Of a stretch of DNA of 64,000 bases, positions 1-64,000 are shown one piece after another. Position 1 is the first letter of the stretch. Each line of letters begins with the position of its first letter. Under the pieces are notes generated by a model. The model was given only the letters and a program-made list of their open reading frames with translations, did no database searches and was not told the DNA's origin. Made by a program: the position numbers and the translations under genes. Origin of the DNA: Parelaphostrongylus tenuis (Eukaryota > Nematoda > Chromadorea > Rhabditida > Metastrongylidae); the NCBI GenBank assembly GCA_019055375.1, contig JAHQIW010001340.1:1-64000 (forward strand), given 5' to 3'.

Positions 1-216
1 AATCGGAACTCCTGACATGCCTTTCAACTTGATCTCTTCAATTCTTCAATTTCAAATCGAAGCAGATTCTACCGCAAAATCAATTGAGTTTTGGTAGCAA
101 AAACCTACATCATTTTTTTAAGTATTGACGACATACGTTAATTAGATAGGAAACACTGTCACCAAATCAAAGTTGGAGAGATTTTCGCGCACTAAAACTT
201 GCAAGTAAAAATCATC

Positions 217-414
217 TCAGAAAGAGTCGATAGATTTATTCGGTTTCACACTGCACTGTGAACGAGAATTGAGCATGGTGGAGGAATTCGTACCGACATG
301 ATTCGAAGCCTCACCCGTCGCAGAACGAATGCTACTGGACGCGATGGTGTATTGTGAGGCATAGAACTCACCTAAGTCAGTGGAGTGCGTTTCAAATTCC
401 CTCAGAGCATTCAA
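217..414 (-). CDS. Candidate 3'-terminal exon, unidentified
   Basis: A serine/threonine-rich open frame on the minus strand ends at a stop near 217 (last residues KSIDSF). It has no recognisable domain. A GTGAGT donor-like string lies inside it (about 370-375), so part of it could be intronic. Its only support is codon choice and low-complexity composition resembling disordered protein tails. It could be the last exon of a gene lying to the right on the minus strand, or chance. Low confidence. Confidence 0.2.
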   Translation of the reverse strand: MNALREFETHSTDLGEFYASQYTIASSSIRSATGEASNHVGTNSSTMLNSRSQCSVKPNKSIDSF

Positions 415-2492
415 CAGTTGTCCTTTATACTAATTCCGCTCTCAGAATCTTATAGCATTTTTGTAGGTTGTCGATAGCAATGAAGTTTCTGGGTTCAAAG
501 GCACAGAACTAATCGTTTCCTACTTTTAAAGGCAACCCGTTAATTTTCTTCCGAAACCATTAGAAAAACAGCTCGTGAACAATAAATTCAAAATAAATGG
601 CCCCGAATAATCTCGATAATTAGTTGTAGTGTCAATTACGCCTTATCAGTAAGAGTGGAGAAAAATCATGACTTGACGAGCTCAATTACAAGCATAGTAT
701 TTTCAATTACATAGCACAACCACTGCCAATTGCTTGGTATTCACCAGGTCTCGACCCTCTCTACTACGCAAAACAAAACGCAACCAAATCATCAAACTAC
801 TTCTTGTGCCCGTTCCCTTTCCGACATGATCTCGAAAGCGGTAGGGGCAGTTACTTTTGGTAGTAAAAAAAAAGATCACAAATGTAAAGGGCAAGTGGTT
901 TTCAACGAGAATTTGGCTAAAAACATAGCAGCAGTTGCCCTTGTTTTTCTAAGTTTCCACACGTGTCCCAATTTCACTATAGCTCTACGATTCGGTACAC
1001 AATTCAGAGATGCCACAACCATATGTCATATGGATTATAAATAGGGACTATATTAAATGGAGGCCCGTAAACAAGCTCCACTATATAGGCTCCAATGGGT
1101 TTGCTAAAAAACTGCGTCATGGTGTCCTCGAGGAAATCAAAAGCCGTGACCAAAGAGCCCAAAGCCTACAATCCTATGGACGACCATGGCGTGTTTTCTG
1201 CAACAGTAAAACTCAAAAGTAAACACTACTTGATAAGATTCCAGATAATCCTACTAGCCCACTTTTTCACATCGTTAGGCCCGCAAGAAGTGGGAAGTTG
1301 ACTCCAGTATTCATTTTCATTTCAGTGCCCTATTGTACGTTTCGTCATCGTTACCTACATCGAATTGAGACTTCCAAACGATTATTTTTCTATCCGTTCA
1401 TGGAAAAATCAGCGGTGGCATTACTTAGACATTGTGGATTGTTACACTTCTGTATATGTTTGATTCATAAGCTCAGATGTACTGTAACACAAAATAAACA
1501 AACCCACTGTGCTAATGATATACCTATAGTTAACACATAATGACGACGATGAATCGCTATTCTCGAACCCGTGCCGATAAAGTCTACAACGAAAAAAAGG
1601 AGAACACGAGTTGAGAACTGATATAAGAGTAGACTTTAGGTCCATCGCACTAAGGGAGTAATTATTCCTCAACTTGCTTTTAATTTTGAATCGGCTTGAG
1701 ACTGAAGCTGCTTCGAAAGAACCGAAAAATTGAAGTCTAAAATTACGTAGATGTTACGCTGAACAACAGCACCAAAACACCGTATATTGTCTGACGAGAT
1801 CCCCTTACTGACCACATCGTTACCGGAAATTGTGTGCTGTTAGCCAAGGCAAATATAAATCCAAGCAAAACCTCCAAACTGAATCGTTGCACTAAAACTG
1901 AATTATTTACTCTCTAAGTAAATATCTTGTAGAATTTTACGTGAAGATTATCCTAAAAAAACCGGATTGATTCCCTCCTTCATGAGTTTACTGTTTTAGT
2001 TCAAGTTATAATCCTCAGTTCGCGCAAGATGCTCTGAGTTGAGAGGCTAGAATATTTTTTCCCACGTACGGATTTGTTCATCGGCTAATAAGTCCATTTT
2101 GCTGTTAAATGAAGTCACACGAAGTGACGGTCCAAACCTTAATGCAACATTCTTGGGAAAGGACGCCCACACACTAGGAGAAGAGCAAGAAAAGTGCTAC
2201 TTAAAAAGAGGAAAGTGAAAAGAACAAGTGCAAATACGGAACCGCTGATCACTAAAATACTGTTGAAATTGTCATTGAAGATCATTAGCGTGAATACCAG
2301 GAGGGAATATATGGGGCATATTATGGCGATATTTGCAAAGCTTCAGGGAGCACGCACGAGGTGATAACAAGTATATAAAGGGCAGATCAAAACAAAAAGC
2401 GCAAGATAATAGATAAAGCGTACAGGAGGCAGATGCAACAGCACATTTAAACTCTCAACTAATATTCTAAAGAACTCTCAGAGAACAAAAGG
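415..2492. other. Stretch without a supported gene
   Basis: AT-rich sequence downstream of the ELKS gene. The open frames here (for example 730-1044 plus and 1442-1672 minus) have no splice-bounded structure, no recognisable motif and poor codon character. I see no repeat family from elsewhere in the window. Confidence 0.5.
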
Positions 2493-5400
2493 CTAACAAA
2501 TGACGGTAATAATCTTGATAGCAGAACTTGGAAAAGCACTCAGAGCCCAAATCCCCTCAGAGTCGTCCAACTCTGCTGACACAGCCATTACATCTAAATA
2601 ACGAGATACTTTTATATATGCATAATATGAGTACCGGCAACTATAAAAGCAACGATAATTACTTATATTGATCAATGAAAGGAGCAATAGGGAAAAAAAA
2701 TTGCACTCTAACCTTGACGAGGACTTGGTTGCGCAACAAAAGGAGTAGGTCCACCCACGGCGACTCCGCCAGTTCCCTGCTGCATCACACTGCCTACGGC
2801 GTCTGGTCGAATAACAACTGCACGGCTAAATAATACGTTGCAATATATTTCAACCATTATCCCACTTATATAAATACAATTAACCCTTTGGGAACCACGG
2901 TTTAATGGCCGTGCATAGCGCGCAGAACATTATTTTCTTTCCCGTGCTGCAGCGCACTGAAAAGTTTTCCCACAAACCAAGCTTTAGTTAATATCGCCTT
3001 TTTTCGGCTATCGAATGACTACTAAAAGTCTAGTGAAAATTCGTGACCCACGGAAGAAACGATAAGGCCAGTGTGCCACTTTTTGTAGATTTGGTTCACA
3101 AAGGGTTAACTACTATGAATCGCAACAGCCATACATCCATTCGAATATAACTACACTTGTGAAGAAAATGCTCACGAACCGTTCATTCTCTTGCTTGAGC
3201 TTTCGCATCAAGGCGTCCTTATGTCTTCCGAACAGTGTCGATTTCTTCTCGTGGAGCTCGCAATTTTTCGAGAAGAGTCAGGTGTGAGTCTTTCTCGGCT
3301 ATGGCGGCTAGCAACGCCTCTTGCCTGGAAGACAATTTTGTGATGTTCATTATCTTATACAAAATGGACTAACGATAAAGAACAATACTTCAACTGCCAT
3401 CAGCTGCTCGATATGTTGACGTCGTTCCGTTTCGAACGCCCGAATCAGCTGTTCGTGTTCACCCGATCCACATTCGGCAAGTCGCTTCCTCAGCTCGGCA
3501 TTCTCACGTCGTGCATCGTTTAACTTAAAAATCATAAAGGGTGAACGATGGAGCGTTAGGCGCTGAGCAGCCCCTACGAAGAGCGCCACAAATTCGACAC
3601 CATTAAGATAGTAAAGTCAACCTTTCAGGACTGTAGATCCACGGCCTTTGCATCTCTAACTGGCAACTCTGGACGCTTCACCTCCTCTTTATCTCTAGCC
3701 CCAGTGTGCCATTATTAGACGCAACAGCCGAGCACTTTCAGACGCACCAAACTGGAGGTTAGAGATGTGGGGGAGGTGGAGCGACTCGCTAGAGTTGCCT
3801 GTTAGAGATGTGGAGGCCGTAGGTACCACGGTCCCAAAAGGATTAATTGAACTCATATTCGGACTTATGCAGACCTCGAAATTCATCATATTAGCATTTT
3901 TATCACATAGACAAGTCTGGTAGCAATTTCCTGAATAGGTAGAAAAAATTTAGAAATACTCAATAAAATACTTTACTTTGATCTATGTGAAAACTATAGG
4001 AATAGAACATCACTGTCTCCATCTTTTTCTAACACATTTTTCATTTTGACGTAAAAGAAATCGTCTGTGCAACAGCTTTAATTTAATTTAGCCGCGTACG
4101 TTTGCGCCATGACTTCCACATTATTCTAGAGAAAGCAGATCACTAGTTGACGAACCTGCTGATTCACTTGATGAGAGAGATGCTTCTGCTGTGAAAGGTG
4201 TACTTCGCGTTCAGCCGTTATGCTCACTGATTCTTGCAGTGCCTCCTCTAACTCCTCGATCCTGTGTTTATAAGAAGTTACAAGCTCGTCTACGAGTTCT
4301 GATATTCTCACAAAAATGCTATGAATACCTTTTCTTTGCCTGAGCACTGATTCCTCCAGAAAGAACACTACTCGGAAGTACAGCTGGAATTTCTCCCTAC
4401 AAAATAAATCATAGACTACGAGAATTTTTGAGAGTAGTGATAGCGTTATTATAAGCAACATGAAACTATAGTTGAAGTCGAAACATTAGTAACAAAAAAG
4501 AACAGAAATGAATTCGAACCTTAGCCAAGGTCCCGCTACTTGTCGCATCCATCTCGTCACGATCGACTGCGCTCTTCAGCTGTTTACGTTGCGAACTCAG
4601 CTGGGCGTTTTCCTTCTCCAACTGACGCACCGTTTTCAACAATTTCTCAACTTCACCTCGAGCTGATTCAACCTGTAGTGGGACTGAGTGAAAGATATCT
4701 TCTAGATTATGATGAAAAATGGATTAACAAAAGTGATTCAAGATTAACAGGTAGGCAAGGGTGACGGCGGACTAAAAAGGCTGAATTTTCACGAAATCAC
4801 TGCACTTCGCTTTCATTTCAATTTGCACTAGACTAAAAAAACGTGAGGACGAAGGTTTCATTAGATGAGAGTAGTGAAGAAAGCCGGTGGCCTGTGAACA
4901 AATGAACAGTGATGCTCGACGCAGGATTGATCCCACTAAGACTTCGAAACGCGCCGGCCTGGCTATGTCTAAGATTTGAAATAAAAGAAAACGTGCTTGA
5001 CCAGCACTCCCGCGACGTTTATCAAGAAGATGAAATCCTCAAGCAAGCGAGAAGACCAACCGAATGCCAGTACTGGGCCTGCACAGCAAAAGTGACAAAA
5101 GTGAAAACAAAACTATCCTCATCAAGTTGATTTAGCATTGAAATTACAATGGAATCGTTAATAAAGGTACCAAGTGAATGACAGCTACTCCGATATCTCC
5201 TAACAAACCTCTCAAATATAAAACTTACTGCCACACTGCTAAAGCACAGATCTCCGACAATTTTAACAGAAGTATTATATGCACAAACAGAACTTGAAGT
5301 AGTGTAACAGAAGATGTATCTGCAGAAAAAGTGATGGCAGCAAGAGCTCCGGTAGCGCTGTGGTTAGTACGATCCCTAGGAAGGGTGAGACACGGGTCTA

Positions 5401-8400
5401 ACTCCCGCTAGAGGTTCAAAGTTATCAGCTCAACATTATTGGGCATATAGTTATTGCATCATATTGATGCTGAAAAGCGATTAATAAAGAATTTTTCAAC
5501 AAATAATTATGGAAAAGTAGGGTCAAGAATACCTAACCTCTCGACGAAGTTCGTCGGTTCCCTTGTCAACCATAACAGCTTGCAGCCGTTGTTGTGAGCT
5601 AGCAAGTTCACGATCCATGTCTCCGATCTTTGAAACTAATGCAGTTAGAGAGGAATGGATAATGATGAGGCTACTTTGAGGCTTGAATTTCACCTTTTCA
5701 ATTTGAGATTCCAAAAGCACATCGCGGTCTGCCAGCTCTTTTTGCAGGTTTTCCACGTTGCTCCTAAGCAGTCTCAACTGAAAAACTTCATATTTGGAAG
5801 ACTTTCATGCCAATATCAAAGATATACTCCCACCCGCTTCCCCCTGGACTAACAAGTAGAGGCTTGATCAATATCTCTTGCCGAAGCTAGTCCAAACTCT
5901 CGTAACGGACACTCAAGTTAGTTTCAGCTATTACACGAATTAGTTTGATTACGGACAAATACAAATTGCATTAAGGACAACCAAAATAGAAAGGGGGAAG
6001 GATAATCGAACTCACTACTCTTCAGGATATGATTACCTCAGTCTGATACGTTTCCTGTTGCTCGATTCTTTCCGTCTCAGAATTACGTCTCAACTGGTCT
6101 ATGTGCTCTTCGAGGCGCTTCTTCTCGAGGGCTACTGCAAAGAAAGCAACTGTTTTGAGACAATATGATCTGATAACATGTTTTGAGCCTTTCATAAGGT
6201 TTGTTACGGCACTTATAAAGTGCTAGACATGTGTTTCAGCCTTCCACCCTCATCAACCATTCGTCGTCAATTTCTCTATAGGGAATAGGTTCCAACGAAT
6301 TGACTGAACGAAAAGACACTATGCTACTAATAAGGCTAGAAGGCCGAAACACCTATCTAGCACTTTATAAGTGGCGTAGCACACCTTGTGAAAGGTTCAA
6401 AATATGCTATCAGATTACATTGTTTTCAAAGTTACCTTTTGAAAGGTTTTGTGTTAACACAAGTAGTAATTTAAACAGAGTGCAATACCTAAAATCCTTA
6501 GTGATATACAAAACTTTAAAAATCCAAAAGTGATCGAACAAGCACCTCATCTTTCCCAGCGATTGCGTGCTAACGTGTTTGCACTACTGGTGCTCTTGCT
6601 TGAGTGCCAATTATGCTTTATAAAAACCACATTGATAGTTGTGTGCGTCTTATAGTCGAAGTACAAAGCCAAGCCTATCGAATGCTTGGTATAAGCGGCA
6701 GAGTGGTGAATTCTAGGAAACTGATGGCAATAAGCGGGAATATAGGTAGATCATGGCGATGATTTCACCACTGTGATAGAAACGAGTTCGATAAAGCTAA
6801 ACTTCTCGGCGTTGATCGATTCTTAAGGGATGAGCCAAGTAATCGAATTTATCTAGTTTTGTTTGAAGTGACTAAAATTAAAGACGCATGGTGGCCTACC
6901 GATGCATCAGGTCAGTGCTGCTATCCTTCAAGATAAGTTTGGTACCAATTCATCGACCCCGGAGAATGAAAGGCTTGGTGAGCCTTGGAAGCGGGAATGA
7001 ACCATGAACTCTATATGAGTCGCGCAAGACACCTCTAATCCTGCTTCATATGTGCCTTAAAAGCTACATAACATAGGTTAAACACACCCAAGTAGATATA
7101 GTTTTCATGCAAGCCTAATCGTGTTCATGCCAGGGTAACAATATTATCTTCAGTGCCTTGGACAATGTCATTCTAGCTACCGGCACCACACGGTACAATC
7201 ATAGTGTTCAACATAGATGAGAAAAATACTGCTGAAAAGCGTATAGGTAGTGAGCCAGCAGATTATGAGCCCGATTATATTACAAATTATGCAACAATCT
7301 CTTACTTGACTCTATCTTATCCTTTAGCTCATTCTCTTTTATCACATCAGGATGACTCAGCAGTCGGATCTGAAAACATGACTCTTAATCTTTAACATCT
7401 TGTTGACCAACATGAATGTCTCAGCCACCTTTGCAGTATCGAGCTCTGCTTCTTTATCTCGTAACGATGTTTCCAACCCGTCAATTCGTCCAATCATTTG
7501 AGATATCCGGTGATCTGACTGTTGTAGCTAAAAATATCTATCGACACCGAGGAATGGCAGGTTTCGTTCTCTTTTCGTAATACTAGTCTTCTCTTTTCGT
7601 GAAAAATGCCTTGAAAAGCGATTGCCAATTACGCGGTAAGAATAGCAGCAGTCTTCACCGAAAAATCATACAAATATACGATACATTTAAGTCGAACGTG
7701 AATCCAACGCTATTAGAGACGTTTCCACATAATGAATAATCAAAATCGATTGGATTAGGAAGCCCTTGGCAGCCACCCGAGACGAGTAAGAAATGCGACT
7801 GGCTATATCTTCTTCTTTTTCATTTTCTTGCGAAGGTCAGATCAAATATAAATAACATACCTGCTCATTCTTCTCACTTAATTCCCCTTTGATGTTAACA
7901 AGTTCGCCCTCCAAACGTTCTATTCGCCGATCTCTTTGCTCCATTTGCTGGTTCTTACCTTCCAACTTTTGCCTGAGTGCGTCAACCTTAATGATGACTT
8001 CTGAGAGAATAATCTAAGAAACATCAGTTCTATTTAGCTTTTACTGATATTAGCCTTTTTTTCCCTGCTATCAGAGGTTAGAGGTGTTCTGCGATACACG
8101 TGATCGATCTACCGATGGTCGATAGTTCGATCCAGTCGTTCAAGGTTCACCAAGTCTTCCATTCCTTCGGAATCGGTGAATTGGTACCAGAATAGGATGG
8201 GAGGATAGCAGTACTGACTCAATACATCGCTAGGAGCACCACGACTCATTGTAAAGACCAGACATGCATCGAGTCATGGGCAACAATGCTACGAATGGAG
8301 TCGAATGCATGGCGCATCCCTCAGAGATTGATCAAAGCTGAGAGCTTTGTCCTTTATCCTCTATTTAGAAGCATCAGCCTACACCTCTACCACTTATAAT

Positions 8401-11400
8401 CAAATTAACTACGGATTCAAACTAGCACCAGTGGTAGCGAATCATATCTGCCGCCCCATAACATAACGATTATGCCCACTGAAGAGACAAAATCAAAAGT
8501 TCATCGCACTTTTAGCCTATGACTCTGTTGCAGTGGCTCTCTAGAGAGACAGAGACAGATGGAGAGGGGGTAACAATGAGTAGCAAGTATGGATTCTCCC
8601 TAGGGCTCCTACTTACACATAGAGCTTCTCGGATTCATTCGGGTGTAGCATGAAGCTTATTTGTTGAATTGGTTTCGCCTAGCGCAAGCAATTACCAATC
8701 ACATAACTGCGGGCGGATACTTAGCTGAACAGCTGATACAAATCGAATACCCACAAAACACACAATTCGCCGTACGCATAAAACGCAAACTGAATCGCTT
8801 TAGCAGAGCAGAGCAACCAATTCCGTGAATTCTCACTCAAAATCAGCTTATATTCTTCGTTTGGCGATGATGCAGCTTACGGCCAACCAGTCTAATAGCT
8901 CTTACTGAACTGAATCACTGTTAGCGTGGTGATGTAGTTAATTTCACAAGGTTAAGCGGAGTCTGGATTTCACTACAGGATTTAGAAACAAAGTACGCAA
9001 TGTTTTGCTACTGGCGTGAGTCCTAGATAATGACTCAAACCTCATGTGAACTCAAAACTGACTTATATCGAAGGGAAAGTGCTAGTGCAACGAGAACCGC
9101 GGTAGCGCAGTGGTTAGCACGCGAAAGAGTGAGACGCAGGTTCAACGCTCGTCCTAAGTTTGAAGTTTTGTATATCACTCAGCTTTATTGATTCGAATCA
9201 TGTAATTTACAGAAGACATTCGCCAACACGGCCCAATATAAGAGTTTTACACTAGTTCCCGAGAAGGTCCTAGAGCTTGGCACGCTGTTGTTTCCAAGTG
9301 TTGTTTTCCAAGTTTTGAGCAGAATTTAGAATTACTACCTGAACAATTTACAAGAATTTTTTACTTTACTGATTCTTAGCAGTGCTATCATGTTGTAGTA
9401 CAAGTCTAAGAATACTGAGTGATGTGTAAAACTTTGAAAGAGGCACAAGAATCGGACCCGCATCTCACTTTTCCGGAAGCGCGTTCTAACCTATTGCACT
9501 ACCGCGGCTCCCGTTGGGTTATATGCTTTCGTTTGATCTTCAACTGTGTTGGAATATCAACTTTTGAAAACCTTTAATAGGTATCTTACAAGAAATAAGA
9601 GACCTACATCGCCTTGCAAAAGGGTATGCTGTTGTTCCCGATTCGTGATTTGTTGTTTAAGTAATTGGACATGCTGCCGTAAATCAGCCGCTTGCTCTTC
9701 GGCAGTCCTCATCCTGGCCTGACATTGGGCGAGCTCTGCTTTCCTTTCACTCAGTTCCACCTCTGACCGCTCCATTTTCATTCGTAACGTAATCTTAAAC
9801 GACAAATATCAACTACTTCAAACCGAATAGTATTAACCAATTGAGGGAAAAGCTATAAAGTCCTACGAAACATTCACACCATCTCGTGGTTGGTGACGGT
9901 TTTTGTCGGTGAAATCTCGCGGTTGATTTGTTCGACTAAGTCGCAATCTGGATAATTCATCTTGCAGCTCATTTATGCGGGCTTGCTGAAAGACCATCTA
10001 CATCGCTCAATCTTTCAAGTTGAGTAATGCCACTTGTACGCAACAAATCACATGCCATACAAAACATAATAAACCTTATCATCCACTAAGCGAAGTGCAT
10101 TTTCAAGCGCCATGCGACTTGTAGGATCCTAAAATAGCCATTATGAAATGAATTTAACAAAGACGAAAAACTCTACTGCTCTCACAACTTGTCCCAGGAT
10201 CTGTTGCTCGTTCGCTTTCAACATCTCCTGCAACTGAGCCACCGTGTCTTCAAGTTCACGAATTCGCACATCAGCCAAGCTTGTACGTCCTACAACGAGT
10301 GCATGGATTCTCCGGTACTTTCCCGTTACCGCCCAATGTCTCGATTCCTTGGGAAGAACGCGTTCTCTGATTTTTTGTTAATGCTTTAGTAGTCACTCGA
10401 TAGTGTTGAGAACGAGGATTTTTAATAGTGTCTTTTATTTCCCAGAAGGCCTTTTTATGGTGTTGCAATAGCACGAATACAATTATGTTTCACACTCGGG
10501 CATTTTTCGCACGACAAAGCAATTTTCCAAGTGTTCTAGTAGTCATTAGATAGCTTAAATTTTGGAAATTTTAATGCTGTTTGGTTTCTGTAAAGGAGTT
10601 TCAAATGACTTTTTGTAATAGAACGTTTGTTTGCGAAACCAAATCTTCTTTTGGCTGCTACAGCGCAATGAGAAGTCTTTTAAAAACTCAAGCATATCAT
10701 CAAATTCGTCGGGAGCTATGCTATCAAATGAAAGCTGAAAGTCTAGAGAAAAAGCTTTGTCTAGCGGAAAGTCTAGCAAGTGCGAAATATAATTTTATTA
10801 CTACTGTTACAGCGTAATAAAAAGACCTTTTGAGAGATAAAATATACCATCAAAATTTTTGTGACCTAAGCTATCGAATGACTACTAAAACTCAAAAAAA
10901 AAAGTTAGAAAACACTTTTTTCCGAAAAGATTGAAACAGGAGGCGGATAACATTTTTCTATTGTAATGATAATGCCTTAACAATCTGACAATTATAGGTT
11001 AAGAGTGGAACGAGGGAATTAAGGATAAATAGGTCTAACGCGAAATGAATGATTAGCAAGGAGGTCACCAAAATGCAATCTGCCCTGATTGCACGACCAA
11101 GAGCACAGAAGTGGATTCATCTTCAAAGAAAAACAGTGATTCAATAAGCAAATGCTTGCGAATACATAATATCCTACTATGAGCAGTGTATCTGAAACTC
11201 TTTCATAGTGCTACTCGACAATTGTTTTATGCTCTTGAAATTCGAAAAATATAAAATATATAATGATAGCAGAGCGGTGTTGAGTTCGGCAACACTGAAA
11301 GTCTGCCCAACACAATAGACACATTTATCGATTCTACCATGAAATATGAGGGGAAGCTGGCCGAGTGATAAGCGATGCACGCTGTCAAGAGGCAAAGGTT

Positions 11401-14189
11401 TTGGTCAATCCGTTTCTTCAGCCCTTCAGCAGTTTCTGGTAGGACGTGAGAACGCCTTTGCTCGAGCACCTTCGGGATTATGAGGAGATCTGACTCTATT
11501 AGCATTCTAAGACACTTATGGAGCAAACGAAATCTTCAAGCAGCAGTCCAAATAAAAGACGACACGTAAAGTATTCAGCGGCCCTTGGAACGATGAATAC
11601 GAAAAAAACGAATCGAATGCTAGCAGCACTAGGATCTGAATGGTAGAAATGTCATGAAAGATGGCGAAGAGATAGAACTGAAAAATTGTGAAACACTGTC
11701 GAGAGTGAATGCTACACAAAAGTCGACGATGCACAATGCAATGGATAGATTGACGAGAAGCTCCTAAAATTTCCAAGAGTCGAATTGATACCGAAAAAAG
11801 CTACGCTGACAATTTTGTTGTATGCAGACGACTGATCTACAAAACGTATCGAAAGTTGATAAAAAGACTTTCCAAGAACAGATTCCAGTAATGATCAGTA
11901 TTTTGCTCGCCGAGCACACAACAAGCAGTTGATTCTTCAGAAGTTCATTCACTTAGATCCCGAAACTCCGTCTCATAAAGCGTACTGATCGAACTTCTGG
12001 GTTGATGGAAAAAATGCTTCTGCTCTTCTCTCCCCCTTAGTAGCAGCGGTTTAAATGGTACTGACTCCCAATGTGATCAAAAGTCACAACAACTTTACTT
12101 TCGACTTTTAAAAAGACCTTCAAAAACAATAATAATGTGATAATCTGATTACATGTCTGGTATGGCACTTATGCAGAACTAGATAGCTGCTTCGCCCTTC
12201 CAAGGTCGTCAGCAGTACGGTGCCTTTCGGTTCAGTTAATCCCTGGCATTGGGATATACTCCTACTTATAAAGGAATCGACGCATGTCGAGTGACAAAAA
12301 CCCCATACATTGCAGTGACCATACCAAACCACAAAAAAGGTCAAAGCATGTTGATAGATTATCAGATTATTAATGTTTTTCAGCGAGGTCTATATGAACT
12401 GCCGCCAGTAAAGGTTTGATTTGTATTACCAACCATAGGCGCTCGACTGTGGTCACTGCAATGTCGGGGGATTTTGTCACTCGACATGCGGTGATTTGAA
12501 TAAATCGGTGTCGATTCCCTTGTAAGTAGGGAGGTACATATATCCCTGCAAGGGATTGGCTGAACCGAAAGGCACCGTGCTACTGACGAGCCGTGTAAAG
12601 GTGAAACACATGTCCAGTACTGTATAAGTGCCACATCAGACCTCACAAAAAGCTCAAAATATGTCATTAAGTTAGAACAACTCTTGAAAAACGTTTTCAA
12701 AATCGACTATTGCCAAGACTGAACCTGTTATTTGTGCTACCAACACGGTATGGAAACACTGCTTAATTTTTTTTCCAAATACCTTATTTTATTATGAATT
12801 GTGATTAATTTTACATGAATGCAAGCTATGTGGAACTGAAACTTGGCCACAAATCATGAAATGATAGACAGAAACGAGATGATTGACTGGGAACTCACCA
12901 ACATCCTGTGCAATAAACGGGGTTGCTCCAGAAGTTTGCAACAATCGCTCGGCCTCTCGACGCATTTGACGTTTCTCTCTAGAAAACATCATAAATAACA
13001 AGATAAATATTGTTCTTAAAATAATTCCAAAAAAAGAATGATTTAAGCTCAAAAAAAACAGTCGATCTTTTGATATAGTTTTGATCTAACAGCAAAAATC
13101 TATCGACTGAGAGGTGGTGATGGTACAGTGTCATAGTACACTGTGCCATCACCACATACGCCACCCTCCTTGCTTCAATGCAGGGCTGAATGTGGGGCGG
13201 GGGTCACTGATGAGGAGGACGAACCTCCGAAACACCGGTGTATGACCCTGGGCTTACCAACCCCCTTTTTTGAGCTTAAATCATTCTTTTTTTGGAATTA
13301 TATTGAATGTTTTTTTGGGGGTTTCAAAAACAGTCGATCTTTTGATATAGTTTTGATCTAACAGCAAAAATCTATCGACTGAGAGGTGGTGATGGTACAG
13401 TGTCATAGTACACTGTGCCATCACCACATACGCCACCCTCCTTGCTTCAATGCAGGGCTGAATGTGGGGCGGGGGTCACTGATGAGGAGGACGAACCTCC
13501 GAAACACCGGTGTATGACCCTGGGCTTACCAACCCCCTTTTTTGAGCTTAAATCATTCTTTTTTTGGAATTATATTGAATGTTTTTTTTGGGGGTTTCAA
13601 AAACAGTCGATCTTTTGATATTGTTCTTAAAATAATCTATGTAGCGTCTTCATTTTACTGATTTAGCAACGGCATGATGTCACAAATATTCTTCTAAGAA
13701 TCTTGCGTAGTAGGCAAAAATTCGACTTCAGATGCAAGTTGAACTCGCGTTTTTGCCTTTATCAAAGGCGATATCTGCTAACTCGAACAAAACCGTTAGA
13801 GATTGGGTGCCGAGAGCTACGATAATTCATATCGGAGAAAAAGTGGTAGTAAAGCGGTAACCTCGGTAGTATAGTGGTAGCACGCACTCTCATGTGGTAA
13901 GGGTGAATTGCGGGTTCATCTCCTGTTTAAGTTCAAGTTTTTGTTTATCACTCGACGTTCTTTTATAGATATTACTTTAAGAATTTCTTAAAAAATGAAA
14001 CAACAGACAGTAACGAGCACCTTGAGCTCAGGGCTCCAGAATGTCTTGATAGAATTCATCGTTTGGTTGAGCTTCTCTATACTCGCTTGGTAATCAGCCT
14101 TCAGCTGCTCATACTCCTCAGCTAGTGAAAGAGTGCCATGAAGTCGTCCAGTGCTTCCTCCGCCACCACCGTCCGGATAATGTGCCATT
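2493..14189 (-). CDS. elks-1: ELKS/ERC/CAST presynaptic active-zone scaffold protein
   Basis: Cytosolic coiled-coil scaffold of the presynaptic active zone; the family binds RIM and liprin-alpha. Exons read from the minus strand: 14189-14021, 12974-12899, 10289-10189, 10128-10075, 9985-9878, 9793-9608, 7986-7861, 7527-7429, 6134-6037, 5777-5694, 5627-5538, 4682-family exon at 4672-4520, 4353-4329, 4298-4156, 3523-3389, 3324-3180, 2825-2713 and 2593-2493. Diagnostic family strings are SIKTFWSPELKK (first exon into second), LLQGDVDALRQKLE (9608/7986 junction), RIEELEEALQES with ITAERE (4298-4156), QEALLAAIAEKDSHL (3324-3180) and DDSEGIWA at the C terminus. Together with two upstream exons it encodes roughly 790 residues, close to what I recall for the worm protein. 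Oddities: junctions 7429/6134 and 3389/3324 do not keep phase with the donors I chose, an in-frame stop occurs at 3219-3221, and the terminal stop after GIWA is out of frame by one base. Identity is certain; intactness is not. Confidence 0.9.
2880..3109. mobile_element. piggyBac-like MITE in an ELKS intron
   Basis: TTAA at 2880-2883 and again at 3106-3109 flank a 222-bp element. Its ends are inverted copies: CCCTTTGGGAACCA on the left and the complement of CCCTTTGTGAACCA on the right, one mismatch in 14. TTAA target duplication with a CCCTTTG terminus is the signature of piggyBac-type elements. There is no open frame, so it would depend on a transposase elsewhere. It lies between the last three ELKS exons. 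Confidence 0.65.
5344..5440 (+). repeat. tRNA-like repeat module (composite SINE family B)
   Basis: The module reads GGTAGCGCTGTGGTTAGTAC, an A-box-like string, followed by a B-box-like GGTCTAACTCCCGC, then a tail ending near ATCAGCTCAAC. It matches the modules at 9.1, 13.9 and 58.5 kb. It does not fold as an intact tRNA, and it lies in an ELKS intron. Confidence 0.55.
6165..6430. mobile_element. Palindromic hammerhead-bearing element, decayed
   Basis: The left arm (6168-6250, minus) and right arm (6300-6430, plus) are inverted copies separated by a short spacer. Both carry a hammerhead-like segment. On the plus strand it is ATGCTA, a core mutated to CTAATAA, GGCTAGAAGGCC, GAAAC, then TAGCAC. 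On the minus strand it is TTGATGAG with GGCTGAAACACATGTC. Core substitutions mean neither copy should cleave. The arms share outer ends (ACATGTTTTGAG-like) with the elements at 12.4 and 16.5 kb. Located in an ELKS intron. Confidence 0.65.
6795..7045 (-). mobile_element. tRNA-derived SINE (family A)
   Basis: A minus-oriented copy of the SINE found at 17.5, 63.0 and 63.4 kb. The tail resembles GGCGTTGATCGATTC, the middle holds the conserved GATAAGTTTGGTACCAATTC and GGCTTGGTGAGCC strings, and the tRNA-like head lies near 7000-7045. It is diverged from the 63-kb copies and sits in an ELKS intron. Confidence 0.6.
8070..8365 (+). mobile_element. tRNA-derived SINE (family A)
   Basis: A plus-oriented, near full-length copy. 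The head contains the B-box-like AGTTCGATCC. It is followed by TTCACCAAGTCTTCC, GAATTGGTACCAG, GGGAGGATAGCAG and the tail CTCAGAGATTGATCAAAGCT, ending near a poor A/T-rich end. The order of segments matches the copies at 48.5 and 56.4 kb. Located in an ELKS intron. Confidence 0.65.
9090..9515. mobile_element. Composite SINE family B, inverted pair of tRNA-like modules
   Basis: The plus module at 9095-9190 (CGGTAGCGCAGTGGTTAGCA, then GCAGGTTCAACGCTCG) is mirrored by a minus module at 9415-9515 (GAGTGATGTGTAAAACTT start, CACTACCGCGGCTCCCG end), with about 220 bp between. The outward order matches the pair at 58.2-58.6 kb. Neither module is a functional tRNA. Located in an ELKS intron. Confidence 0.55.
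12125..12670. mobile_element. Palindromic element with outward-facing hammerhead ribozymes
   Basis: Two arms of about 240 bp in opposite orientation flank a centre containing CATTGCAGTGACC-like sequence near 12310-12450. Each arm carries CGAAAGGCACCGT just before a hammerhead. The plus-strand ribozyme at 12577-12620 is nearly complete. The minus-strand one near 12215-12165 has a damaged core (GAAG for GAAA). Both read outward, about 50-60 bp from the element ends. No protein is encoded. Located in an ELKS intron. Confidence 0.7.
12577..12620 (+). ncRNA. Hammerhead ribozyme, near-intact
   Basis: GTGCTA, core CTGACGA, helix II GCC..GGT, GAAA, then ACACATGTC with the cleavage triplet GUC after a two-base-pair helix III, then CAGTAC. 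Helix I pairs at five of six positions (one A-C mismatch next to the cleavage site). This is the minimal short-helix-III form known from Penelope-like elements and retrozymes. Activity is probably reduced by the mismatch. Confidence 0.7.
13201..13248 (+). ncRNA. Hammerhead ribozyme, intact (unit 1)
   Basis: All core elements are present: helix I GGGTCA 13201-13206 with TGACCC 13243-13248 (six perfect pairs), CTGATGA 13207-13213, helix II GGAGG 13214-13218 with CCTCC 13224-13228, GAAA 13229-13232, and helix III CAC..GTGT. The predicted cleavage is after A13242 (triplet GUA). Helix III can form only two to four pairs with a very short loop, as in minimal hammerheads thought to act as dimers. 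Confidence 0.85.
13473..13520 (+). ncRNA. Hammerhead ribozyme, intact (unit 2)
   Basis: An identical copy of the unit 1 ribozyme, with helix I GGGTCA 13473-13478 and TGACCC 13515-13520 and predicted cleavage after A13514. Cleavage at both sites would release one 272-nt RNA (13243-13514) with the 5'-hydroxyl and 2',3'-cyclic-phosphate ends that such RNAs circularise from. Confidence 0.85.
13735..13965. repeat. Composite SINE family B, two tRNA-like modules
   Basis: A minus module (13735-13805, AAGTTGAACTCGCG) and a plus module (13855-13965, CTCGGTAGTATAGTGGTAGC with GCGGGTTCATCTCC) lie back to back. The plus module looks tRNA-like but lacks an acceptor stem that pairs, so I do not call a tRNA gene. 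It abuts the first core ELKS exon at 14021. Confidence 0.5.
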
Positions 14190-15796
14190 CTGGAACAAAC
14201 GGGATGCTTTCGAGACTTTCATTCACGACATACATACCATCATGAATGCACAGCAGATAATTTGATTACAAAAAAAAACCATACTCTTCCAGAAAATTAT
14301 CTATTGATTGGGACAACGTAGGACTTTTTACTACCACTGCAAGGGGCTTGCTGGCTGGCCGAAAGAAAAAGGCAGAGAAGATAAAATAATCAGTTCCTTG
14401 CCGAGAACGGCCCGCCACGCGAAAATCGATTCTGCATACTAATTACACTATCCACATAGTACATTCACAATCTCTCCACGAAACAATGACAATACTCCAA
14501 CAAAGTGGTAAAAAATGATTGTTATAGAGATAGAGACGACATAAACATCATCGACGGAGGCAAACAAAAGAAGAAATTCTTTTCTCAATTAGCTAAGTAT
14601 TTGATTTAGAGTATCGTAGAAGAGAGGCGAATAGACTCGAGGAGATAAAGCGATTGAAAGAAAACAATTAGGGAACATAAAGTTACTAAAACAAGTCACT
14701 AACCCACTCAGATTGCTCCAAAAATTACGATTCGTCGAAGTCGGATTCGATAACGGAGCGTGGTAGAGCTCTTGAAATCCAGGATTCTGTAACTTTTTCA
14801 GTCTAAGACTCGTTAGTTCTCAAAAAAAAACCCTGCTCAGTTATAGACATTATACAGCACATTCTTTCCTAAGAAGTTTTTCATCATTTTCCCACACTTC
14901 TCTGCAGTTCAACAATAGAAACTCCTATACAAATTTGATGATATTGACCACAAGACACAAAGACGTAGACTATAAAACTTCTACAAGATTCCTGAAGCTG
15001 CTAGGAAATACGGGAAGTGTTTGAATAACGACTTTGACTGGTAATAAGTCGTATTTCTTCTGCTATCTACTTCAATTCATTCTAAAATCCGTTCACAAAA
15101 ATCTTGAATTTCAAAAAGTTAGAAACTATTGCTGAAAAGGGTAATTGAACCATCTATTGCCATTGTCCTTCGAAATTTTGAAAATGTCGAGGCGCTGAAG
15201 ATATCGAAAAATTCCAGAGAACAAAGCTTTTGACGATGACAAACCCAAGGTGAAGTATGGGCCAAGAGTTCCCACGACTCCATAGTGGGAAACCGGACTC
15301 GCTTATACTTTTTGAAATGTGACACTAACTATCCAGGCCCTGAGAAAGGTGAATGAAAGGAATTGGATACCTGATGCAAAGGGAAATTTGTTGATATAGC
15401 TAGTGAGCCGTCACGTGCGCTTAGATCACCTCCTACTTCAAAAGGTCCCACGGTGTCCATTGACCTATGATGCCTGAAAACTGCATAAAACCTCAAAACT
15501 TCGACAAATTATCGACTAAAGGGTGATATTCTCCATATGATACAGCAAAATTTTAGTTTAAGAACTGTAGCATTTGAAAGGAAACAACTGATGTGGGCAG
15601 GGCAAAAGGTGCTCGTCACAACCACTATAGTTGACACGAACGTCTAATTGAATTAGCAATTAACATTCGATGGCGACAAACCACTACTAATGTCGTAAAT
15701 ATAGAGTTCTTTCGCAATATAAAGTTCGTTAGAATTCATATTTGAGAAAAGATTTTCAAATCTCAATGTGAGGAGATATCACTGAAAATTACCAAC

Positions 15797-15990
15797 CTAG
15801 TAAGTGGTCGACGAACCGACGTAGTCGGAGGGTACCCACATCGGCATGGTTCCGCACTTGAGCCTCTGGCGGACATTGGGGCAGGAGCTGGGGCCCTTGT
15901 GGGCCCCATTTCATAATGTTCGAATGACGAAGAGCATCTTGGCTGTACAGCATTGAAGGACGATCCGTAGTCACTGTGACCAAAGCGACT
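15797..15990 (-). CDS. elks-1: ELKS N-terminal exon (disordered, Ala/Pro/Ser-rich)
   Basis: The exon is bounded by a TTTTAG acceptor and a GTTGGT donor. In the frame starting SRFGHSDYGSSF it is open throughout, rich in Ser, Pro and Ala (APAPAP), and ends RRPLTR. It enters in phase 0 and leaves in phase 2. Phase 2 is exactly what the next exon (14189, one base before ATG GCA) needs, so MAHYPDGGGG would be internal rather than the protein start. ELKS proteins carry a low-complexity N-terminal region before the coiled coil, so the content fits. Another frame is also open; phase compatibility decided my choice. Confidence 0.6.
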
Positions 15991-16164
15991 CTAAAACAAG
16001 GTATTTTATATCCATAGCTTCTCCAATCGGCTATTTCAAGACATAGCTTAAAAATTCAACAAAGTCTGATAAGATGTTTTATAGATGCTAACAGCATTTT
16101 GGAATTTGAGCTTTGGTCTTAAGAAAACCCTCGAAACGAAAGATATGATATACTAAATATATTA

Positions 16165-16420
16165 ACCAAGAGCAATCGAGTGCACAACACTCTGCGTTCG
16201 ATGATAATTTCACTGGACATAGAGTGTAAAACGTTCGTATTCGCTAACTCTTAGTGTGGGGAAGGCGCTTCCACACAGATTAACAAAAGACGAGAAAGGG
16301 TAACTGCCTGACTGACGAGACTGCAAGGTCGAAACACGTGTATCGGGCTCTATAAGTCAGCCCTTTTATTAACAGACCACACACCATGCGTGGCTCAAAA
16401 ATGATTTTGTGGCATATTGA
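16165..16420 (+). mobile_element. Hammerhead-bearing element, single arm
   Basis: A plus-oriented arm related to the one at 53.2-53.5 kb. Shared strings are AACGAAAGATATGATATA and CAATCGAGTGCACAACAC at the inner side, then the ribozyme, then an outer end with AACAGACCACAC. It lies between the ELKS N-terminal exons. The opposite arm is missing or replaced by the 16.43-16.70 element. Confidence 0.6.
16306..16348 (+). ncRNA. Hammerhead ribozyme, intact covariant
   Basis: Helix I GCCTGA 16306-16311 pairs with TCGGGC 16343-16348 (six pairs, one U-G). Core CTGACGA 16312-16318. Helix II GAC/GTC plus a U-G pair. GAAA 16331-16334, then CACGTGTA with cleavage after A16342. Both helices differ from the 53.4-kb and 12.6-kb copies by paired substitutions. 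Confidence 0.8.
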
Positions 16421-16429
16421 AATCTGATA

Positions 16430-16700
16430 AGATGTTTCAAGCCATTCATGAGGTTTGATATGAAACTTCTAGTGTTAGACGTATGTTTCGGCTTTCTAGC
16501 AAGCCTCATCGGTAGCTCATGCTTCACGTTGGGTGCTCTTTTCACCTTGCGCAAAATGTTGCATGTTCGGCATCAATTCCCTATGACAGAGGCGAGTAGC
16601 TGAACTGCGTGCACTACTGATGAGGCTTGCTAGAAAGCCGAAACGTACTTCTAGCACTAGAAGTGTCATAGCAGGCCTCATGAAAAGCTCAAAACGTTTT
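16430..16700. mobile_element. Palindromic hammerhead-bearing element, compact
   Basis: Inverted arms 16430-16520 (minus) and 16605-16700 (plus). The plus arm has an intact-looking CTGATGA core at 16617-16623 with helix II GGCT/AGCC and GAAAC, then TTC before TAGCAC. Helix I is disturbed by an insertion (GTGCACTA). The minus arm has a CCGATGA core. The outer ends read TTATCAGA, as in the other members. It is repeat-derived and the long open frames across it are shadows. Confidence 0.65.
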
Positions 16701-17519
16701 ATCAGAGTATTTTTGTTGATGTCCAGCGCAGCTAAATCCACGACCTTCACGGATTTGAGCTTTGAGGGGATGTATACCTGCGCTGTGGCTCTTTTGATCA
16801 ACAAAAAACGGAACGTACACTTTTAAAAGATATGTCATGTAAGCAAGATGAATGAATGTTATCCATTTTGCTCGACGTGAGCATAGATGTTGATAGATTT
16901 GCTCAGAGCCGACATCCATTAGACTTAGAAATTGACGGATCTTTTTGAAATTTCTCGGAACAGCACTTGTCAAAGTATAGATAGTAACTCTCTGAGGAAC
17001 ACGTGTGTTGATTTGAGCAAACTATTTAGAGAGTTTTCATTGAACAAATCTATTTCAAAAGACTTATAGTAGTCGTTCGATAGCTAGAAAACAGCGCTTC
17101 TAGCCCTAAGCTTACTTTCTCGAAGCTCCTCATAGTTCGCTATAGGAATAAGAAGATCACGTTTCGCATTTCGGAGTAGTTAGCCAGGCACTTGACTTCA
17201 CCGAGGATTTGCTCGTAGTAATTCTAGCAAACTTTAGATTTTTTGGGTACCGTATTGTCACAAAAACAAGAGATCACCAAGGATAATTTTACTCTCTTTC
17301 GTTTGGAAAAAAGGAAGAAAAAACGCTCATGCCTCTTGAAAAGCGGAAGCCTCAAAAGTAGTATGATTGTGTAAGTAGAAAAACATAGAGCGTCAAAACG
17401 ATAAGAAAAACCAAGGAATTTTACACGACAGAGAAAAAAACCAATGAAACAACAAATCGCGCTGCGGGCAGCGATTTTAACACAAGCCCGAGAGGGTTAA
17501 CAAAATGAGATAAAAAGGG

Positions 17520-17825
17520 TAAAGGATAAAGCTCTCAGCGTTGACCAATCTCTGAGGGATCTTCCATGCATTCGACTATATTCGTAGCATTGTTAGAGGC
17601 GATTGAACGCACCCTTGGCTTTCAGAATGATTCGCAGTGGCCCGCTGGCATTTCAAGTCAAAGCTGATATCCTCCTAGACAGGTTCAGTATCAGTTCACC
17701 GATCCCGCAAGGATGGAAGGCTTGGCGAACTTTAAGCGTACGATCGAACTGTCGACCATCAATTGATCATCACGTGTGTGTCGCAGGGTACCTCTAACCA
17801 CTGCGTCAAATGCGCTCCTTACCTC
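17520..17825 (-). mobile_element. tRNA-derived SINE (family A)
   Basis: A minus-oriented, near full-length copy. Tail GATAAAGCTCTCAGCGTTGA and ATCTCTGAGGGATC come first, then GGCTTTCAGAATGATTCGC, CTCCTAGACAGGTTC, and the tRNA-like head ending TACCTCTAACCACTGCG at about 17805. It lies in the intron between the ELKS N-terminal exons. Confidence 0.65.
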
Positions 17826-17864
17826 TTCGAACAAAATTTATTAGCCAGCTGTACTTGAAATTGC

Positions 17865-18325
17865 ATGATTTCAATACCGTTCATTTGCGCATTTCCTTGA
17901 AAACGTTCTGGTATACAATTTACCTGTACCTACTATAAGATGACGTTGTCGTGGGAATAAACTCGCTTGCTACTCATGCACAAATGGCGCGTAGGGAAAA
18001 ATGTTAGTGAAGCGGCGCGCAAGATTCATGGAGTTTTCTGTGGACGGGGTCCAAGCGAAGCTAATCCTCCAGACTGTTCTCTTCAGTTTTGAACCTCTAG
18101 AACCACTTCCTAGCCGACCTTTCTGCAACCGTATCATCGCTCCAAGCTCCATTAATATTGCGCGCTGCTTCACTGGGGTTTTCCTTTATGCGCCATTCTA
18201 GCTTGAATAACAAGTGAATTTGTCCCCACGACAGCTTCGTCTTGAATCAAGTATAGACAAGTTGTATATAAAAATATTTGCAAGAAAAAGTGCAATTAAA
18301 CGATACCAAAATCATGCAGTGTTAA
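17865..18325. mobile_element. Foldback element with ~190-bp inverted arms
   Basis: The left arm (about 17870-18050) and right arm (about 18150-18320) are imperfect inverted copies. Landmarks on both are GCATGATTT, TATACAA, GAAGCTGTCGTGGG-like, AATGGCGC and AGTGAAGC(G/A)GCGCGCAA. A short central spacer separates them. The same element recurs at 29.5-30.0 kb, with a solo arm at 27.3 kb. It codes for no protein. Confidence 0.65.
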
Positions 18326-18419
18326 TCACTTCTGGTTTATAGATTTGGTGTTTATAGCTCTAGTGCCAAAATCTATAGAATAACTTCTTATAATCAGCAA
18401 TGAACCACATAAACAGGTT

Positions 18420-18580
18420 TTCCCGATGTATCAAATCAATGCTGCTATCCTCCCAGACAAGTCTGCCACCAATACGCCGACCGCGCAAGGATGGTAGGCT
18501 TAGTGAGCCTAAGGCGCGGGATCGAACCATTGACCACTTACGTGCCACAGGGCACCATGTAGTCACTGTGAGACACGATC
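18420..18580 (-). mobile_element. tRNA-derived SINE (family A), partial
   Basis: The head and middle of a minus-oriented SINE: ATCCTCCCAGACAAGTCTG, GGATGGTAGGCTTAGTGAGC, GCGGGATCGAACCATTGACC and TGCCACAGGGCACC. The distal tail is missing. It ends about 60 bp before the polyproline exon. Confidence 0.6.
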
Positions 18581-18642
18581 CAAACAACGAGATAATTGGA
18601 TATAAAGAACGAAGTACTAATGAATATCTGGTCAAAACTAAC

Positions 18643-18854
18643 CGGAGCTATTGGAAAATCGATAGAGTTGTGGAATGCTGACGGTGGAAGCTCTTCAGGT
18701 GGTGGTGGCGGTGGCGGTGGTGGTGGTGGTGGCACCATGCCAAATGTGGTGTAATCATCGAAGGATCTCGCATTAATCACCGCCGATGTTGTCGTTGTAT
18801 CTCCACGAAATCCTGAGGACCTGCCATAAGCAGGCCACCCTCGATCCAGCACGT
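18643..18854 (-). CDS. elks-1: ELKS N-terminal exon with polyproline tract
   Basis: A TTTCAG acceptor opens a frame reading LDRGWPAYGRSSGF, then DDYTTFGMV, then twelve consecutive prolines and EELPPSAFHNSIDFPIAP, ending at a GTTAGT donor. It leaves in phase 0, matching the phase-0 entry of the 15990-15797 exon. The proline run is coded by a CCA/CCG trinucleotide tract that reads as GGT/GGC repeats on the plus strand. Such tracts can bind profilin, EVH1 or SH3 proteins. Assignment to ELKS rests on strand, phase and position, not on homology of this segment. Confidence 0.5.
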
Positions 18855-19379
18855 CTGAAATCAGGAGTGTTAAGAGAACGGATATAGTCGTTGGAAGGAA
18901 CGGCGAATGACGTCGAAGAGATCATCCCCGATGGCAACGAAAAAGAACTCTGACTGAGCGGGGGATCGTATCTAGTCACTTAATAGGCAATCATCGCCAC
19001 AAAAACATACATAAATAGACAAACAACAAACAAAAACATCGCAGTAAGCGCTAGAAAATGACGAAGAGCCCAATGGATGGTGGGGACTTGATATTTCATT
19101 GAACTATAACTAAACTGTAGTTTACAAAAGCTTGCATAATCAATAAAACAAAAGAAAAGTAGCCAAAAATATAACCATCGAACTGTTTTCGGAAATCTTG
19201 TAGTTGATAGAGATCACGAAAAGCAGAAATGAGTTCGAATTTTTGATCTATAGAGGAGGATTTACTTAGTCGACTACCACTTAACCACATCGCCGTGAAC
19301 GGGGGTCAATATAATACTAGAGTTTTTATTGCTGGAACCTACTTACTTATTTGGATACTTGGAGGGGCCCGTTTCTCAC

Positions 19380-19860
19380 TGAGTGCAACCTCAGCATAGG
19401 GAAACTGTGCTGGTTCAGCTGTTCTGCTCCTTGGAAGCCCAGCTTCTTCAGGTCGTCACCACATTAGCGCAGTCGCCCACCCTTGTGGATCAAAGGGATA
19501 TTGCCCACCTTGCTACCAGTAACTACCAAGACAACGGTCATTTGTGGAACGATTCACTCTTAGTAGGGCTTTCCGAATGGAAACGTCAGACTTCTTGTCA
19601 GCTTGGGTGGCCCTACTGGGGTATTGAACCACTCGCTGTGCTTCGCAGTCCGACACCCAGAAACATCTCCCAGCCACGATGAGGCAGTATACTATTTGGG
19701 AGGTTCAGCTGAAAGGGGTTTTCACACAGCTTCTGTACGGCTTAGGCGTTTCGACGCCTACGTCGCCATCAGAATCCCAAGAGATGGTCAATCAATGATT
19801 AATTTGAAGAAGATGAAGCTCCTGTGAATCGATTCTGAAGAATACCAGACGTCGAAACGA
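19380..19860. other. GC-rich block of unknown nature
   Basis: Richer in GC than its flanks, with open frames on the plus strand (19383-19682 and 19603-19827). I find no splice sites that join them, no recognisable motif and no match to the repeat families seen elsewhere in this window. It may be an uncatalogued dispersed repeat. Confidence 0.3.
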
Positions 19861-20609
19861 CGTTAGCCAACTAAAGGTTATATGAGAACCTCTCGTCAAC
19901 TGAAAAAACCTAGAGAATTTGCAAGTCAATCATTCAACTCAAATCTGCAGGAGATACTTAGTAAAAAATCATTCCAATTAAAGTTCGAATTTTAAAAAAT
20001 ATCTAAATGATTGGTCTATAGAGGTAATCTAAGAAATGTCACTGTAGGCGATATAAGCGACTCGTCAAAAAACCGGTTAGAAATCGACGTGATTTTTTTT
20101 GTAACGTCTAAATATCAACTTGAATTGTGAACAATAGCCTTGCCAATCAATAAAGAGTGAGTGCAAATCACTAAATCAATAATAGGGACGAATAATTGAG
20201 AGAAACAGAGACTTAAAGAATGTCGTAAGAGCTACTTTAGTGGTACAGGAAATTCGTCGTATGGAAGCCTGATGGATTGGAGTGACGTCAAGACCAGTCT
20301 TGGACAACTTCGTTTCCTTGTTTATTCTCTCTCGGAAAGAAATAGATAACGAGGATCTGTACGTTCAAGGATGGCATGTCTTTTGAAGAAGTTCCTTGAA
20401 TGAAGTTATCCCCTACAGAGCTCTTATCAAGATAGAATTGGCTATTTAGAAATTTTTTCCCATAGAAAAAGAATATCAAACAGCAAACCAAACCTTACTG
20501 CGAAGTTTCACGAAGAAGATTTGAGATACTAGTGGGAAACACAAGTTTTGAAATAATGTTAGATCAAACCTCAAAGTAATTTCCATAGCAACGCGCATAA
20601 AATGCTAAA

Positions 20610-20830
20610 ATAACCCTTCAAGGACCATGTGGTACGTCTTGCACCAAGCCGCGCGACGTCAAATCTCACTCAGCTACTGTAACGGTGGCGTCGCGTGCCG
20701 TGGAAAGCAGGCTTAAACAGCCAGGCATGCATGCACAGACATGCGGATGATGCGAGTCTGCGACGCCTTAGCGCAAGCGACGGCGCGACGCCGTTTGCCT
20801 ATCAGCCGCGGTCCCCAAACGGATAGACAA
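20610..20830. repeat. GC-rich dispersed repeat
   Basis: Begins ACCCTTCAAGGACCATGTGG, contains several CGCGACG/GGCGTCGCG strings and ends CCGCGGTCCCCAAACGG. A shorter relative at 48240-48320 shares AGCCGCGCGAAGTCAAA and ends GAAGGGTTAA. The ACCCTT start and AAGGGT end suggest an inverted-terminus element. Confidence 0.4.
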
Positions 20831-20959
20831 CAGAACATGGAACAAACAAACAAACGAACACACAGAGCGCGTCCGTAATATTACTATTTACATAAACTAT
20901 TAATCTCAAATTGTACTGATGTTTTTTCAGAGCTATGATGTTGATATGTTCATTTGAGA

Positions 20960-21070
20960 AGTTTGAGTGGCACGCTAAAACTCGACCGCCAGCAGGAACT
21001 GAACCCGCGTTTCACCCTTATCGAGATTACTATTTGCCAATTGTAATGAGGAATCGCTAGAAATCGGGTT
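20960..21070 (-). repeat. tRNA-like repeat module (composite SINE family B)
   Basis: A minus-oriented module: GCACGCTAAAACTCGACC, then CAGGAACTGAACCCGCG and TTTCACCCTTATCG. It matches the minus modules at 54.45 and 58.2 kb. Confidence 0.5.
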
Positions 21071-21179
21071 CTATAGAGAAACACACGTCAACTGATCAAT
21101 GAAATCAAACACAGATTTACAAAGCGAACAACAATATGATAGAGAAACACATGAGAAAAAAGTGAACATCGTTCCACTG

Positions 21180-21890
21180 CCCCCCCCCCCCCCCCCCCAG
21201 ATTTCAAAACAATTTCGTGGCACAGAAGGGGGAAAAAGAAAAGGAAGGAAAAAAGGGAAACGAGGATTGAAAAAAGGATGACTTTAATTGAGGAGATTCG
21301 AGACGGGAAATTTCTCTTGCCAATTCTGACTGTGTCTTCCTAAGGTATACAGTCAAAATTTTTTAAAATTTATTGAAAAAGAAAATTAAACAAGAAAAAA
21401 GAAAGCTCTAGGCGTGTAATTTTCGGAACGGGAAACTTTCCTAACCAGTTGCGACTTGGTCTTCTCAAAGCATCCACAGCTGGGAGTTTTCCGAATTACT
21501 TGGGAAAGAAAAATGAGAAAAAAAGGAAGGAAAGAAAGTAAAAAAGAAGAAAGAAAAAACTCTCGGCGCAAATTTCGAAATGGGAAAACTTTTTTAACTA
21601 AGTGCTACTGGATCTTTCTCAAGCGTTGAGAGTAGAAGTTTTCTGAATTTATTGGGAAATAAAAATGAAGAAGATGAAGATAAAGAAGTGAGAAAAAAGA
21701 AAAAAGGAAGGAAAAAGAACTTTAGGCGCGAAATTTAGAATGGGAAAATTTTCTGAATCGAGTGCTATTGGGTCATGCTAAAGCACTCAGAGCTAGAGAT
21801 TGTCTGAATTCAATGATGATGAAAAAAGGAGAGAAGCGAGAAAAAAAGGGAAAAAGGAAAGCGAGAAAAAAAAGACGGTAGTCGTGAAAT
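21180..21890. repeat. Poly-C run followed by purine-rich tandem repeat
   Basis: A run of about 18-19 C (21181-21198) precedes roughly four degenerate copies of a 170-190-bp unit. Recurrent parts are GGCG(C/T)GAAATTT, GGGAAA(A/C)TTT, TCTTTCTCAAGC-like and GTTTTCTGAATTTATTGGGA, separated by A/G-rich spacers such as AAAAGGAAGG. The strand asymmetry opens long spurious frames. No gene is supported here. Confidence 0.6.
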
Positions 21891-22157
21891 TTCCGAAACA
21901 AGAGACGTTTTCCAACGAAAGACGAGTAGACACTTGGACTTTTTCCCAGATTAGTGAGACTCACTTCACCTGCTGGTTGGTTGATTGCGAGGGGTCGCCT
22001 AAGTGGGAGAGAATGGAGACCGTCGGGACGAGAAACTGGCCGAGAAGCTGGACGAGAAGCGTGGTGGTGGTCGGGGGTGGTGTAAAGAGGTTCTGATCAT
22101 CTACTGAAAATCCATGACGAAGCGATAAATCAGAAACAAAAAACCGACTCGAATTAC

Positions 22158-22326
22158 CAACAAAGACGTCCACTGGCTGCTGGGCTTCGTCAGTGTGATC
22201 GGCTGGAATCCTTCCAACAGCTGGCAGTGTTGACCTTTCGGTTCCAGGTGGGTTTTCCACTCGATTCTGGGAAATAAGAGATCTGCTGGAGACGTCATAT
22301 CTCATTGGAAAAAGCTGACATTTCAT
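22158..22326 (-). CDS. Possible first coding exon of the ELKS gene
   Basis: An open frame beginning at ATG 22326-22324 (MKCQLFPMRYDVSS) and running through ERSTLPAVGRIPADHTDE to VDVFV ends at a GTAATT donor in phase 1, the phase required by the exon starting at 18854. The frame stays open further upstream (SDPNSHDLGSDPSSKPRG), so the true start may be earlier. Codon choice is exon-like. I do not recognise the sequence, and a 3.3-kb repeat-filled intron separates it from the next exon, so it could belong to another minus-strand gene. Confidence 0.3.
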
Positions 22327-22435
22327 GATCCACCATCCACGAGGTTTCGAACTCGGATCACTGCCCAAATCGTGGCTATTCGGATCGCTTTCAAAACATT
22401 TCCGAAGAGAGAAGAAGATTAGCTTAGAGAACGAG

Positions 22436-22480
22436 AGGGAAAGAGAGAGAGAGAGGAAGAGAAAGAGTGAGATGATAACC
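22436..22480. repeat. (GA)n microsatellite
   Basis: An interrupted GAGAGA tract on the plus strand, which reads as a polypyrimidine tract upstream of the candidate minus-strand exon at 22326. Confidence 0.7.
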
Positions 22481-22559
22481 ATCCCTAACCCTCAACAGGT
22501 AGTAGAAGCCGGAGAATCGATAGGCGTAATGGTAGGTAGCGGTTAGTTAGGATCTGGCT

Positions 22560-22815
22560 GGCCGGCGCCAGGAGGACAACCGAGCTCATGGCGACGACGT
22601 CACAGCTCGTGCTCGACCGATTCGTACTTCCTGCCGATTTGCCCTTGTAGAACGAAACCCCAGAATCGGCCAGGAGACGATTCATAGTCGATATCTGAAT
22701 GGGGGCTTACGACGGGAGGAAATCCACCAAAACCAGAACGTAGATGAACAGGTGGTGTCGACGAGTCGATCGATAAGCATCTTTTGAATAGAGTATAATA
22801 TCCTCTAAAAACAAC
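22560..22815 (-). CDS. Candidate GC-rich exon(s), frame unresolved
   Basis: Two overlapping minus-strand frames look exonic: one reads SSTPPVHLRSGFGGFPP before a good GTAAGC donor (22708-22713), the other reads NRLLADSGVSFYKGKSAGST with G/C-ending codons. They cannot both be used. This could be the 5' region of the ELKS gene or of an independent minus-strand gene. I cannot choose without transcript data. Confidence 0.2.
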
Positions 22816-23432
22816 CATATTCTGAATGTCTTGTGACTAATTATGTTGTACCAGGCACCACGTTGAACGGTGCTCTTGTTCGCACGCTCTTTAGCCTTAG
22901 AGAGGGAACCGACGCCAGAAACGAAGAGACAAAGGAACTACCCCTGAAGAAGCTTGTTCTCTGAAAAAGCTTGCTGATATGCCCTGAGCCTAGGAAAAGT
23001 GAAAGGTCGACGTCAAGATAGATGTGTCGCTTCAAATGATCACAACAACACATCAAACGGAGAGAAGGAAACACCAAACAAACGACGCTGATGAGAGCAA
23101 TACTACTCACTAGCAAAACTAGTAAAACGTCATTAGAAAACTCTATATTGAAATTTGAAGAGGCTGCCAGTCTGAAGAGCTTTCAACCGTTATTTCGTTA
23201 GAAGGTTTTTTCCTCAATTTCTCGGGCCTATGCTTCTCGTTAGCTGACCTCTCTATGTTAAAATCAAAGCCTATGTTGACTTTGAAGCAGTTAAGTACCC
23301 TGAAATTCCATAGATAAGAGCGGTCTGGGCTGGAAAATAGTACAATAGCTACTTAATAGTTATTTTAGTAGTTCTCAGAAAATTTACTGATTTAGTAAAT
23401 TTCAAAAAATTTTGTTTATTTTCATTCTTATA

Positions 23433-23455
23433 TCTTCTTCTTCTTCTTCTTCTTT
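23433..23455. repeat. (CTT)n microsatellite
   Basis: About seven CTT/TTC units upstream of the small plus-strand gene. Confidence 0.7.
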
Positions 23456-23527
23456 TTAATTCTTAGTAATTTTTATTTCTCGTCTCTTCTGACACTATCC
23501 TGTATAGTTTCGAAAAAGCACTGTTCG

Positions 23528-24528
23528 ATGTTGAAAATCCCGATTGAGAAGGATTTTGCAGATATGAATATAGACGATAATGACGAGGTAAAAATTGAAA
23601 ATTAGAAAAAAGGTGAATTTCTTCGTCCTTTTTATTTGCAGAACTTAAACAGCTCCTATCTATGGAATTTTATGGTAAGTAATATTTGTCTAGAAAATCA
23701 AGAAAAATTGTTTACATAGTAAGTCGTGAACATGAGAAGTTAGAGAGTAAACGAGTTAGAAGAGTTATAAAACCACCATACAAGAGCTAATTGGTTAAAG
23801 TTGGTCAGTTATTTAGTCAGAGTTATCGAGGTTAAATTACTGTAACCAAATATACTTTCGTGAATATCGATGGCCTGTCTCGCATATCTAGCAATTCTTA
23901 GAGCCTTTCCATTCAATGTCTTACAGCTCTTCCGTTCATGAACCTTATGCGTTAGCGAGTAAGTTCAGAACAGCCCCTAGGAAAATCTATTATTTTGCCC
24001 TCAGTTGAATTCTGAATGATTTCGGCTTCTACATCAACCGTGAGCTGTCGGTTTAATTTCTTTTCTGCCTCTGTTTTTGATTTCGGTCTAGCACCATCTC
24101 CAAATCAACTGGTAAGAAGGCTGGCCCTCATGAAGACCCGAAGAAGCCCTTGCAAGGTTACATCAGGAAATAATCATGAGCACGACCAGCAATATACCAT
24201 TTGGAATATGTGCAGGGGTCCGCACAACTAGTGAAGACGGACCATCTAAGTATCTAAGAATGCTGATTAACCCTGCTCGTCGATATTGTAGAGCTTTTTT
24301 TTCTTGGAATCTCAAGAAAACGATGCTGATACGTTCTTCGATCTTCACCTCCTTGCATTTTGCGAATTGTGTGGATCTCGAGAAGATTTCCAAATCAATT
24401 GCTTGGATCTAGTACTGAGGCGAGACCCATCCTCATTCTATCGGCTGCTTGATGACGATGTAACATATCAAATTTTGAGTGCACTCATACTTGATTGTTT
24501 TTTCTATGTACCAGTAAAAAATGTTTGA
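23528..24528 (+). CDS. Unrecognised 132-residue protein, five exons
   Basis: Exons 23528-23587, 23642-23674, 24092-24111, 24157-24230 and 24317-24528 join with all four phases compatible (0, 0, 2, 1). Most junctions have good sites: GTAAAA, GTAAGT and GTAAGA donors, and TTGCAG, TCTAG and TGCAAG acceptors. The 24230 donor (GTGAAG) and the 20-bp third exon are the weakest parts. The product starts MLKIPIEKDFADMNID and ends SALILDCFFYVPVKNV. It has no signal peptide or clear membrane span. A Leu/Phe-rich, probably helical C-terminal half includes CELCGSREDF. I do not recognise the family. The coding character of the last exon is the strongest evidence. Confidence 0.5.
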
Positions 24529-24869
24529 TTGAATCGTGGAAGGCGATGTTCGATGAAGGAGTGAAAAAACGAGACTTATAATCATGGTGTTAAGTAAAAA
24601 GTATCAAATTAGTCCGAAAGAAAGTTGCGTGACGAGAAAAAAAGCAGAGATTAGAAAATTGGCAAATTTTTCACGAACATTGGACAATGGCGTGGATCGA
24701 TTACTTTTGGTGTAAATTACACTAAAAAAAGCGAACAAAATGGAACGAATAGATTTTTTAACGATTCAAAAGTCACAACAGCCACATTGTTGAATTGTCC
24801 TTCTATTAAACTTTTTCCAGTGCATGTATGAAATATCAACCGGATGAATAAATATCGTATTATAGTACG

Positions 24870-24920
24870 TCTAGGTTCTGAAGAGGGCGAGGTCGCCGAA
24901 ACGTTAGCCATAAAATTTTG
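24870..24920 (+). repeat. GAAACGTT hairpin repeat (partial)
   Basis: TTCTGAAGAGGGCGAGGTCG then CCGAAACGTTAGCC: a GGCG/CGCC hairpin followed by GAAACGTT. It belongs to the family at 31.9, 39.5, 51.4, 53.7 and 61.3 kb. Confidence 0.6.
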
Positions 24921-25190
24921 AGCGACGACTACGAACTTTGAGCAATTCTAATAGAAGAAAAAGGATGATTCTTGAGATAGAGAGAAACGAGTAGAGTCAG
25001 AAAGAGGCAATACTTAATACTGCCCTTTGACAGATAGCACTAAGTTTTTTTGCCTTTGTTCGAGAAAGAAATACGAGTAGTCGGTTTCGGGAGATGTGTG
25101 AACTTCGAAAAAGGGCAACAAGTGGACGATTTTCGAACAAATCGGGCCCATTTCCTTGTACTAATGCTGCTCGGATGGTCTGGAGGTTCT

Positions 25191-25385
25191 CTATTGATCG
25201 CATGGCACTTTGGCCGACTTCCCGAGAACGCAACGACGCACTCCACATCGGTCTGGATTCTCCCACGATTCGTCGGCAGCTTCATTGCCATAACTGCCGA
25301 GAGTATTGTTGCCGTAACTTGATCCCCCACGGGAAATCACTCGAGAGTTTTCTTCAGATTTGACGTTTCTTGGTCTGCTGCATGA
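25191..25385 (-). CDS. Candidate exon, unidentified
   Basis: A minus-strand frame opened by an ATGCAG acceptor reads SRVISRGGSSYGNNTLGSYG then DESWENPDRCGVRRC. A GTGCGT donor-like string lies near 25240. Two other minus frames and one plus frame are also long here (25.0-25.4 kb), so codon usage does not separate them well. Gly/Ser/Asn-rich composition suggests a disordered region. No family is recognised. Confidence 0.3.
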   Translation of the reverse strand, partial: SCSRPRNVKSEENSRVISRGGSSYGNNTLGSYGNEAADESWENPDRCGVRRCVLGKSAKVPCDQ

Positions 25386-25399
25386 TTCATGCACATCTA

Positions 25400-27280
25400 T
25401 CATATATTCGCCATTAGGGACAGATATAATACTTCAATTTTTTTCTGTATATGGAACCTAAAAATGGAAATTCAGACATAAAGGCTTCCAATAACCTTTT
25501 CTCTTGAAGTAATGAAGGTGTTTGGCCGGCTGGATTGTAGATAACCTGGTCATTTTGAGCTCTGAAAAAAGCAAACTCCACCGAGATGTCGGCTGTTCAA
25601 TGTTGAAATAAATTAAATAACCAACTCATTCTCTGGATTACTAAGAAAAACTGTGAAATATCGAACAGGTTCGGGTACAAACGATGCATATTTATCACGA
25701 GTCCGGCGGAAATGTTTTACTTGGGCAGTTCATAACTAACTGAGGAGGTTATTTTTCCATTTTTCGTAGCTGACTGTACTAGCAGTGATAGCAGTACTAG
25801 CAGTTGTACGCTTCAGTTCTAGACATAATTTGGGAATTAAATGGATAATTGAAGCTACTAGTAGCTAACTCAACGTGATAATACTCTCTTTCCTTTGTAA
25901 TGACTCTAAAATTCTATCTTTTTTACAATAATTTCCAAGTAGTTAGCTCCTCAGTAGAGACTAAATGTGTTAATGATGCCAAATGTTAATCAATAAGGCT
26001 CCTTTCCACCCATTTAAGACGGAAATGTACACCTTCTACATTTTTCTTTACCTCAACAAAAAAAAAAAGAGTGGAAGCCATACATTCATTTATCATCTAT
26101 CGTATATTGGTTCTGGCCTTTTACTCGCCCTTATACGCCACGCGAGTCTTAGGAAGCTTGATGCCCGTTCTTCTGCGGATACGGGATTTAGTTAATAATT
26201 TATCCAATAACAACAGTAGTATTCCAGATAGCGGTTGGTGATATACGACTAGTGAGTGTCTGGTGTAAGTACAACGAAATAATTCGTCTAATACGAACAA
26301 GCTAAAAGAACAAATGTTACAATAACGATACTAAACAAATGAACGAATTCGTGGTGCCACATAGATTACGTAACAGGAAACTATATCCTCATGTGTTCAG
26401 AGACTGAGATTCGGCAATTACATATAAGAGCAATGACAAGATAATGAACCACTGATTGAAGCAACAAGATAGCAAGATCACTTAACGATGAATCATTAAC
26501 AAGAAGGAAGAAACAATAGGTACGCGACCTCACAAAATTAGGACAGCAGCAAGAGTGATGGAGGGACCTGAGGGCACCGGCGTCAATGCTGGGTCGTCGT
26601 TCTCGAACTTTTTGTAAGTACTGTAAGGATGTGGGGCCCGATCCGCTTATATGGAACGCGGATGTTTTGGATGTTTCATGTGATCTTCATGAAGTTCATC
26701 GCGGTAGCGAACAGTGAGTTGTTGCCATTGAAGGTCAGGGGAACTATGTACGAAGGGGGTGATTAAATCTGGGACTGCGCGCTTTACCTCCGGTGGCGAA
26801 TCCCACATGATTTGTTATAAAGTTCCGCCACTTGGTGGTCGTCTCCACTCGCCTTCAGCACAGAGCGCAACTTGGTGATCACCCATTTCTCGGTGCCGAT
26901 GTTACAATTATATCAAACGGTATCAAAGGCAACGATCTACATGTGATCACTGTAGGTCCTAGAAGGTCTTCTCCGTGGCGCGCCGAAGAAGAAATCAACT
27001 CCAACCTCCGTACCGTGAGCCCTATACGATCAAGTTAATAGCGTAGTAGCCATAGGTCAAAAGGAATAAAATAGCAACAAAGCCTTGCGGGAGTTACTAC
27101 ATATTGTGATAATTTATACATTGAGTTTCAAACATAACGCATCGTATGGGCACCATAGTGTCCTCACTATGCACTAACTCTTGCCCTTTAAAGGCTTTTT
27201 GAAGTCCCATAGAGCCTATTAAGCACCCCTTCCCGCCTTGTAAACCGAATAATAGAACCAACGATCTCAAGAAACTAGTT
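25400..27280. other. Stretch without a supported gene
   Basis: AT-rich DNA. Short open frames at 25983-26195 and 26832-27038 have no splice context. A somewhat GC-richer patch around 26560-26960 has no recognisable content. A tRNA-like fragment (AGCGTAGTAGCCATAGGTC) lies near 27040. Confidence 0.4.
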
Positions 27281-27284
27281 CACC

Positions 27285-27480
27285 GAGTTGAATACCTTTT
27301 TTGCAATGAAATTGCATGTTTTTGGTATCGCTCAATTGCGCATTTTTTGTGAATATTTTGGTATACAACTTGCCTATAGTTTCTTTAAGATGAAGCTGTC
27401 TTGGGAACAAAGTATCTTGCTAGTTACGCACAAAGCGCGCGTAGGGGAAAATGCTAATGAAGCGGAGCCGGTCGAGTTCT
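27285..27480 (+). repeat. Solo arm of the foldback element
   Basis: GCATGTTTTTGGTATCGCTC, GTATACAACTTGCC, AAGATGAAGCTGTCTTGGG and GGGGAAAATGCTAATGAAGC match one arm of the elements at 17.9 and 29.5 kb. The other arm is absent and is replaced by a mariner fragment. Confidence 0.55.
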
Positions 27481-27590
27481 ACAGTCGAGGCATCGATCTC
27501 TTACTTGAAAAGTGGCAGGAATTTATCGAGATTTAAGGAGAATACTTTGGTTATCAGTGTTGTCTTTTAATGGAACAAAGTATCTCACAA
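27455..27590 (+). pseudogene. mariner transposase C-terminal fragment
   Basis: The frame reads VEFYSRGIDLLLEKWQEFIE, a stop, then GEYF. Mariner transposases end in a FYxRGIxLLxxRWQ...DGxYF motif, which this matches. Only about 40 residues remain, interrupted by a stop, so it is a dead fragment. It is joined directly to a foldback-element arm. Confidence 0.6.
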
Positions 27591-27599
27591 AAGTTCGTC

Positions 27600-28850
27600 G
27601 ATGGGTAGAGAGAAACGTTTTATAAGCACCTTACACCGCCCATATCGTTGTAAGTTGCGGAAAGATGTAGAAAAAAAATGTCAAGGAAATGTTTAATTAT
27701 AGACGCTGAAGTAATAATGATTTTGTAGATGTTTTATCGACTTTTGAGAGCAAAAGTCATCAGTATGATTCCATTACTTCATTCCGTTTTCATAAAAGGA
27801 TTGAAGGTTTCGAGCCAGAAGAAGCCAAAAGTCGATAGATCATAGTGATAGTGACACTATTGCTATTCAACATTCTCACTCAGTCTCAATAATCTGTTAT
27901 CATTCGAACCAAATTTCCACAATGATGGGAAAATCCGCTTTTACAGCGGTTAAAAATTTAGAAAATTTGCACCACCATGACATGGATGAGTTCGATTGCA
28001 GTCACTACAATCTACTCGACATCCTGAAAACTTGCTATTCAAGTGTCGATACTTATTTCTATGGTAGTATAAGCTCTACATCAGTTTCGGGTGCCTTGAT
28101 CCACTTCGGATTATGCGGAACCTCCTAAAGTACAGAGTCTTCAACTGCTTCTTGAGTGAAAATACCGCCGTATTTTGAGTGATGCCTGCTCTTGAGTGGC
28201 ACAAGCTCTATTATTAAGCCGGAGAAGGCATTTGCTTATGTGAAATTTCTATTTTAACGACTAATCATGCAGTCGTAATTCCTCTTCAGGGAACTTCAAA
28301 AAACGAGACGATTGGCTGTGTAGAATTGCTACACTCTCTTGCGTCTGTGGATGTTGAAAATTGGCCTTTGATCGATCAAAGAAGGAAAGTGATGACTATG
28401 GAGAAAGTAGTCAATCTTTTCAGCATTATAACCTTATGATGAATAGCAAAAGGGAGTCGTTCTTTGTAGCACATGGCTCAGTGAAGTACAATGGTAGGCC
28501 TTTAAAAAAAAGTGAGTAGATAAATGTGTTAGGAGTGAAAAATTCGACTAGAAGCATCAAGCATATGAATTCTTTCAATAGCAATGTGTTTGACAAAGTG
28601 AGCTGACATCTGAAACGTGTCGCTGGTGTAAACAGTGATATTGTTTATAGAAGTGGTTTGTCAATGAAGCAGACAATACTAGAGGTGTTCAGAGAAATAC
28701 TATATGTTGAGCTGACTCTAAATAGTGAATAATTAGCGCAAAATTACCGATTTTTTGATTTTTTACTTGACTGCAAAGCAGTGTAAGTCGTTCGTCCTAC
28801 CTCCTCTTTAGCTCTTTAGAGGAAGAGTAGGGGCTTCCGAAAGGATTGGC
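27600..28850. other. Stretch without a supported gene
   Basis: The open frame at 27922-28128 (ENLHHHDMDEFDCSHYNLLD) is the most protein-like part, but it lacks convincing splice sites or a known motif. The rest is AT-rich and unremarkable. Confidence 0.35.
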
Positions 28851-28859
28851 TAAAGACTA

Positions 28860-28965
28860 TATATGAAGAGTTCTGCCCAACTGACGAGACTGTGAAATCG
28901 AAACACGTGTATCGGTCTGTACAAGAGCCCATTAACAGACCACATGACATGTTATCTCAGATAAT
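28860..28965 (+). repeat. Decayed hammerhead-bearing arm
   Basis: CTGACGA at 28881-28887, GAAA at 28900-28903 and CACGTGTA follow the 16.3-kb copy, and the outer AACAGACCACAT end is shared. Helix I (CCCAA/UCGG) and helix II have lost pairs, so cleavage is unlikely. No opposite arm is present. Confidence 0.55.
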
Positions 28966-29514
28966 AATTATGAGATATATCAGCGCAACATTCAAACAAC
29001 ATTCAAATTTACACCCCTTCGCCCACGATGGTTCTTACTGCAAAGAGAAAGCCAATGAATACTACCAGTTATTTATCTCACTACTTGAAGTCGCGTCTTC
29101 TGGTCTCGCATGGTTTTCAAATGATATATGTGCAGGTCAAAATTCTATGTAAATGTTTGGAATAATTAAACACTTGCAGCCAAAAGAAGCTGCTGTATTA
29201 GTTCTTGAAATATTTACGAAATCCTGTTTGGCAACTATACATATTAGTTTTAGCTTTGGCATCCTCATGAGAAATCACAAACAGGTTGATTGGTTATTTA
29301 CTTAGTTGGTCCATTCCCATACTGCGTATATTGGATTGGATGCTAACCAAATGTGTTCAAAAGATTCAGTTCTTATTTGTTATTTCTAACAATTGTCGCC
29401 TTAGTAACCTAAAGTTTGGTTCAATAAACCTTCAAGAAACAATGTTTCTAGGTCGTTCCATAAGATTTGACACTAGAGCAAAAACACCAAATTTATTGAT
29501 CAGAAGTAATTGAA

Positions 29515-30385
29515 AATTGCATAATTTATCGTATCGTATCGTTCAACGTGCGCAGTTTCTTGCGAACAGTTTGCTATACAATGTGCCTATACATGGTCCA
29601 AGATGAAGTTGTCTCGGGATAAAATTCACTTGCAACTCATGAATGAATGAATGATCCGTAGGGGAAAATGCCAGTGAAGCGTAGCGCAAGATTAGTGGAG
29701 CTTGGCGCGAAAATACGGTTGCAGAAAGGACGGCTGGAAGCTGTTTGTGAAGTTCAAAGCTGTAGAGAACAGTCTAGAGGATCAGTCGCTTTCGGGCCAT
29801 CCACAGGAAACTCCATTAATCTTGAGCACCGCTTTACTAGTATTTTCCCCTACGCGCCATTCGTGCTTGAATAGCAAACGAATTTGTTCCCACGACTGCT
29901 CCATCTTGAAGCAAGTATAGACGAGTTTTGATCTAAAATATTTGCGAGAAAATGTGTGATAGAACAATATTATAGTTATGCAGTTTTATTTACTTCTGAC
30001 TGACAAATTTGATATTCAATAATGTAGAGTGGTGTGCAAGAACGTTTGCGTTAGCTGGGATTTGAACTCACATTCCACTCTATGGCGGAGCACGTGCTGA
30101 ACCGTTGCACTACTGACACCAGTTTTGACACCACTCTTTCTACGCTACAACGCGTTATCTGTCAACAGCTATTCATCAATGGTCTGGCGTGGGTAGTCGT
30201 TATCGACAATGAACCCACTGTGGGTTTGAATCCCACCTGACTCATAAGTTTTTGCACACCACTCTACATTATTGTATATATTGTAACATCGTACCACTGC
30301 AAGTGGCGATTAAATAAAATGAATGTCAATTAAATTTGATATTTACCGCTCTGATGCCAAAACTTATGGAGCGATCTAAAAATAA
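29515..30385. mobile_element. Foldback element interrupted by a retroposon
   Basis: The arms (about 29520-29720 and 29810-29990) match the 17.9-kb element, including AGTGAAGCG, GGAGCTTGGCGCG, CTACGCGCCATT and AAGCAAGTATAGACGAG. The right flank, continuous in the 17.9-kb copy, is split here by a 315-bp insertion (30017-30331) and resumes near 30344 with CTCTGATGCCAAAACTTATG. The short ORFs across it are not genes. Confidence 0.6.
30017..30331. mobile_element. Composite SINE family B, full copy with 12-bp target duplication
   Basis: The insertion is flanked by AAATTTGATATT at 30005-30016 and 30332-30343. It starts CAATAATGTAGAGTGGTGTG, holds a minus tRNA-like module (GGGATTTGAACTCACATTCC) and a plus one (GTGGGTTTGAATCCCACCTG), repeats the start inverted (CACACCACTCTACATTATTG), and ends with a unique tail CACTGCAAGTGGCGATTAAA plus an A-rich end. 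The unique 3' tail and long duplication indicate retroposition rather than cut-and-paste. Confidence 0.7.
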
Positions 30386-31236
30386 AACTTTGACTACGTG
30401 ACTCTATCAGCAAACATTATAACAGCAGGAACACAACGAGAGAAGATTTTTGTAGGAATAAAGAGTAGTTGTAATATATCACCAATAAGAGTCGAGTGTA
30501 TACATCACACTATTGAAGTTAATACTACTCATGTAAGTTGAAAGCTCACCTTTTCAATTCTGCTGCGTAGAATAAAAATGAAAATGTGATGGAAATTTTT
30601 GATAATAGCAGGGATTTAGGAGAATAGAAAAATGACTAATGGCACTACTTGTGCTTGGGAATGGAGGAGAAGGTGAAAAGATCGATATATCATGAAATCT
30701 TACCACCCCTTGAAGGATTTAGAGAAATATGGATCTTTTACGAAAGTTACATGTAAAAGGATTTTGAAGCAAGCTATACGGCAATCTTATAGATAGAGCA
30801 CTGCCCAACCAACATGAGATACATGTAGTAACTTGAGAACATAGTGTGGACAAGAGTTATAGAGTAGCCTCTATATAATTATACCCTCTGTGTGCAGATT
30901 TATGTATGCACTCTTGCATATGCTTGCGAACGTGTTGACTACAATCTACGTATCGCCTAGCCAAATCTCATATTCAATAAACTAGGAAATATGTGGAAGA
31001 CTTGAGAGTTATGTGTCAGTATGCCCAAGTATTATGTGGAAGCAAGTCAAGCTTTTCGTGAGGTTTGCTCACCAAATTGAGGTTCTGCTTTATCACGCGC
31101 GAAAGAACTCTACAAATCACGATTGTGTGGGACGAAGATGAAGTAGAATACTTTTAGGTTGGGAAGAATTTCTGGGGCACTTGTATATCTGGCGATTTAT
31201 GCATGAATTCCAAACAAATACGATGATATCTAATCT

Positions 31237-31486
31237 TCAAAACAGAAGCCATCGTTTTCTACAACTTTCTGACATCGATCCGCCAAGTTTTGGATCTACA
31301 GAGTACCATTCTTTCAACTTCGAATCATTGAACTCTTGACATGCTTCTTCACCTCCGTCGACCGATTCAGATCGACGACCTTCATCATCAAGACTCCGGC
31401 GCTGAAGTGTTGAACCATTCTCTGACAGCAGATTTGCTTCTTGTGCTTTCACCTTCAATTTCATTGATTTCATCGATTGCAGCTCA
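31237..31486 (-). CDS. Candidate 3'-terminal exon, unidentified
   Basis: A TTTCACAG acceptor opens a frame (entry phase 2) of 83 codons to a TGA near 31237. The product is hydrophilic: ELQSMKSMKLKVKAQEANLL, then RRSLDDEGRRSESVDGGEEA, ending ESCRKRWLLF. Codon use and charge pattern look coding. A second minus frame at 31603-31806 (GKSVFEILLPVLFGLGRLDL) could be an upstream exon, but I found no convincing splice. Family unknown. Confidence 0.35.
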
Positions 31487-31847
31487 CTGTGAAAGACCCC
31501 TTCTCCAATAATTACGCAATAAAACATAGATTCATATTGTATCGTTGGACATGGTGGAGGCCTGTAACAAAGTGCAATTGAAGGCGGATAGTATCTAGGC
31601 CTTCAGTGGAAAATTTCCCACATGAGAAACTGTAATGTTCCCATCATATTCACGGGAGTCATCTCATGCTTATCAAGGTGCCCCAGAACTTTGTTTCCAA
31701 TCGTAGTATAACTTATAGACAAATCGAGTCTACCTAGACCGAAGAGCACTGGTAACAAAATTTCGAAAACCGACTTTCCTTTAACATCGGCTTGCCAATT
31801 AATCATATATTCTTTGTTGATTGAGCTTGTATCACAAAAATATTGAA

Positions 31848-31945
31848 AATAGATTTACTCGGCTAGTGTTCTAATGCGTCATTCATCTTCTTCAAGCCCA
31901 TTGATCCTAGCCAATGCTCCACAGTCGTTCGCCCTCTTTGTGCCC
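31848..31945 (-). repeat. GAAACGTT hairpin repeat, diverged copy
   Basis: On the minus strand it reads GGGCGAACGACTGTGGAGCA, CTTGAAGAAGATGAATGACG and TAGCCGAGTAAATC. These are the flanks of the family at 61.3 kb with the GAAACGTT core degraded. The short open frame through it is not a gene. Confidence 0.5.
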
Positions 31946-32689
31946 TTTGTTGTCGTTCAAGACGAATCTGAGGAAGACTAAAAGCATTGAAATGTGACGT
32001 TGGCTGAGTAAATCTATGCTTCACAAATTCGTGCTACAAGCTTAGTCAACAAAGATTATATGCTTCTTGGTAACAATCTTTGGTGTAGCATAAAACTGGT
32101 GACAATCTTCGAGAACTTTGACGCAGGCAAAGAAGGCTAAGTCCCTGCACAAATCGAGACAGGTAGGCACAATTCATTGAAATGCTGTTTGTAGTAGCAG
32201 ACAAAAACTGCTCTCAGAATTTCGGACAACAGAGGGTGAGTAGTGTTGGTATCCTTATAAGAGCGATCTTCGCCGTGAATCTCTTTTCCTTTAGAAATTT
32301 TGAGAATCGAACTTTCTTTAATAAAAAAATATGGACCACTTATGGGTTCAAAAACCTTCGTCATTCACCTCAACATCAAGATTTAATCTGAGAGAGCTTG
32401 TGCAACACAAATCTATCTTCATCAATGGAATGATCAGAGCTAGAGGCTGCTCAAGTTTACAAAAATGTCCCGGAGAGCTCAAGAAAATCACAATTTCAGA
32501 ACCTTAATCTTAAAGATGGGCATGGGAGGCTCCATTAGGTAAAATAACATTGATAAAATGGCTCATATTGTGGTCTCAGATGTCTCCTTGGACCGATGCT
32601 AATGTTGTCTCAGAATTTCACAACAGATCTGTAAATCTTCCTTTATCAGAATTTTTGCCTTTGAAAATTAGAGAATGAAGCCTTAAAAT

Positions 32690-32795
32690 TCATGGAGCCA
32701 ATTATACAAGTTAATCCATTATATTAATATCAATAATATAAACATATAAATAAATATATAAAAAATGTATATAAATAAATTATATTGATATTAAT
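32690..32795. repeat. AT-rich palindromic tract
   Basis: TTATATTAATATCAATA and TTATATTGATATTAA face each other across an A/T-only spacer. It can form a hairpin. No coding content. Confidence 0.5.
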
Positions 32796-32799
32796 TTGA

Positions 32800-34420
32800 G
32801 ATTATTTTACATTTTCACCGGACTTTCGGCAAATTGTATTCGTCGACAGTGTCGAGCCGGAAACTGACCAATCCAAAACATAAAATAAGGTGGAAAAACG
32901 GAGAAATTCGAAGCCGCCGAGGATAGAGCACCTGTTTCTCCAAATTTCTCACACTAATACCTTCGTCTTAGCAAATTCCCACGAGCCTTAAGCAATCATC
33001 ACTCATATTCGATCTCGTAGCTTTCTGCAAAATGGTCTAAGAAAGGATGGAACTGTAAAGTGAGGGAATCATCCGAACTTCCGACGATACCATTAATTAC
33101 ACCAACAATTTGAATGCCTTCCTGAGCGGAAATAGAATTTCAGATGCTTTCACTAGAGCGATGGAGGAGGTAATTCGCGACTTCTGCTCCGATGTCTTCA
33201 AAATCTACGTCTTCCTGACTCATTACTCAATTTGGTAAGGTGGACACGAGGTTTGGTGCTCTCATCAAGTCCGCCATGATATTTTGGTGACGAAGAGCTA
33301 TAAAGCAACTGACTAAAGTAAGCCCACATCTGAACAACTTTCCACTAATCATTTCCAACACTCTCGGTCCTTAATAATTTTCCTGTCAAACTGCAAACAT
33401 CCTGGGTTCTGGATGACGAGCAGGATCGCGAATGTCCTCTGAAATCCAAAAGGGGGGATCGTGAGAATAAAAATGAGTGTTCGGTAGTTAGACCACACGT
33501 CTTGACTCTTATTGTTTCTATAACAACAAGCATTATCCACGTAGCTCGATTATTGACAAATTTCTACAACTTCTATGGAATAGATGGTTTTTCGTTAAAC
33601 CCTCAGGATGACGGTGTGCATGAGAAACGGAGTGAATGTGGTTTCTATTTTACTCAGCTGCTTGAAGTCTGCGAATGTTTCAGTCATGAATAAGTGAGCT
33701 GAGAATTTGACAAGTACATAGCCATGAGGTGAACAGCATTAAACGCTTAGAATGGGGTGTTTATGAGAATATCGATGAGATGAGGAGGACAAAGAATAAC
33801 CATGTAAACTGGCTTTTAGACTTTACGATTCTTCCTGTATGAACGTAACAAAATCTAAGCACGACATAAGCAGGATGAATGATTGATATGATGGATGAAG
33901 CATAATCGAAAAGACAATGCTAGGAGTGTTCCACATCGTACGTAAGAGAGGCATAATCCGAAATTCCGATCTACTCCAGAAGAGCTGTCACACCCGAAAA
34001 AAGTGTACAACAAATAGGTCTGTTACGCTGTTGCATTTTGACAACAATACTAGAGAGGAAATATCAGTCAAATGAACCAGATAATATGCTACGTGTGCAA
34101 TAATAAGCCATGGTAATTTTGCTCAGGACAACAGTGAATAGAGTTATTAGTGGCTTGCACTTGAGTTACTCGACGATCAAGAAGAGGAAAGGTAATAGAG
34201 ATAGTAGACTTCAAACACTGCAACTCCTCTAAATGATAAGGTGTCAATCACTTCATAGAGCATAAAGTTGCGTTTCACAGTTTCATTGGAGCACACTGTC
34301 ATTGGATTCCAAATTTTCGCACCTTTGAATGCACTACCTAACTTTGGCAATTCTGAAATATTTTCAAGCTCTTGTAGAAAATTTTGTTTACCACTCACAG
34401 AGTGCTTGAGTGTTATTTCA
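32800..34420. other. Stretch without a supported gene
   Basis: Short frames around 33345-33693 on both strands overlap and have no splice support. No repeat family from this window is seen. Confidence 0.4.
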
Positions 34421-34421
34421 G

Positions 34422-34598
34422 TAATATAATTGACATGCACAAGATTATACCAGGCTGCTCGGTCGTATCATCAAAAGCTATCTCGCGAAATCAAGCAAAC
34501 AATATCGTCAAAATTCTTAGAGAATTGAGTGATGAGCAAAAAGATTTCAGATCTCAAATCCATGCCGGTATGAAACGCCGATTTGACTTCCACCTGAG
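34422..34598 (+). CDS. Candidate internal exon, unidentified
   Basis: An ATTTCAG acceptor and a GTTGTA donor bound a 177-bp open exon, phase 2 in and phase 2 out. It reads HKIIPGCSVVSSKAISRNQA and then ILRELSDEQKDFRSQIHAGM, a charged, probably helical stretch. Neighbouring exons were not found within a few kilobases, so it is an isolated candidate. Confidence 0.3.
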
Positions 34599-37500
34599 GT
34601 TGTATTTTTGCTCGCCACTCAATTCTCTATGGTATATATGAAGCATCATATAACTATGAAAAAGGCAATGAAACTACTATAAATTTTGAGTAAAATCTCT
34701 AATGATTATTTATTTGAAGGTCCAGAAGTCGAAAGTAACTTAGCTCTGTTTTGGCCTTTTGCCTTTGAGCAATCATTTCTTAGCACACAGTGAAAATTGG
34801 TGGTGAAGTGGTAGTACGTGAGTCCTCTATGAATGATAATTACGGGATCGAAGATCCCTGGAATCTCGCTCTCATTTGCGCATTCTGTAGTTGAATTCCA
34901 CATTGTAATGTACTGTGAAATGGATTAGGTAGTAAATGAGGGTCAGAACACATTGAGTTTTATCAATTTAGTCGATTTAGTCGAGTATAGATGATAGTCG
35001 CAACAATGTACAAGATTTTGCCGACAAAGTTTAAAGTTTTCGCACTACTACGATAAAATGTAGAATTTTCAGAGCCACTACTTGCTTCCATTACTTTCTT
35101 GTCTTACAAAAGGAATTCCGTTCAGCAAAATGAAGTGGTGAGTTTGAATGTGTCATTGGTGCTGGCAAAGGCGGCGTTAGCGTTAAAAATTCTATAATTT
35201 ACATTACATCAATACCTTCTAGTTTTCATTTTGAGAGTGAAATTAAGTAACTCTTTTGGAAGTGCTCTTAGAGCGAAAAGGCGAAATCTTTCCCATACGT
35301 ATCCGTATTTTTCGACAAATGTCGGAATCGTCTGTTATGCTGACTAGCAAAGAAGCAGCATCGATACGAATCTGTCGTCGCATTCGAGTCTGAGAGAGCT
35401 CACTACATCAAATATGTCGCTATATACTAACGACGTGCATTTTACACCCCCATGTTTGATCCCACCTTTCTAGAATTACTATAATTTGGGGATCGCTTTC
35501 AACTGCAATACGATGGGCTTAAAAAACGTTATTCATCACAGTAAGTGGTTATATACAGCTACTTTTGAAGTAGATTTTCTTCTAAGGTCATTATTTGGAT
35601 TTTGTTTTAGAACAAAAATTTGTTATGTCTTCATACGACTGCATACGCTACACGAACAAGAACTATACGAGGCACATAACGAAGGTCCACTGAAGGTCGG
35701 AGGATAATGAAAGATATACTGAAATTTGATATTGTGTAGTAAGCGACTACTTGGATTTCAAAAACACGTAAAATAATGACCTTTTGAAGTACTTTTTCCC
35801 TGCCTTCTCACACAAGCTTACAGCTGAACTGAGTTTTCATGCTCTCTTGAACCGTTTATTATGTTACAGTGCTATTAAGATTTGCCTTGCTACAGTATCG
35901 TCTAGCGGTGGTCCAACTCTTTAAAACTGTATTTTCGCTTTCAAACATAGCGTTGTTCCAAATAAGTTAGCCATTTGGCCATTTGCACGAATAGCTTCAA
36001 TAGACAGTCAGTGAAGGCTTGTAATGAAGATCTGGAAACGTTTTGACATTGTTACTTCGAGATCCCAAAGAATAGTGCTTTGCTAATTACCAATAATTCA
36101 GTTCCGATTCTCCCAAAATGAGGTAACCCCACGATTGGCGGTGACACAATCACGACACAATGAAAGCGATAAAATTGGGTGAAGGGACTCGATTGTTTGA
36201 ACCCTACGTTACCAGGATATACAAGCCATCTCAGAACGCTTGAGTGATGTCTTCTGAATTATAACTAGCATGTTCAATACCTAGTTCAAATTCGAAACTA
36301 AGCACTTCAAAGCTTGTCTCATCTTCGGGACCGTGAATCCTACAGAGACAGTGAAACTTAGATGAATTGATTTATCATGAGGAAGAACACAAGAGAGATG
36401 GATGACAAGAAATGTGTTGCACCATATGATGTTATAAGCGTTTCCTTGGACGACCCACCTACACTTTGGGCAGACGTGTTTGTGGGCAAAATCAATCAAC
36501 TTTACTAGCAGCAACCAATATTTTAGTGGCGGTACGTCACTTCTACACGTTACCATGCGCGAAGTAAACCACCACCTTTGACAACGATTGCGCGAAGGAA
36601 ACAAATGGAAAATGAGCTGGGGTCCGAATTACTCGTGATGACGGGTCGACCAAATAGCTACGAGGGTAAGTATGTTGCACAATAAATGCGAAATAAAAAT
36701 ATTAGAGGACTTGTCATTGTTCCAAGTGACAAACTGTGCTGAAACTCATTGGTGAATGCTTGCTGAGTGAATGATAATCCGCTCAAAAAAAATTGGGTTC
36801 ATGGATAGAATTTGTCACAGCAAATGGCTTTCCAGAATTGTTGAATTCAGCGAATCTTTACTGGTTATATTGTATATGATGTTAACTTTCTTCAACAATA
36901 TTAACCCTCATCGCAAAGTGATTTCGTTTGAAAGTTCATTTTTTGGTGAATTACTAAACGTTGTTAGAAACTTGCCGAGTCCCACTGCTATGATGAAAAA
37001 ATACGGTAGAGAAGTCCTGTAAACTACTTGACAGGTGTGTATTCAGTTCATGTCACGTAGCCATCAATGTATTAATCGAGCATTTTATGATTGGCGACTG
37101 CACTAAAATCAACGAACGATCTGTTGAAAGCATTAGAATGCCTTATTCGTCCAATTCGCTAATGTGCAATTCCAAAGCTCACAGTCTGATAGAAAAATCA
37201 TCTACTCTTTTGCAATACCGTACTATGTCCTGCTACGATGCTGATTTTTCTGGTGATTCACTTGATTCTTTGTCTCCTGCCTACATCTGCCAATTTACCG
37301 GTTACACACTATGTACTGCAGCTGGTCAGATTCCACATCCTCGGTGAAGTTTCCTGCCTTTAGAAATCTGCGATCGCTTCCTGATTACCACTTCGAATAT
37401 TGAATACTATCATTTTACTAGCTGTTTCTCTTGGGTTACAAATGCCCTAATTTTTCCCGAAGCTCTGCTTTCACTTGCATTTCAATTCACATGATAACCT

Positions 37501-39475
37501 ACACCAAGTTCTGCGATAGCGCCCGCAGTCATTGTAAATAAAATAGGCAATTAAACAACAGTTTCAGCATGGATAACAAAGTAGAAACTTTGTGTGAGAA
37601 ATGAAATAGTATTTGAAGTGGTGGAATGTTCGGAGAACGCAATGTTTTAAGTGGGAAAAATTTATGTAAGAAGACATTCCCAAAAGACAGGAGTCGATCA
37701 ATCAATTCTCTTTGAATGATTCATGACTGTGACGTATGTTGAGTTCACAAATTAACAGCAGATGTAATAGAGTGAGAATGGCTGGCCTCGTACGCCGTTA
37801 GCCAATACGACTATGCTATCTCGTAATTACACATGTACGGACACCTTCGAAGCCGCTCATCTCATAATCGCCCAGACCCTCTTTCCCTTGTCTGCACAAT
37901 CCCTGAAGGATCCGTTGAAGTCCACAGGAGCGGTTTCATTGATTGCGCCGTTATGTAAGGTCGACAAAGTGAAGTGGTGCCTTGTTGTTTACTTAAGTGA
38001 CATCTTAATCATGAATATAAGAGCAAGGATAGCTTACAGAAACTTATAAAAGCAAAACCACGGCATTTTTATCAACCACAACTGTTTATACCTATCAAAT
38101 AAATTACAAAATGCTTCAAATCTAACTCTCATATAACCTGCACGTAATTACACATGTACGGACACCGTCTACTTCAAGCCGCAGTCAACCCTTATATTAT
38201 CGCTGATGCTTCTTGGATGATGAACAGTGTTATGGTTTTTTAGAAGTATTACTTATATCATGTAATTTCGGTGATCATGGAGATTAATAGGTTCCGACTG
38301 CTCACGAAAACGTGCGAAACCTTTCATTCTACTTCTTTTGAGGAATGGTACTTATGGTTAGACTGCTGGATTACGTCAGATTGACTTCAGTAGTCACTGA
38401 TCGGAGACAAAGCCGAGTTGTAGGAGTCACTATGCAGTTGCCCTCTAGTGTAAGGACCATGTTCATAGAAAAGTGGGTGCAATGCGATCTAGATGGATTA
38501 TATTTTGAAATCACCCCTTGCATAGCAAATGAATACCTCCATGCTCCACAAGAGCCCGGCAACTAATGATCCCACTGAGTCACGTTCGTCATAAACACAG
38601 ACACTGACGTAAATGTGAGTATTTGAGAAGCCGACATCAATTCGTCATCCATAAAAACTATATGCTGTCATTTTCGTACAGCTTTGACTCAAGAAATTCT
38701 GCCGATGAAAGATTGCTGATGAGGCAAATACGAATTAAGCACTTATAATCATCAGGTAATAATGTCATGACCGAATTATGTCAAGCACGTCATTGAGTGC
38801 ACTGCTCGCTCCTTCAATTGATAGTAAGCCTTAGAAGAGTTACGTAGCACTTCGAACATTACAAGGTGACCGTAGATGTAATGTCGAGAATGTGGAAGAT
38901 GATCTGTGACATGAATGGATCGTACTGCCGTTAATGACTAATCTTATCACCTCAAACCTAATAAAGTAAGTGAAGAGCAGCAGTCTCATATGCAAATGTA
39001 TCTGAATAACTAGCGCTGATGCGAAACAGGATTTGAAGTATATTTCGAGTAAAGAACACAGAAGAAAGTAGAAGTAGAAAGGGACGCCATAGAGCAAAAA
39101 TATTCATTCCAACAATGCTTTACTCCACAATTTACTTCTTAATCCGATGATGAAGACTAGCATGGCAAGATCGAGCGACTGTGAACGATCGACTCGAAAC
39201 AATAAGGAGTTGAAGAAGGCGAACACGTGGAAAAATTCTGCTATAATTTCATGTTCCTAGGAAAATGTAAAACGGAATATGGTATAATATTCTATGCGTA
39301 GACAAGGGCATGCGAATAAAACCTTCTGTCATTATAACTCTAATCGCAGTATAACTCAGAATGTGATTGAAACCTCGTTTTGAAATTCTGCACTATACTG
39401 CGCAAGAGATTATCTGCACAACCTGACGTTTTTTTGATTTCCTCTCTTTTTCGCGCACCACGAGATTGATATGAG

Positions 39476-39640
39476 GAATTTTATCTGGTTGACGTTTCGA
39501 CGTCTTCATCATCTTCAGAGCCTCTCAAGCGGACTGCCCACAGTCATTCGCCTTCGTTGTTCGACTTCGGTGGAGCACTGCTCGAATGAAGAACCCCACA
39601 CAGCGATCCCTGTAGTATACACGGTGTCATCCGAAGACGA
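39476..39640 (-). repeat. GAAACGTT hairpin repeat
   Basis: On the minus strand it reads GGCTCTGAAGATGATGAAGA, CGTCGAAACGTCAACC and AGATAAAATTCC. The inner part (39520-39640) shares CCACAGTCATTCGCCTTCG with the copies at 53.7 and 61.3 kb. Confidence 0.55.
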
Positions 39641-41529
39641 AGACTTCGAAACTTGATTCAAGTTTTCGTACAAACCTTATGGTACTAGCTAAATCATAAA
39701 AGATGCTGTAATTGATTGGAGACTGTCAAGGTTAGAGAAAATTCTGATTTCAAAGTATTGTATAAGTCCATTCATGAATTTTCCGTCAAACAAGAAAAAT
39801 TGTGGGTTCGTATTAATTATAGAATCCATAATAATGCGGACTTGTCGGCGAAGCTGCGATAAAATATCTTTAAGCTTGCCTTGGATTTTCTGCGTCAGAA
39901 TCAAAATTTCATTAGGTTCAATATTACTAATTACTAGTGTCATTGTAACGAGTTATCGCGACACTAAAATGTGTAGATCCGCTTGAGAAGATCGTAGTCT
40001 AGGGAGTTTTATGTACTATTTCGAGATCACACAACACAACCGTTTCGTTTTGCATGATTTTGATGATGATGATGACTGCATGATTTTCAACATCATGAAG
40101 TAAACAACAAAAAATACACAGTAAAATCAATAGCAGTAGATCATTAGTGTAAGTCTTGTTTCTAAAATGTAATATTTATATATGATGGTTAAATTGCAAT
40201 GATTTCTATGCCTGTCTAGTGATTTTGTAATGATTTGAACTTTATAGGGCGAAAGTTACTGCAATCATACTTACTCAAACCTCGAGCATACGACCTCCTT
40301 TCTATGAGAGTTTTTTCGTACGAGGAAGGTGCACAGTTTCACAGCGGTCTCTCCTTATCTGCGGACAGTGATTCCCAGCGGCTTACTCATTTCGAAAGCC
40401 GCTAGCGATCTCCGTTTTTGCCTTTGTCTGGATCTACTGACCGACTAATCCGTTCCTAAAAGATCTTCCGACAGGTATCATCACTCACTGCTAATAACTA
40501 TTTGAGTCCCTCGTATCATACTGTGGTCACTACAATACTCACCTCTGATCCATTCAAAATTCGAATAAGTGTTTATTTCAATTTATTCAGTATGAAATCC
40601 CGTTGGTCTTACTCAGCTCTAAAGGCTTTACATGCATTTTCTCCTATTTGAAAAGCTTCCAAATGGGTACAATAAACGTTTGCCTAGAGAAGGTGAAGCG
40701 AAAAGTGGAGCAACGTTTTTCAGCGCGGAACTGACACATTATCTGTACAAATCGACAAATTTACATATTAGTTCAAACCACTTTGGACTCTGTGGACACA
40801 ATGACATCTGAATAAGATTTTATGAAGTTGAACTGAAAGTAGTCTGATTTCTATCTTAGAAAAAACCGACGTATTAGGAAAAAATAAAAAGAAGTGAAAT
40901 ATTCACATCTAAAAACTTGTCAGGACTTTAGTATTACGAAAGAAAACTACAAGATTGCCTCTTGATATGATAAGTTTTGACCAGTGCAGTATGAAGCAGC
41001 CAGTAGGATTTGTTGAAGTTCATAAAATCACCAAATTGCGTACTTATAGCAGTTTGAGGCTTTATTTGTTACGAGACATACTAATGGGAAGCAAACCGGG
41101 TCATCTAAATCTTTTGATAAAGTATATTGCTTTCGAGTTGTTTTGGATTGCAAGGAGATATCTGCTCTGTGATTTTACCTAAAGAATTATATAGAAGAGA
41201 TGATAAAAGGGAGCTCTGACCGGTGTCACGGAATCGCGAGAGAAAAGCTGTATCGTAAACAAAAATATCCTTGTTAATTTTTAAAGTTAGCAAAAATATT
41301 TAACAGTGGTACCGGACAGTTCACTTAATGCTTGGAATACATTTTTATCAACGCCAATGTTATTCTTTCGTCTTTTCGGCCCATTCCTCCCTTTCGATTA
41401 TTTCCTGAAGACATCTCACCACCGTCCTATAAATATCGAGCGCTTGATGGCGACGAGGATTGCCTAACAGTGGTGTTAATACCGTTAGCTACGTGAAATC
41501 CGATAGGTGCGGTCGGATCGACTTTGTAG

Positions 41530-41620
41530 CAGAGGTCAATCCTTAACCTCTCGTTTACAACCACGGAATGAAGTAGAGGTCAATCCTTAACATCTCGTTT
41601 ACAACCCTGGATTGAAACGA
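41530..41620. repeat. Short tandem duplication
   Basis: AGAGGTCAATCCTTAACCTC and TCGTTTACAACC repeat once with few changes, unit about 47 bp. Confidence 0.7.
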
Positions 41621-42576
41621 TCTGCGCAACAGAATGAACGCTCTCGACTAATAGCACTTGATGAAGCGCTGTTGGTGGTCGAGAGCAGGTAGTTGCCAGT
41701 GTCTGCACGGGTCAGATGGCCACTTCAGCGAACAGATTCCATGAGCCAGTGTCGCTATGTAACCCTATTGATGACTGCCTAGATAGTCCATGATTCAAAA
41801 TAGCCAAGTAGTGTATTATCCGTTGAAGAAGACAAATTTGTTGCTCGACCATGATGGAGATATTTACGTATATCAAGCATCAACACTGTGGCAGTGATTT
41901 TGACATTTGTATACAATGAATTTCATTTTGAAAGCAAATTTACCTAAATATTAATTAATGCTGAACTGAAAATAGCAGCTGTCATTGCAGTTCTCTTAGA
42001 AAAAAAAAGGAAAAATGTTCAATACTGGTAAGACAATGTACAGTGACTCATGGAGAAATCTCCACCGGATGATCGTTTTCTCATTTCAAGTTTTTATAAA
42101 ACCTCTCAGTACCTTTTGCAGGATAATTGCATGTCAAAATGCAGTCAGCTTACTTTACTACATTTCTTTATAACTAATTCGAAAAAAAGTTTTGTGGTTT
42201 TAATGTAATTTTCGATGGAGAAGGGAAATCTGCCGTTGTCCAGCGGAGGCTTCGCTTAAATCGACGTAATCACTGCCCACTAATTTACGATGTCAAGGCT
42301 TCGTTGCGACGAATGCAAATTAGTTGTTTATTAACATTTGTCCACGTTGACACCTTCGAAGAAACACTGGATACAATTAGCGGACCATCCAAGACAATAG
42401 TGACTGGTTCGTGAACAGCCTCCCAGAGCTTCTTCAGTTTTATATTATTAGCGTGAAGCAGAAATTCAGAAATATACCTACTGTTGGGATGATGAGACGT
42501 TTTTTGACATACTTCCATTTAAGATAAAAGTAAGAAAAATCCGAATTTTCTCGTTCACTGAGTTTCACTGTGATAT

Positions 42577-43000
42577 TAGGTTTCCAATTAAGTTCCCGAA
42601 CTTGATCCGAAAATTCACAAATTCATTTTCCCAGTAATCGAAAGTATCAAATAACATTAAATGAAGTATTCTCCGTCTGCCTGGATGCAATTCTGCCAAC
42701 GCTCCGACAACAAATCAATTCCGCGCTCATAAAACATTATCCTAGACGCAAACCAACCACTCAATTTTCGACGCAAATGATTGATGTCTCGACGAAGCTT
42801 CTTCTTGTCCAGTCAGTACTCCAATGATCTGAAGATATGGAAATCGGGCAGAGACAGGCTTCTGGCAAATACGGCGAATGATCCAAGTGCTCCCAGCCCA
42901 AATCGGTCAACTTCTTCCTTGTTTTCATGGTAGTGTGTGGATCTGCATTGCCTTGGGTCCACTTCGATCCCAAAAAATTATTAATATTGCTTTAGGCACA
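42577..43000 (-). pseudogene. mariner transposase remnant
   Basis: Minus-strand frames give GNADPHTTMKTRKKLTDLGW then EHLDHSPYLPEACL, the mariner HDNARPH...LGWE...HPPYSPDLAPSD region, with the catalytic context altered (GNADPH for HDNARPH). After a frame change follow WFASRIMFYERGIDLLSERW and DGEYFI with a stop, the family's C terminus. A TTAGGTTTCCAATTAAGTTC string near 42577 resembles a mariner inverted terminus. Frameshifts and the lack of the N-terminal DNA-binding half show it is dead. Confidence 0.75.
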
Positions 43001-45008
43001 AATCCAGACATTATTGAAGACCTAAGAGTATAAGGGCGACTTTGTTTAGTGGAAGTGTTGAACAGAATGAAAGCCATTATAGAAGCCTTATTTCACCAGC
43101 GTGCCATACCCATATGTTTGTTCTAAAGACGATTCCGTTTCCACTCATACCGACCTTTATCAATTGACATTATATCATCTGGTATCTGAGTAAACTTACT
43201 CCATATGTCGTCGACTCTGTGCATTCCCTGTGTACTCAGTCAAGATTGTGTCTTTGAAGGATGAAATTGCATCAACTGAGGCATTATTCTCTCATGGAAA
43301 ATAGAAACCTAACAAGTATGTGTGAAAGTGGCGGTTCCCACATTTCCATTGCTTTGTCATACGTGTGTCAGTTATAATTATAAGAGGAAATTGTTTCGTA
43401 GACCTCATATTTACTATCAGAGAGCGACCTCTCGAGTTTCAATATTCTAGGCCAAAACTGGACAGAAAGTCTGAAGAAATTCGTCTGCGAAACACAATAA
43501 AATAACCTCATACGTTTGTTATTGATTAACAGTGACTGTGATAATAATGATGATAATGATTAGATAAATGTAGCAGCAATAGTAATGAAATAACAATGAC
43601 TTAATAGATCGATTTAAGTACAAATGAGGGTGTACAGTTGTGGATCTATCCATGTCACCAAGAAAACAGGAGTGTCAAACGTTTGACAAAACCACAGCAT
43701 GGCTGCTTTTGTGAGAATATGTGAGAATATCGAAACTTCAGATCATTCAGAACAAATCTTGAATCGCTAAGAGAAACGCTCCATCTGTTCAGTGGTTATG
43801 GAAGACAAAACGTCATAAACACCTCTCTAATAAAAGCGTCCACGGGTGGCAGTGTTCCATTCCTTTCAGATTTCTCTCTCTGTTGACGTGTAGAAAAAGC
43901 ACGCAACAGTTTGGAGCGTAGACATCGTAGACGCCCCACTGAGAGATGTTGTGTTATCGTAATCTTCTAGAAAGGTGTCCTCACCGGTTACAGTACCCTT
44001 TCAAGGAGCCGCTTGTGCAAACAGGTGATGTAATGAGATTTTCACAAAGTGGAGTTGAATGAAACAACAAACGCTGGCCGTAATGAGGTTGTCTATTTGT
44101 ACAACGCTCATCTAGTCGTTTTCTTGACCGAAGATGGTTATCGCTCGCTTATGAAACGAAAATGCGTGCGATCACTTTAAATTTATCGGAGATGGGTAAA
44201 CAAGGTCAGCGGAGTTTCAAACCTCCAACTCAGATCAGAAATGACAGAAAACGCTACCAGTTCGCATTCCACCTCAAGCATCAGCCCATGAATTGAAATT
44301 ATGACACCTTTCCTTCCTTTGTTAGATTAGCATCCTCACAGTATAGCCACGATTTTTCTGCACACAAACGAACGGCTCGTGAAATAATAAAATCTTAATC
44401 AATTTTGTAACTGTTTATTATTTGACAAATAAAAGTACGCCAGTACTTGCAACAAATTTCACTGGTTTACAAATTTTTCTTCCATGAGATAGTTCCTCTC
44501 TGCGTAGTGTTTAACTATATTTACCCTCTTTTTAATTTTTTCCTTTATTTTGAAAGGCTGAAAATATCTAGAAGAAAAAGGCATAGAGGAGATATAATGT
44601 AAAAAGTACGGCTACTTAGCGCGTTTTCGAAAGAATTCGAAGTTCTGTTTTGCGGTCTGACCTGTTCAAATCAGTTGAAATTGGAGCAAATCACAAACTC
44701 CAAAGCACAGCATGAGGTAACCTGTGGAGAAAAACAAGGTAAAAAACTACCAGGAAATCTCGTTCTCTACGGCTTATCAATTGTAGTGTGCGTTAAAAAT
44801 TCGCTGAAAAAGTGGCAAAATGTAGAATGGTAGTTTGTATCCCAATAAATGGCAATCTCCGCTGTGATTTGTCTGACATCTTGTGCCGCTCTACATCCTT
44901 CCGATGCCGCTTCTGATACCGTGACCATAAGGGGCGTGGCAAACGGGGCGGGATATACCTGGCTGGCTCATCATCATTCAAACAGTGCAGGATTACTGCC
45001 AAGAAGTG
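43000..45008. other. Stretch without a supported gene; upstream of ham-1
   Basis: No supported exon. A GAT/AAT-rich microsatellite-like patch lies at 43535-43565. The 5' flank and any non-coding first exon of the ham-1 type gene should lie here. An in-frame stop near 44926 limits how far the coding exon extends upstream. Confidence 0.4.
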
Positions 45009-48000
45009 ATGTCCTGTCTCGCGATCACTTTCAACGGTCCAAAGACGAGGAATGGCCGTCGTCTATTCGAGAACTTCGTACGAGCCAACAAGTACAGCTT
45101 CTGGAACCGGTAAGCTTTCATCGTTCACATGCGCGCACAATGCTTTTGTTGCTTTCGTATAGCTTGAGCTTTCCAGGGAGCTCGTACTAGCTGTGGACTC
45201 GCTCATTTTTATGGGATTCATGCGACCGTGTACGATATTTGTCTCGGGATCTGTTACACACCTCCAGTCACTACGTACTGCTTGGGCTCGTCGCGTGCTA
45301 AAACCAGCCGAGGGTTATTTGATCAGCTCACTAGGTGAGCCTTTACTTTCCATTCTTACAACTTCTCCTCCTAGAAATTACAAAGCCAAAGCTGAAAGAA
45401 AGTCAGAAAACTCATACTTGACTTGCACCGCAGGTGAAGTCAAAGCTATTATACCTTCAACATTAAATATTTAACGTCTACGGTATTTATCGCATCCATA
45501 CATGCTCCTAAACTCCTGCTCAACCTCGTAGCAATGCCTCATCACCGTCTCGTTCCGAAACTTCAGCGTAATCTTTATCCTTGCTAAAAGCAAATTCGGC
45601 CCAGATCGCGGCTTGTCTTTGATGTTGTCATTTGGCAACGCCATGTTGTGTTAATTGTACGTTATGACCACCACCGTCACACCTTGAGGTCGCCAGATTT
45701 ATAGTATAATTGGTCTAAGTGTTCAGTGTTTCTTACTAAGCGATTTTTATGCACAAAAGAAACAAAAATATTTGAAAGCGTATATGCTTTACTATTTGAA
45801 ACTCTCTATAGCAGGGTGTGATCTGCTTCTTAGAACTGGAGAAGATTATGCACATGAAATATGACTTATTTAACAAATACCAATCACTGGGGGCTCATAG
45901 CGTAGTAGTTATAGGTGTCCAACAATGCACGTATGTATGGTCGCTGGTCCAATCTCGCGCCCTGAGCTCAAGAAGCTCTTCGTCCTTTCAAAGTCGGCAA
46001 ATTGATGCCAACTTTGACTAGGAGGATTATAGCGCCGACTTGATACATTAGTAGGCTATCGAAAATTGTTGCCTAGACCAAATATATGTTTTTAAACACC
46101 TCTCACATGCTCGAGGAAGTCGAATGAGTGGCACACTATTCAGGGATTGATCCACATAACATCGTCTTTGGTTACGGTAGTTTTCCCAAGTGTAGAGTTG
46201 AAGATTAGTGTTCATGAGATACCATGGCCTGAAACATATGCGGTATGGAGTTTGGGACGCATGCTCGATCATGTATGTCTGGTATTGCGTCAGAGCGCTA
46301 ATTGCTTCTTTTTCGGAGTACGTCTAGACGACGTCGACGGCACAGCACCTGTTGCTGACCGTGCAATGTGATACGCTTGTACAGGTGCGGAACAGATGTG
46401 TTTTGATATTATAGGTAAGTCCCGAAACAGATAAGCATCCAACAACGTTACAACACTAAAACCACACGCGCACCCGGCGAGTTTATTGGCTGTTGGATAC
46501 GATCCGAGTACAAAAAGATCCTTTCAGTTCCGAATCATTATGGGGCGTTACGCTTTTAGAATAGTACCCAGATCTTTCCTATCTCTAACAATGAACGATG
46601 GGTTTCCTTGGATTTCAAATTCTATAGATTTTTCATATCACAATTTTGATTTTTTTCAATCGCAAACTAGGATATTTCTTTCATGATATTGCTGCTTTTG
46701 AATTTTTTCAATCGCAAACTAGGATATTTCTTTCATGATATTGCTGCTTGTCCCAGCATGATTTCAAATCTTTAGCTGCTTTCCTGGGTGAGGCTCATGC
46801 ACAAAATAAGCATAGCAAAAACCATAAAACATGAACTTAGTCATGGAATCTCATTGTCAATGGAAATCATCAAACTTGTTCTATTCTTCGCTTATGACGT
46901 GGTGAATATCCGCAGTTTATCAGAACAAAATAAAGCGAGTTGAAGTTGTTGAAGTAGGAGGCAGTTTACTCACAATCTCCATATTTTAGTACAAGAGATT
47001 TTTTAACTACACCAAAATTTTGGTAAGGAAAACGCTTTGACGTTGAAAAATGAAGTAGGACAGTAGATTTTTGGCTACAATGGACTTCGTAAATTTTACC
47101 TCAGGATAACGAAATTATATATTCAATAGCTAAGCACCGAAAATCTTTTCAAACGGCCCATACCCGACGCTAGAAGGTTTGTGCACTTCGCTTTCTTCGT
47201 TCTATAACGTATGAGACCATCCGCCCAAGTGTTAGAGATCACTTGGTTAATACCAAGCTCAAGCACGTCAGCTTAATATGAGCACATTAGACAATTTACA
47301 TAGATTGATTATTGATCTGAATTTAATTAAAAGTTGGTTTGAATCAAACCGACCCATTGTTGGAAGATTTATTTGAACAAATATGGATAGATGACTAAAA
47401 AGCTAACTCCGCCGTTATTCAGGTGAGATGGGAGCGATCCAGACGGTGGAGCAGATGCACTTCGTGCCGTTGGCGGACGTGCTCTGCGATGCTATCGTGA
47501 GTCTGACACGGCTCGGACGTGGTACGACATTGCCCGCCGTCCGTCAGTACGTCATCCGGAACTGTCCATACGTGGCTCCACCATCTATGGAGATGGTCAA
47601 ACAGACTGTGGCTAATCTTACAGCCACAGGACTCGTCTATAAGATGGGTGACCATCTATTCGTCTCCGTGCCGGCACAAACCACAGAGAAAACCAAGGTA
47701 AGTTCCAGGAGATGATGAGTTCTTGAGCATAATATCACATGTAGAACTGAACCGAGTCCACCGATCTACACTTCAGAATACATTTACAATTAATCATTAT
47801 GTAAACACTCGCAAAAACGAAATAAATAGTCCGTTGGTCGAACATTTTTACGCGATAGAACAATTAATCGGTTATCCTACTTTTACCTTTACGGTTCTCA
47901 CGATGTGGTTAATGTGGTGGAACGACTTCCAACACAACGATGCCGAACCATCCACAACATCAAACACAAATCATAACAGGTTTTCGCCTCTTTCTGCGCT

Positions 48001-51000
48001 AAGTGATTTGCACCGTAGCGGGCGACCCAACCGGAGCTTCTGAACCACTCATCTATAACTCCTTTGCGACCATCTGGCCCCAAGATACCACCGTAGTCTT
48101 AAAAAATGAGGTGACAAGGATCGATAGACCTGATAAATCTCATGTGTCCTGGGAATATCTAATAATTTACAGCATGAGAAGGACATACATTCTCTTAGTG
48201 TAGTTCTTAAACAATCAAGCCTTTGACCCCCTGGAAAGCACATGGAGTTGCGAAGCGAGCCGCGCGAAGTCAAACCTCATTGATTTACTGTACCCGCCTA
48301 TCAACGGTAGCCCCGAAGGGTTAAAAAATAGGCTGTAAGTTTATCTCATGAACTGAAAAAGACAATCGTCCACCAGCGCATATTTTGAGTCCAAAGTACT
48401 AATTCGCACGACTTTTGGCTTAGTATAAACCCTGGCATTTATCGATCAATAATTAACTGACGACAATTACCGGTAGTTATTATCCATAGAAGCGCGTGTA
48501 GCGCAGTAGTTAGAGCTCCTCTGCGACACATATCTACTAGATAGTTGGATCACACACTTAAAGCTCACCAAGCCTTCCGTCCCTCTCGTCCTTCCACGAT
48601 CGGTTAATTGGTACCAGTCTTGCCTCGGAAGACAGCAGCATCAGCTTGACTCATCGAGGGCCATGACGAGTCATTGTAAAGGCCAGTTATGCATTTAAGC
48701 GCTTCAAACGATGCTCAGTAGATTTGTGAGCCATTTCGCAAAAACAGATCAACCTCAGATATTTATAATTTACCCTCGTGATCTACAAGTAATCGATCTA
48801 CCCCAGGAAACGGTAATGATCCAGATTTTCAGGTGACAGTCGAGTGCCAGACAGGCGAATCGATCATCGCTCCCCCACCAGCCGAGTCGGAGAAGAAGGA
48901 TCATCGACTGGGTTTTCTCGCAAGAATCTTCGCCAAGAAACAACCCACACACGCCACAACCGGAGCGACTGGCGCGACAGCCGCACGGGCGACCGCACTA
49001 CCGACTGATTGGGAGAGGAAGCCGTGGGCGCCAACGACGTGCAAGTACGTGATATGTGCCAGCTCGCCGACCTGGGCGTGCATTCCGTGACCATCCGCGC
49101 CATCCGTCCTGCCCAGCCTCTTCTTTTTATTTAACATATTATATTTTCAGTTTTTTTATTGGTGAGTGTTGTAAAGCGTAGTGGCTAGTGATACGGTGTA
49201 TCAGGAAGCAAAAGCTACAATCGAGGTACAGGTTCGATCCCCTCCTCAGCATTCCGCAACCAACCAGCCATCACTATAGGGAACGTCTTGGCCCAGCCAC
49301 TTCCAATATTGCAAGGAGGATCTTCTCGACCAGTATTCTTCCGTCCTTCATAAAGAAGACGATTTCCTGAGGCAGCAGGCGTTATAGCTCGTGGATTGTT
49401 CCAAATTTTTGTGGAGGATACAGCTAGGGAACGAATAGAATCCAAGGGCTGCGATTCGTAGAGGGAATAGTGATGGCGGGCTGAGTCAAGTAAGGAGATA
49501 TGCGGTTAATTCTACCTTTCAGGGCTTCCACTTGTAGTATTCATGATGTCATTTAGTCTATTTATGACGTCATATAGCTGATTAGAACGATATTTTGCTG
49601 ATCAATGGATGACGAATGTCGAAATCTCCTTTGCTACCCAGTTGGAGATATCAGAAGTGCGTGGTAGCTGTATGGCTGAGAAAAATCACCAGGGGGTTTG
49701 ACGAGTCACGGAGCTCCATTGTTTCGAGTTGTCCTCGTTTGCCCTCGATGAATAGCTGAGATCTCTCTTAATTACTTCGTGCTAAGTGTCACAACATGTC
49801 ACTCAAAGTCGGTGCTAGAAGTTGCCATCGGATAGATTATGATGGATGTTGTGAAACTCTGACCACGCTCATTACGGTATCCTGTCAGTCGAGTCGTAAT
49901 GTTCTCATTTTTCTCCTAATGAGAAGCCTGATCGGAAAGCTAAACTCTCCTTCATGGCTCACCGGCCCAATCGTGGTGATCTCATCCTTACCGAGGAGCA
50001 CACCTGGGCACAAAACTCTCGATCGCTTACTGGCTCAGTCGTAATTTTCTTATTCTGTTTTAGGAAGAGATCCGGGAAGAAAATAACTCTCCATAACTTA
50101 CTTCCTCGATCGTGATGCTTTCTTCCCCATTGAGGATAGCAAGTGAGCATGAAACTGTGTCCCCCTGGCTCAATCGTGGTGTCCACATCCCTCCTGTGTG
50201 ATAAATTTGAGAGCAAGACTACTCTCCTTAGCTCACTGACTCAGTCGTGTTATTCTCTTCTCCAAAGCGTAGGAGATCTAGAAGCAAAACAACTCTCCGG
50301 CGCCTACTGGCTCAATCGTGATGTTCTCATCCGAGTGAGGAGGAGATTCGAGAGCAAAACAACTCTTTAAGGCTCACTGGCTTAGCCGTGAGCAGAGATC
50401 AGAGCTTGAAAATCTCCATAGCCCGCTGGTCTAGTCTTGGTGTCCTCATCCCTAGTGAATGTGAAATCTGAGAGCGAAACAACTCTCTATGGCTCAGTGG
50501 CACAGTTGTGGCATTCCTATTCCTACTGAGGAGATCTGAGAGCAAATCAACTTTTCTAGGACTTATAGTCTCAATCGTGGTGCTCTCATTCCTATTGAGA
50601 AAGAAGATCTGAGCTCAAAACTCTCCTTAGCTCATTGAGTCAGTCATGAAGTTATCATTCCTTTTGAAGAGGAGTAATAGCAAGGCAAATCTCTTTGACT
50701 CTCCGTCTCAGTTGTTGTGTCCTCATTCCTCTTGAGGAGGAGATCTGAGAGCAAAACAACTCCTCTCCTCCATGGCTTGCTGCAATCTGACACTAAGTGC
50801 ATCCGTATTGAGTGGGTGCCGTTAGAACTAATTAGACAATTGTTACGTAATCGAGCGAAACTCGCTCGTCTCGCCATTCTGTTTAATTAGAGTGCTTGCA
50901 CTCCATGCTCCATCTCTTTTAAATTCGTCTAGGTATTCAAATCAGAAAACACGACGAGTCGTCGAGCAGCTTGAGCCACGACGTCAGCATCCGAAGTGCG

Positions 51001-52006
51001 AACGAATTCAGATCAGTTCCTCGTCGGAATGTCTCAACTACGGCCCCATCGATCCACCCGAATGTCTACCGGGAAAAGTTGAAGGCTAGTGAATGCTTCG
51101 ATAATCTTGGCTATCAATATCTTCTTCTTATTTAGCCTTCTTTTTTTCAGTAATCGAAGATCTTCGAAGTTGTCAAAAACGTCGTACAAAATGTAGAGAA
51201 ATGCGAACATCGACTCCAGTTGGTGATGAGTCGGATTCCGCGTACTCTCCATCTCCTCCCGTCACTGATTCCACTGAAGAGCCGGGCAGCTGGAGCGAAC
51301 CCGAAGTCTCCAAGGTGGTTTGAGCTTTCCCTTAATTCAGATTTTCATTGAGCCTCGATGGTGAGTGATCAATATTCCTCTCTTGTTGATGAGCTAACAC
51401 GAGATTCATAAGTATTTATTATGGCTAACGTTCCGGCGGTTCCGCCTTCATCAAATCCATGTTGATACGAGTCCAGTGTCCACAGAAGTTGTTCCTACAG
51501 TTTTGATCGTCACAGCCGTCGCATCGAGACGATTCGAGTAGAGTGGATCGATCATCTCATGAATCGTGCTACTACCTACTCGATTCTTCTCAATATGACG
51601 GCTGCGATGACCAAAATTATAGCGACAGTTGCTGTGGACACTCGACCCGAATCATCATGGATCTGTGGAGGTGAGACCGCTGGAACGTCATCCGTAATAC
51701 ATATAGAAATCTCATGCTGCTCATCAATAATAGAAGATTATTTTAGTTATCCTCTATATCACTTATTCTCAAGGCTGCTTGTTCATTACTTATTACTGGG
51801 AAATGTCCACGTAGTAAGTAGAGGTTTGAAGGAGTCGGTGATTTTTAGTCGGGAGTCAATCTTCTACTGGCTGCCATTTCAGTAATATCAGTCGTTTTCA
51901 GACGAATCACACCTACATGAATATTGTGGAGAACGATTCGACCCATTTCGAGGAGATGCCGACGGTTATTTGCCCCACTGGGCACACCAATTCTACTGAT
52001 CTTTGA
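45009..52006 (+). CDS. ham-1: Storkhead-box winged-helix protein (HAM-1/STOX family)
   Basis: Family members are winged-helix proteins: C. elegans HAM-1 controls asymmetric neuroblast division, and vertebrates have STOX1/2. Exons: 45009-45109, 45177-45334, 47423-47697, 48833-49044, 50933-51084, 51151-51314 and 51902-52006. All six phases agree, giving about 388 residues. The N-terminal part carries GRRLFENFVRANKYSFWNR and SLRTAWARRVLKPAEGYLIS, matching the STOX RANARCFWN and LRDAWRRRALRPPRGFRIS regions. The storkhead winged helix follows at about residues 99-170 (FVPLADVLCDAIVSLTRLGR to LVYKMGDHLFVSVP). Then come VECQTGESII, the basic HRLGFLARIFAKK also seen in STOX, and an acidic Ser/Pro tail ending HTNSTDL. 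The start ATG 45009 is chosen because an in-frame stop lies about 80 bp upstream; the frame remains open to there. The intron after 51084 appears to be GC-AG. Confidence 0.92.
45890..46020 (+). repeat. tRNA-like repeat fragment
   Basis: CATAGCGTAGTAGTTATAGG resembles an A box and CTGGTCCAATCTCGCG a B box, followed by CAAATTGATGCC-like SINE middle sequence. It lies in the long ham-1 intron 2. Confidence 0.4.
46653..46752. repeat. Short tandem duplication in a ham-1 intron
   Basis: TTTTTCAATCGCAAACTAGG followed by ATATTTCTTTCATGATATTG occurs twice, unit about 52 bp. Confidence 0.75.
48490..48735 (+). mobile_element. tRNA-derived SINE (family A)
   Basis: A plus-oriented copy. The A box TAGCGCAGTAG is intact, the B box is degraded (GTTGGATCAC), then CTCACCAAGCCTTCC, AATTGGTACCAGTC, and GAGTCATTGTAAAGGCC. 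It sits in ham-1 intron 3, about 100 bp before the next exon. Confidence 0.65.
49165..49270 (+). repeat. tRNA-like repeat fragment
   Basis: AAAGCGTAGTGGCTAGTGAT (A-box-like) and ACAGGTTCGATCCCCTC (good B box) lie about 55 bp apart, with no acceptor-stem pairing. It is in ham-1 intron 4. Confidence 0.5.
49870..50790. repeat. Degenerate minisatellite in a ham-1 intron
   Basis: About twelve diverged copies of a 70-80-bp unit. The consensus parts are GAGGAGATCTGAGAGCAAAA, CAACTCTCC, TGGCTCACTGGCTCAATCGT and GGTGTTCTCATTCCT. It fills half of intron 4. Open frames within it are repeat artefacts. Confidence 0.75.
51420..51480 (-). repeat. GAAACGTT-type hairpin repeat, variant
   Basis: On the minus strand it reads TTTGATGAAGGCGGAACCGC, CGGAACGTTAGCC. 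The hairpin arms GGCGG/CCGCC replace GACG/CGTC of other copies. It lies in ham-1 intron 6. Confidence 0.5.
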
Positions 52007-52509
52007 TGATTGTTCTCGCATTTATATGTGAGCAGTAGTCTCCTAGTCGATCCTCAAACTTCACTACCACCTTCTAACGTCGAATGAAGGCTTGTGCCTT
52101 GATGTGATGCATTCCACTCTATTGTTTCCTTCGTTTTCCTATCGTTTATTGCTTTATATGTCATTTATTCCGATATTTATTGCTAATATCTCCGAAAATA
52201 TGCAAAATTGTTCACATATTTATCGAATACAGATTTGTTCCCATATGGATTTTATTGTTTGCAAGAGAAATCAGGTGCGAGTCCATTACCAGAGATTACG
52301 GTAGTTTTTCGAATTACTGCAAACAATCTCCTCATGTGTGTGTGTGCATGTGTCCGACCGGGACAGAGGCTCGTGATGTTTATGCACATCCGGCAGGTGT
52401 CTGTGTAATCTATGGATTTAGAACAAATAGATTATCGCTCTATTGGCGTCGTTCTATTCCTCGGAGCATAATTGAGTCGTTCCATAAGTGAGTACAGAGC
52501 AGAATCGAC

Positions 52510-52515
52510 AATAAA
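52510..52515 (+). promoter_or_regulatory. Possible polyadenylation signal of the ham-1 gene
   Basis: AATAAA about 500 bp after the stop. It is the first canonical hexamer noticed downstream; its use is not shown. Confidence 0.3.
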
Positions 52516-52999
52516 TCTGTCTCTCGAATTTGTGAAAGTAAGCGAGAATTTCTTCGAACCTTATCTATGGTGTCATCTACCAGACTTACCTTGAGATGAC
52601 AGTCATCACAAAGTCGTTCGCGGCATCAATCAACTCTCTCAGTTAGAGCTGGTTCACAGGGTTCACTACTTATGAGTCTTTCGATTATCTACGCAGAGCA
52701 CTGTCGCGGTGGTTTTTGAGTCTCTCTCTGTTTCCTTTTTCTCTTCAATTCCCAGCAGCATTCGTGGCTTAGGAAGGCAACAAGTAGCGTATCGTTACTT
52801 TCTACAATCAATCAGGTATACATGATATCAGGTCCCTGTACTTGTCTTACTGTACCTTCGTATTCAACTGTTTTTCAGACGTCACTCAAGGCGATCTAAT
52901 CTGAAAATATGCTTGATAGTAATTTTTGATTTACCCAATAGTGTAGAGTGCTGTGCAAAAACATTTGCGTCAGCTAGGTGTTATATTTGTGCCATGCAT

Positions 53000-53470
53000 G
53001 TGGTCAATCATGAGTCCTTATACAGTGCTATACACGTGTTGCGGCCTTGCTCAGCCTCGTCAGTAGCCCACTGCCTTTGATTTTAGCTAAGCCCTTTCGG
53101 GTGTAACCAACCCTCTTACATAGAGGTGACACAGACGTACTATTTACATAAGCCAGTAAGTGAAATTATCACTGAGTGGGCATTTGACGTGGTAGTCTAT
53201 GGAAACACTCGAAACGAAAGGTATGATATATCTGACGAGACCAGCCAAGGGCAATCGAGTGTACAACACCACCCATTCTTCGATGATTTCACTTAATGGC
53301 GCGTGTGAATAATACGTCTGTGTCTCCTCTATGTAGGGCAGTTGGGTTCCCTCCGAAAGGGATTGGCTCAGACGAAAGACGCCGTGCAACTGACGAGGCT
53401 ATAAGGCCGAAACACGTGTATTGCACTGTATAAGTAGTCATAAAAGACTTCATGAAAAGCTTAAAAATAG
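53000..53470. mobile_element. Palindromic element with outward-facing hammerheads
   Basis: The left arm (about 53010-53110) carries a minus-strand hammerhead with GCAA for GAAA. The right arm (about 53330-53465) carries an intact plus-strand one. The centre shares AACGAAAGGTATGATATATC and CAATCGAGTGTACAACAC with the 16.2-kb element. A GGTGACACAGACGTACTATT-like string precedes each arm in opposite orientation. Downstream of ham-1. Confidence 0.7.
53384..53426 (+). ncRNA. Hammerhead ribozyme, intact covariant
   Basis: Helix I GTGCAA 53384-53389 pairs perfectly with TTGCAC 53421-53426. Core CTGACGA 53390-53396. Helix II GGC/GCC plus U-G. GAAA 53409-53412, CACGTGTA, cleavage after A53420. Compared with 16306-16348, four of six helix I pairs differ and pairing is kept throughout. 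Confidence 0.85.
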
Positions 53471-53639
53471 ATTATCTTGCTGTAGATATTCTCTGAGTCT
53501 GAGTTAGTTAGCTCAGTTTCACGACGATTGCAACGAGAAGGAGCTGACTCGAAGTCTATAATTTGGTTAAACTCTTAGTTGATATATCCTTTGCTGATCA
53601 GACTAATACCACAGAATTGATGAAAATAGACCTATTCGA

Positions 53640-53995
53640 CAAACGTTTCGACGTCCTCGTCATCTTCAGAGCCGATAATTCGAGTCGAATGTCGACAGTT
53701 GTTCGTTCTCTGTTTGTCTTCGTGTTCATTGTCGATCAAGTGGAATCTTCTTCGGTTGACAGCGCTCAAATAAGGAAGCTCACTCGGCGATGTCCTTATA
53801 TAGAAGACAGTTTTTATGGGCAGACAGTTACCGGCTGAAGTTAGTCATTTGAGCGGAATCAACCGAAAAAGATTCGACTCTCAATTGACAACAAACACGA
53901 AGTCCCAACGATGACGAATGACTCTGGACAGTTGACTAGAATGATCGGCTCTGAAGAAGACGAAATTACTTTGTGCTATTGACTCAATCAGCAAG
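53640..53995. mobile_element. GAAACGTT hairpin repeats, inverted pair
   Basis: The minus copy (53640-53790) reads CTGAAGATGACGAGGACGTC then GAAACGTTTGTCG. A plus copy (53880-53995) reads CAATGACGAATGACTCTGGA-like and GGCTCTGAAGAAGACGAAAT. The arms face each other as in the 61.2-61.5-kb pair. The frame at 53563-53838 is repeat-derived. Confidence 0.55.
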
Positions 53996-54064
53996 GAATA
54001 CCAAAAAATTCTTATGTATTCACTGTTTTTTCGTAGTGTTATGATGTTTCAACTATACCCAAGA

Positions 54065-54425
54065 GATCTGATAATGCTATACAGGAGCATATTTCGTCCT
54101 GCAGTATTCGTCAGTAGCACAGTCTTCTTTAGTTCAGCCCATCCTTGAGGTTATGCTCCTCTATAAGGGAGTCGACGCCGAATAACAAATCACCGCAAGT
54201 CAGGTGATAGAATTCCCTGACATTGCAGTGACCGGCAGTCGTCAGTTATTATTATCAGCGTTAATAGCTATTCGGCGTCGATTCTCTCAGAGAGGTAATA
54301 GCCTCAGGGGATCGGCTGAACGGAAGGAGACTGTGCTACTGACGAGTATGGAGACGAACATGCGCCTTCCAGCACTTATCAGACCTCATAAATAAACTGC
54401 TCAAAACATGTTATATCATTATTAG
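54065..54425. mobile_element. Palindromic hammerhead-bearing element, decayed
   Basis: The left arm has a minus-strand core CTGACGAATACTGCAGGACG with GAAAT. The right arm (54300-54425) has CTGTGCTACTGACGAG followed by a damaged GAACATG. Centre TTCCCTGACATTGCAGTGAC matches the 12.4-kb element. Neither ribozyme looks functional. Confidence 0.6.
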
Positions 54426-54439
54426 TCCATGCCTAAGAG

Positions 54440-54655
54440 AATCGAGTGGTGAGCAAAAACTCGACCTCAGACGAAAGTTGAACCCGCGTTTCACCCATAC
54501 TGGCGGGCTACCAACTACATCACCGAGGCCAACGATTACCCATCACTCATTTTTCAATATCTCTCTGTCATTGCTACCTAAATATACCTAGGGCCTCCAG
54601 TATAGGTGAAAGGCGAGTTCAACTCCCGCCTGGGTTTGCCACTCAACTTTCTTAG
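54440..54655. repeat. Composite SINE family B, inverted modules
   Basis: The minus module GAGTGGTGAGCAAAAACTCG with AAGTTGAACCCGCG and a short plus module (GTTCAACTCCCGCCTGGGTT, TGCCACTCAACT) face each other. They match the pair at 58.2-58.6 kb. Confidence 0.55.
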
Positions 54656-55315
54656 GAATATTTGAAGCAACAAAGACTGTATGATTGATCGCTAGTGCCA
54701 AAGTTGATGGAAATCCGGTTTTCGAATCCTTATTGCGCTCTGTCCCGGTTTGATAATTGTAAATTGTCGCCCAACAGCTGACACTGCTTCGTCGGAAATC
54801 ACAAAGGTGGTGTTGTTTGGAGCAAACTTTCTTGTTAAACAATTTCATCTGTCTTTCATCTAAACCTAGTTTTTTCCAGTCACGTAATCCCTGTTAGTTT
54901 CGTGATACCCTGCTCTATCGCTGCTCTTTCTGTCTGCCTGTACAATGAAATTAAGGTTCATACTAAATGACAGTATCTGGTATAACCGTATGAACTCGCA
55001 TCTCTTCTCTGAGTTACGCAATACGTTTGATCGGGGAAGAATTTGCGAAAGAAGGCCTTTAGGAGGACTTACGCTCAATCACTTTACGACATAATACTTG
55101 AGCTCTCAACTGTCTGATTACGTAAATATGTGATTAATCTTTAGTTTTACTATAAGAGCGCGACTTGGATGAATATGTCGTCAAGATTTTGAGAATGGGA
55201 CCTAATATTTCGCCGATTGCGGGGTGCACTGAGATCAGTGCTCGTTGTCCGCTGTGCCCTCCTCGTCCCTCTCGCCTTTAAAAGAGAAAGAATCATACGG
55301 CCGTGGACCCATTTA

Positions 55316-55505
55316 TCCTGCGTTTCCAACCCCCAGTATGGAAATGCATTGAATGAATTATTGTATCATTTCAGTTGTATAATTGTTGTTATTTTCCAAC
55401 TTATAACAACATAAAATATTTGCATGTAACATAACATGGGAACATAACAACAGCAATACAATTGAAATGATACAATAATAGATTCAATACGTTCCCACGA
55501 TGGGC
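55316..55505. repeat. Inverted repeat (MITE-like)
   Basis: TTGAATGAATTATTGTATCA with TTTCAGTTGTATAATTGTTG is mirrored by CAACAGCAATACAATTGAAA with TGATACAATAATAGATTCAA. The arms are about 60 bp around a short spacer. No open frame of interest. Confidence 0.6.
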
Positions 55506-56064
55506 GTCAGAGACGCGAAGGAGGTGCGTCCACTGTCCCCAAGGAGTTAGGTGCCTTTATCAGCAAAAATCCTTATGCTACTGCAACCATCCATGGGACA
55601 AGAAATCGTTGCGTAGATCATAGGCTTCTATTTATGAAGTGAAAGCGCACCAGCAAGACTCTTCATGGTGGAAGAAACAAAGGTATTCTAGCAGGAAACC
55701 GTTTTTCTGTCAACTCTTCTGCTTCGGTCATAATTACCACTGGATCATCCTCGATCTCACCTGTCATAAGGAGGCCATCGGCTTTTAGCGGTTGACTTCC
55801 GCGGACCCATGCTGACGGATACTCCTAGCGTGGGTTCGCAGAAGTCAATTGGTTATAATTGATTGATGTGTAGTTTGTCGTCGTAGCAGTGATAAAAATG
55901 CGGTAAAGTTGAAAAAATTTTTGTAGATTTGGCGATTATGTTATAAGTTCAACTCAACGATTGCGTGATCTAAGGCATCGTCTGGTGTTTGTTTGATTGG
56001 AAGGGAATGAGAGCAACACTAATAATGACATTCCAGGAGCAGGAAAGGCAGAATCGTAGCCTGA

Positions 56065-59000
56065 ATGGATGTGCCGCCACATCAGGAGCTGCCGGAGACG
56101 TATGAGTGGTTTGCGGAACAAGTGGCTGGTCATCATCCATCAGTAGTTAAAAATGGCAAGAGAGAGATTGGTAGGCTCTCCATGTCTGAATTTCCATCAT
56201 TTTTTGGCCTGATCTGTGTCACTGATTTCTACAAGGCTGTCACTTAGTTGGTGGGAAACAACAGTAAAAGTATCGGTTAACGCAAACACTCTCAGGTATT
56301 CTAAAGAAGCATGGCAGTGACAAAGTACTGAAACGAAAGTTAGAAGCACTTCGTGGAGAATGTGAGGTACGTGTACACATCTTTGATTTTATCTGAGAAT
56401 TGATTCTTGTAGTTTAAAATGCAATGTAGTAAGGTGAGTGTGTGTGTGGCGCAACGGTTAGGGTGCCCTGCCCTCAATGTGGTTGATTGTTCGATCCCGC
56501 GCTCAAGCCTTACCAACCCTTTCATCCCACGAGGTTGGCGAGTTGGCACTAGACTTTTCTGGGAGGATAGCAACATGGATACATCGGTAGGCCATCGCGA
56601 GCCATTGCAAGAACTGGATATGCATTCAAACCATCTCTAACAATGCTTGATGAAGTCAAATGCTTGGCGCATGCCTCAGAGATTGATCAGACCAAAAGCT
56701 CTATCCTCTGTCCTCATTACACTTAACAAAGCAAGCTGTGTAATTGGATGTTAAAAATTTGCTACAGAGTCGAAGCTGTACGTAATACTGCATGGGAAAC
56801 TAGATTTTCAAAAATTTACATTTATAATTGAATCAGTGAAAAAGACACATAGAGTTCATCTACATCCTTTGAAGCCACTATCACCCACTTATATCCTGTA
56901 ATATTAGAACATCAATGTGCATCACTGCATCCCGATGAGGTTTCCTAGTCGTCGCTCGTCACGTACAGGTAGGTACTTACGCAACTAAATGAGTGTGGCT
57001 GTTTTAGGTCAATGTCTACAAGATGCTGGCAAGGGCATTGCGTCACGGAACTTCCGGACAACTCAACGTTGACAGCGGAGACGACGAGATGGAGTCAGCT
57101 GATTAACGTGATTACGAATTCTGTTGATAGTCGTCATGTGAACTATCCACCTGTTTAGATCATATGGATGGCCAAACATTCGAATCAAAGACGTTGAAGG
57201 CCTTGCTTTATTGACTCCACGTTTTTATGGCGTCACTTCTCTTGCAATTGACAGAGAAGGTAGTTTCCTTAGTATTCACAAAAATGATACCAATGTAGTT
57301 TTTCTTGAGTAAAAAGAAGGCTCCCTAAAGCCTGTTTACCTCGACTTGAGCTTTGACATTGGTGTTGGACGAGATTTTCGCGTGATGCGTCGAAGAACGG
57401 CAGCTCTTGCCTCAACCTTTTGGTGACCTTGCGCACAAATTTCAATATGTACGCTAGCGCGGCGTACCGTACGTATGGATTTCGATGCGCAGTCTTTTTG
57501 ACTCTGGTGTCCTTCGCCGCTCACAGGTTTTCCACAGTTTTTTGTTGTCTGTCAGTAGCTTATTAGAATAAAATGTTGTATTGGGTGATAGTAGGAAAAA
57601 AGCTATTCTGACTTGGTAATATGAGAAAAAAATCGTTCTTTGGACAATTTTACTATTCAACAAACATTTGAGTAGTACTCAGCTATTATGACAACTCCAG
57701 TTGCTATAGTGAATCGTAGTCATCATGTGTAGAGGTTTAAAATGCTGAGCCTGGACGAGGTCTCGATAGGGATAACATTAGTCAGATGGGGTTCGTAACA
57801 GCGAAATTCCCGCAGCATAGCAAGCTGGCTTAGTTTCAGATCACGACTTTTTGATTTTGGAGGATGTGACAGCTGTTTATAGACTGCCTGCAATATTGGA
57901 TGTAAAGATGGGAAGAATAACATTCGATCCAGTAGCGGATCCGCTAAAACAAGAAAAAGAAATGAAGAAATATCCTCCACAACGTACATTAGGTTTCAGG
58001 CTTCTTGGATATCGGGTAGGTCTATACCATTCCTCACTTCATTCTGACTGGAAATTCCTCAAGTCTGTGAAAAATTAAGTATACGTTTAAGTGCTTTGAA
58101 ACTTTGGAAATACTCTTACTCTATTTTTTTAAGAGCTTTGAAACTTTGGAAATAATCTTACTCTATTATTGGTGAAAATACTCTTAGATGTTTGAGAGTA
58201 TTGAGTGGTATGCAAATCACTGGGCCCCAGGCGGGAGTTGAACTCGCGCCTCATCTATACAGCGGGCGAGTGCTACTTTTAGCCCATCGAAGTTACCGTT
58301 TTGCTGCCAATTTGTCTTCGATATATCCTATTGCAGCTGTCAACAACTAATCTTTAGACGGATTCGATCGAGTAAGCATATACTGGAACAAGACCCAGTT
58401 GATCTGACAGCTTTTCGTATAGTATAATCTGTTTGGTTTGTTATATTGAAGAGTGATAGCCAAGTAGTGGCCTCGGTGGTGTAGGGGTAGTACGCGCCCT
58501 CGGTAAGGATGAAATACGGGTTTAACTTCCGCCTGGAGTCAAATGTTTTGCATACCACTCAATCTCCTACATATGTATTTATAACATCATGACACTGTTA
58601 TAAAGCGGGGAAATTAAAAGATTCAGGTGGAATCATAGGCGTTATAATTTTGAATTCGTAATGCGTCGTTATCGCTCGAGACACCTAACAGATGTCATAT
58701 CCGCCTTTGGTGGGTGAAACGAGTTCGGACAGGCGTATGGTGTCATTCCGTAGCAGCTGTGCGATGTTTCTGCATCCATTCGAAATCGTCTGAGAACTCG
58801 CACATGGCAACAGTCGTCTTGTGATGTGTGATCCCGACCTCGTATGGGTAATTACTGGTTATCCAGCACCGGTTGAAGCGATTCAAAGGAAAGAAAGCCG
58901 CACGTTGTTTATGGCACTAACGTCAAGATGCCGCGAAACAGATAATAATCCCTTTTCCGGGTACTGATAAGTAAAAAGATGCTTATTAGCTTGTCACTGG

Positions 59001-60258
59001 ATTCTTATGAGAACAAGTTTGAAAACGACATTATCATCGGGACTATCTTGCAGAGAATTCCGACCGCGTGACATTTCTCTTTGCGTACGACAAGGGGTCG
59101 TTTGATCCCTCAACTTTGATCTTTTTTCGCTGGACAGAGTGTTTCTGCTAGAAATTCAATAGTTCTTTTTGCAGAAGCTCAAATCTTATTTTTTTCGACA
59201 CTGTGCTTGTTCTCTGAAGAAAGCAATTTTAATATGCCGTAGCAGCGAACACAAAGTTGCACTTCATACATGTTTGCTTTGTTTGTTTCGGCTAAGGTGT
59301 ATGGATCGCTTTACATCAGACTATACTAATATTCATTCGATAGCACAAATCTCGACGATTCCGAAGCTAAATTTGGTTTCCAAAGTGGTTTTCAAAGGGC
59401 GCTGTAAAAGCGAAAGCAAAATTACGCGTGACATTCGGAGTTTTCTTCGAACGTAAGAGTTATATATGCACAAAAAATTTATGACCGCGTAGAAAAAGTT
59501 ATGATCTGCCGGAGTAATACAAAAACCTGAAGTTTTTTTTTTCCGAAACAAAGAAAAAAACCTTGTTAAATCACAAAAATCTCATGCCGCTGGCGATGTC
59601 GATTATGTTGCTGTCCGCAAAGGATTAAACAAAGGCTGGTGGTAAAGGAATATTTTGCTAGCTTTTATCTTTCGCTTTCCTCTTTAATCCTTCCCTCTGG
59701 AGAAGAGAATATGCTTGTACTTTCAGATGCACTTGAACGATGGTACAGTGGTTGTGAAGGATAAGGAATGGGGTAAAGCCCATAATGAGAACAATATTCT
59801 AGATGGTATAGTCTGAAAAAAACATAATGACGAACTAGTTCGTTTGTTAAATTCCCTCTTTAGGCCTTATTGAATTCTTCTCGGGTCGTGGAACCGATTC
59901 CTCCTTGATATCGGAAGCACTGCTGAAATTAGATCGAGTACGACAGTGGTTCTCAACTCAGAAATCATTTCACTTCTACGCATCATCTCTATTATTTGTT
60001 TATGAAAATGATCTTTCGCAACCATCTAACCTTCAATTAGTAATGATTGGTAAGTCTTCTCAGAAGGCAGAAAAGCTTTTTCAAAGTTGATACACTTTAT
60101 ATCTCAACAAAAAATTCTCCTATTTAGATTTTTCACACGTATTTCCTGCAAATGATGAACTCGACACTAATTATATTCATGGTCTCGACGTATTTTACGC
60201 TAAGATGCAGGCTGTCCATAATGAATTCACTTCAAAATTAGAAACTCAGCGAATATAA
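56065..60258 (+). CDS. ipmk-1: Inositol polyphosphate multikinase (IPK family)
   Basis: IPMK phosphorylates Ins(1,4,5)P3 to IP4 and IP5, feeding higher inositol phosphates; it acts in nucleus and cytosol. Exons: 56065-56170, 56296-56366, 57008-57093, 57159-57259, 57840-58015, 59727-59805, 59864-60049 and 60128-60258. All seven junction phases agree, giving about 311 residues. The family motifs are in order: QVAGH with GILKKHGSDKVLKR at the N terminus; LLTPRFYG; FLILEDVT; the PxxxDxKxG signature PAILDVKMG (about 138-146); YPPQRTLGFRLLGYR; QWFSTQKSFHFYASSLLFVY with the SSLL motif (about 247-250); and MIDFSHVFP with the catalytic-site IDF (about 268-270). An acidic stretch (VDSGDDEMES) lies between the N lobe pieces. 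Translation starts at ATG 56065, a few codons before the conserved region; an earlier exon cannot be excluded. The symbol follows the worm orthologue. Confidence 0.93.
56445..56720 (+). mobile_element. tRNA-derived SINE (family A), best-preserved plus copy
   Basis: Head GTGTGGCGCAACGGTTAGGG (A box TGGCGCAACGG fits TRGYNNARNNG) and TTGTTCGATCCCGCGC (B box), then CTTACCAACCCTTTCATCCC, TGGGAGGATAGCAACATGG, GCGCATGCCTCAGAGATTGA and an A/T-rich end. It lies in intron 2 of the IPMK gene. Confidence 0.75.
58095..58175. repeat. Short tandem duplication
   Basis: GCTTTGAAACTTTGGAAATA plus CTCTTACTCTATT is repeated once, unit about 44 bp. In IPMK intron 5. Confidence 0.75.
58195..58580. mobile_element. 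Composite SINE family B, inverted pair
   Basis: Starts AGTATTGAGTGGTATGCAAA and ends TTTTGCATACCACTCAATCT, an inverted terminus of about 18 bp. Minus module GGCGGGAGTTGAACTCGCGC; plus module CTCGGTGGTGTAGGGGTAGT with ACGGGTTTAACTTCCGCC. It fills much of IPMK intron 5. Confidence 0.6.
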
Positions 60259-61230
60259 TTTTTATGTTGCATAATGATTGAGTATTTTGATGAACCGATT
60301 TGATCTCGGACGAGTTTTTCATGCTTTTAATACAAATTACGCAGTATTATTCAAACTGAGAAGATCAGGAAAGTGAGAAGAGATTAACACACGATGTCAG
60401 ACAAGTGACAAGAGGAGAGCCGTAGAGCAAACATGAGCCATTGTACTTATTGCACAACGTCTACTATTGACCCATTGACCACATCACAAATACTAATAGA
60501 ATGAGGCACGGAAGTCGAAACGGCGAAGAGAAAACGCATAGATTCGAAACCAACATTATCAGGGAACGGATGCTGATGAAAATATTCAATCTCATTATAG
60601 CAAAACGATATGTTTGGATCACTGAAAAAGACTTCCAGTTAAATTTCCTATGAGTCAAGCCGCCGAAAAGTGCTTGTAGAGAACATTCATAGTGTCGAGG
60701 TCCAGCAGGACAAGCAGCTGTGTTTGAGAGAAACGAGGAACGGCGATCATCAGGCACCGTTGTCCACAACTGTTTTCAAACCATCGAGATTCAGAACATG
60801 GTTGATTTCCAACAACCATTACATGAGGAAAAGTTTCATTCATTATAAGTGGATCACTGAAATATACGCAGTTTAATTTTGAATTTAAATCGTGCATTAA
60901 TTGTTGCCAATGGGTAAAACATTGAGTGAAGATAGATGGTCTTACCGGTTTTCAAAAGGAAATCCATCAACCGTATCAGGGCAGGTAGGAGCGATATGTT
61001 GCCAGCGAAGTATAAGCTCCATAAGGTCACAGCTAGAGTTCACACTACTCAGGCGTCGGAGATCAGAAACGGCTCGACCTGGAGATCTCTGTCATTTCAG
61101 AAGAAAAATGGAAAAGATAACGATAGCATTTTGTGATTTTTTGGTCATTCGCGGTGCATGTAGAAAATTTGTACAGAAGTGACTTATTGATTGCTTCTTT
61201 TCTAACTTAGTTAATATATGAAGTTGAACA
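60259..61230. other. IPMK 3' flank without a supported gene
   Basis: Frames at 60655-60897 (minus) and 60901-61182 (plus) overlap others of similar length. The phrase LHKVTARVHTTQASEIRNGS in one plus frame looks protein-like but has no defined exon borders. Confidence 0.35.
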
Positions 61231-61234
61231 ATAG

Positions 61235-61495
61235 AATTTACTCGGCCAACGTTTCAAAATTTTCGCCGTCTTCAGGGCCGATGATTCGGTTCAGATGTCC
61301 ACACTCGTTCGCTTTCGTTGTGGATCTTCGCCGAGCGATGTTTTTCATTCGACCAATGCTCCACCGAGGACGGTTAGACTCGGAACAAAGGTAAAGAAAG
61401 ATTCACAACGGTAGCGAACGACTGTGGACAACCGAGCCGGATCACCGGCTCTCAAGCGATGACGTCGAGATGTTGGCCGAATAAATTTTATTTAT
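61235..61495. mobile_element. GAAACGTT hairpin repeats, inverted pair
   Basis: The minus copy (61235-61345) reads GCCCTGAAGACGGCGAAAAT then TTTGAAACGTTGGCCGAGTA. The plus copy (61385-61490) reads GGCTCTCAAGCGATGACGTC then GATGTTGGCCGAATAAA. They face each other, and their outer ends share AATAAATTTTATT-like tails. Confidence 0.6.
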
Positions 61496-61531
61496 CATTC
61501 GTGTTTTAGTTTAACCAAAAAGAAGCTATTA

Positions 61532-62196
61532 TTGAATAACGATGCCGAGGTTGGAGAAAAGTCAGTATTGAAAATAACTCTTAGTGACGAGTTTCCAATC
61601 CAGTTTGGTTTCATACTGCGAGTCCAAAATTCACCTTCGAGTCGTGATGTAAGAGCAAGGTTGAAGGACGCTCACAAGGCCGTACGGATGATGGGCTTAC
61701 TACGCAATCCTAATTACCAATTACGCTTAGACGCGCTAATCAAGATCCACTGAGAGATATATAATTTTGTGATTGTGAGAGATTCCAGTCGATTACTGGG
61801 GTAGCGTTTGATTTGTTTTCATTGAAAATACCATTCAAAGGCTTATACAGCCTAATACATAATTTTCTTAGCTGATCAACGTAGACAACTTCGTATGAGC
61901 AAAAGAGATCTACGGTGATTACGACGTTACACCGTCCAGCCCTTCGATTGTTTGCTAATAGCGGGTATCAAAACGCGATGTACAGTATTTGGCAATCTCT
62001 CAACAGGTTCTTAAGAGATGTGGTCAATATTTCGCTCAGAATCCCAGTTGAGAATGCAGCCGTAACAGCAATCTCGGACCTCTTAGGAATACGTCAGTCA
62101 AAAAGAACTTTGCTCAGATCAGCACTAGTCGGTGACCACTTTCAACGAATAGCACGAGGACGAAAGTATTGTGAAACTAGTAAACCTCTGCTCTAA
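61532..62196 (+). CDS. Hypothetical coding region, two frames
   Basis: Two plus-strand frames, 61532-61753 (SPSSRDVRARLKDAHKAVRM, ends DALIKIH) and 61915-62196 (FLRDVVNISLRIPVENAAVT and ISDLLGIRQSKRTLLRSALV, ends ETSKPLL), have coding-like composition. I found no splice pair joining them, and each ends at a stop. They could be exons of a gene with unseen junctions or a decayed gene. No family is recognised. Confidence 0.25.
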
Positions 62197-62294
62197 ATGT
62201 AAATCATGCTAGGGAACGAAGTACCGTAGATATAAATCATCCAAGTATCCAATGACGTAAGCAATATTTTAAGGAGTTCGCTGAGATTACTTAC

Positions 62295-62472
62295 CAGAAG
62301 TGGCTAGGATATCAAAGCCAGCGAGGCTGAACTCGTATGGGTTAGTGGCAAGCGTCAATGCAGCCCCACTGGCAGAAGATCGCGGCAGGCAAGCACGATG
62401 AATCGGCTGCTGAGGCAACTGTTGAGGGCATGGATCACCAAATCCCGGAACGAGATCGAGCTTGACTCTGGT
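62295..62472 (-). CDS. Internal exon of an unidentified minus-strand gene
   Basis: A GTTCAG acceptor and a strong GTAAGT donor bound 178 bp, phase 0 in and phase 1 out, open in one frame only. It reads TRVKLDLVPGFGDPCPQQLP, QQPIHRACLPRSSASGAALT and LATNPYEFSLAGFDILATSG. The third-position G/C bias is strong compared with flanks. It has no methionine, so it is missed by start-to-stop ORF finding. Proline/glutamine- and Ser/Ala-rich, then a more ordered end. I do not recognise the family and found no convincing neighbour exon in the window. Confidence 0.6.
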
Positions 62473-62499
62473 CTGAACACAGCGTGATTAGATTTACAG

Positions 62500-62990
62500 C
62501 TTTTTTTGATAACATTAATGCTTTAATACTCGCTAGAATTTACACCTCAAACCCCAACTTAATTACAAAATGCTAATATTTGGCATCTGTGGTGCAAAAT
62601 ATGGGGATAGTTTGATATAAGTTCATTTTGATGGCTCGTTAAGCTTTCTGAGATAGCTTCATTAGTTTGCAGGCTTCTGCTCCCATTGAACACAACGAAA
62701 CAGCTATGAAGCTTTGAAAATCGTTAGACTGAGAGCTATGATGTTCCGATCCACAATCAGAAGTTCCATCACCAAGGCAATGTGCACACCAAGCTACTAA
62801 GAAGAAGAAGCTGCATTGCAAATCTTATGAACTGTCCCATTGATTATTACGTCATAATTACTACTGCAAAGCCCTACTAAGTATGATATTAATCCGTTAT
62901 CCGTTAATGACATACTCACTATCAAATGAAACACGTGCTACTTATTTCGACGAGGCCCAACGCTATGCGAAAATTACAAATAATCTTACC
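62500..62990. other. Stretch without a supported gene
   Basis: A Cys/His/Ser-rich minus frame at 62639-62821 has no splice sites. Otherwise AT-rich and featureless. Confidence 0.35.
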
Positions 62991-62994
62991 AAGC

Positions 62995-63295
62995 ACGTAA
63001 AAAAGGTAAAGCTCTCGGCATTGATCAATCTCTGAAGGATATAGCCATGCGTTCGTCTTTATTCGATATCGTTCAAGGTGATTCAACGTACATCTAATCT
63101 TTACAGTATCCCGCGATGGCCTACCGATGTATCAAGTAGTGCTGCTGTCCTCCTATACAAGTCTGCTACCAATTTAACAACCACGAAGTAAAGGATGGCT
63201 TGGTGAGCCTTAAGCGAGGATTGAAGTAACGACCATCGACTGATGAACCACGTGCATGTCGCAGGCCATCTATAGCCACTCCGACAAACGCGCTG
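62995..63295 (-). mobile_element. tRNA-derived SINE (family A)
   Basis: Tail AAGCTCTCGGCATTGATCAA with TCTCTGAAGGATAT, middle GTCCTCCTATACAAGTCTGC and GGATGGCTTGGTGAGCC, head ending CATCTATAGCCACTCCGAC. More diverged than its neighbour at 63.4 kb and in the same orientation. Confidence 0.65.
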
Positions 63296-63404
63296 TTTTG
63301 ATCCAGTGACAGTTCAAAAGCGCACATTGGAAACAGGAGCTTAAGAAATATGTTGACGAGAACGGGCAGTGAAAGAAAACACGGCACATGGGTATCGACT
63401 TAAA

Positions 63405-63705
63405 GGATAAAGGATAAAGCTCCCGGCGTTGATCAATCCCTGAGGGATGCGCCATGCATTCGACTTCAATTTCTAACTTCGTTTGAGGTGATTTAATGCA
63501 TACCTGGCCTTTAAAATGACTCGCGGTGGCCTCTCGCTGAACCGAGTCAGTGCTGCTTATCCTCCCAGACAAGTCTGAGACCTGTCTGGTACCAAATTAC
63601 CGACCCCGGAAGGATGGATGGCTTGGTGAGCCATGAGCGCGAGATCGAACCATTGACCTCGTGTGCGACGCAGAGCACCTCTACCCACTGCGCCACATGC
63701 GCTCA
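63405..63705 (-). mobile_element. tRNA-derived SINE (family A), best-preserved minus copy
   Basis: Tail GGATAAAGCTCCCGGCGTTG with AATCCCTGAGGGATGCGCC, then CTCGCTGAACCGAGTCAGTG, CCTCCCAGACAAGTCTGAG, GGATGGATGGCTTGGTGAGC, GCGAGATCGAACCATTGACC (B box on the complement) and CACTGCGCCACATGCGCTC (A box on the complement). Length about 300 bp. Confidence 0.75.
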
Positions 63706-64000
63706 TGGGTATCGACTTAGTGTTCAATATATATCACGCCAGTCTCTCAATTACTAGGGGAAAAAGGTGCTCTAGAATCAAGACTAACTATCCATGAAAG
63801 CCCTGAAAATAGTTGTAGAAGGCTCTCATTGGCGAAATTAGTGGATAGTGAACACTATTGCGCACATCCCTATCACGCGTAAAAAAGACCCGTTATTACA
63901 CTTATCGAAGAGCAAAACGAACCGATATGCTGCTGAGAAGTTCATCTAACAAAGCAATTGTCTCCACGTTCGAAGCCGCTTCTTTGTAGCTAAGATTGAG

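Follow-up and report, generated by a model that had tools for sequence, protein, structure and literature searches.

The closest described relatives of the element reported here are the metazoan non-LTR retrozymes (PMC7229834), which, in the parts of that report available to us, have units of 170–400 nt and low GC content, with one type I hammerhead with a short helix III per unit, arranged as dimers to multimers, flanked by target repeats longer than 4 bp and sharing their host genome with Penelope-like elements (PLEs). Other marks of the group are the absence of LTR, PBS and PPT, self-cleavage with abundant circular RNA, and a loop 1–loop 2 tertiary contact within the hammerhead. Spread of animal retrozymes by PLEs (or LINEs) has been a published proposal since 2020, although the literature examined, seen in part, yielded no test of it. 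Plant LTR retrozymes are likewise hammerhead-bearing, non-autonomous and represented by circular RNA, but differ, in the accessible passages of PMC7761336, in their type III hammerheads, LTRs, 4-bp repeats and probable use of Gypsy-type enzymes. PLEs with an endonuclease, as described in the available portions of the reports on Anolis Poseidon (PMC11167929) and Adineta Penelope (PMC3846280), carry head-to-head inverted terminal pieces, one end bearing a "tail", and have two internal start sites downstream of a hammerhead as well as short direct repeats. In the lizard, the PLE protein was seen to cut the two target strands and extend each of them, starting at two internal sites (PMC11167929), which provides a precedent for the model proposed below.

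The window analysed here, a stretch of 64,000 nt from the nematode Parelaphostrongylus tenuis, contains a locus that an earlier note had described as a retrozyme-like dimer, and every feature tested agrees with a retrozyme of the animal non-LTR kind (PMC7229834) rather than the plant LTR kind. The 272-nt unit falls within the size range of that group, as does its GC content of 44.5% (low-GC limit, <45–50%), and its target repeats exceed the 4 bp expected of metazoan retrozymes; the host is a difference, nematodes not being among the groups named in the parts of PMC7229834 at hand. Both tandem hammerheads of the dimer have complete type I cores with a helix II of 5 bp, as claimed, whereas helix I, previously given as six pairs, comprises seven contiguous pairs including a G-U. 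By reading, helix III is short (ACA/CCGG/UGU) and the two units differ solely in the length of one T run. Because Rfam reported no hammerhead, either in the whole window at gathering scores or in 12900-14000 at E<=10, we relied on a motif scan with shuffles, which returned four hammerheads for the window, where 100 shuffles gave 0.02 on average and never more than 1. An exact match to the hammerhead 36-mer was not found in viral_contigs.

The remaining architecture of the locus (Table 1) was also largely as anticipated. The 18-bp hairpin of each unit is 94% paired, and the 39-nt alignment of the inverted left-hand fragment (13018-13056) with the unit has a 97% match. The flanking 19-bp duplication is exact, but the view that it is unusually long probably does not hold, since its length is probably due to microhomology, element and target having bases in common at both edges, and 11–15 bp is usual in the family. 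Besides the unit and the target repeat, the element in the window has no terminal direct repeats. The placement within an ELKS intron agrees with a minus-strand exon (9557-9808) that matches Pfam Cast (RIM-binding/ELKS) over the cut-off (6.4e-9), so that the ribozyme strand is antisense to the gene; by reading, the insert starts ~47 nt upstream of a predicted 3' splice site.

Table 1. Features of the retrozyme-like locus in the window
Feature	Position	Strand	Remarks
Target-site duplication, left copy	13007..13025	no strand	19 bp maximum, microhomology included
Putative A-primed block (inverted unit fragment)	13026..13053	-	outer end at unit position 62, site A
Putative B-primed block, 2.1 direct units	13054..13621	+	outer end at unit about 106-110, site B
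Tandem repeat, period 272	13054-13625		2.1 copies, 99% match
18-bp hairpin, unit 1	13114..13155	+	second copy 13386-13427
Hammerhead ribozyme 1	13200..13249	+	core from 13207, predicted cleavage after 13242
272-nt unit RNA between predicted cleavage sites	13243..13514	+	folds better than shuffles, z -5.1
Site A (unit 33-71)	13275..13313	+	span of A ends in 27 A/B loci; U-rich loop in predicted fold
Site B hairpin (unit 89-139, CAGTCGAT...ATCGACTG)	13331..13381	+	resembles PLE L070:2633-2693
Hammerhead ribozyme 2	13472..13521	+	core from 13479, predicted cleavage after 13514
Target-site duplication, right copy	13618..13636	no strand	

A genome search for further tandem copies, which the earlier note had called for, reveals a dispersed family. 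The first look gave 1,174 candidates, of which 40 were scored (201 matches); subtracting three allelic or duplicate copies leaves 37 distinct top-scoring loci, a selection in which short inserts are under-sampled. Since their flanks distinguish these loci from one another, the dimer in the window is not a one-locus assembly duplication. Older retrozyme-like clusters (76-84% identical) within L059 and L060 were excluded from the locus count. All 40 scanned loci contain one or more complete hammerheads, and the largest tandem array (L052) reaches about 12 units, both blocks together.

The outermost blocks of these loci follow a rule of orientation and position. In 28 of the 37 the arrangement is head-to-head (minus then plus, with the RNA 3' sides outward), the reverse order occurs in none, and nine loci have a single orientation; in L047 the palindromic hairpin gives a stray minus match of 42 nt within the plus block. 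Counted in nt past the predicted cleavage site, 27 of the 28 head-to-head loci pair an outer end at 33-71 (site A) with one at 103-131 (site B; binomial p 1e-7 for one end of each), and 25 of the 27 B ends fall at unit 103-114; the exception, L052, has two A ends. Exact direct repeats of at least 9 bp flank 31 of 36 loci, five being without (raw counts, L059 being left out because it lies at a contig end), and measure 12-14 bp in 24 and 11-15 bp in 27 of the 31, with 12 bp in 14 loci. At the junctions, microhomology to the target averages 2.69 nt at B (n=26) and 2.25 nt at A (n=28), compared with 0.78 in a simulated null of 5,000 runs (maximum 1.54/1.57).

A closely similar anatomy is seen in PLE inserts of the same genome. 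PLEs are abundant there, with all 150 scored GIY-YIG matches (of 1,723 candidates) over the cut-off, and neighbouring pairs within 6 kb are minus then plus in 20 of 22 cases, on the same strand in two and plus then minus in none, these pairs being counted by neighbourhood, so that a pair may not be one insert. The PLE L070, with an 893-aa open frame containing RVT_1 and GIY-YIG domains, is inserted head-to-head with a 12-bp repeat, and BLAST places its ends 67 and 113 nt beyond the predicted cleavage site. Its hammerhead was located by eye; the motif scan reported none there because the base of helix II is mismatched. A mini PLE insert in L060 ends at 60 and 108 with a repeat of up to 14 bp, and the B motif recurs at one end of a third PLE, a diverged one in L058. 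Thus, in both PLE inserts with both ends in hand (2/2), anatomy, end positions and repeat length agree with those of the retrozyme. Sequence similarity between retrozyme and PLE at the two sites is weak: the modest likeness at site B was reached by 0/1000 shuffles in the PLE 5' region but by 27/1000 against the whole PLE, and the corresponding PLE segment has a shifted stem register in its minimum-energy fold. Autonomous PLEs here are also tandem, with a period of 2985 as opposed to the 272 nt of the retrozyme, which in addition lacks a protein and has a fuller hammerhead (3-bp helix III).

The shared two-ended insertion pattern suggests that a PLE enzyme copies the small element. The borrowed enzymes postulated earlier can be narrowed to those of a PLE as the most likely source, and we consider it very probable that the element is a non-autonomous animal retrozyme of a strongylid nematode copied by a PLE protein; with 272 nt, the unit is too short to encode a reverse transcriptase and GIY-YIG endonuclease and must therefore be dependent rather than an autonomous PLE. 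Transcripts of the tandem units would cut themselves at the hammerheads and then be ligated into 272-nt circles, and the PLE reverse transcriptase/endonuclease would bind the RNA around sites A and B, similar in position to the ends of PLE inserts. To judge from the repeats, the endonuclease would cut the two target strands about 12 bp apart, and both target 3' ends would serve as cDNA primers, the first at A, the other at B, aided by the 2-3 nt of microhomology seen as a junction pattern. The template would be one retrozyme RNA, perhaps a circle, on which the observed block lengths would allow several laps per cDNA, and the two cDNAs would meet and be joined in the head-to-head structure that is seen. 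The features of PLE-type insertion (two start sites with a tail, priming on both strands) are thus present as an insertion pattern in 27 of the 28 two-ended loci, and the inverted fragment (28 of 37 loci), which the earlier note had left unexplained, is the trace that priming on the two strands of the target should leave. It is quite possible, if tentative, that the PLE protein acts as a dimer, opening a symmetric, staggered break whose two 3' ends it sets on a single small RNA circle, one subunit at each of A and B, for simultaneous rolling-circle cDNA synthesis, the retrozyme being a minimal substrate that keeps only the hammerhead, A and B. Against the model of copying by a PLE protein from a circle, free running does not predict that inner block ends cluster at unit 7-62, as they do in 19 of 27 B blocks, and in the lizard assay start sites were identical for both strands, starts lacked homology to the cut DNA, and hammerhead mutants left insertion unaffected (PMC11167929).

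The same inner-end clustering would suit a long linear multimeric transcript, rather than a circle, read by the PLE protein from both target ends. We regard this as rather unlikely, even though multimeric RNAs were detected in axolotl, as stated in the accessible part of PMC7229834, the lizard PLE used mainly unprocessed RNA in vitro (PMC11167929), and the autonomous PLEs here are themselves tandem. Intact hammerheads should cut such a multimer, yet blocks span predicted cleavage sites, by eye ~10 times in the plus block of L052. A variant common to both blocks of L044, in 6/6 covering units and absent from all other loci examined, is most simply explained by one circle, although a uniform array also fits. 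Also in favour of the main model, L060 has a private variant in 3/4 covering units of both blocks; against it, L058, L059, L066 and L068 each have a one-unit block with a variant missing from the other block.

The remaining readings concern the enzyme and the inverted structure. L1 is known to undergo twin priming with microhomology and target-site duplications. Mobilization by a LINE protein of the APE type, with the inverted pieces as ordinary twin priming, nevertheless appears improbable, as the outer ends, by reading, have no poly(A) or 3' simple repeat and are internal at two places, the inverted structure occurs in 28 of 37 loci, and both fully delimited PLE inserts agree with the retrozyme in ends and repeat length. 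Another reading derives the head-to-head form from self-priming of the initial cDNA, or from palindromic rearrangement, in place of priming by the second target strand. Self-priming has been put forward for palindromic junctions of rotifer Penelope elements (PMC3846280, in the passages available), but predicts no site such as A, where the second outer end falls in 27 of 28 loci and where ends show target microhomology; we judge this reading very improbable here. That an ordinary tandem satellite spread by recombination, its hammerhead a fossil, would account for arrays as long as that of L052, but is scarcely credible given 37 distinct sites, direct repeats in 31 of 36 and a complete hammerhead in every locus scanned.

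A PLE link, and even a PLE origin, of animal retrozymes is already proposed in print; what is new here is the matched insertion signature. The available parts of PMC7229834, in whose main text "inverted", "inversion" and "twin priming" have zero occurrences, make no mention of head-to-head inserts whose ends are fixed at A and B, and a literature search over titles, abstract beginnings and passages found no report of retrozyme inserts with such ends. Ends, repeat length and the rule of orientation being common to retrozyme and PLE inserts of one genome, the proposal can be put to biochemistry directly, with both the RNA and the protein defined, and the A/B rule is also relevant to PLE integration, itself poorly known.

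B blocks are not longer than A blocks, as first priming might lead one to expect (medians 374 vs 407, p 0.64), and divergence is 0.24% within the same block, 0.37% to the other block of the locus and 0.43% to other loci, a contrast too small to be strong. A repeat common to several flanks was considered as a part of the element and rejected, as it has a tRNA-like head and is present elsewhere in the window. Near the cuts, the 14 loci with 12-bp repeats have A at -2 in 12, G at +1 in 10 and T at +2 in 10, a target motif that is only suggestive.

The two tandem units (Table) each carry a complete type I hammerhead, confirming both ribozymes proposed in the earlier note, and the RNA that they are predicted to release folds far better than shuffled sequences (z -5.1). 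The flanking duplication claimed there is also exact, with a 19-bp repeat on both sides of the insert, and the inverted unit fragment at the insert start is present with a length of 39 nt. A motif scan reports four hammerheads in the 64-kb window compared with 0.02 per dinucleotide shuffle, and Rfam at gathering scores gives no hammerhead anywhere in the window, nor does it in 12900-14000 at E ≤ 10. By every feature tested, the window element is a retrozyme of the animal kind. The proposed orientation of the ribozyme strand, antisense to an ELKS/CAST-type gene, is borne out by an exon on the minus strand that matches Pfam Cast.

Table. Coordinates of features within the window
Feature	Position	Strand	Remarks
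Retrozyme unit	13054-13325	+	272 nt; near-identical to the next unit, T-run length being the sole difference
Retrozyme unit	13326-13598	+	272 nt
272-nt RNA		+	released by predicted hammerhead cleavage after 13242 and 13514
tRNA-like stretch, weak	~13860-13934		to the right of the insert; scores 16.3 bits against an Rfam cut-off of 29
Older hammerhead 16312	16301-16350		complete; cleavage predicted after 16342
Older hammerhead 53390	52997-53454		complete; cleavage predicted after 53420; element head-to-head, 69% inverted
Palindromic elements	6160-6423, 16423-16706, 53657-53963, 61230-61492		67-75% self-inverted; degenerate hammerhead-like arms in some
Dispersed repeat, tRNA-like head	63409-63706, 17521-17816, 8117-8355, 56445-56689		also in several retrozyme flanks
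Storkhead-domain exon	47407-47715

With the tandem unit as query, a search of the 481.5-Mb genome of the host, a strongylid nematode by protein similarity, revealed a dispersed family (1,174 first-look candidates, with 201 matches from the 40 scored). From 39 fetched places and the window, 37 distinct loci were retained after three alleles or duplicates had been dropped; these are the best-scoring copies, such that short inserts are under-sampled. In 28 of the 37 loci a minus block of units comes first and a plus block last, the reverse order being found in none, and because of this order both outer ends correspond to 3' sides of the RNA. With the unit numbered from the first nucleotide after the predicted cleavage site, these ends fall at two places, namely site A, where 27 of 27 ends lie at 33-71, and site B, where 25 of 27 lie at 103-114 and the other two at 121 and 131. 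One A and one B end are combined in 27 of the 28 head-to-head loci (p 1e-7), the exception being L052, where both ends are A. Nine loci have a single orientation, two of which (L032 and L062) bear, by reading, a handful of nucleotides at the inner edge that are inverted or derived from the target. The filler at the inner edge of L062 looks like the product of several aborted priming attempts from the target end. Within the plus block of L047, a lone 42-nt minus match corresponds to the palindromic hairpin.

Exact direct repeats of at least 9 bp are observed at 31 of 36 loci (L059, at a contig end, was left out), with lengths of 9 bp (3 loci), 11 bp (2), 12 bp (14), 13 bp (5), 14 bp (5), 15 bp (1) and 19 bp (1), which are raw maximal lengths and may include chance or microhomology bases. 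Target and RNA overlap by 2.69 nt across 26 B ends and by 2.25 nt across 28 A ends, compared with 0.83 and 0.66 when repeats are shuffled among loci; a simulated null gave 0.78, with none of 5,000 runs above 1.57. Given the direct repeats and an overlap above the null, both strands of the target break appear to have served as primers on the RNA.

A variant in L044 is present in all six covering units of both blocks and absent from the other loci examined, another in L060 occupies three of four covering units spanning both blocks, and one common to both blocks of L055 recurs once in L066. No block with at least two covering units has a fixed variant missing from its partner; in L058, L059, L066 and L068, a one-unit block has a variant absent from the other block. 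Two cDNAs copied from one RNA molecule would fit these variants, without being proven by them, and blocks of many units are compatible with a circular template. The inner ends of B blocks crowd at unit 7-62 (19 of 27), a pattern left unexplained by a freely running circle; possible causes are a linear 5' end, a structured stop or the second primer.

A GIY-YIG search for Penelope-like elements (PLEs) in the same genome gave 1,723 candidates, of which the 150 scored were all above the cut-off, with open frames of up to 902 aa. Neighbouring GIY-YIG pairs, counted by proximity (≤6 kb) such that a pair may not be one insert, are minus-then-plus in 20 of 22 cases, plus-then-minus in none and on the same strand in two. 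At L070, the one PLE locus retrieved in this search, a head-to-head insert with a 12-bp repeat contains an open frame of 893 aa bearing RVT_1 and GIY-YIG; the best match of the protein is 73%, and its closest named relatives come from Necator, Ancylostoma and Haemonchus. A candidate minimal hammerhead, placed by eye with the cut after 5536, went unreported in the motif scan due to an A-C mismatch at the base of helix II, and mismatch and silent scan together make its activity uncertain. Relative to this cut, the BLAST ends of L070 are 67 and 113 nt downstream (repeat-adjusted by reading, 60-63 and 110-113). For a mini PLE insert in L060, whose repeat measures up to 14 bp, the ends are at 60 and 108 (repeat-adjusted, 55-60 and 104-105), the retrozyme medians by the BLAST measure being 58 and 109. 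A diverged PLE in L058, for which a single end is seen, has this end at the same B motif. At L058:2001-3023, a retrozyme copy sits inside a 70%-identical PLE, close to the PLE's own B hairpin. Tandem PLEs with a period of 2985 are present in three contigs (C2880, C2909 and C1932) among the 40 matches scored, which suggests that PLE RNA is also copied in several laps or as a multimer.

In MAFFT alignments, GAATCATACTGAA of the PLE is aligned with GAATTATATTGAA of the retrozyme at site A, and ACAGTCGGTCTTGGGA with ACAGTCGATCTTTTGA at site B. Over unit 81-140 the local score is 39, a value reached by 0 of 1000 shuffles for the PLE 5' region and 27 of 1000 for the whole PLE, the antisense scoring 31. 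On its own the similarity is weak, and what gives it weight is that it lies at the start sites. Either element can be drawn with a CAGTCGR...YCGACTG stem, with one compensatory pair; the minimum-energy fold of the PLE favours a shifted register over this stem.

The retrozyme insertions are of the PLE type, and very probably the element is an animal retrozyme copied by a PLE protein, with cDNA primed at A and B, a reading given slightly less confidence in view of the PLE hammerhead having been placed by eye and of results for Anolis that partly differ. Two papers treat animal retrozymes with PLEs or LINEs as suggested movers (PMC7229834, PMC7761336), and a 2024 review goes as far as proposing retrozymes as reduced PLEs (PMC11722881). 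In vitro, a PLE protein from Anolis cleaves both strands and extends them, starting at two internal sites that bound a 'tail' (PMC11167929). These sites are the same on either strand and are used without homology to the cut DNA (PMC11167929), whereas the nematode retrozyme inserts display A/B pairing and microhomology at their ends. Hammerhead mutants leave Anolis insertion unaffected (PMC11167929), which argues against a need for cleavage. Rotifer Penelope is reported to have pLTRs in inverted orientation, a tail on one side and repeats of 8-10 bp (PMC3846280). The present data link these lines of work on retrozymes, PLE biochemistry and rotifer Penelope; the matched retrozyme/PLE insertion signature seems to be new, the kind of element being already known.

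The elements of the older hammerheads 16312 and 53390 are diverged and share 77-83% local similarity. As a genome query, the 53-kb element gave 5,656 candidates, with 117 matches from the 40 scored; minus-then-plus pairs were counted by eye in at least nine contigs, the strand of weak matches being ambiguous because the query itself is palindromic. The dispersed repeat, whose head is tRNA-like, is a probable SINE, and its copy at 63409 is 92% identical to a flank of L043. The Storkhead-domain exon shares 85% identity with an Ancylostoma duodenale protein and 79% with proteins of Nippostrongylus and Heligmosomoides, the aligned part covering 66-70% of its length.
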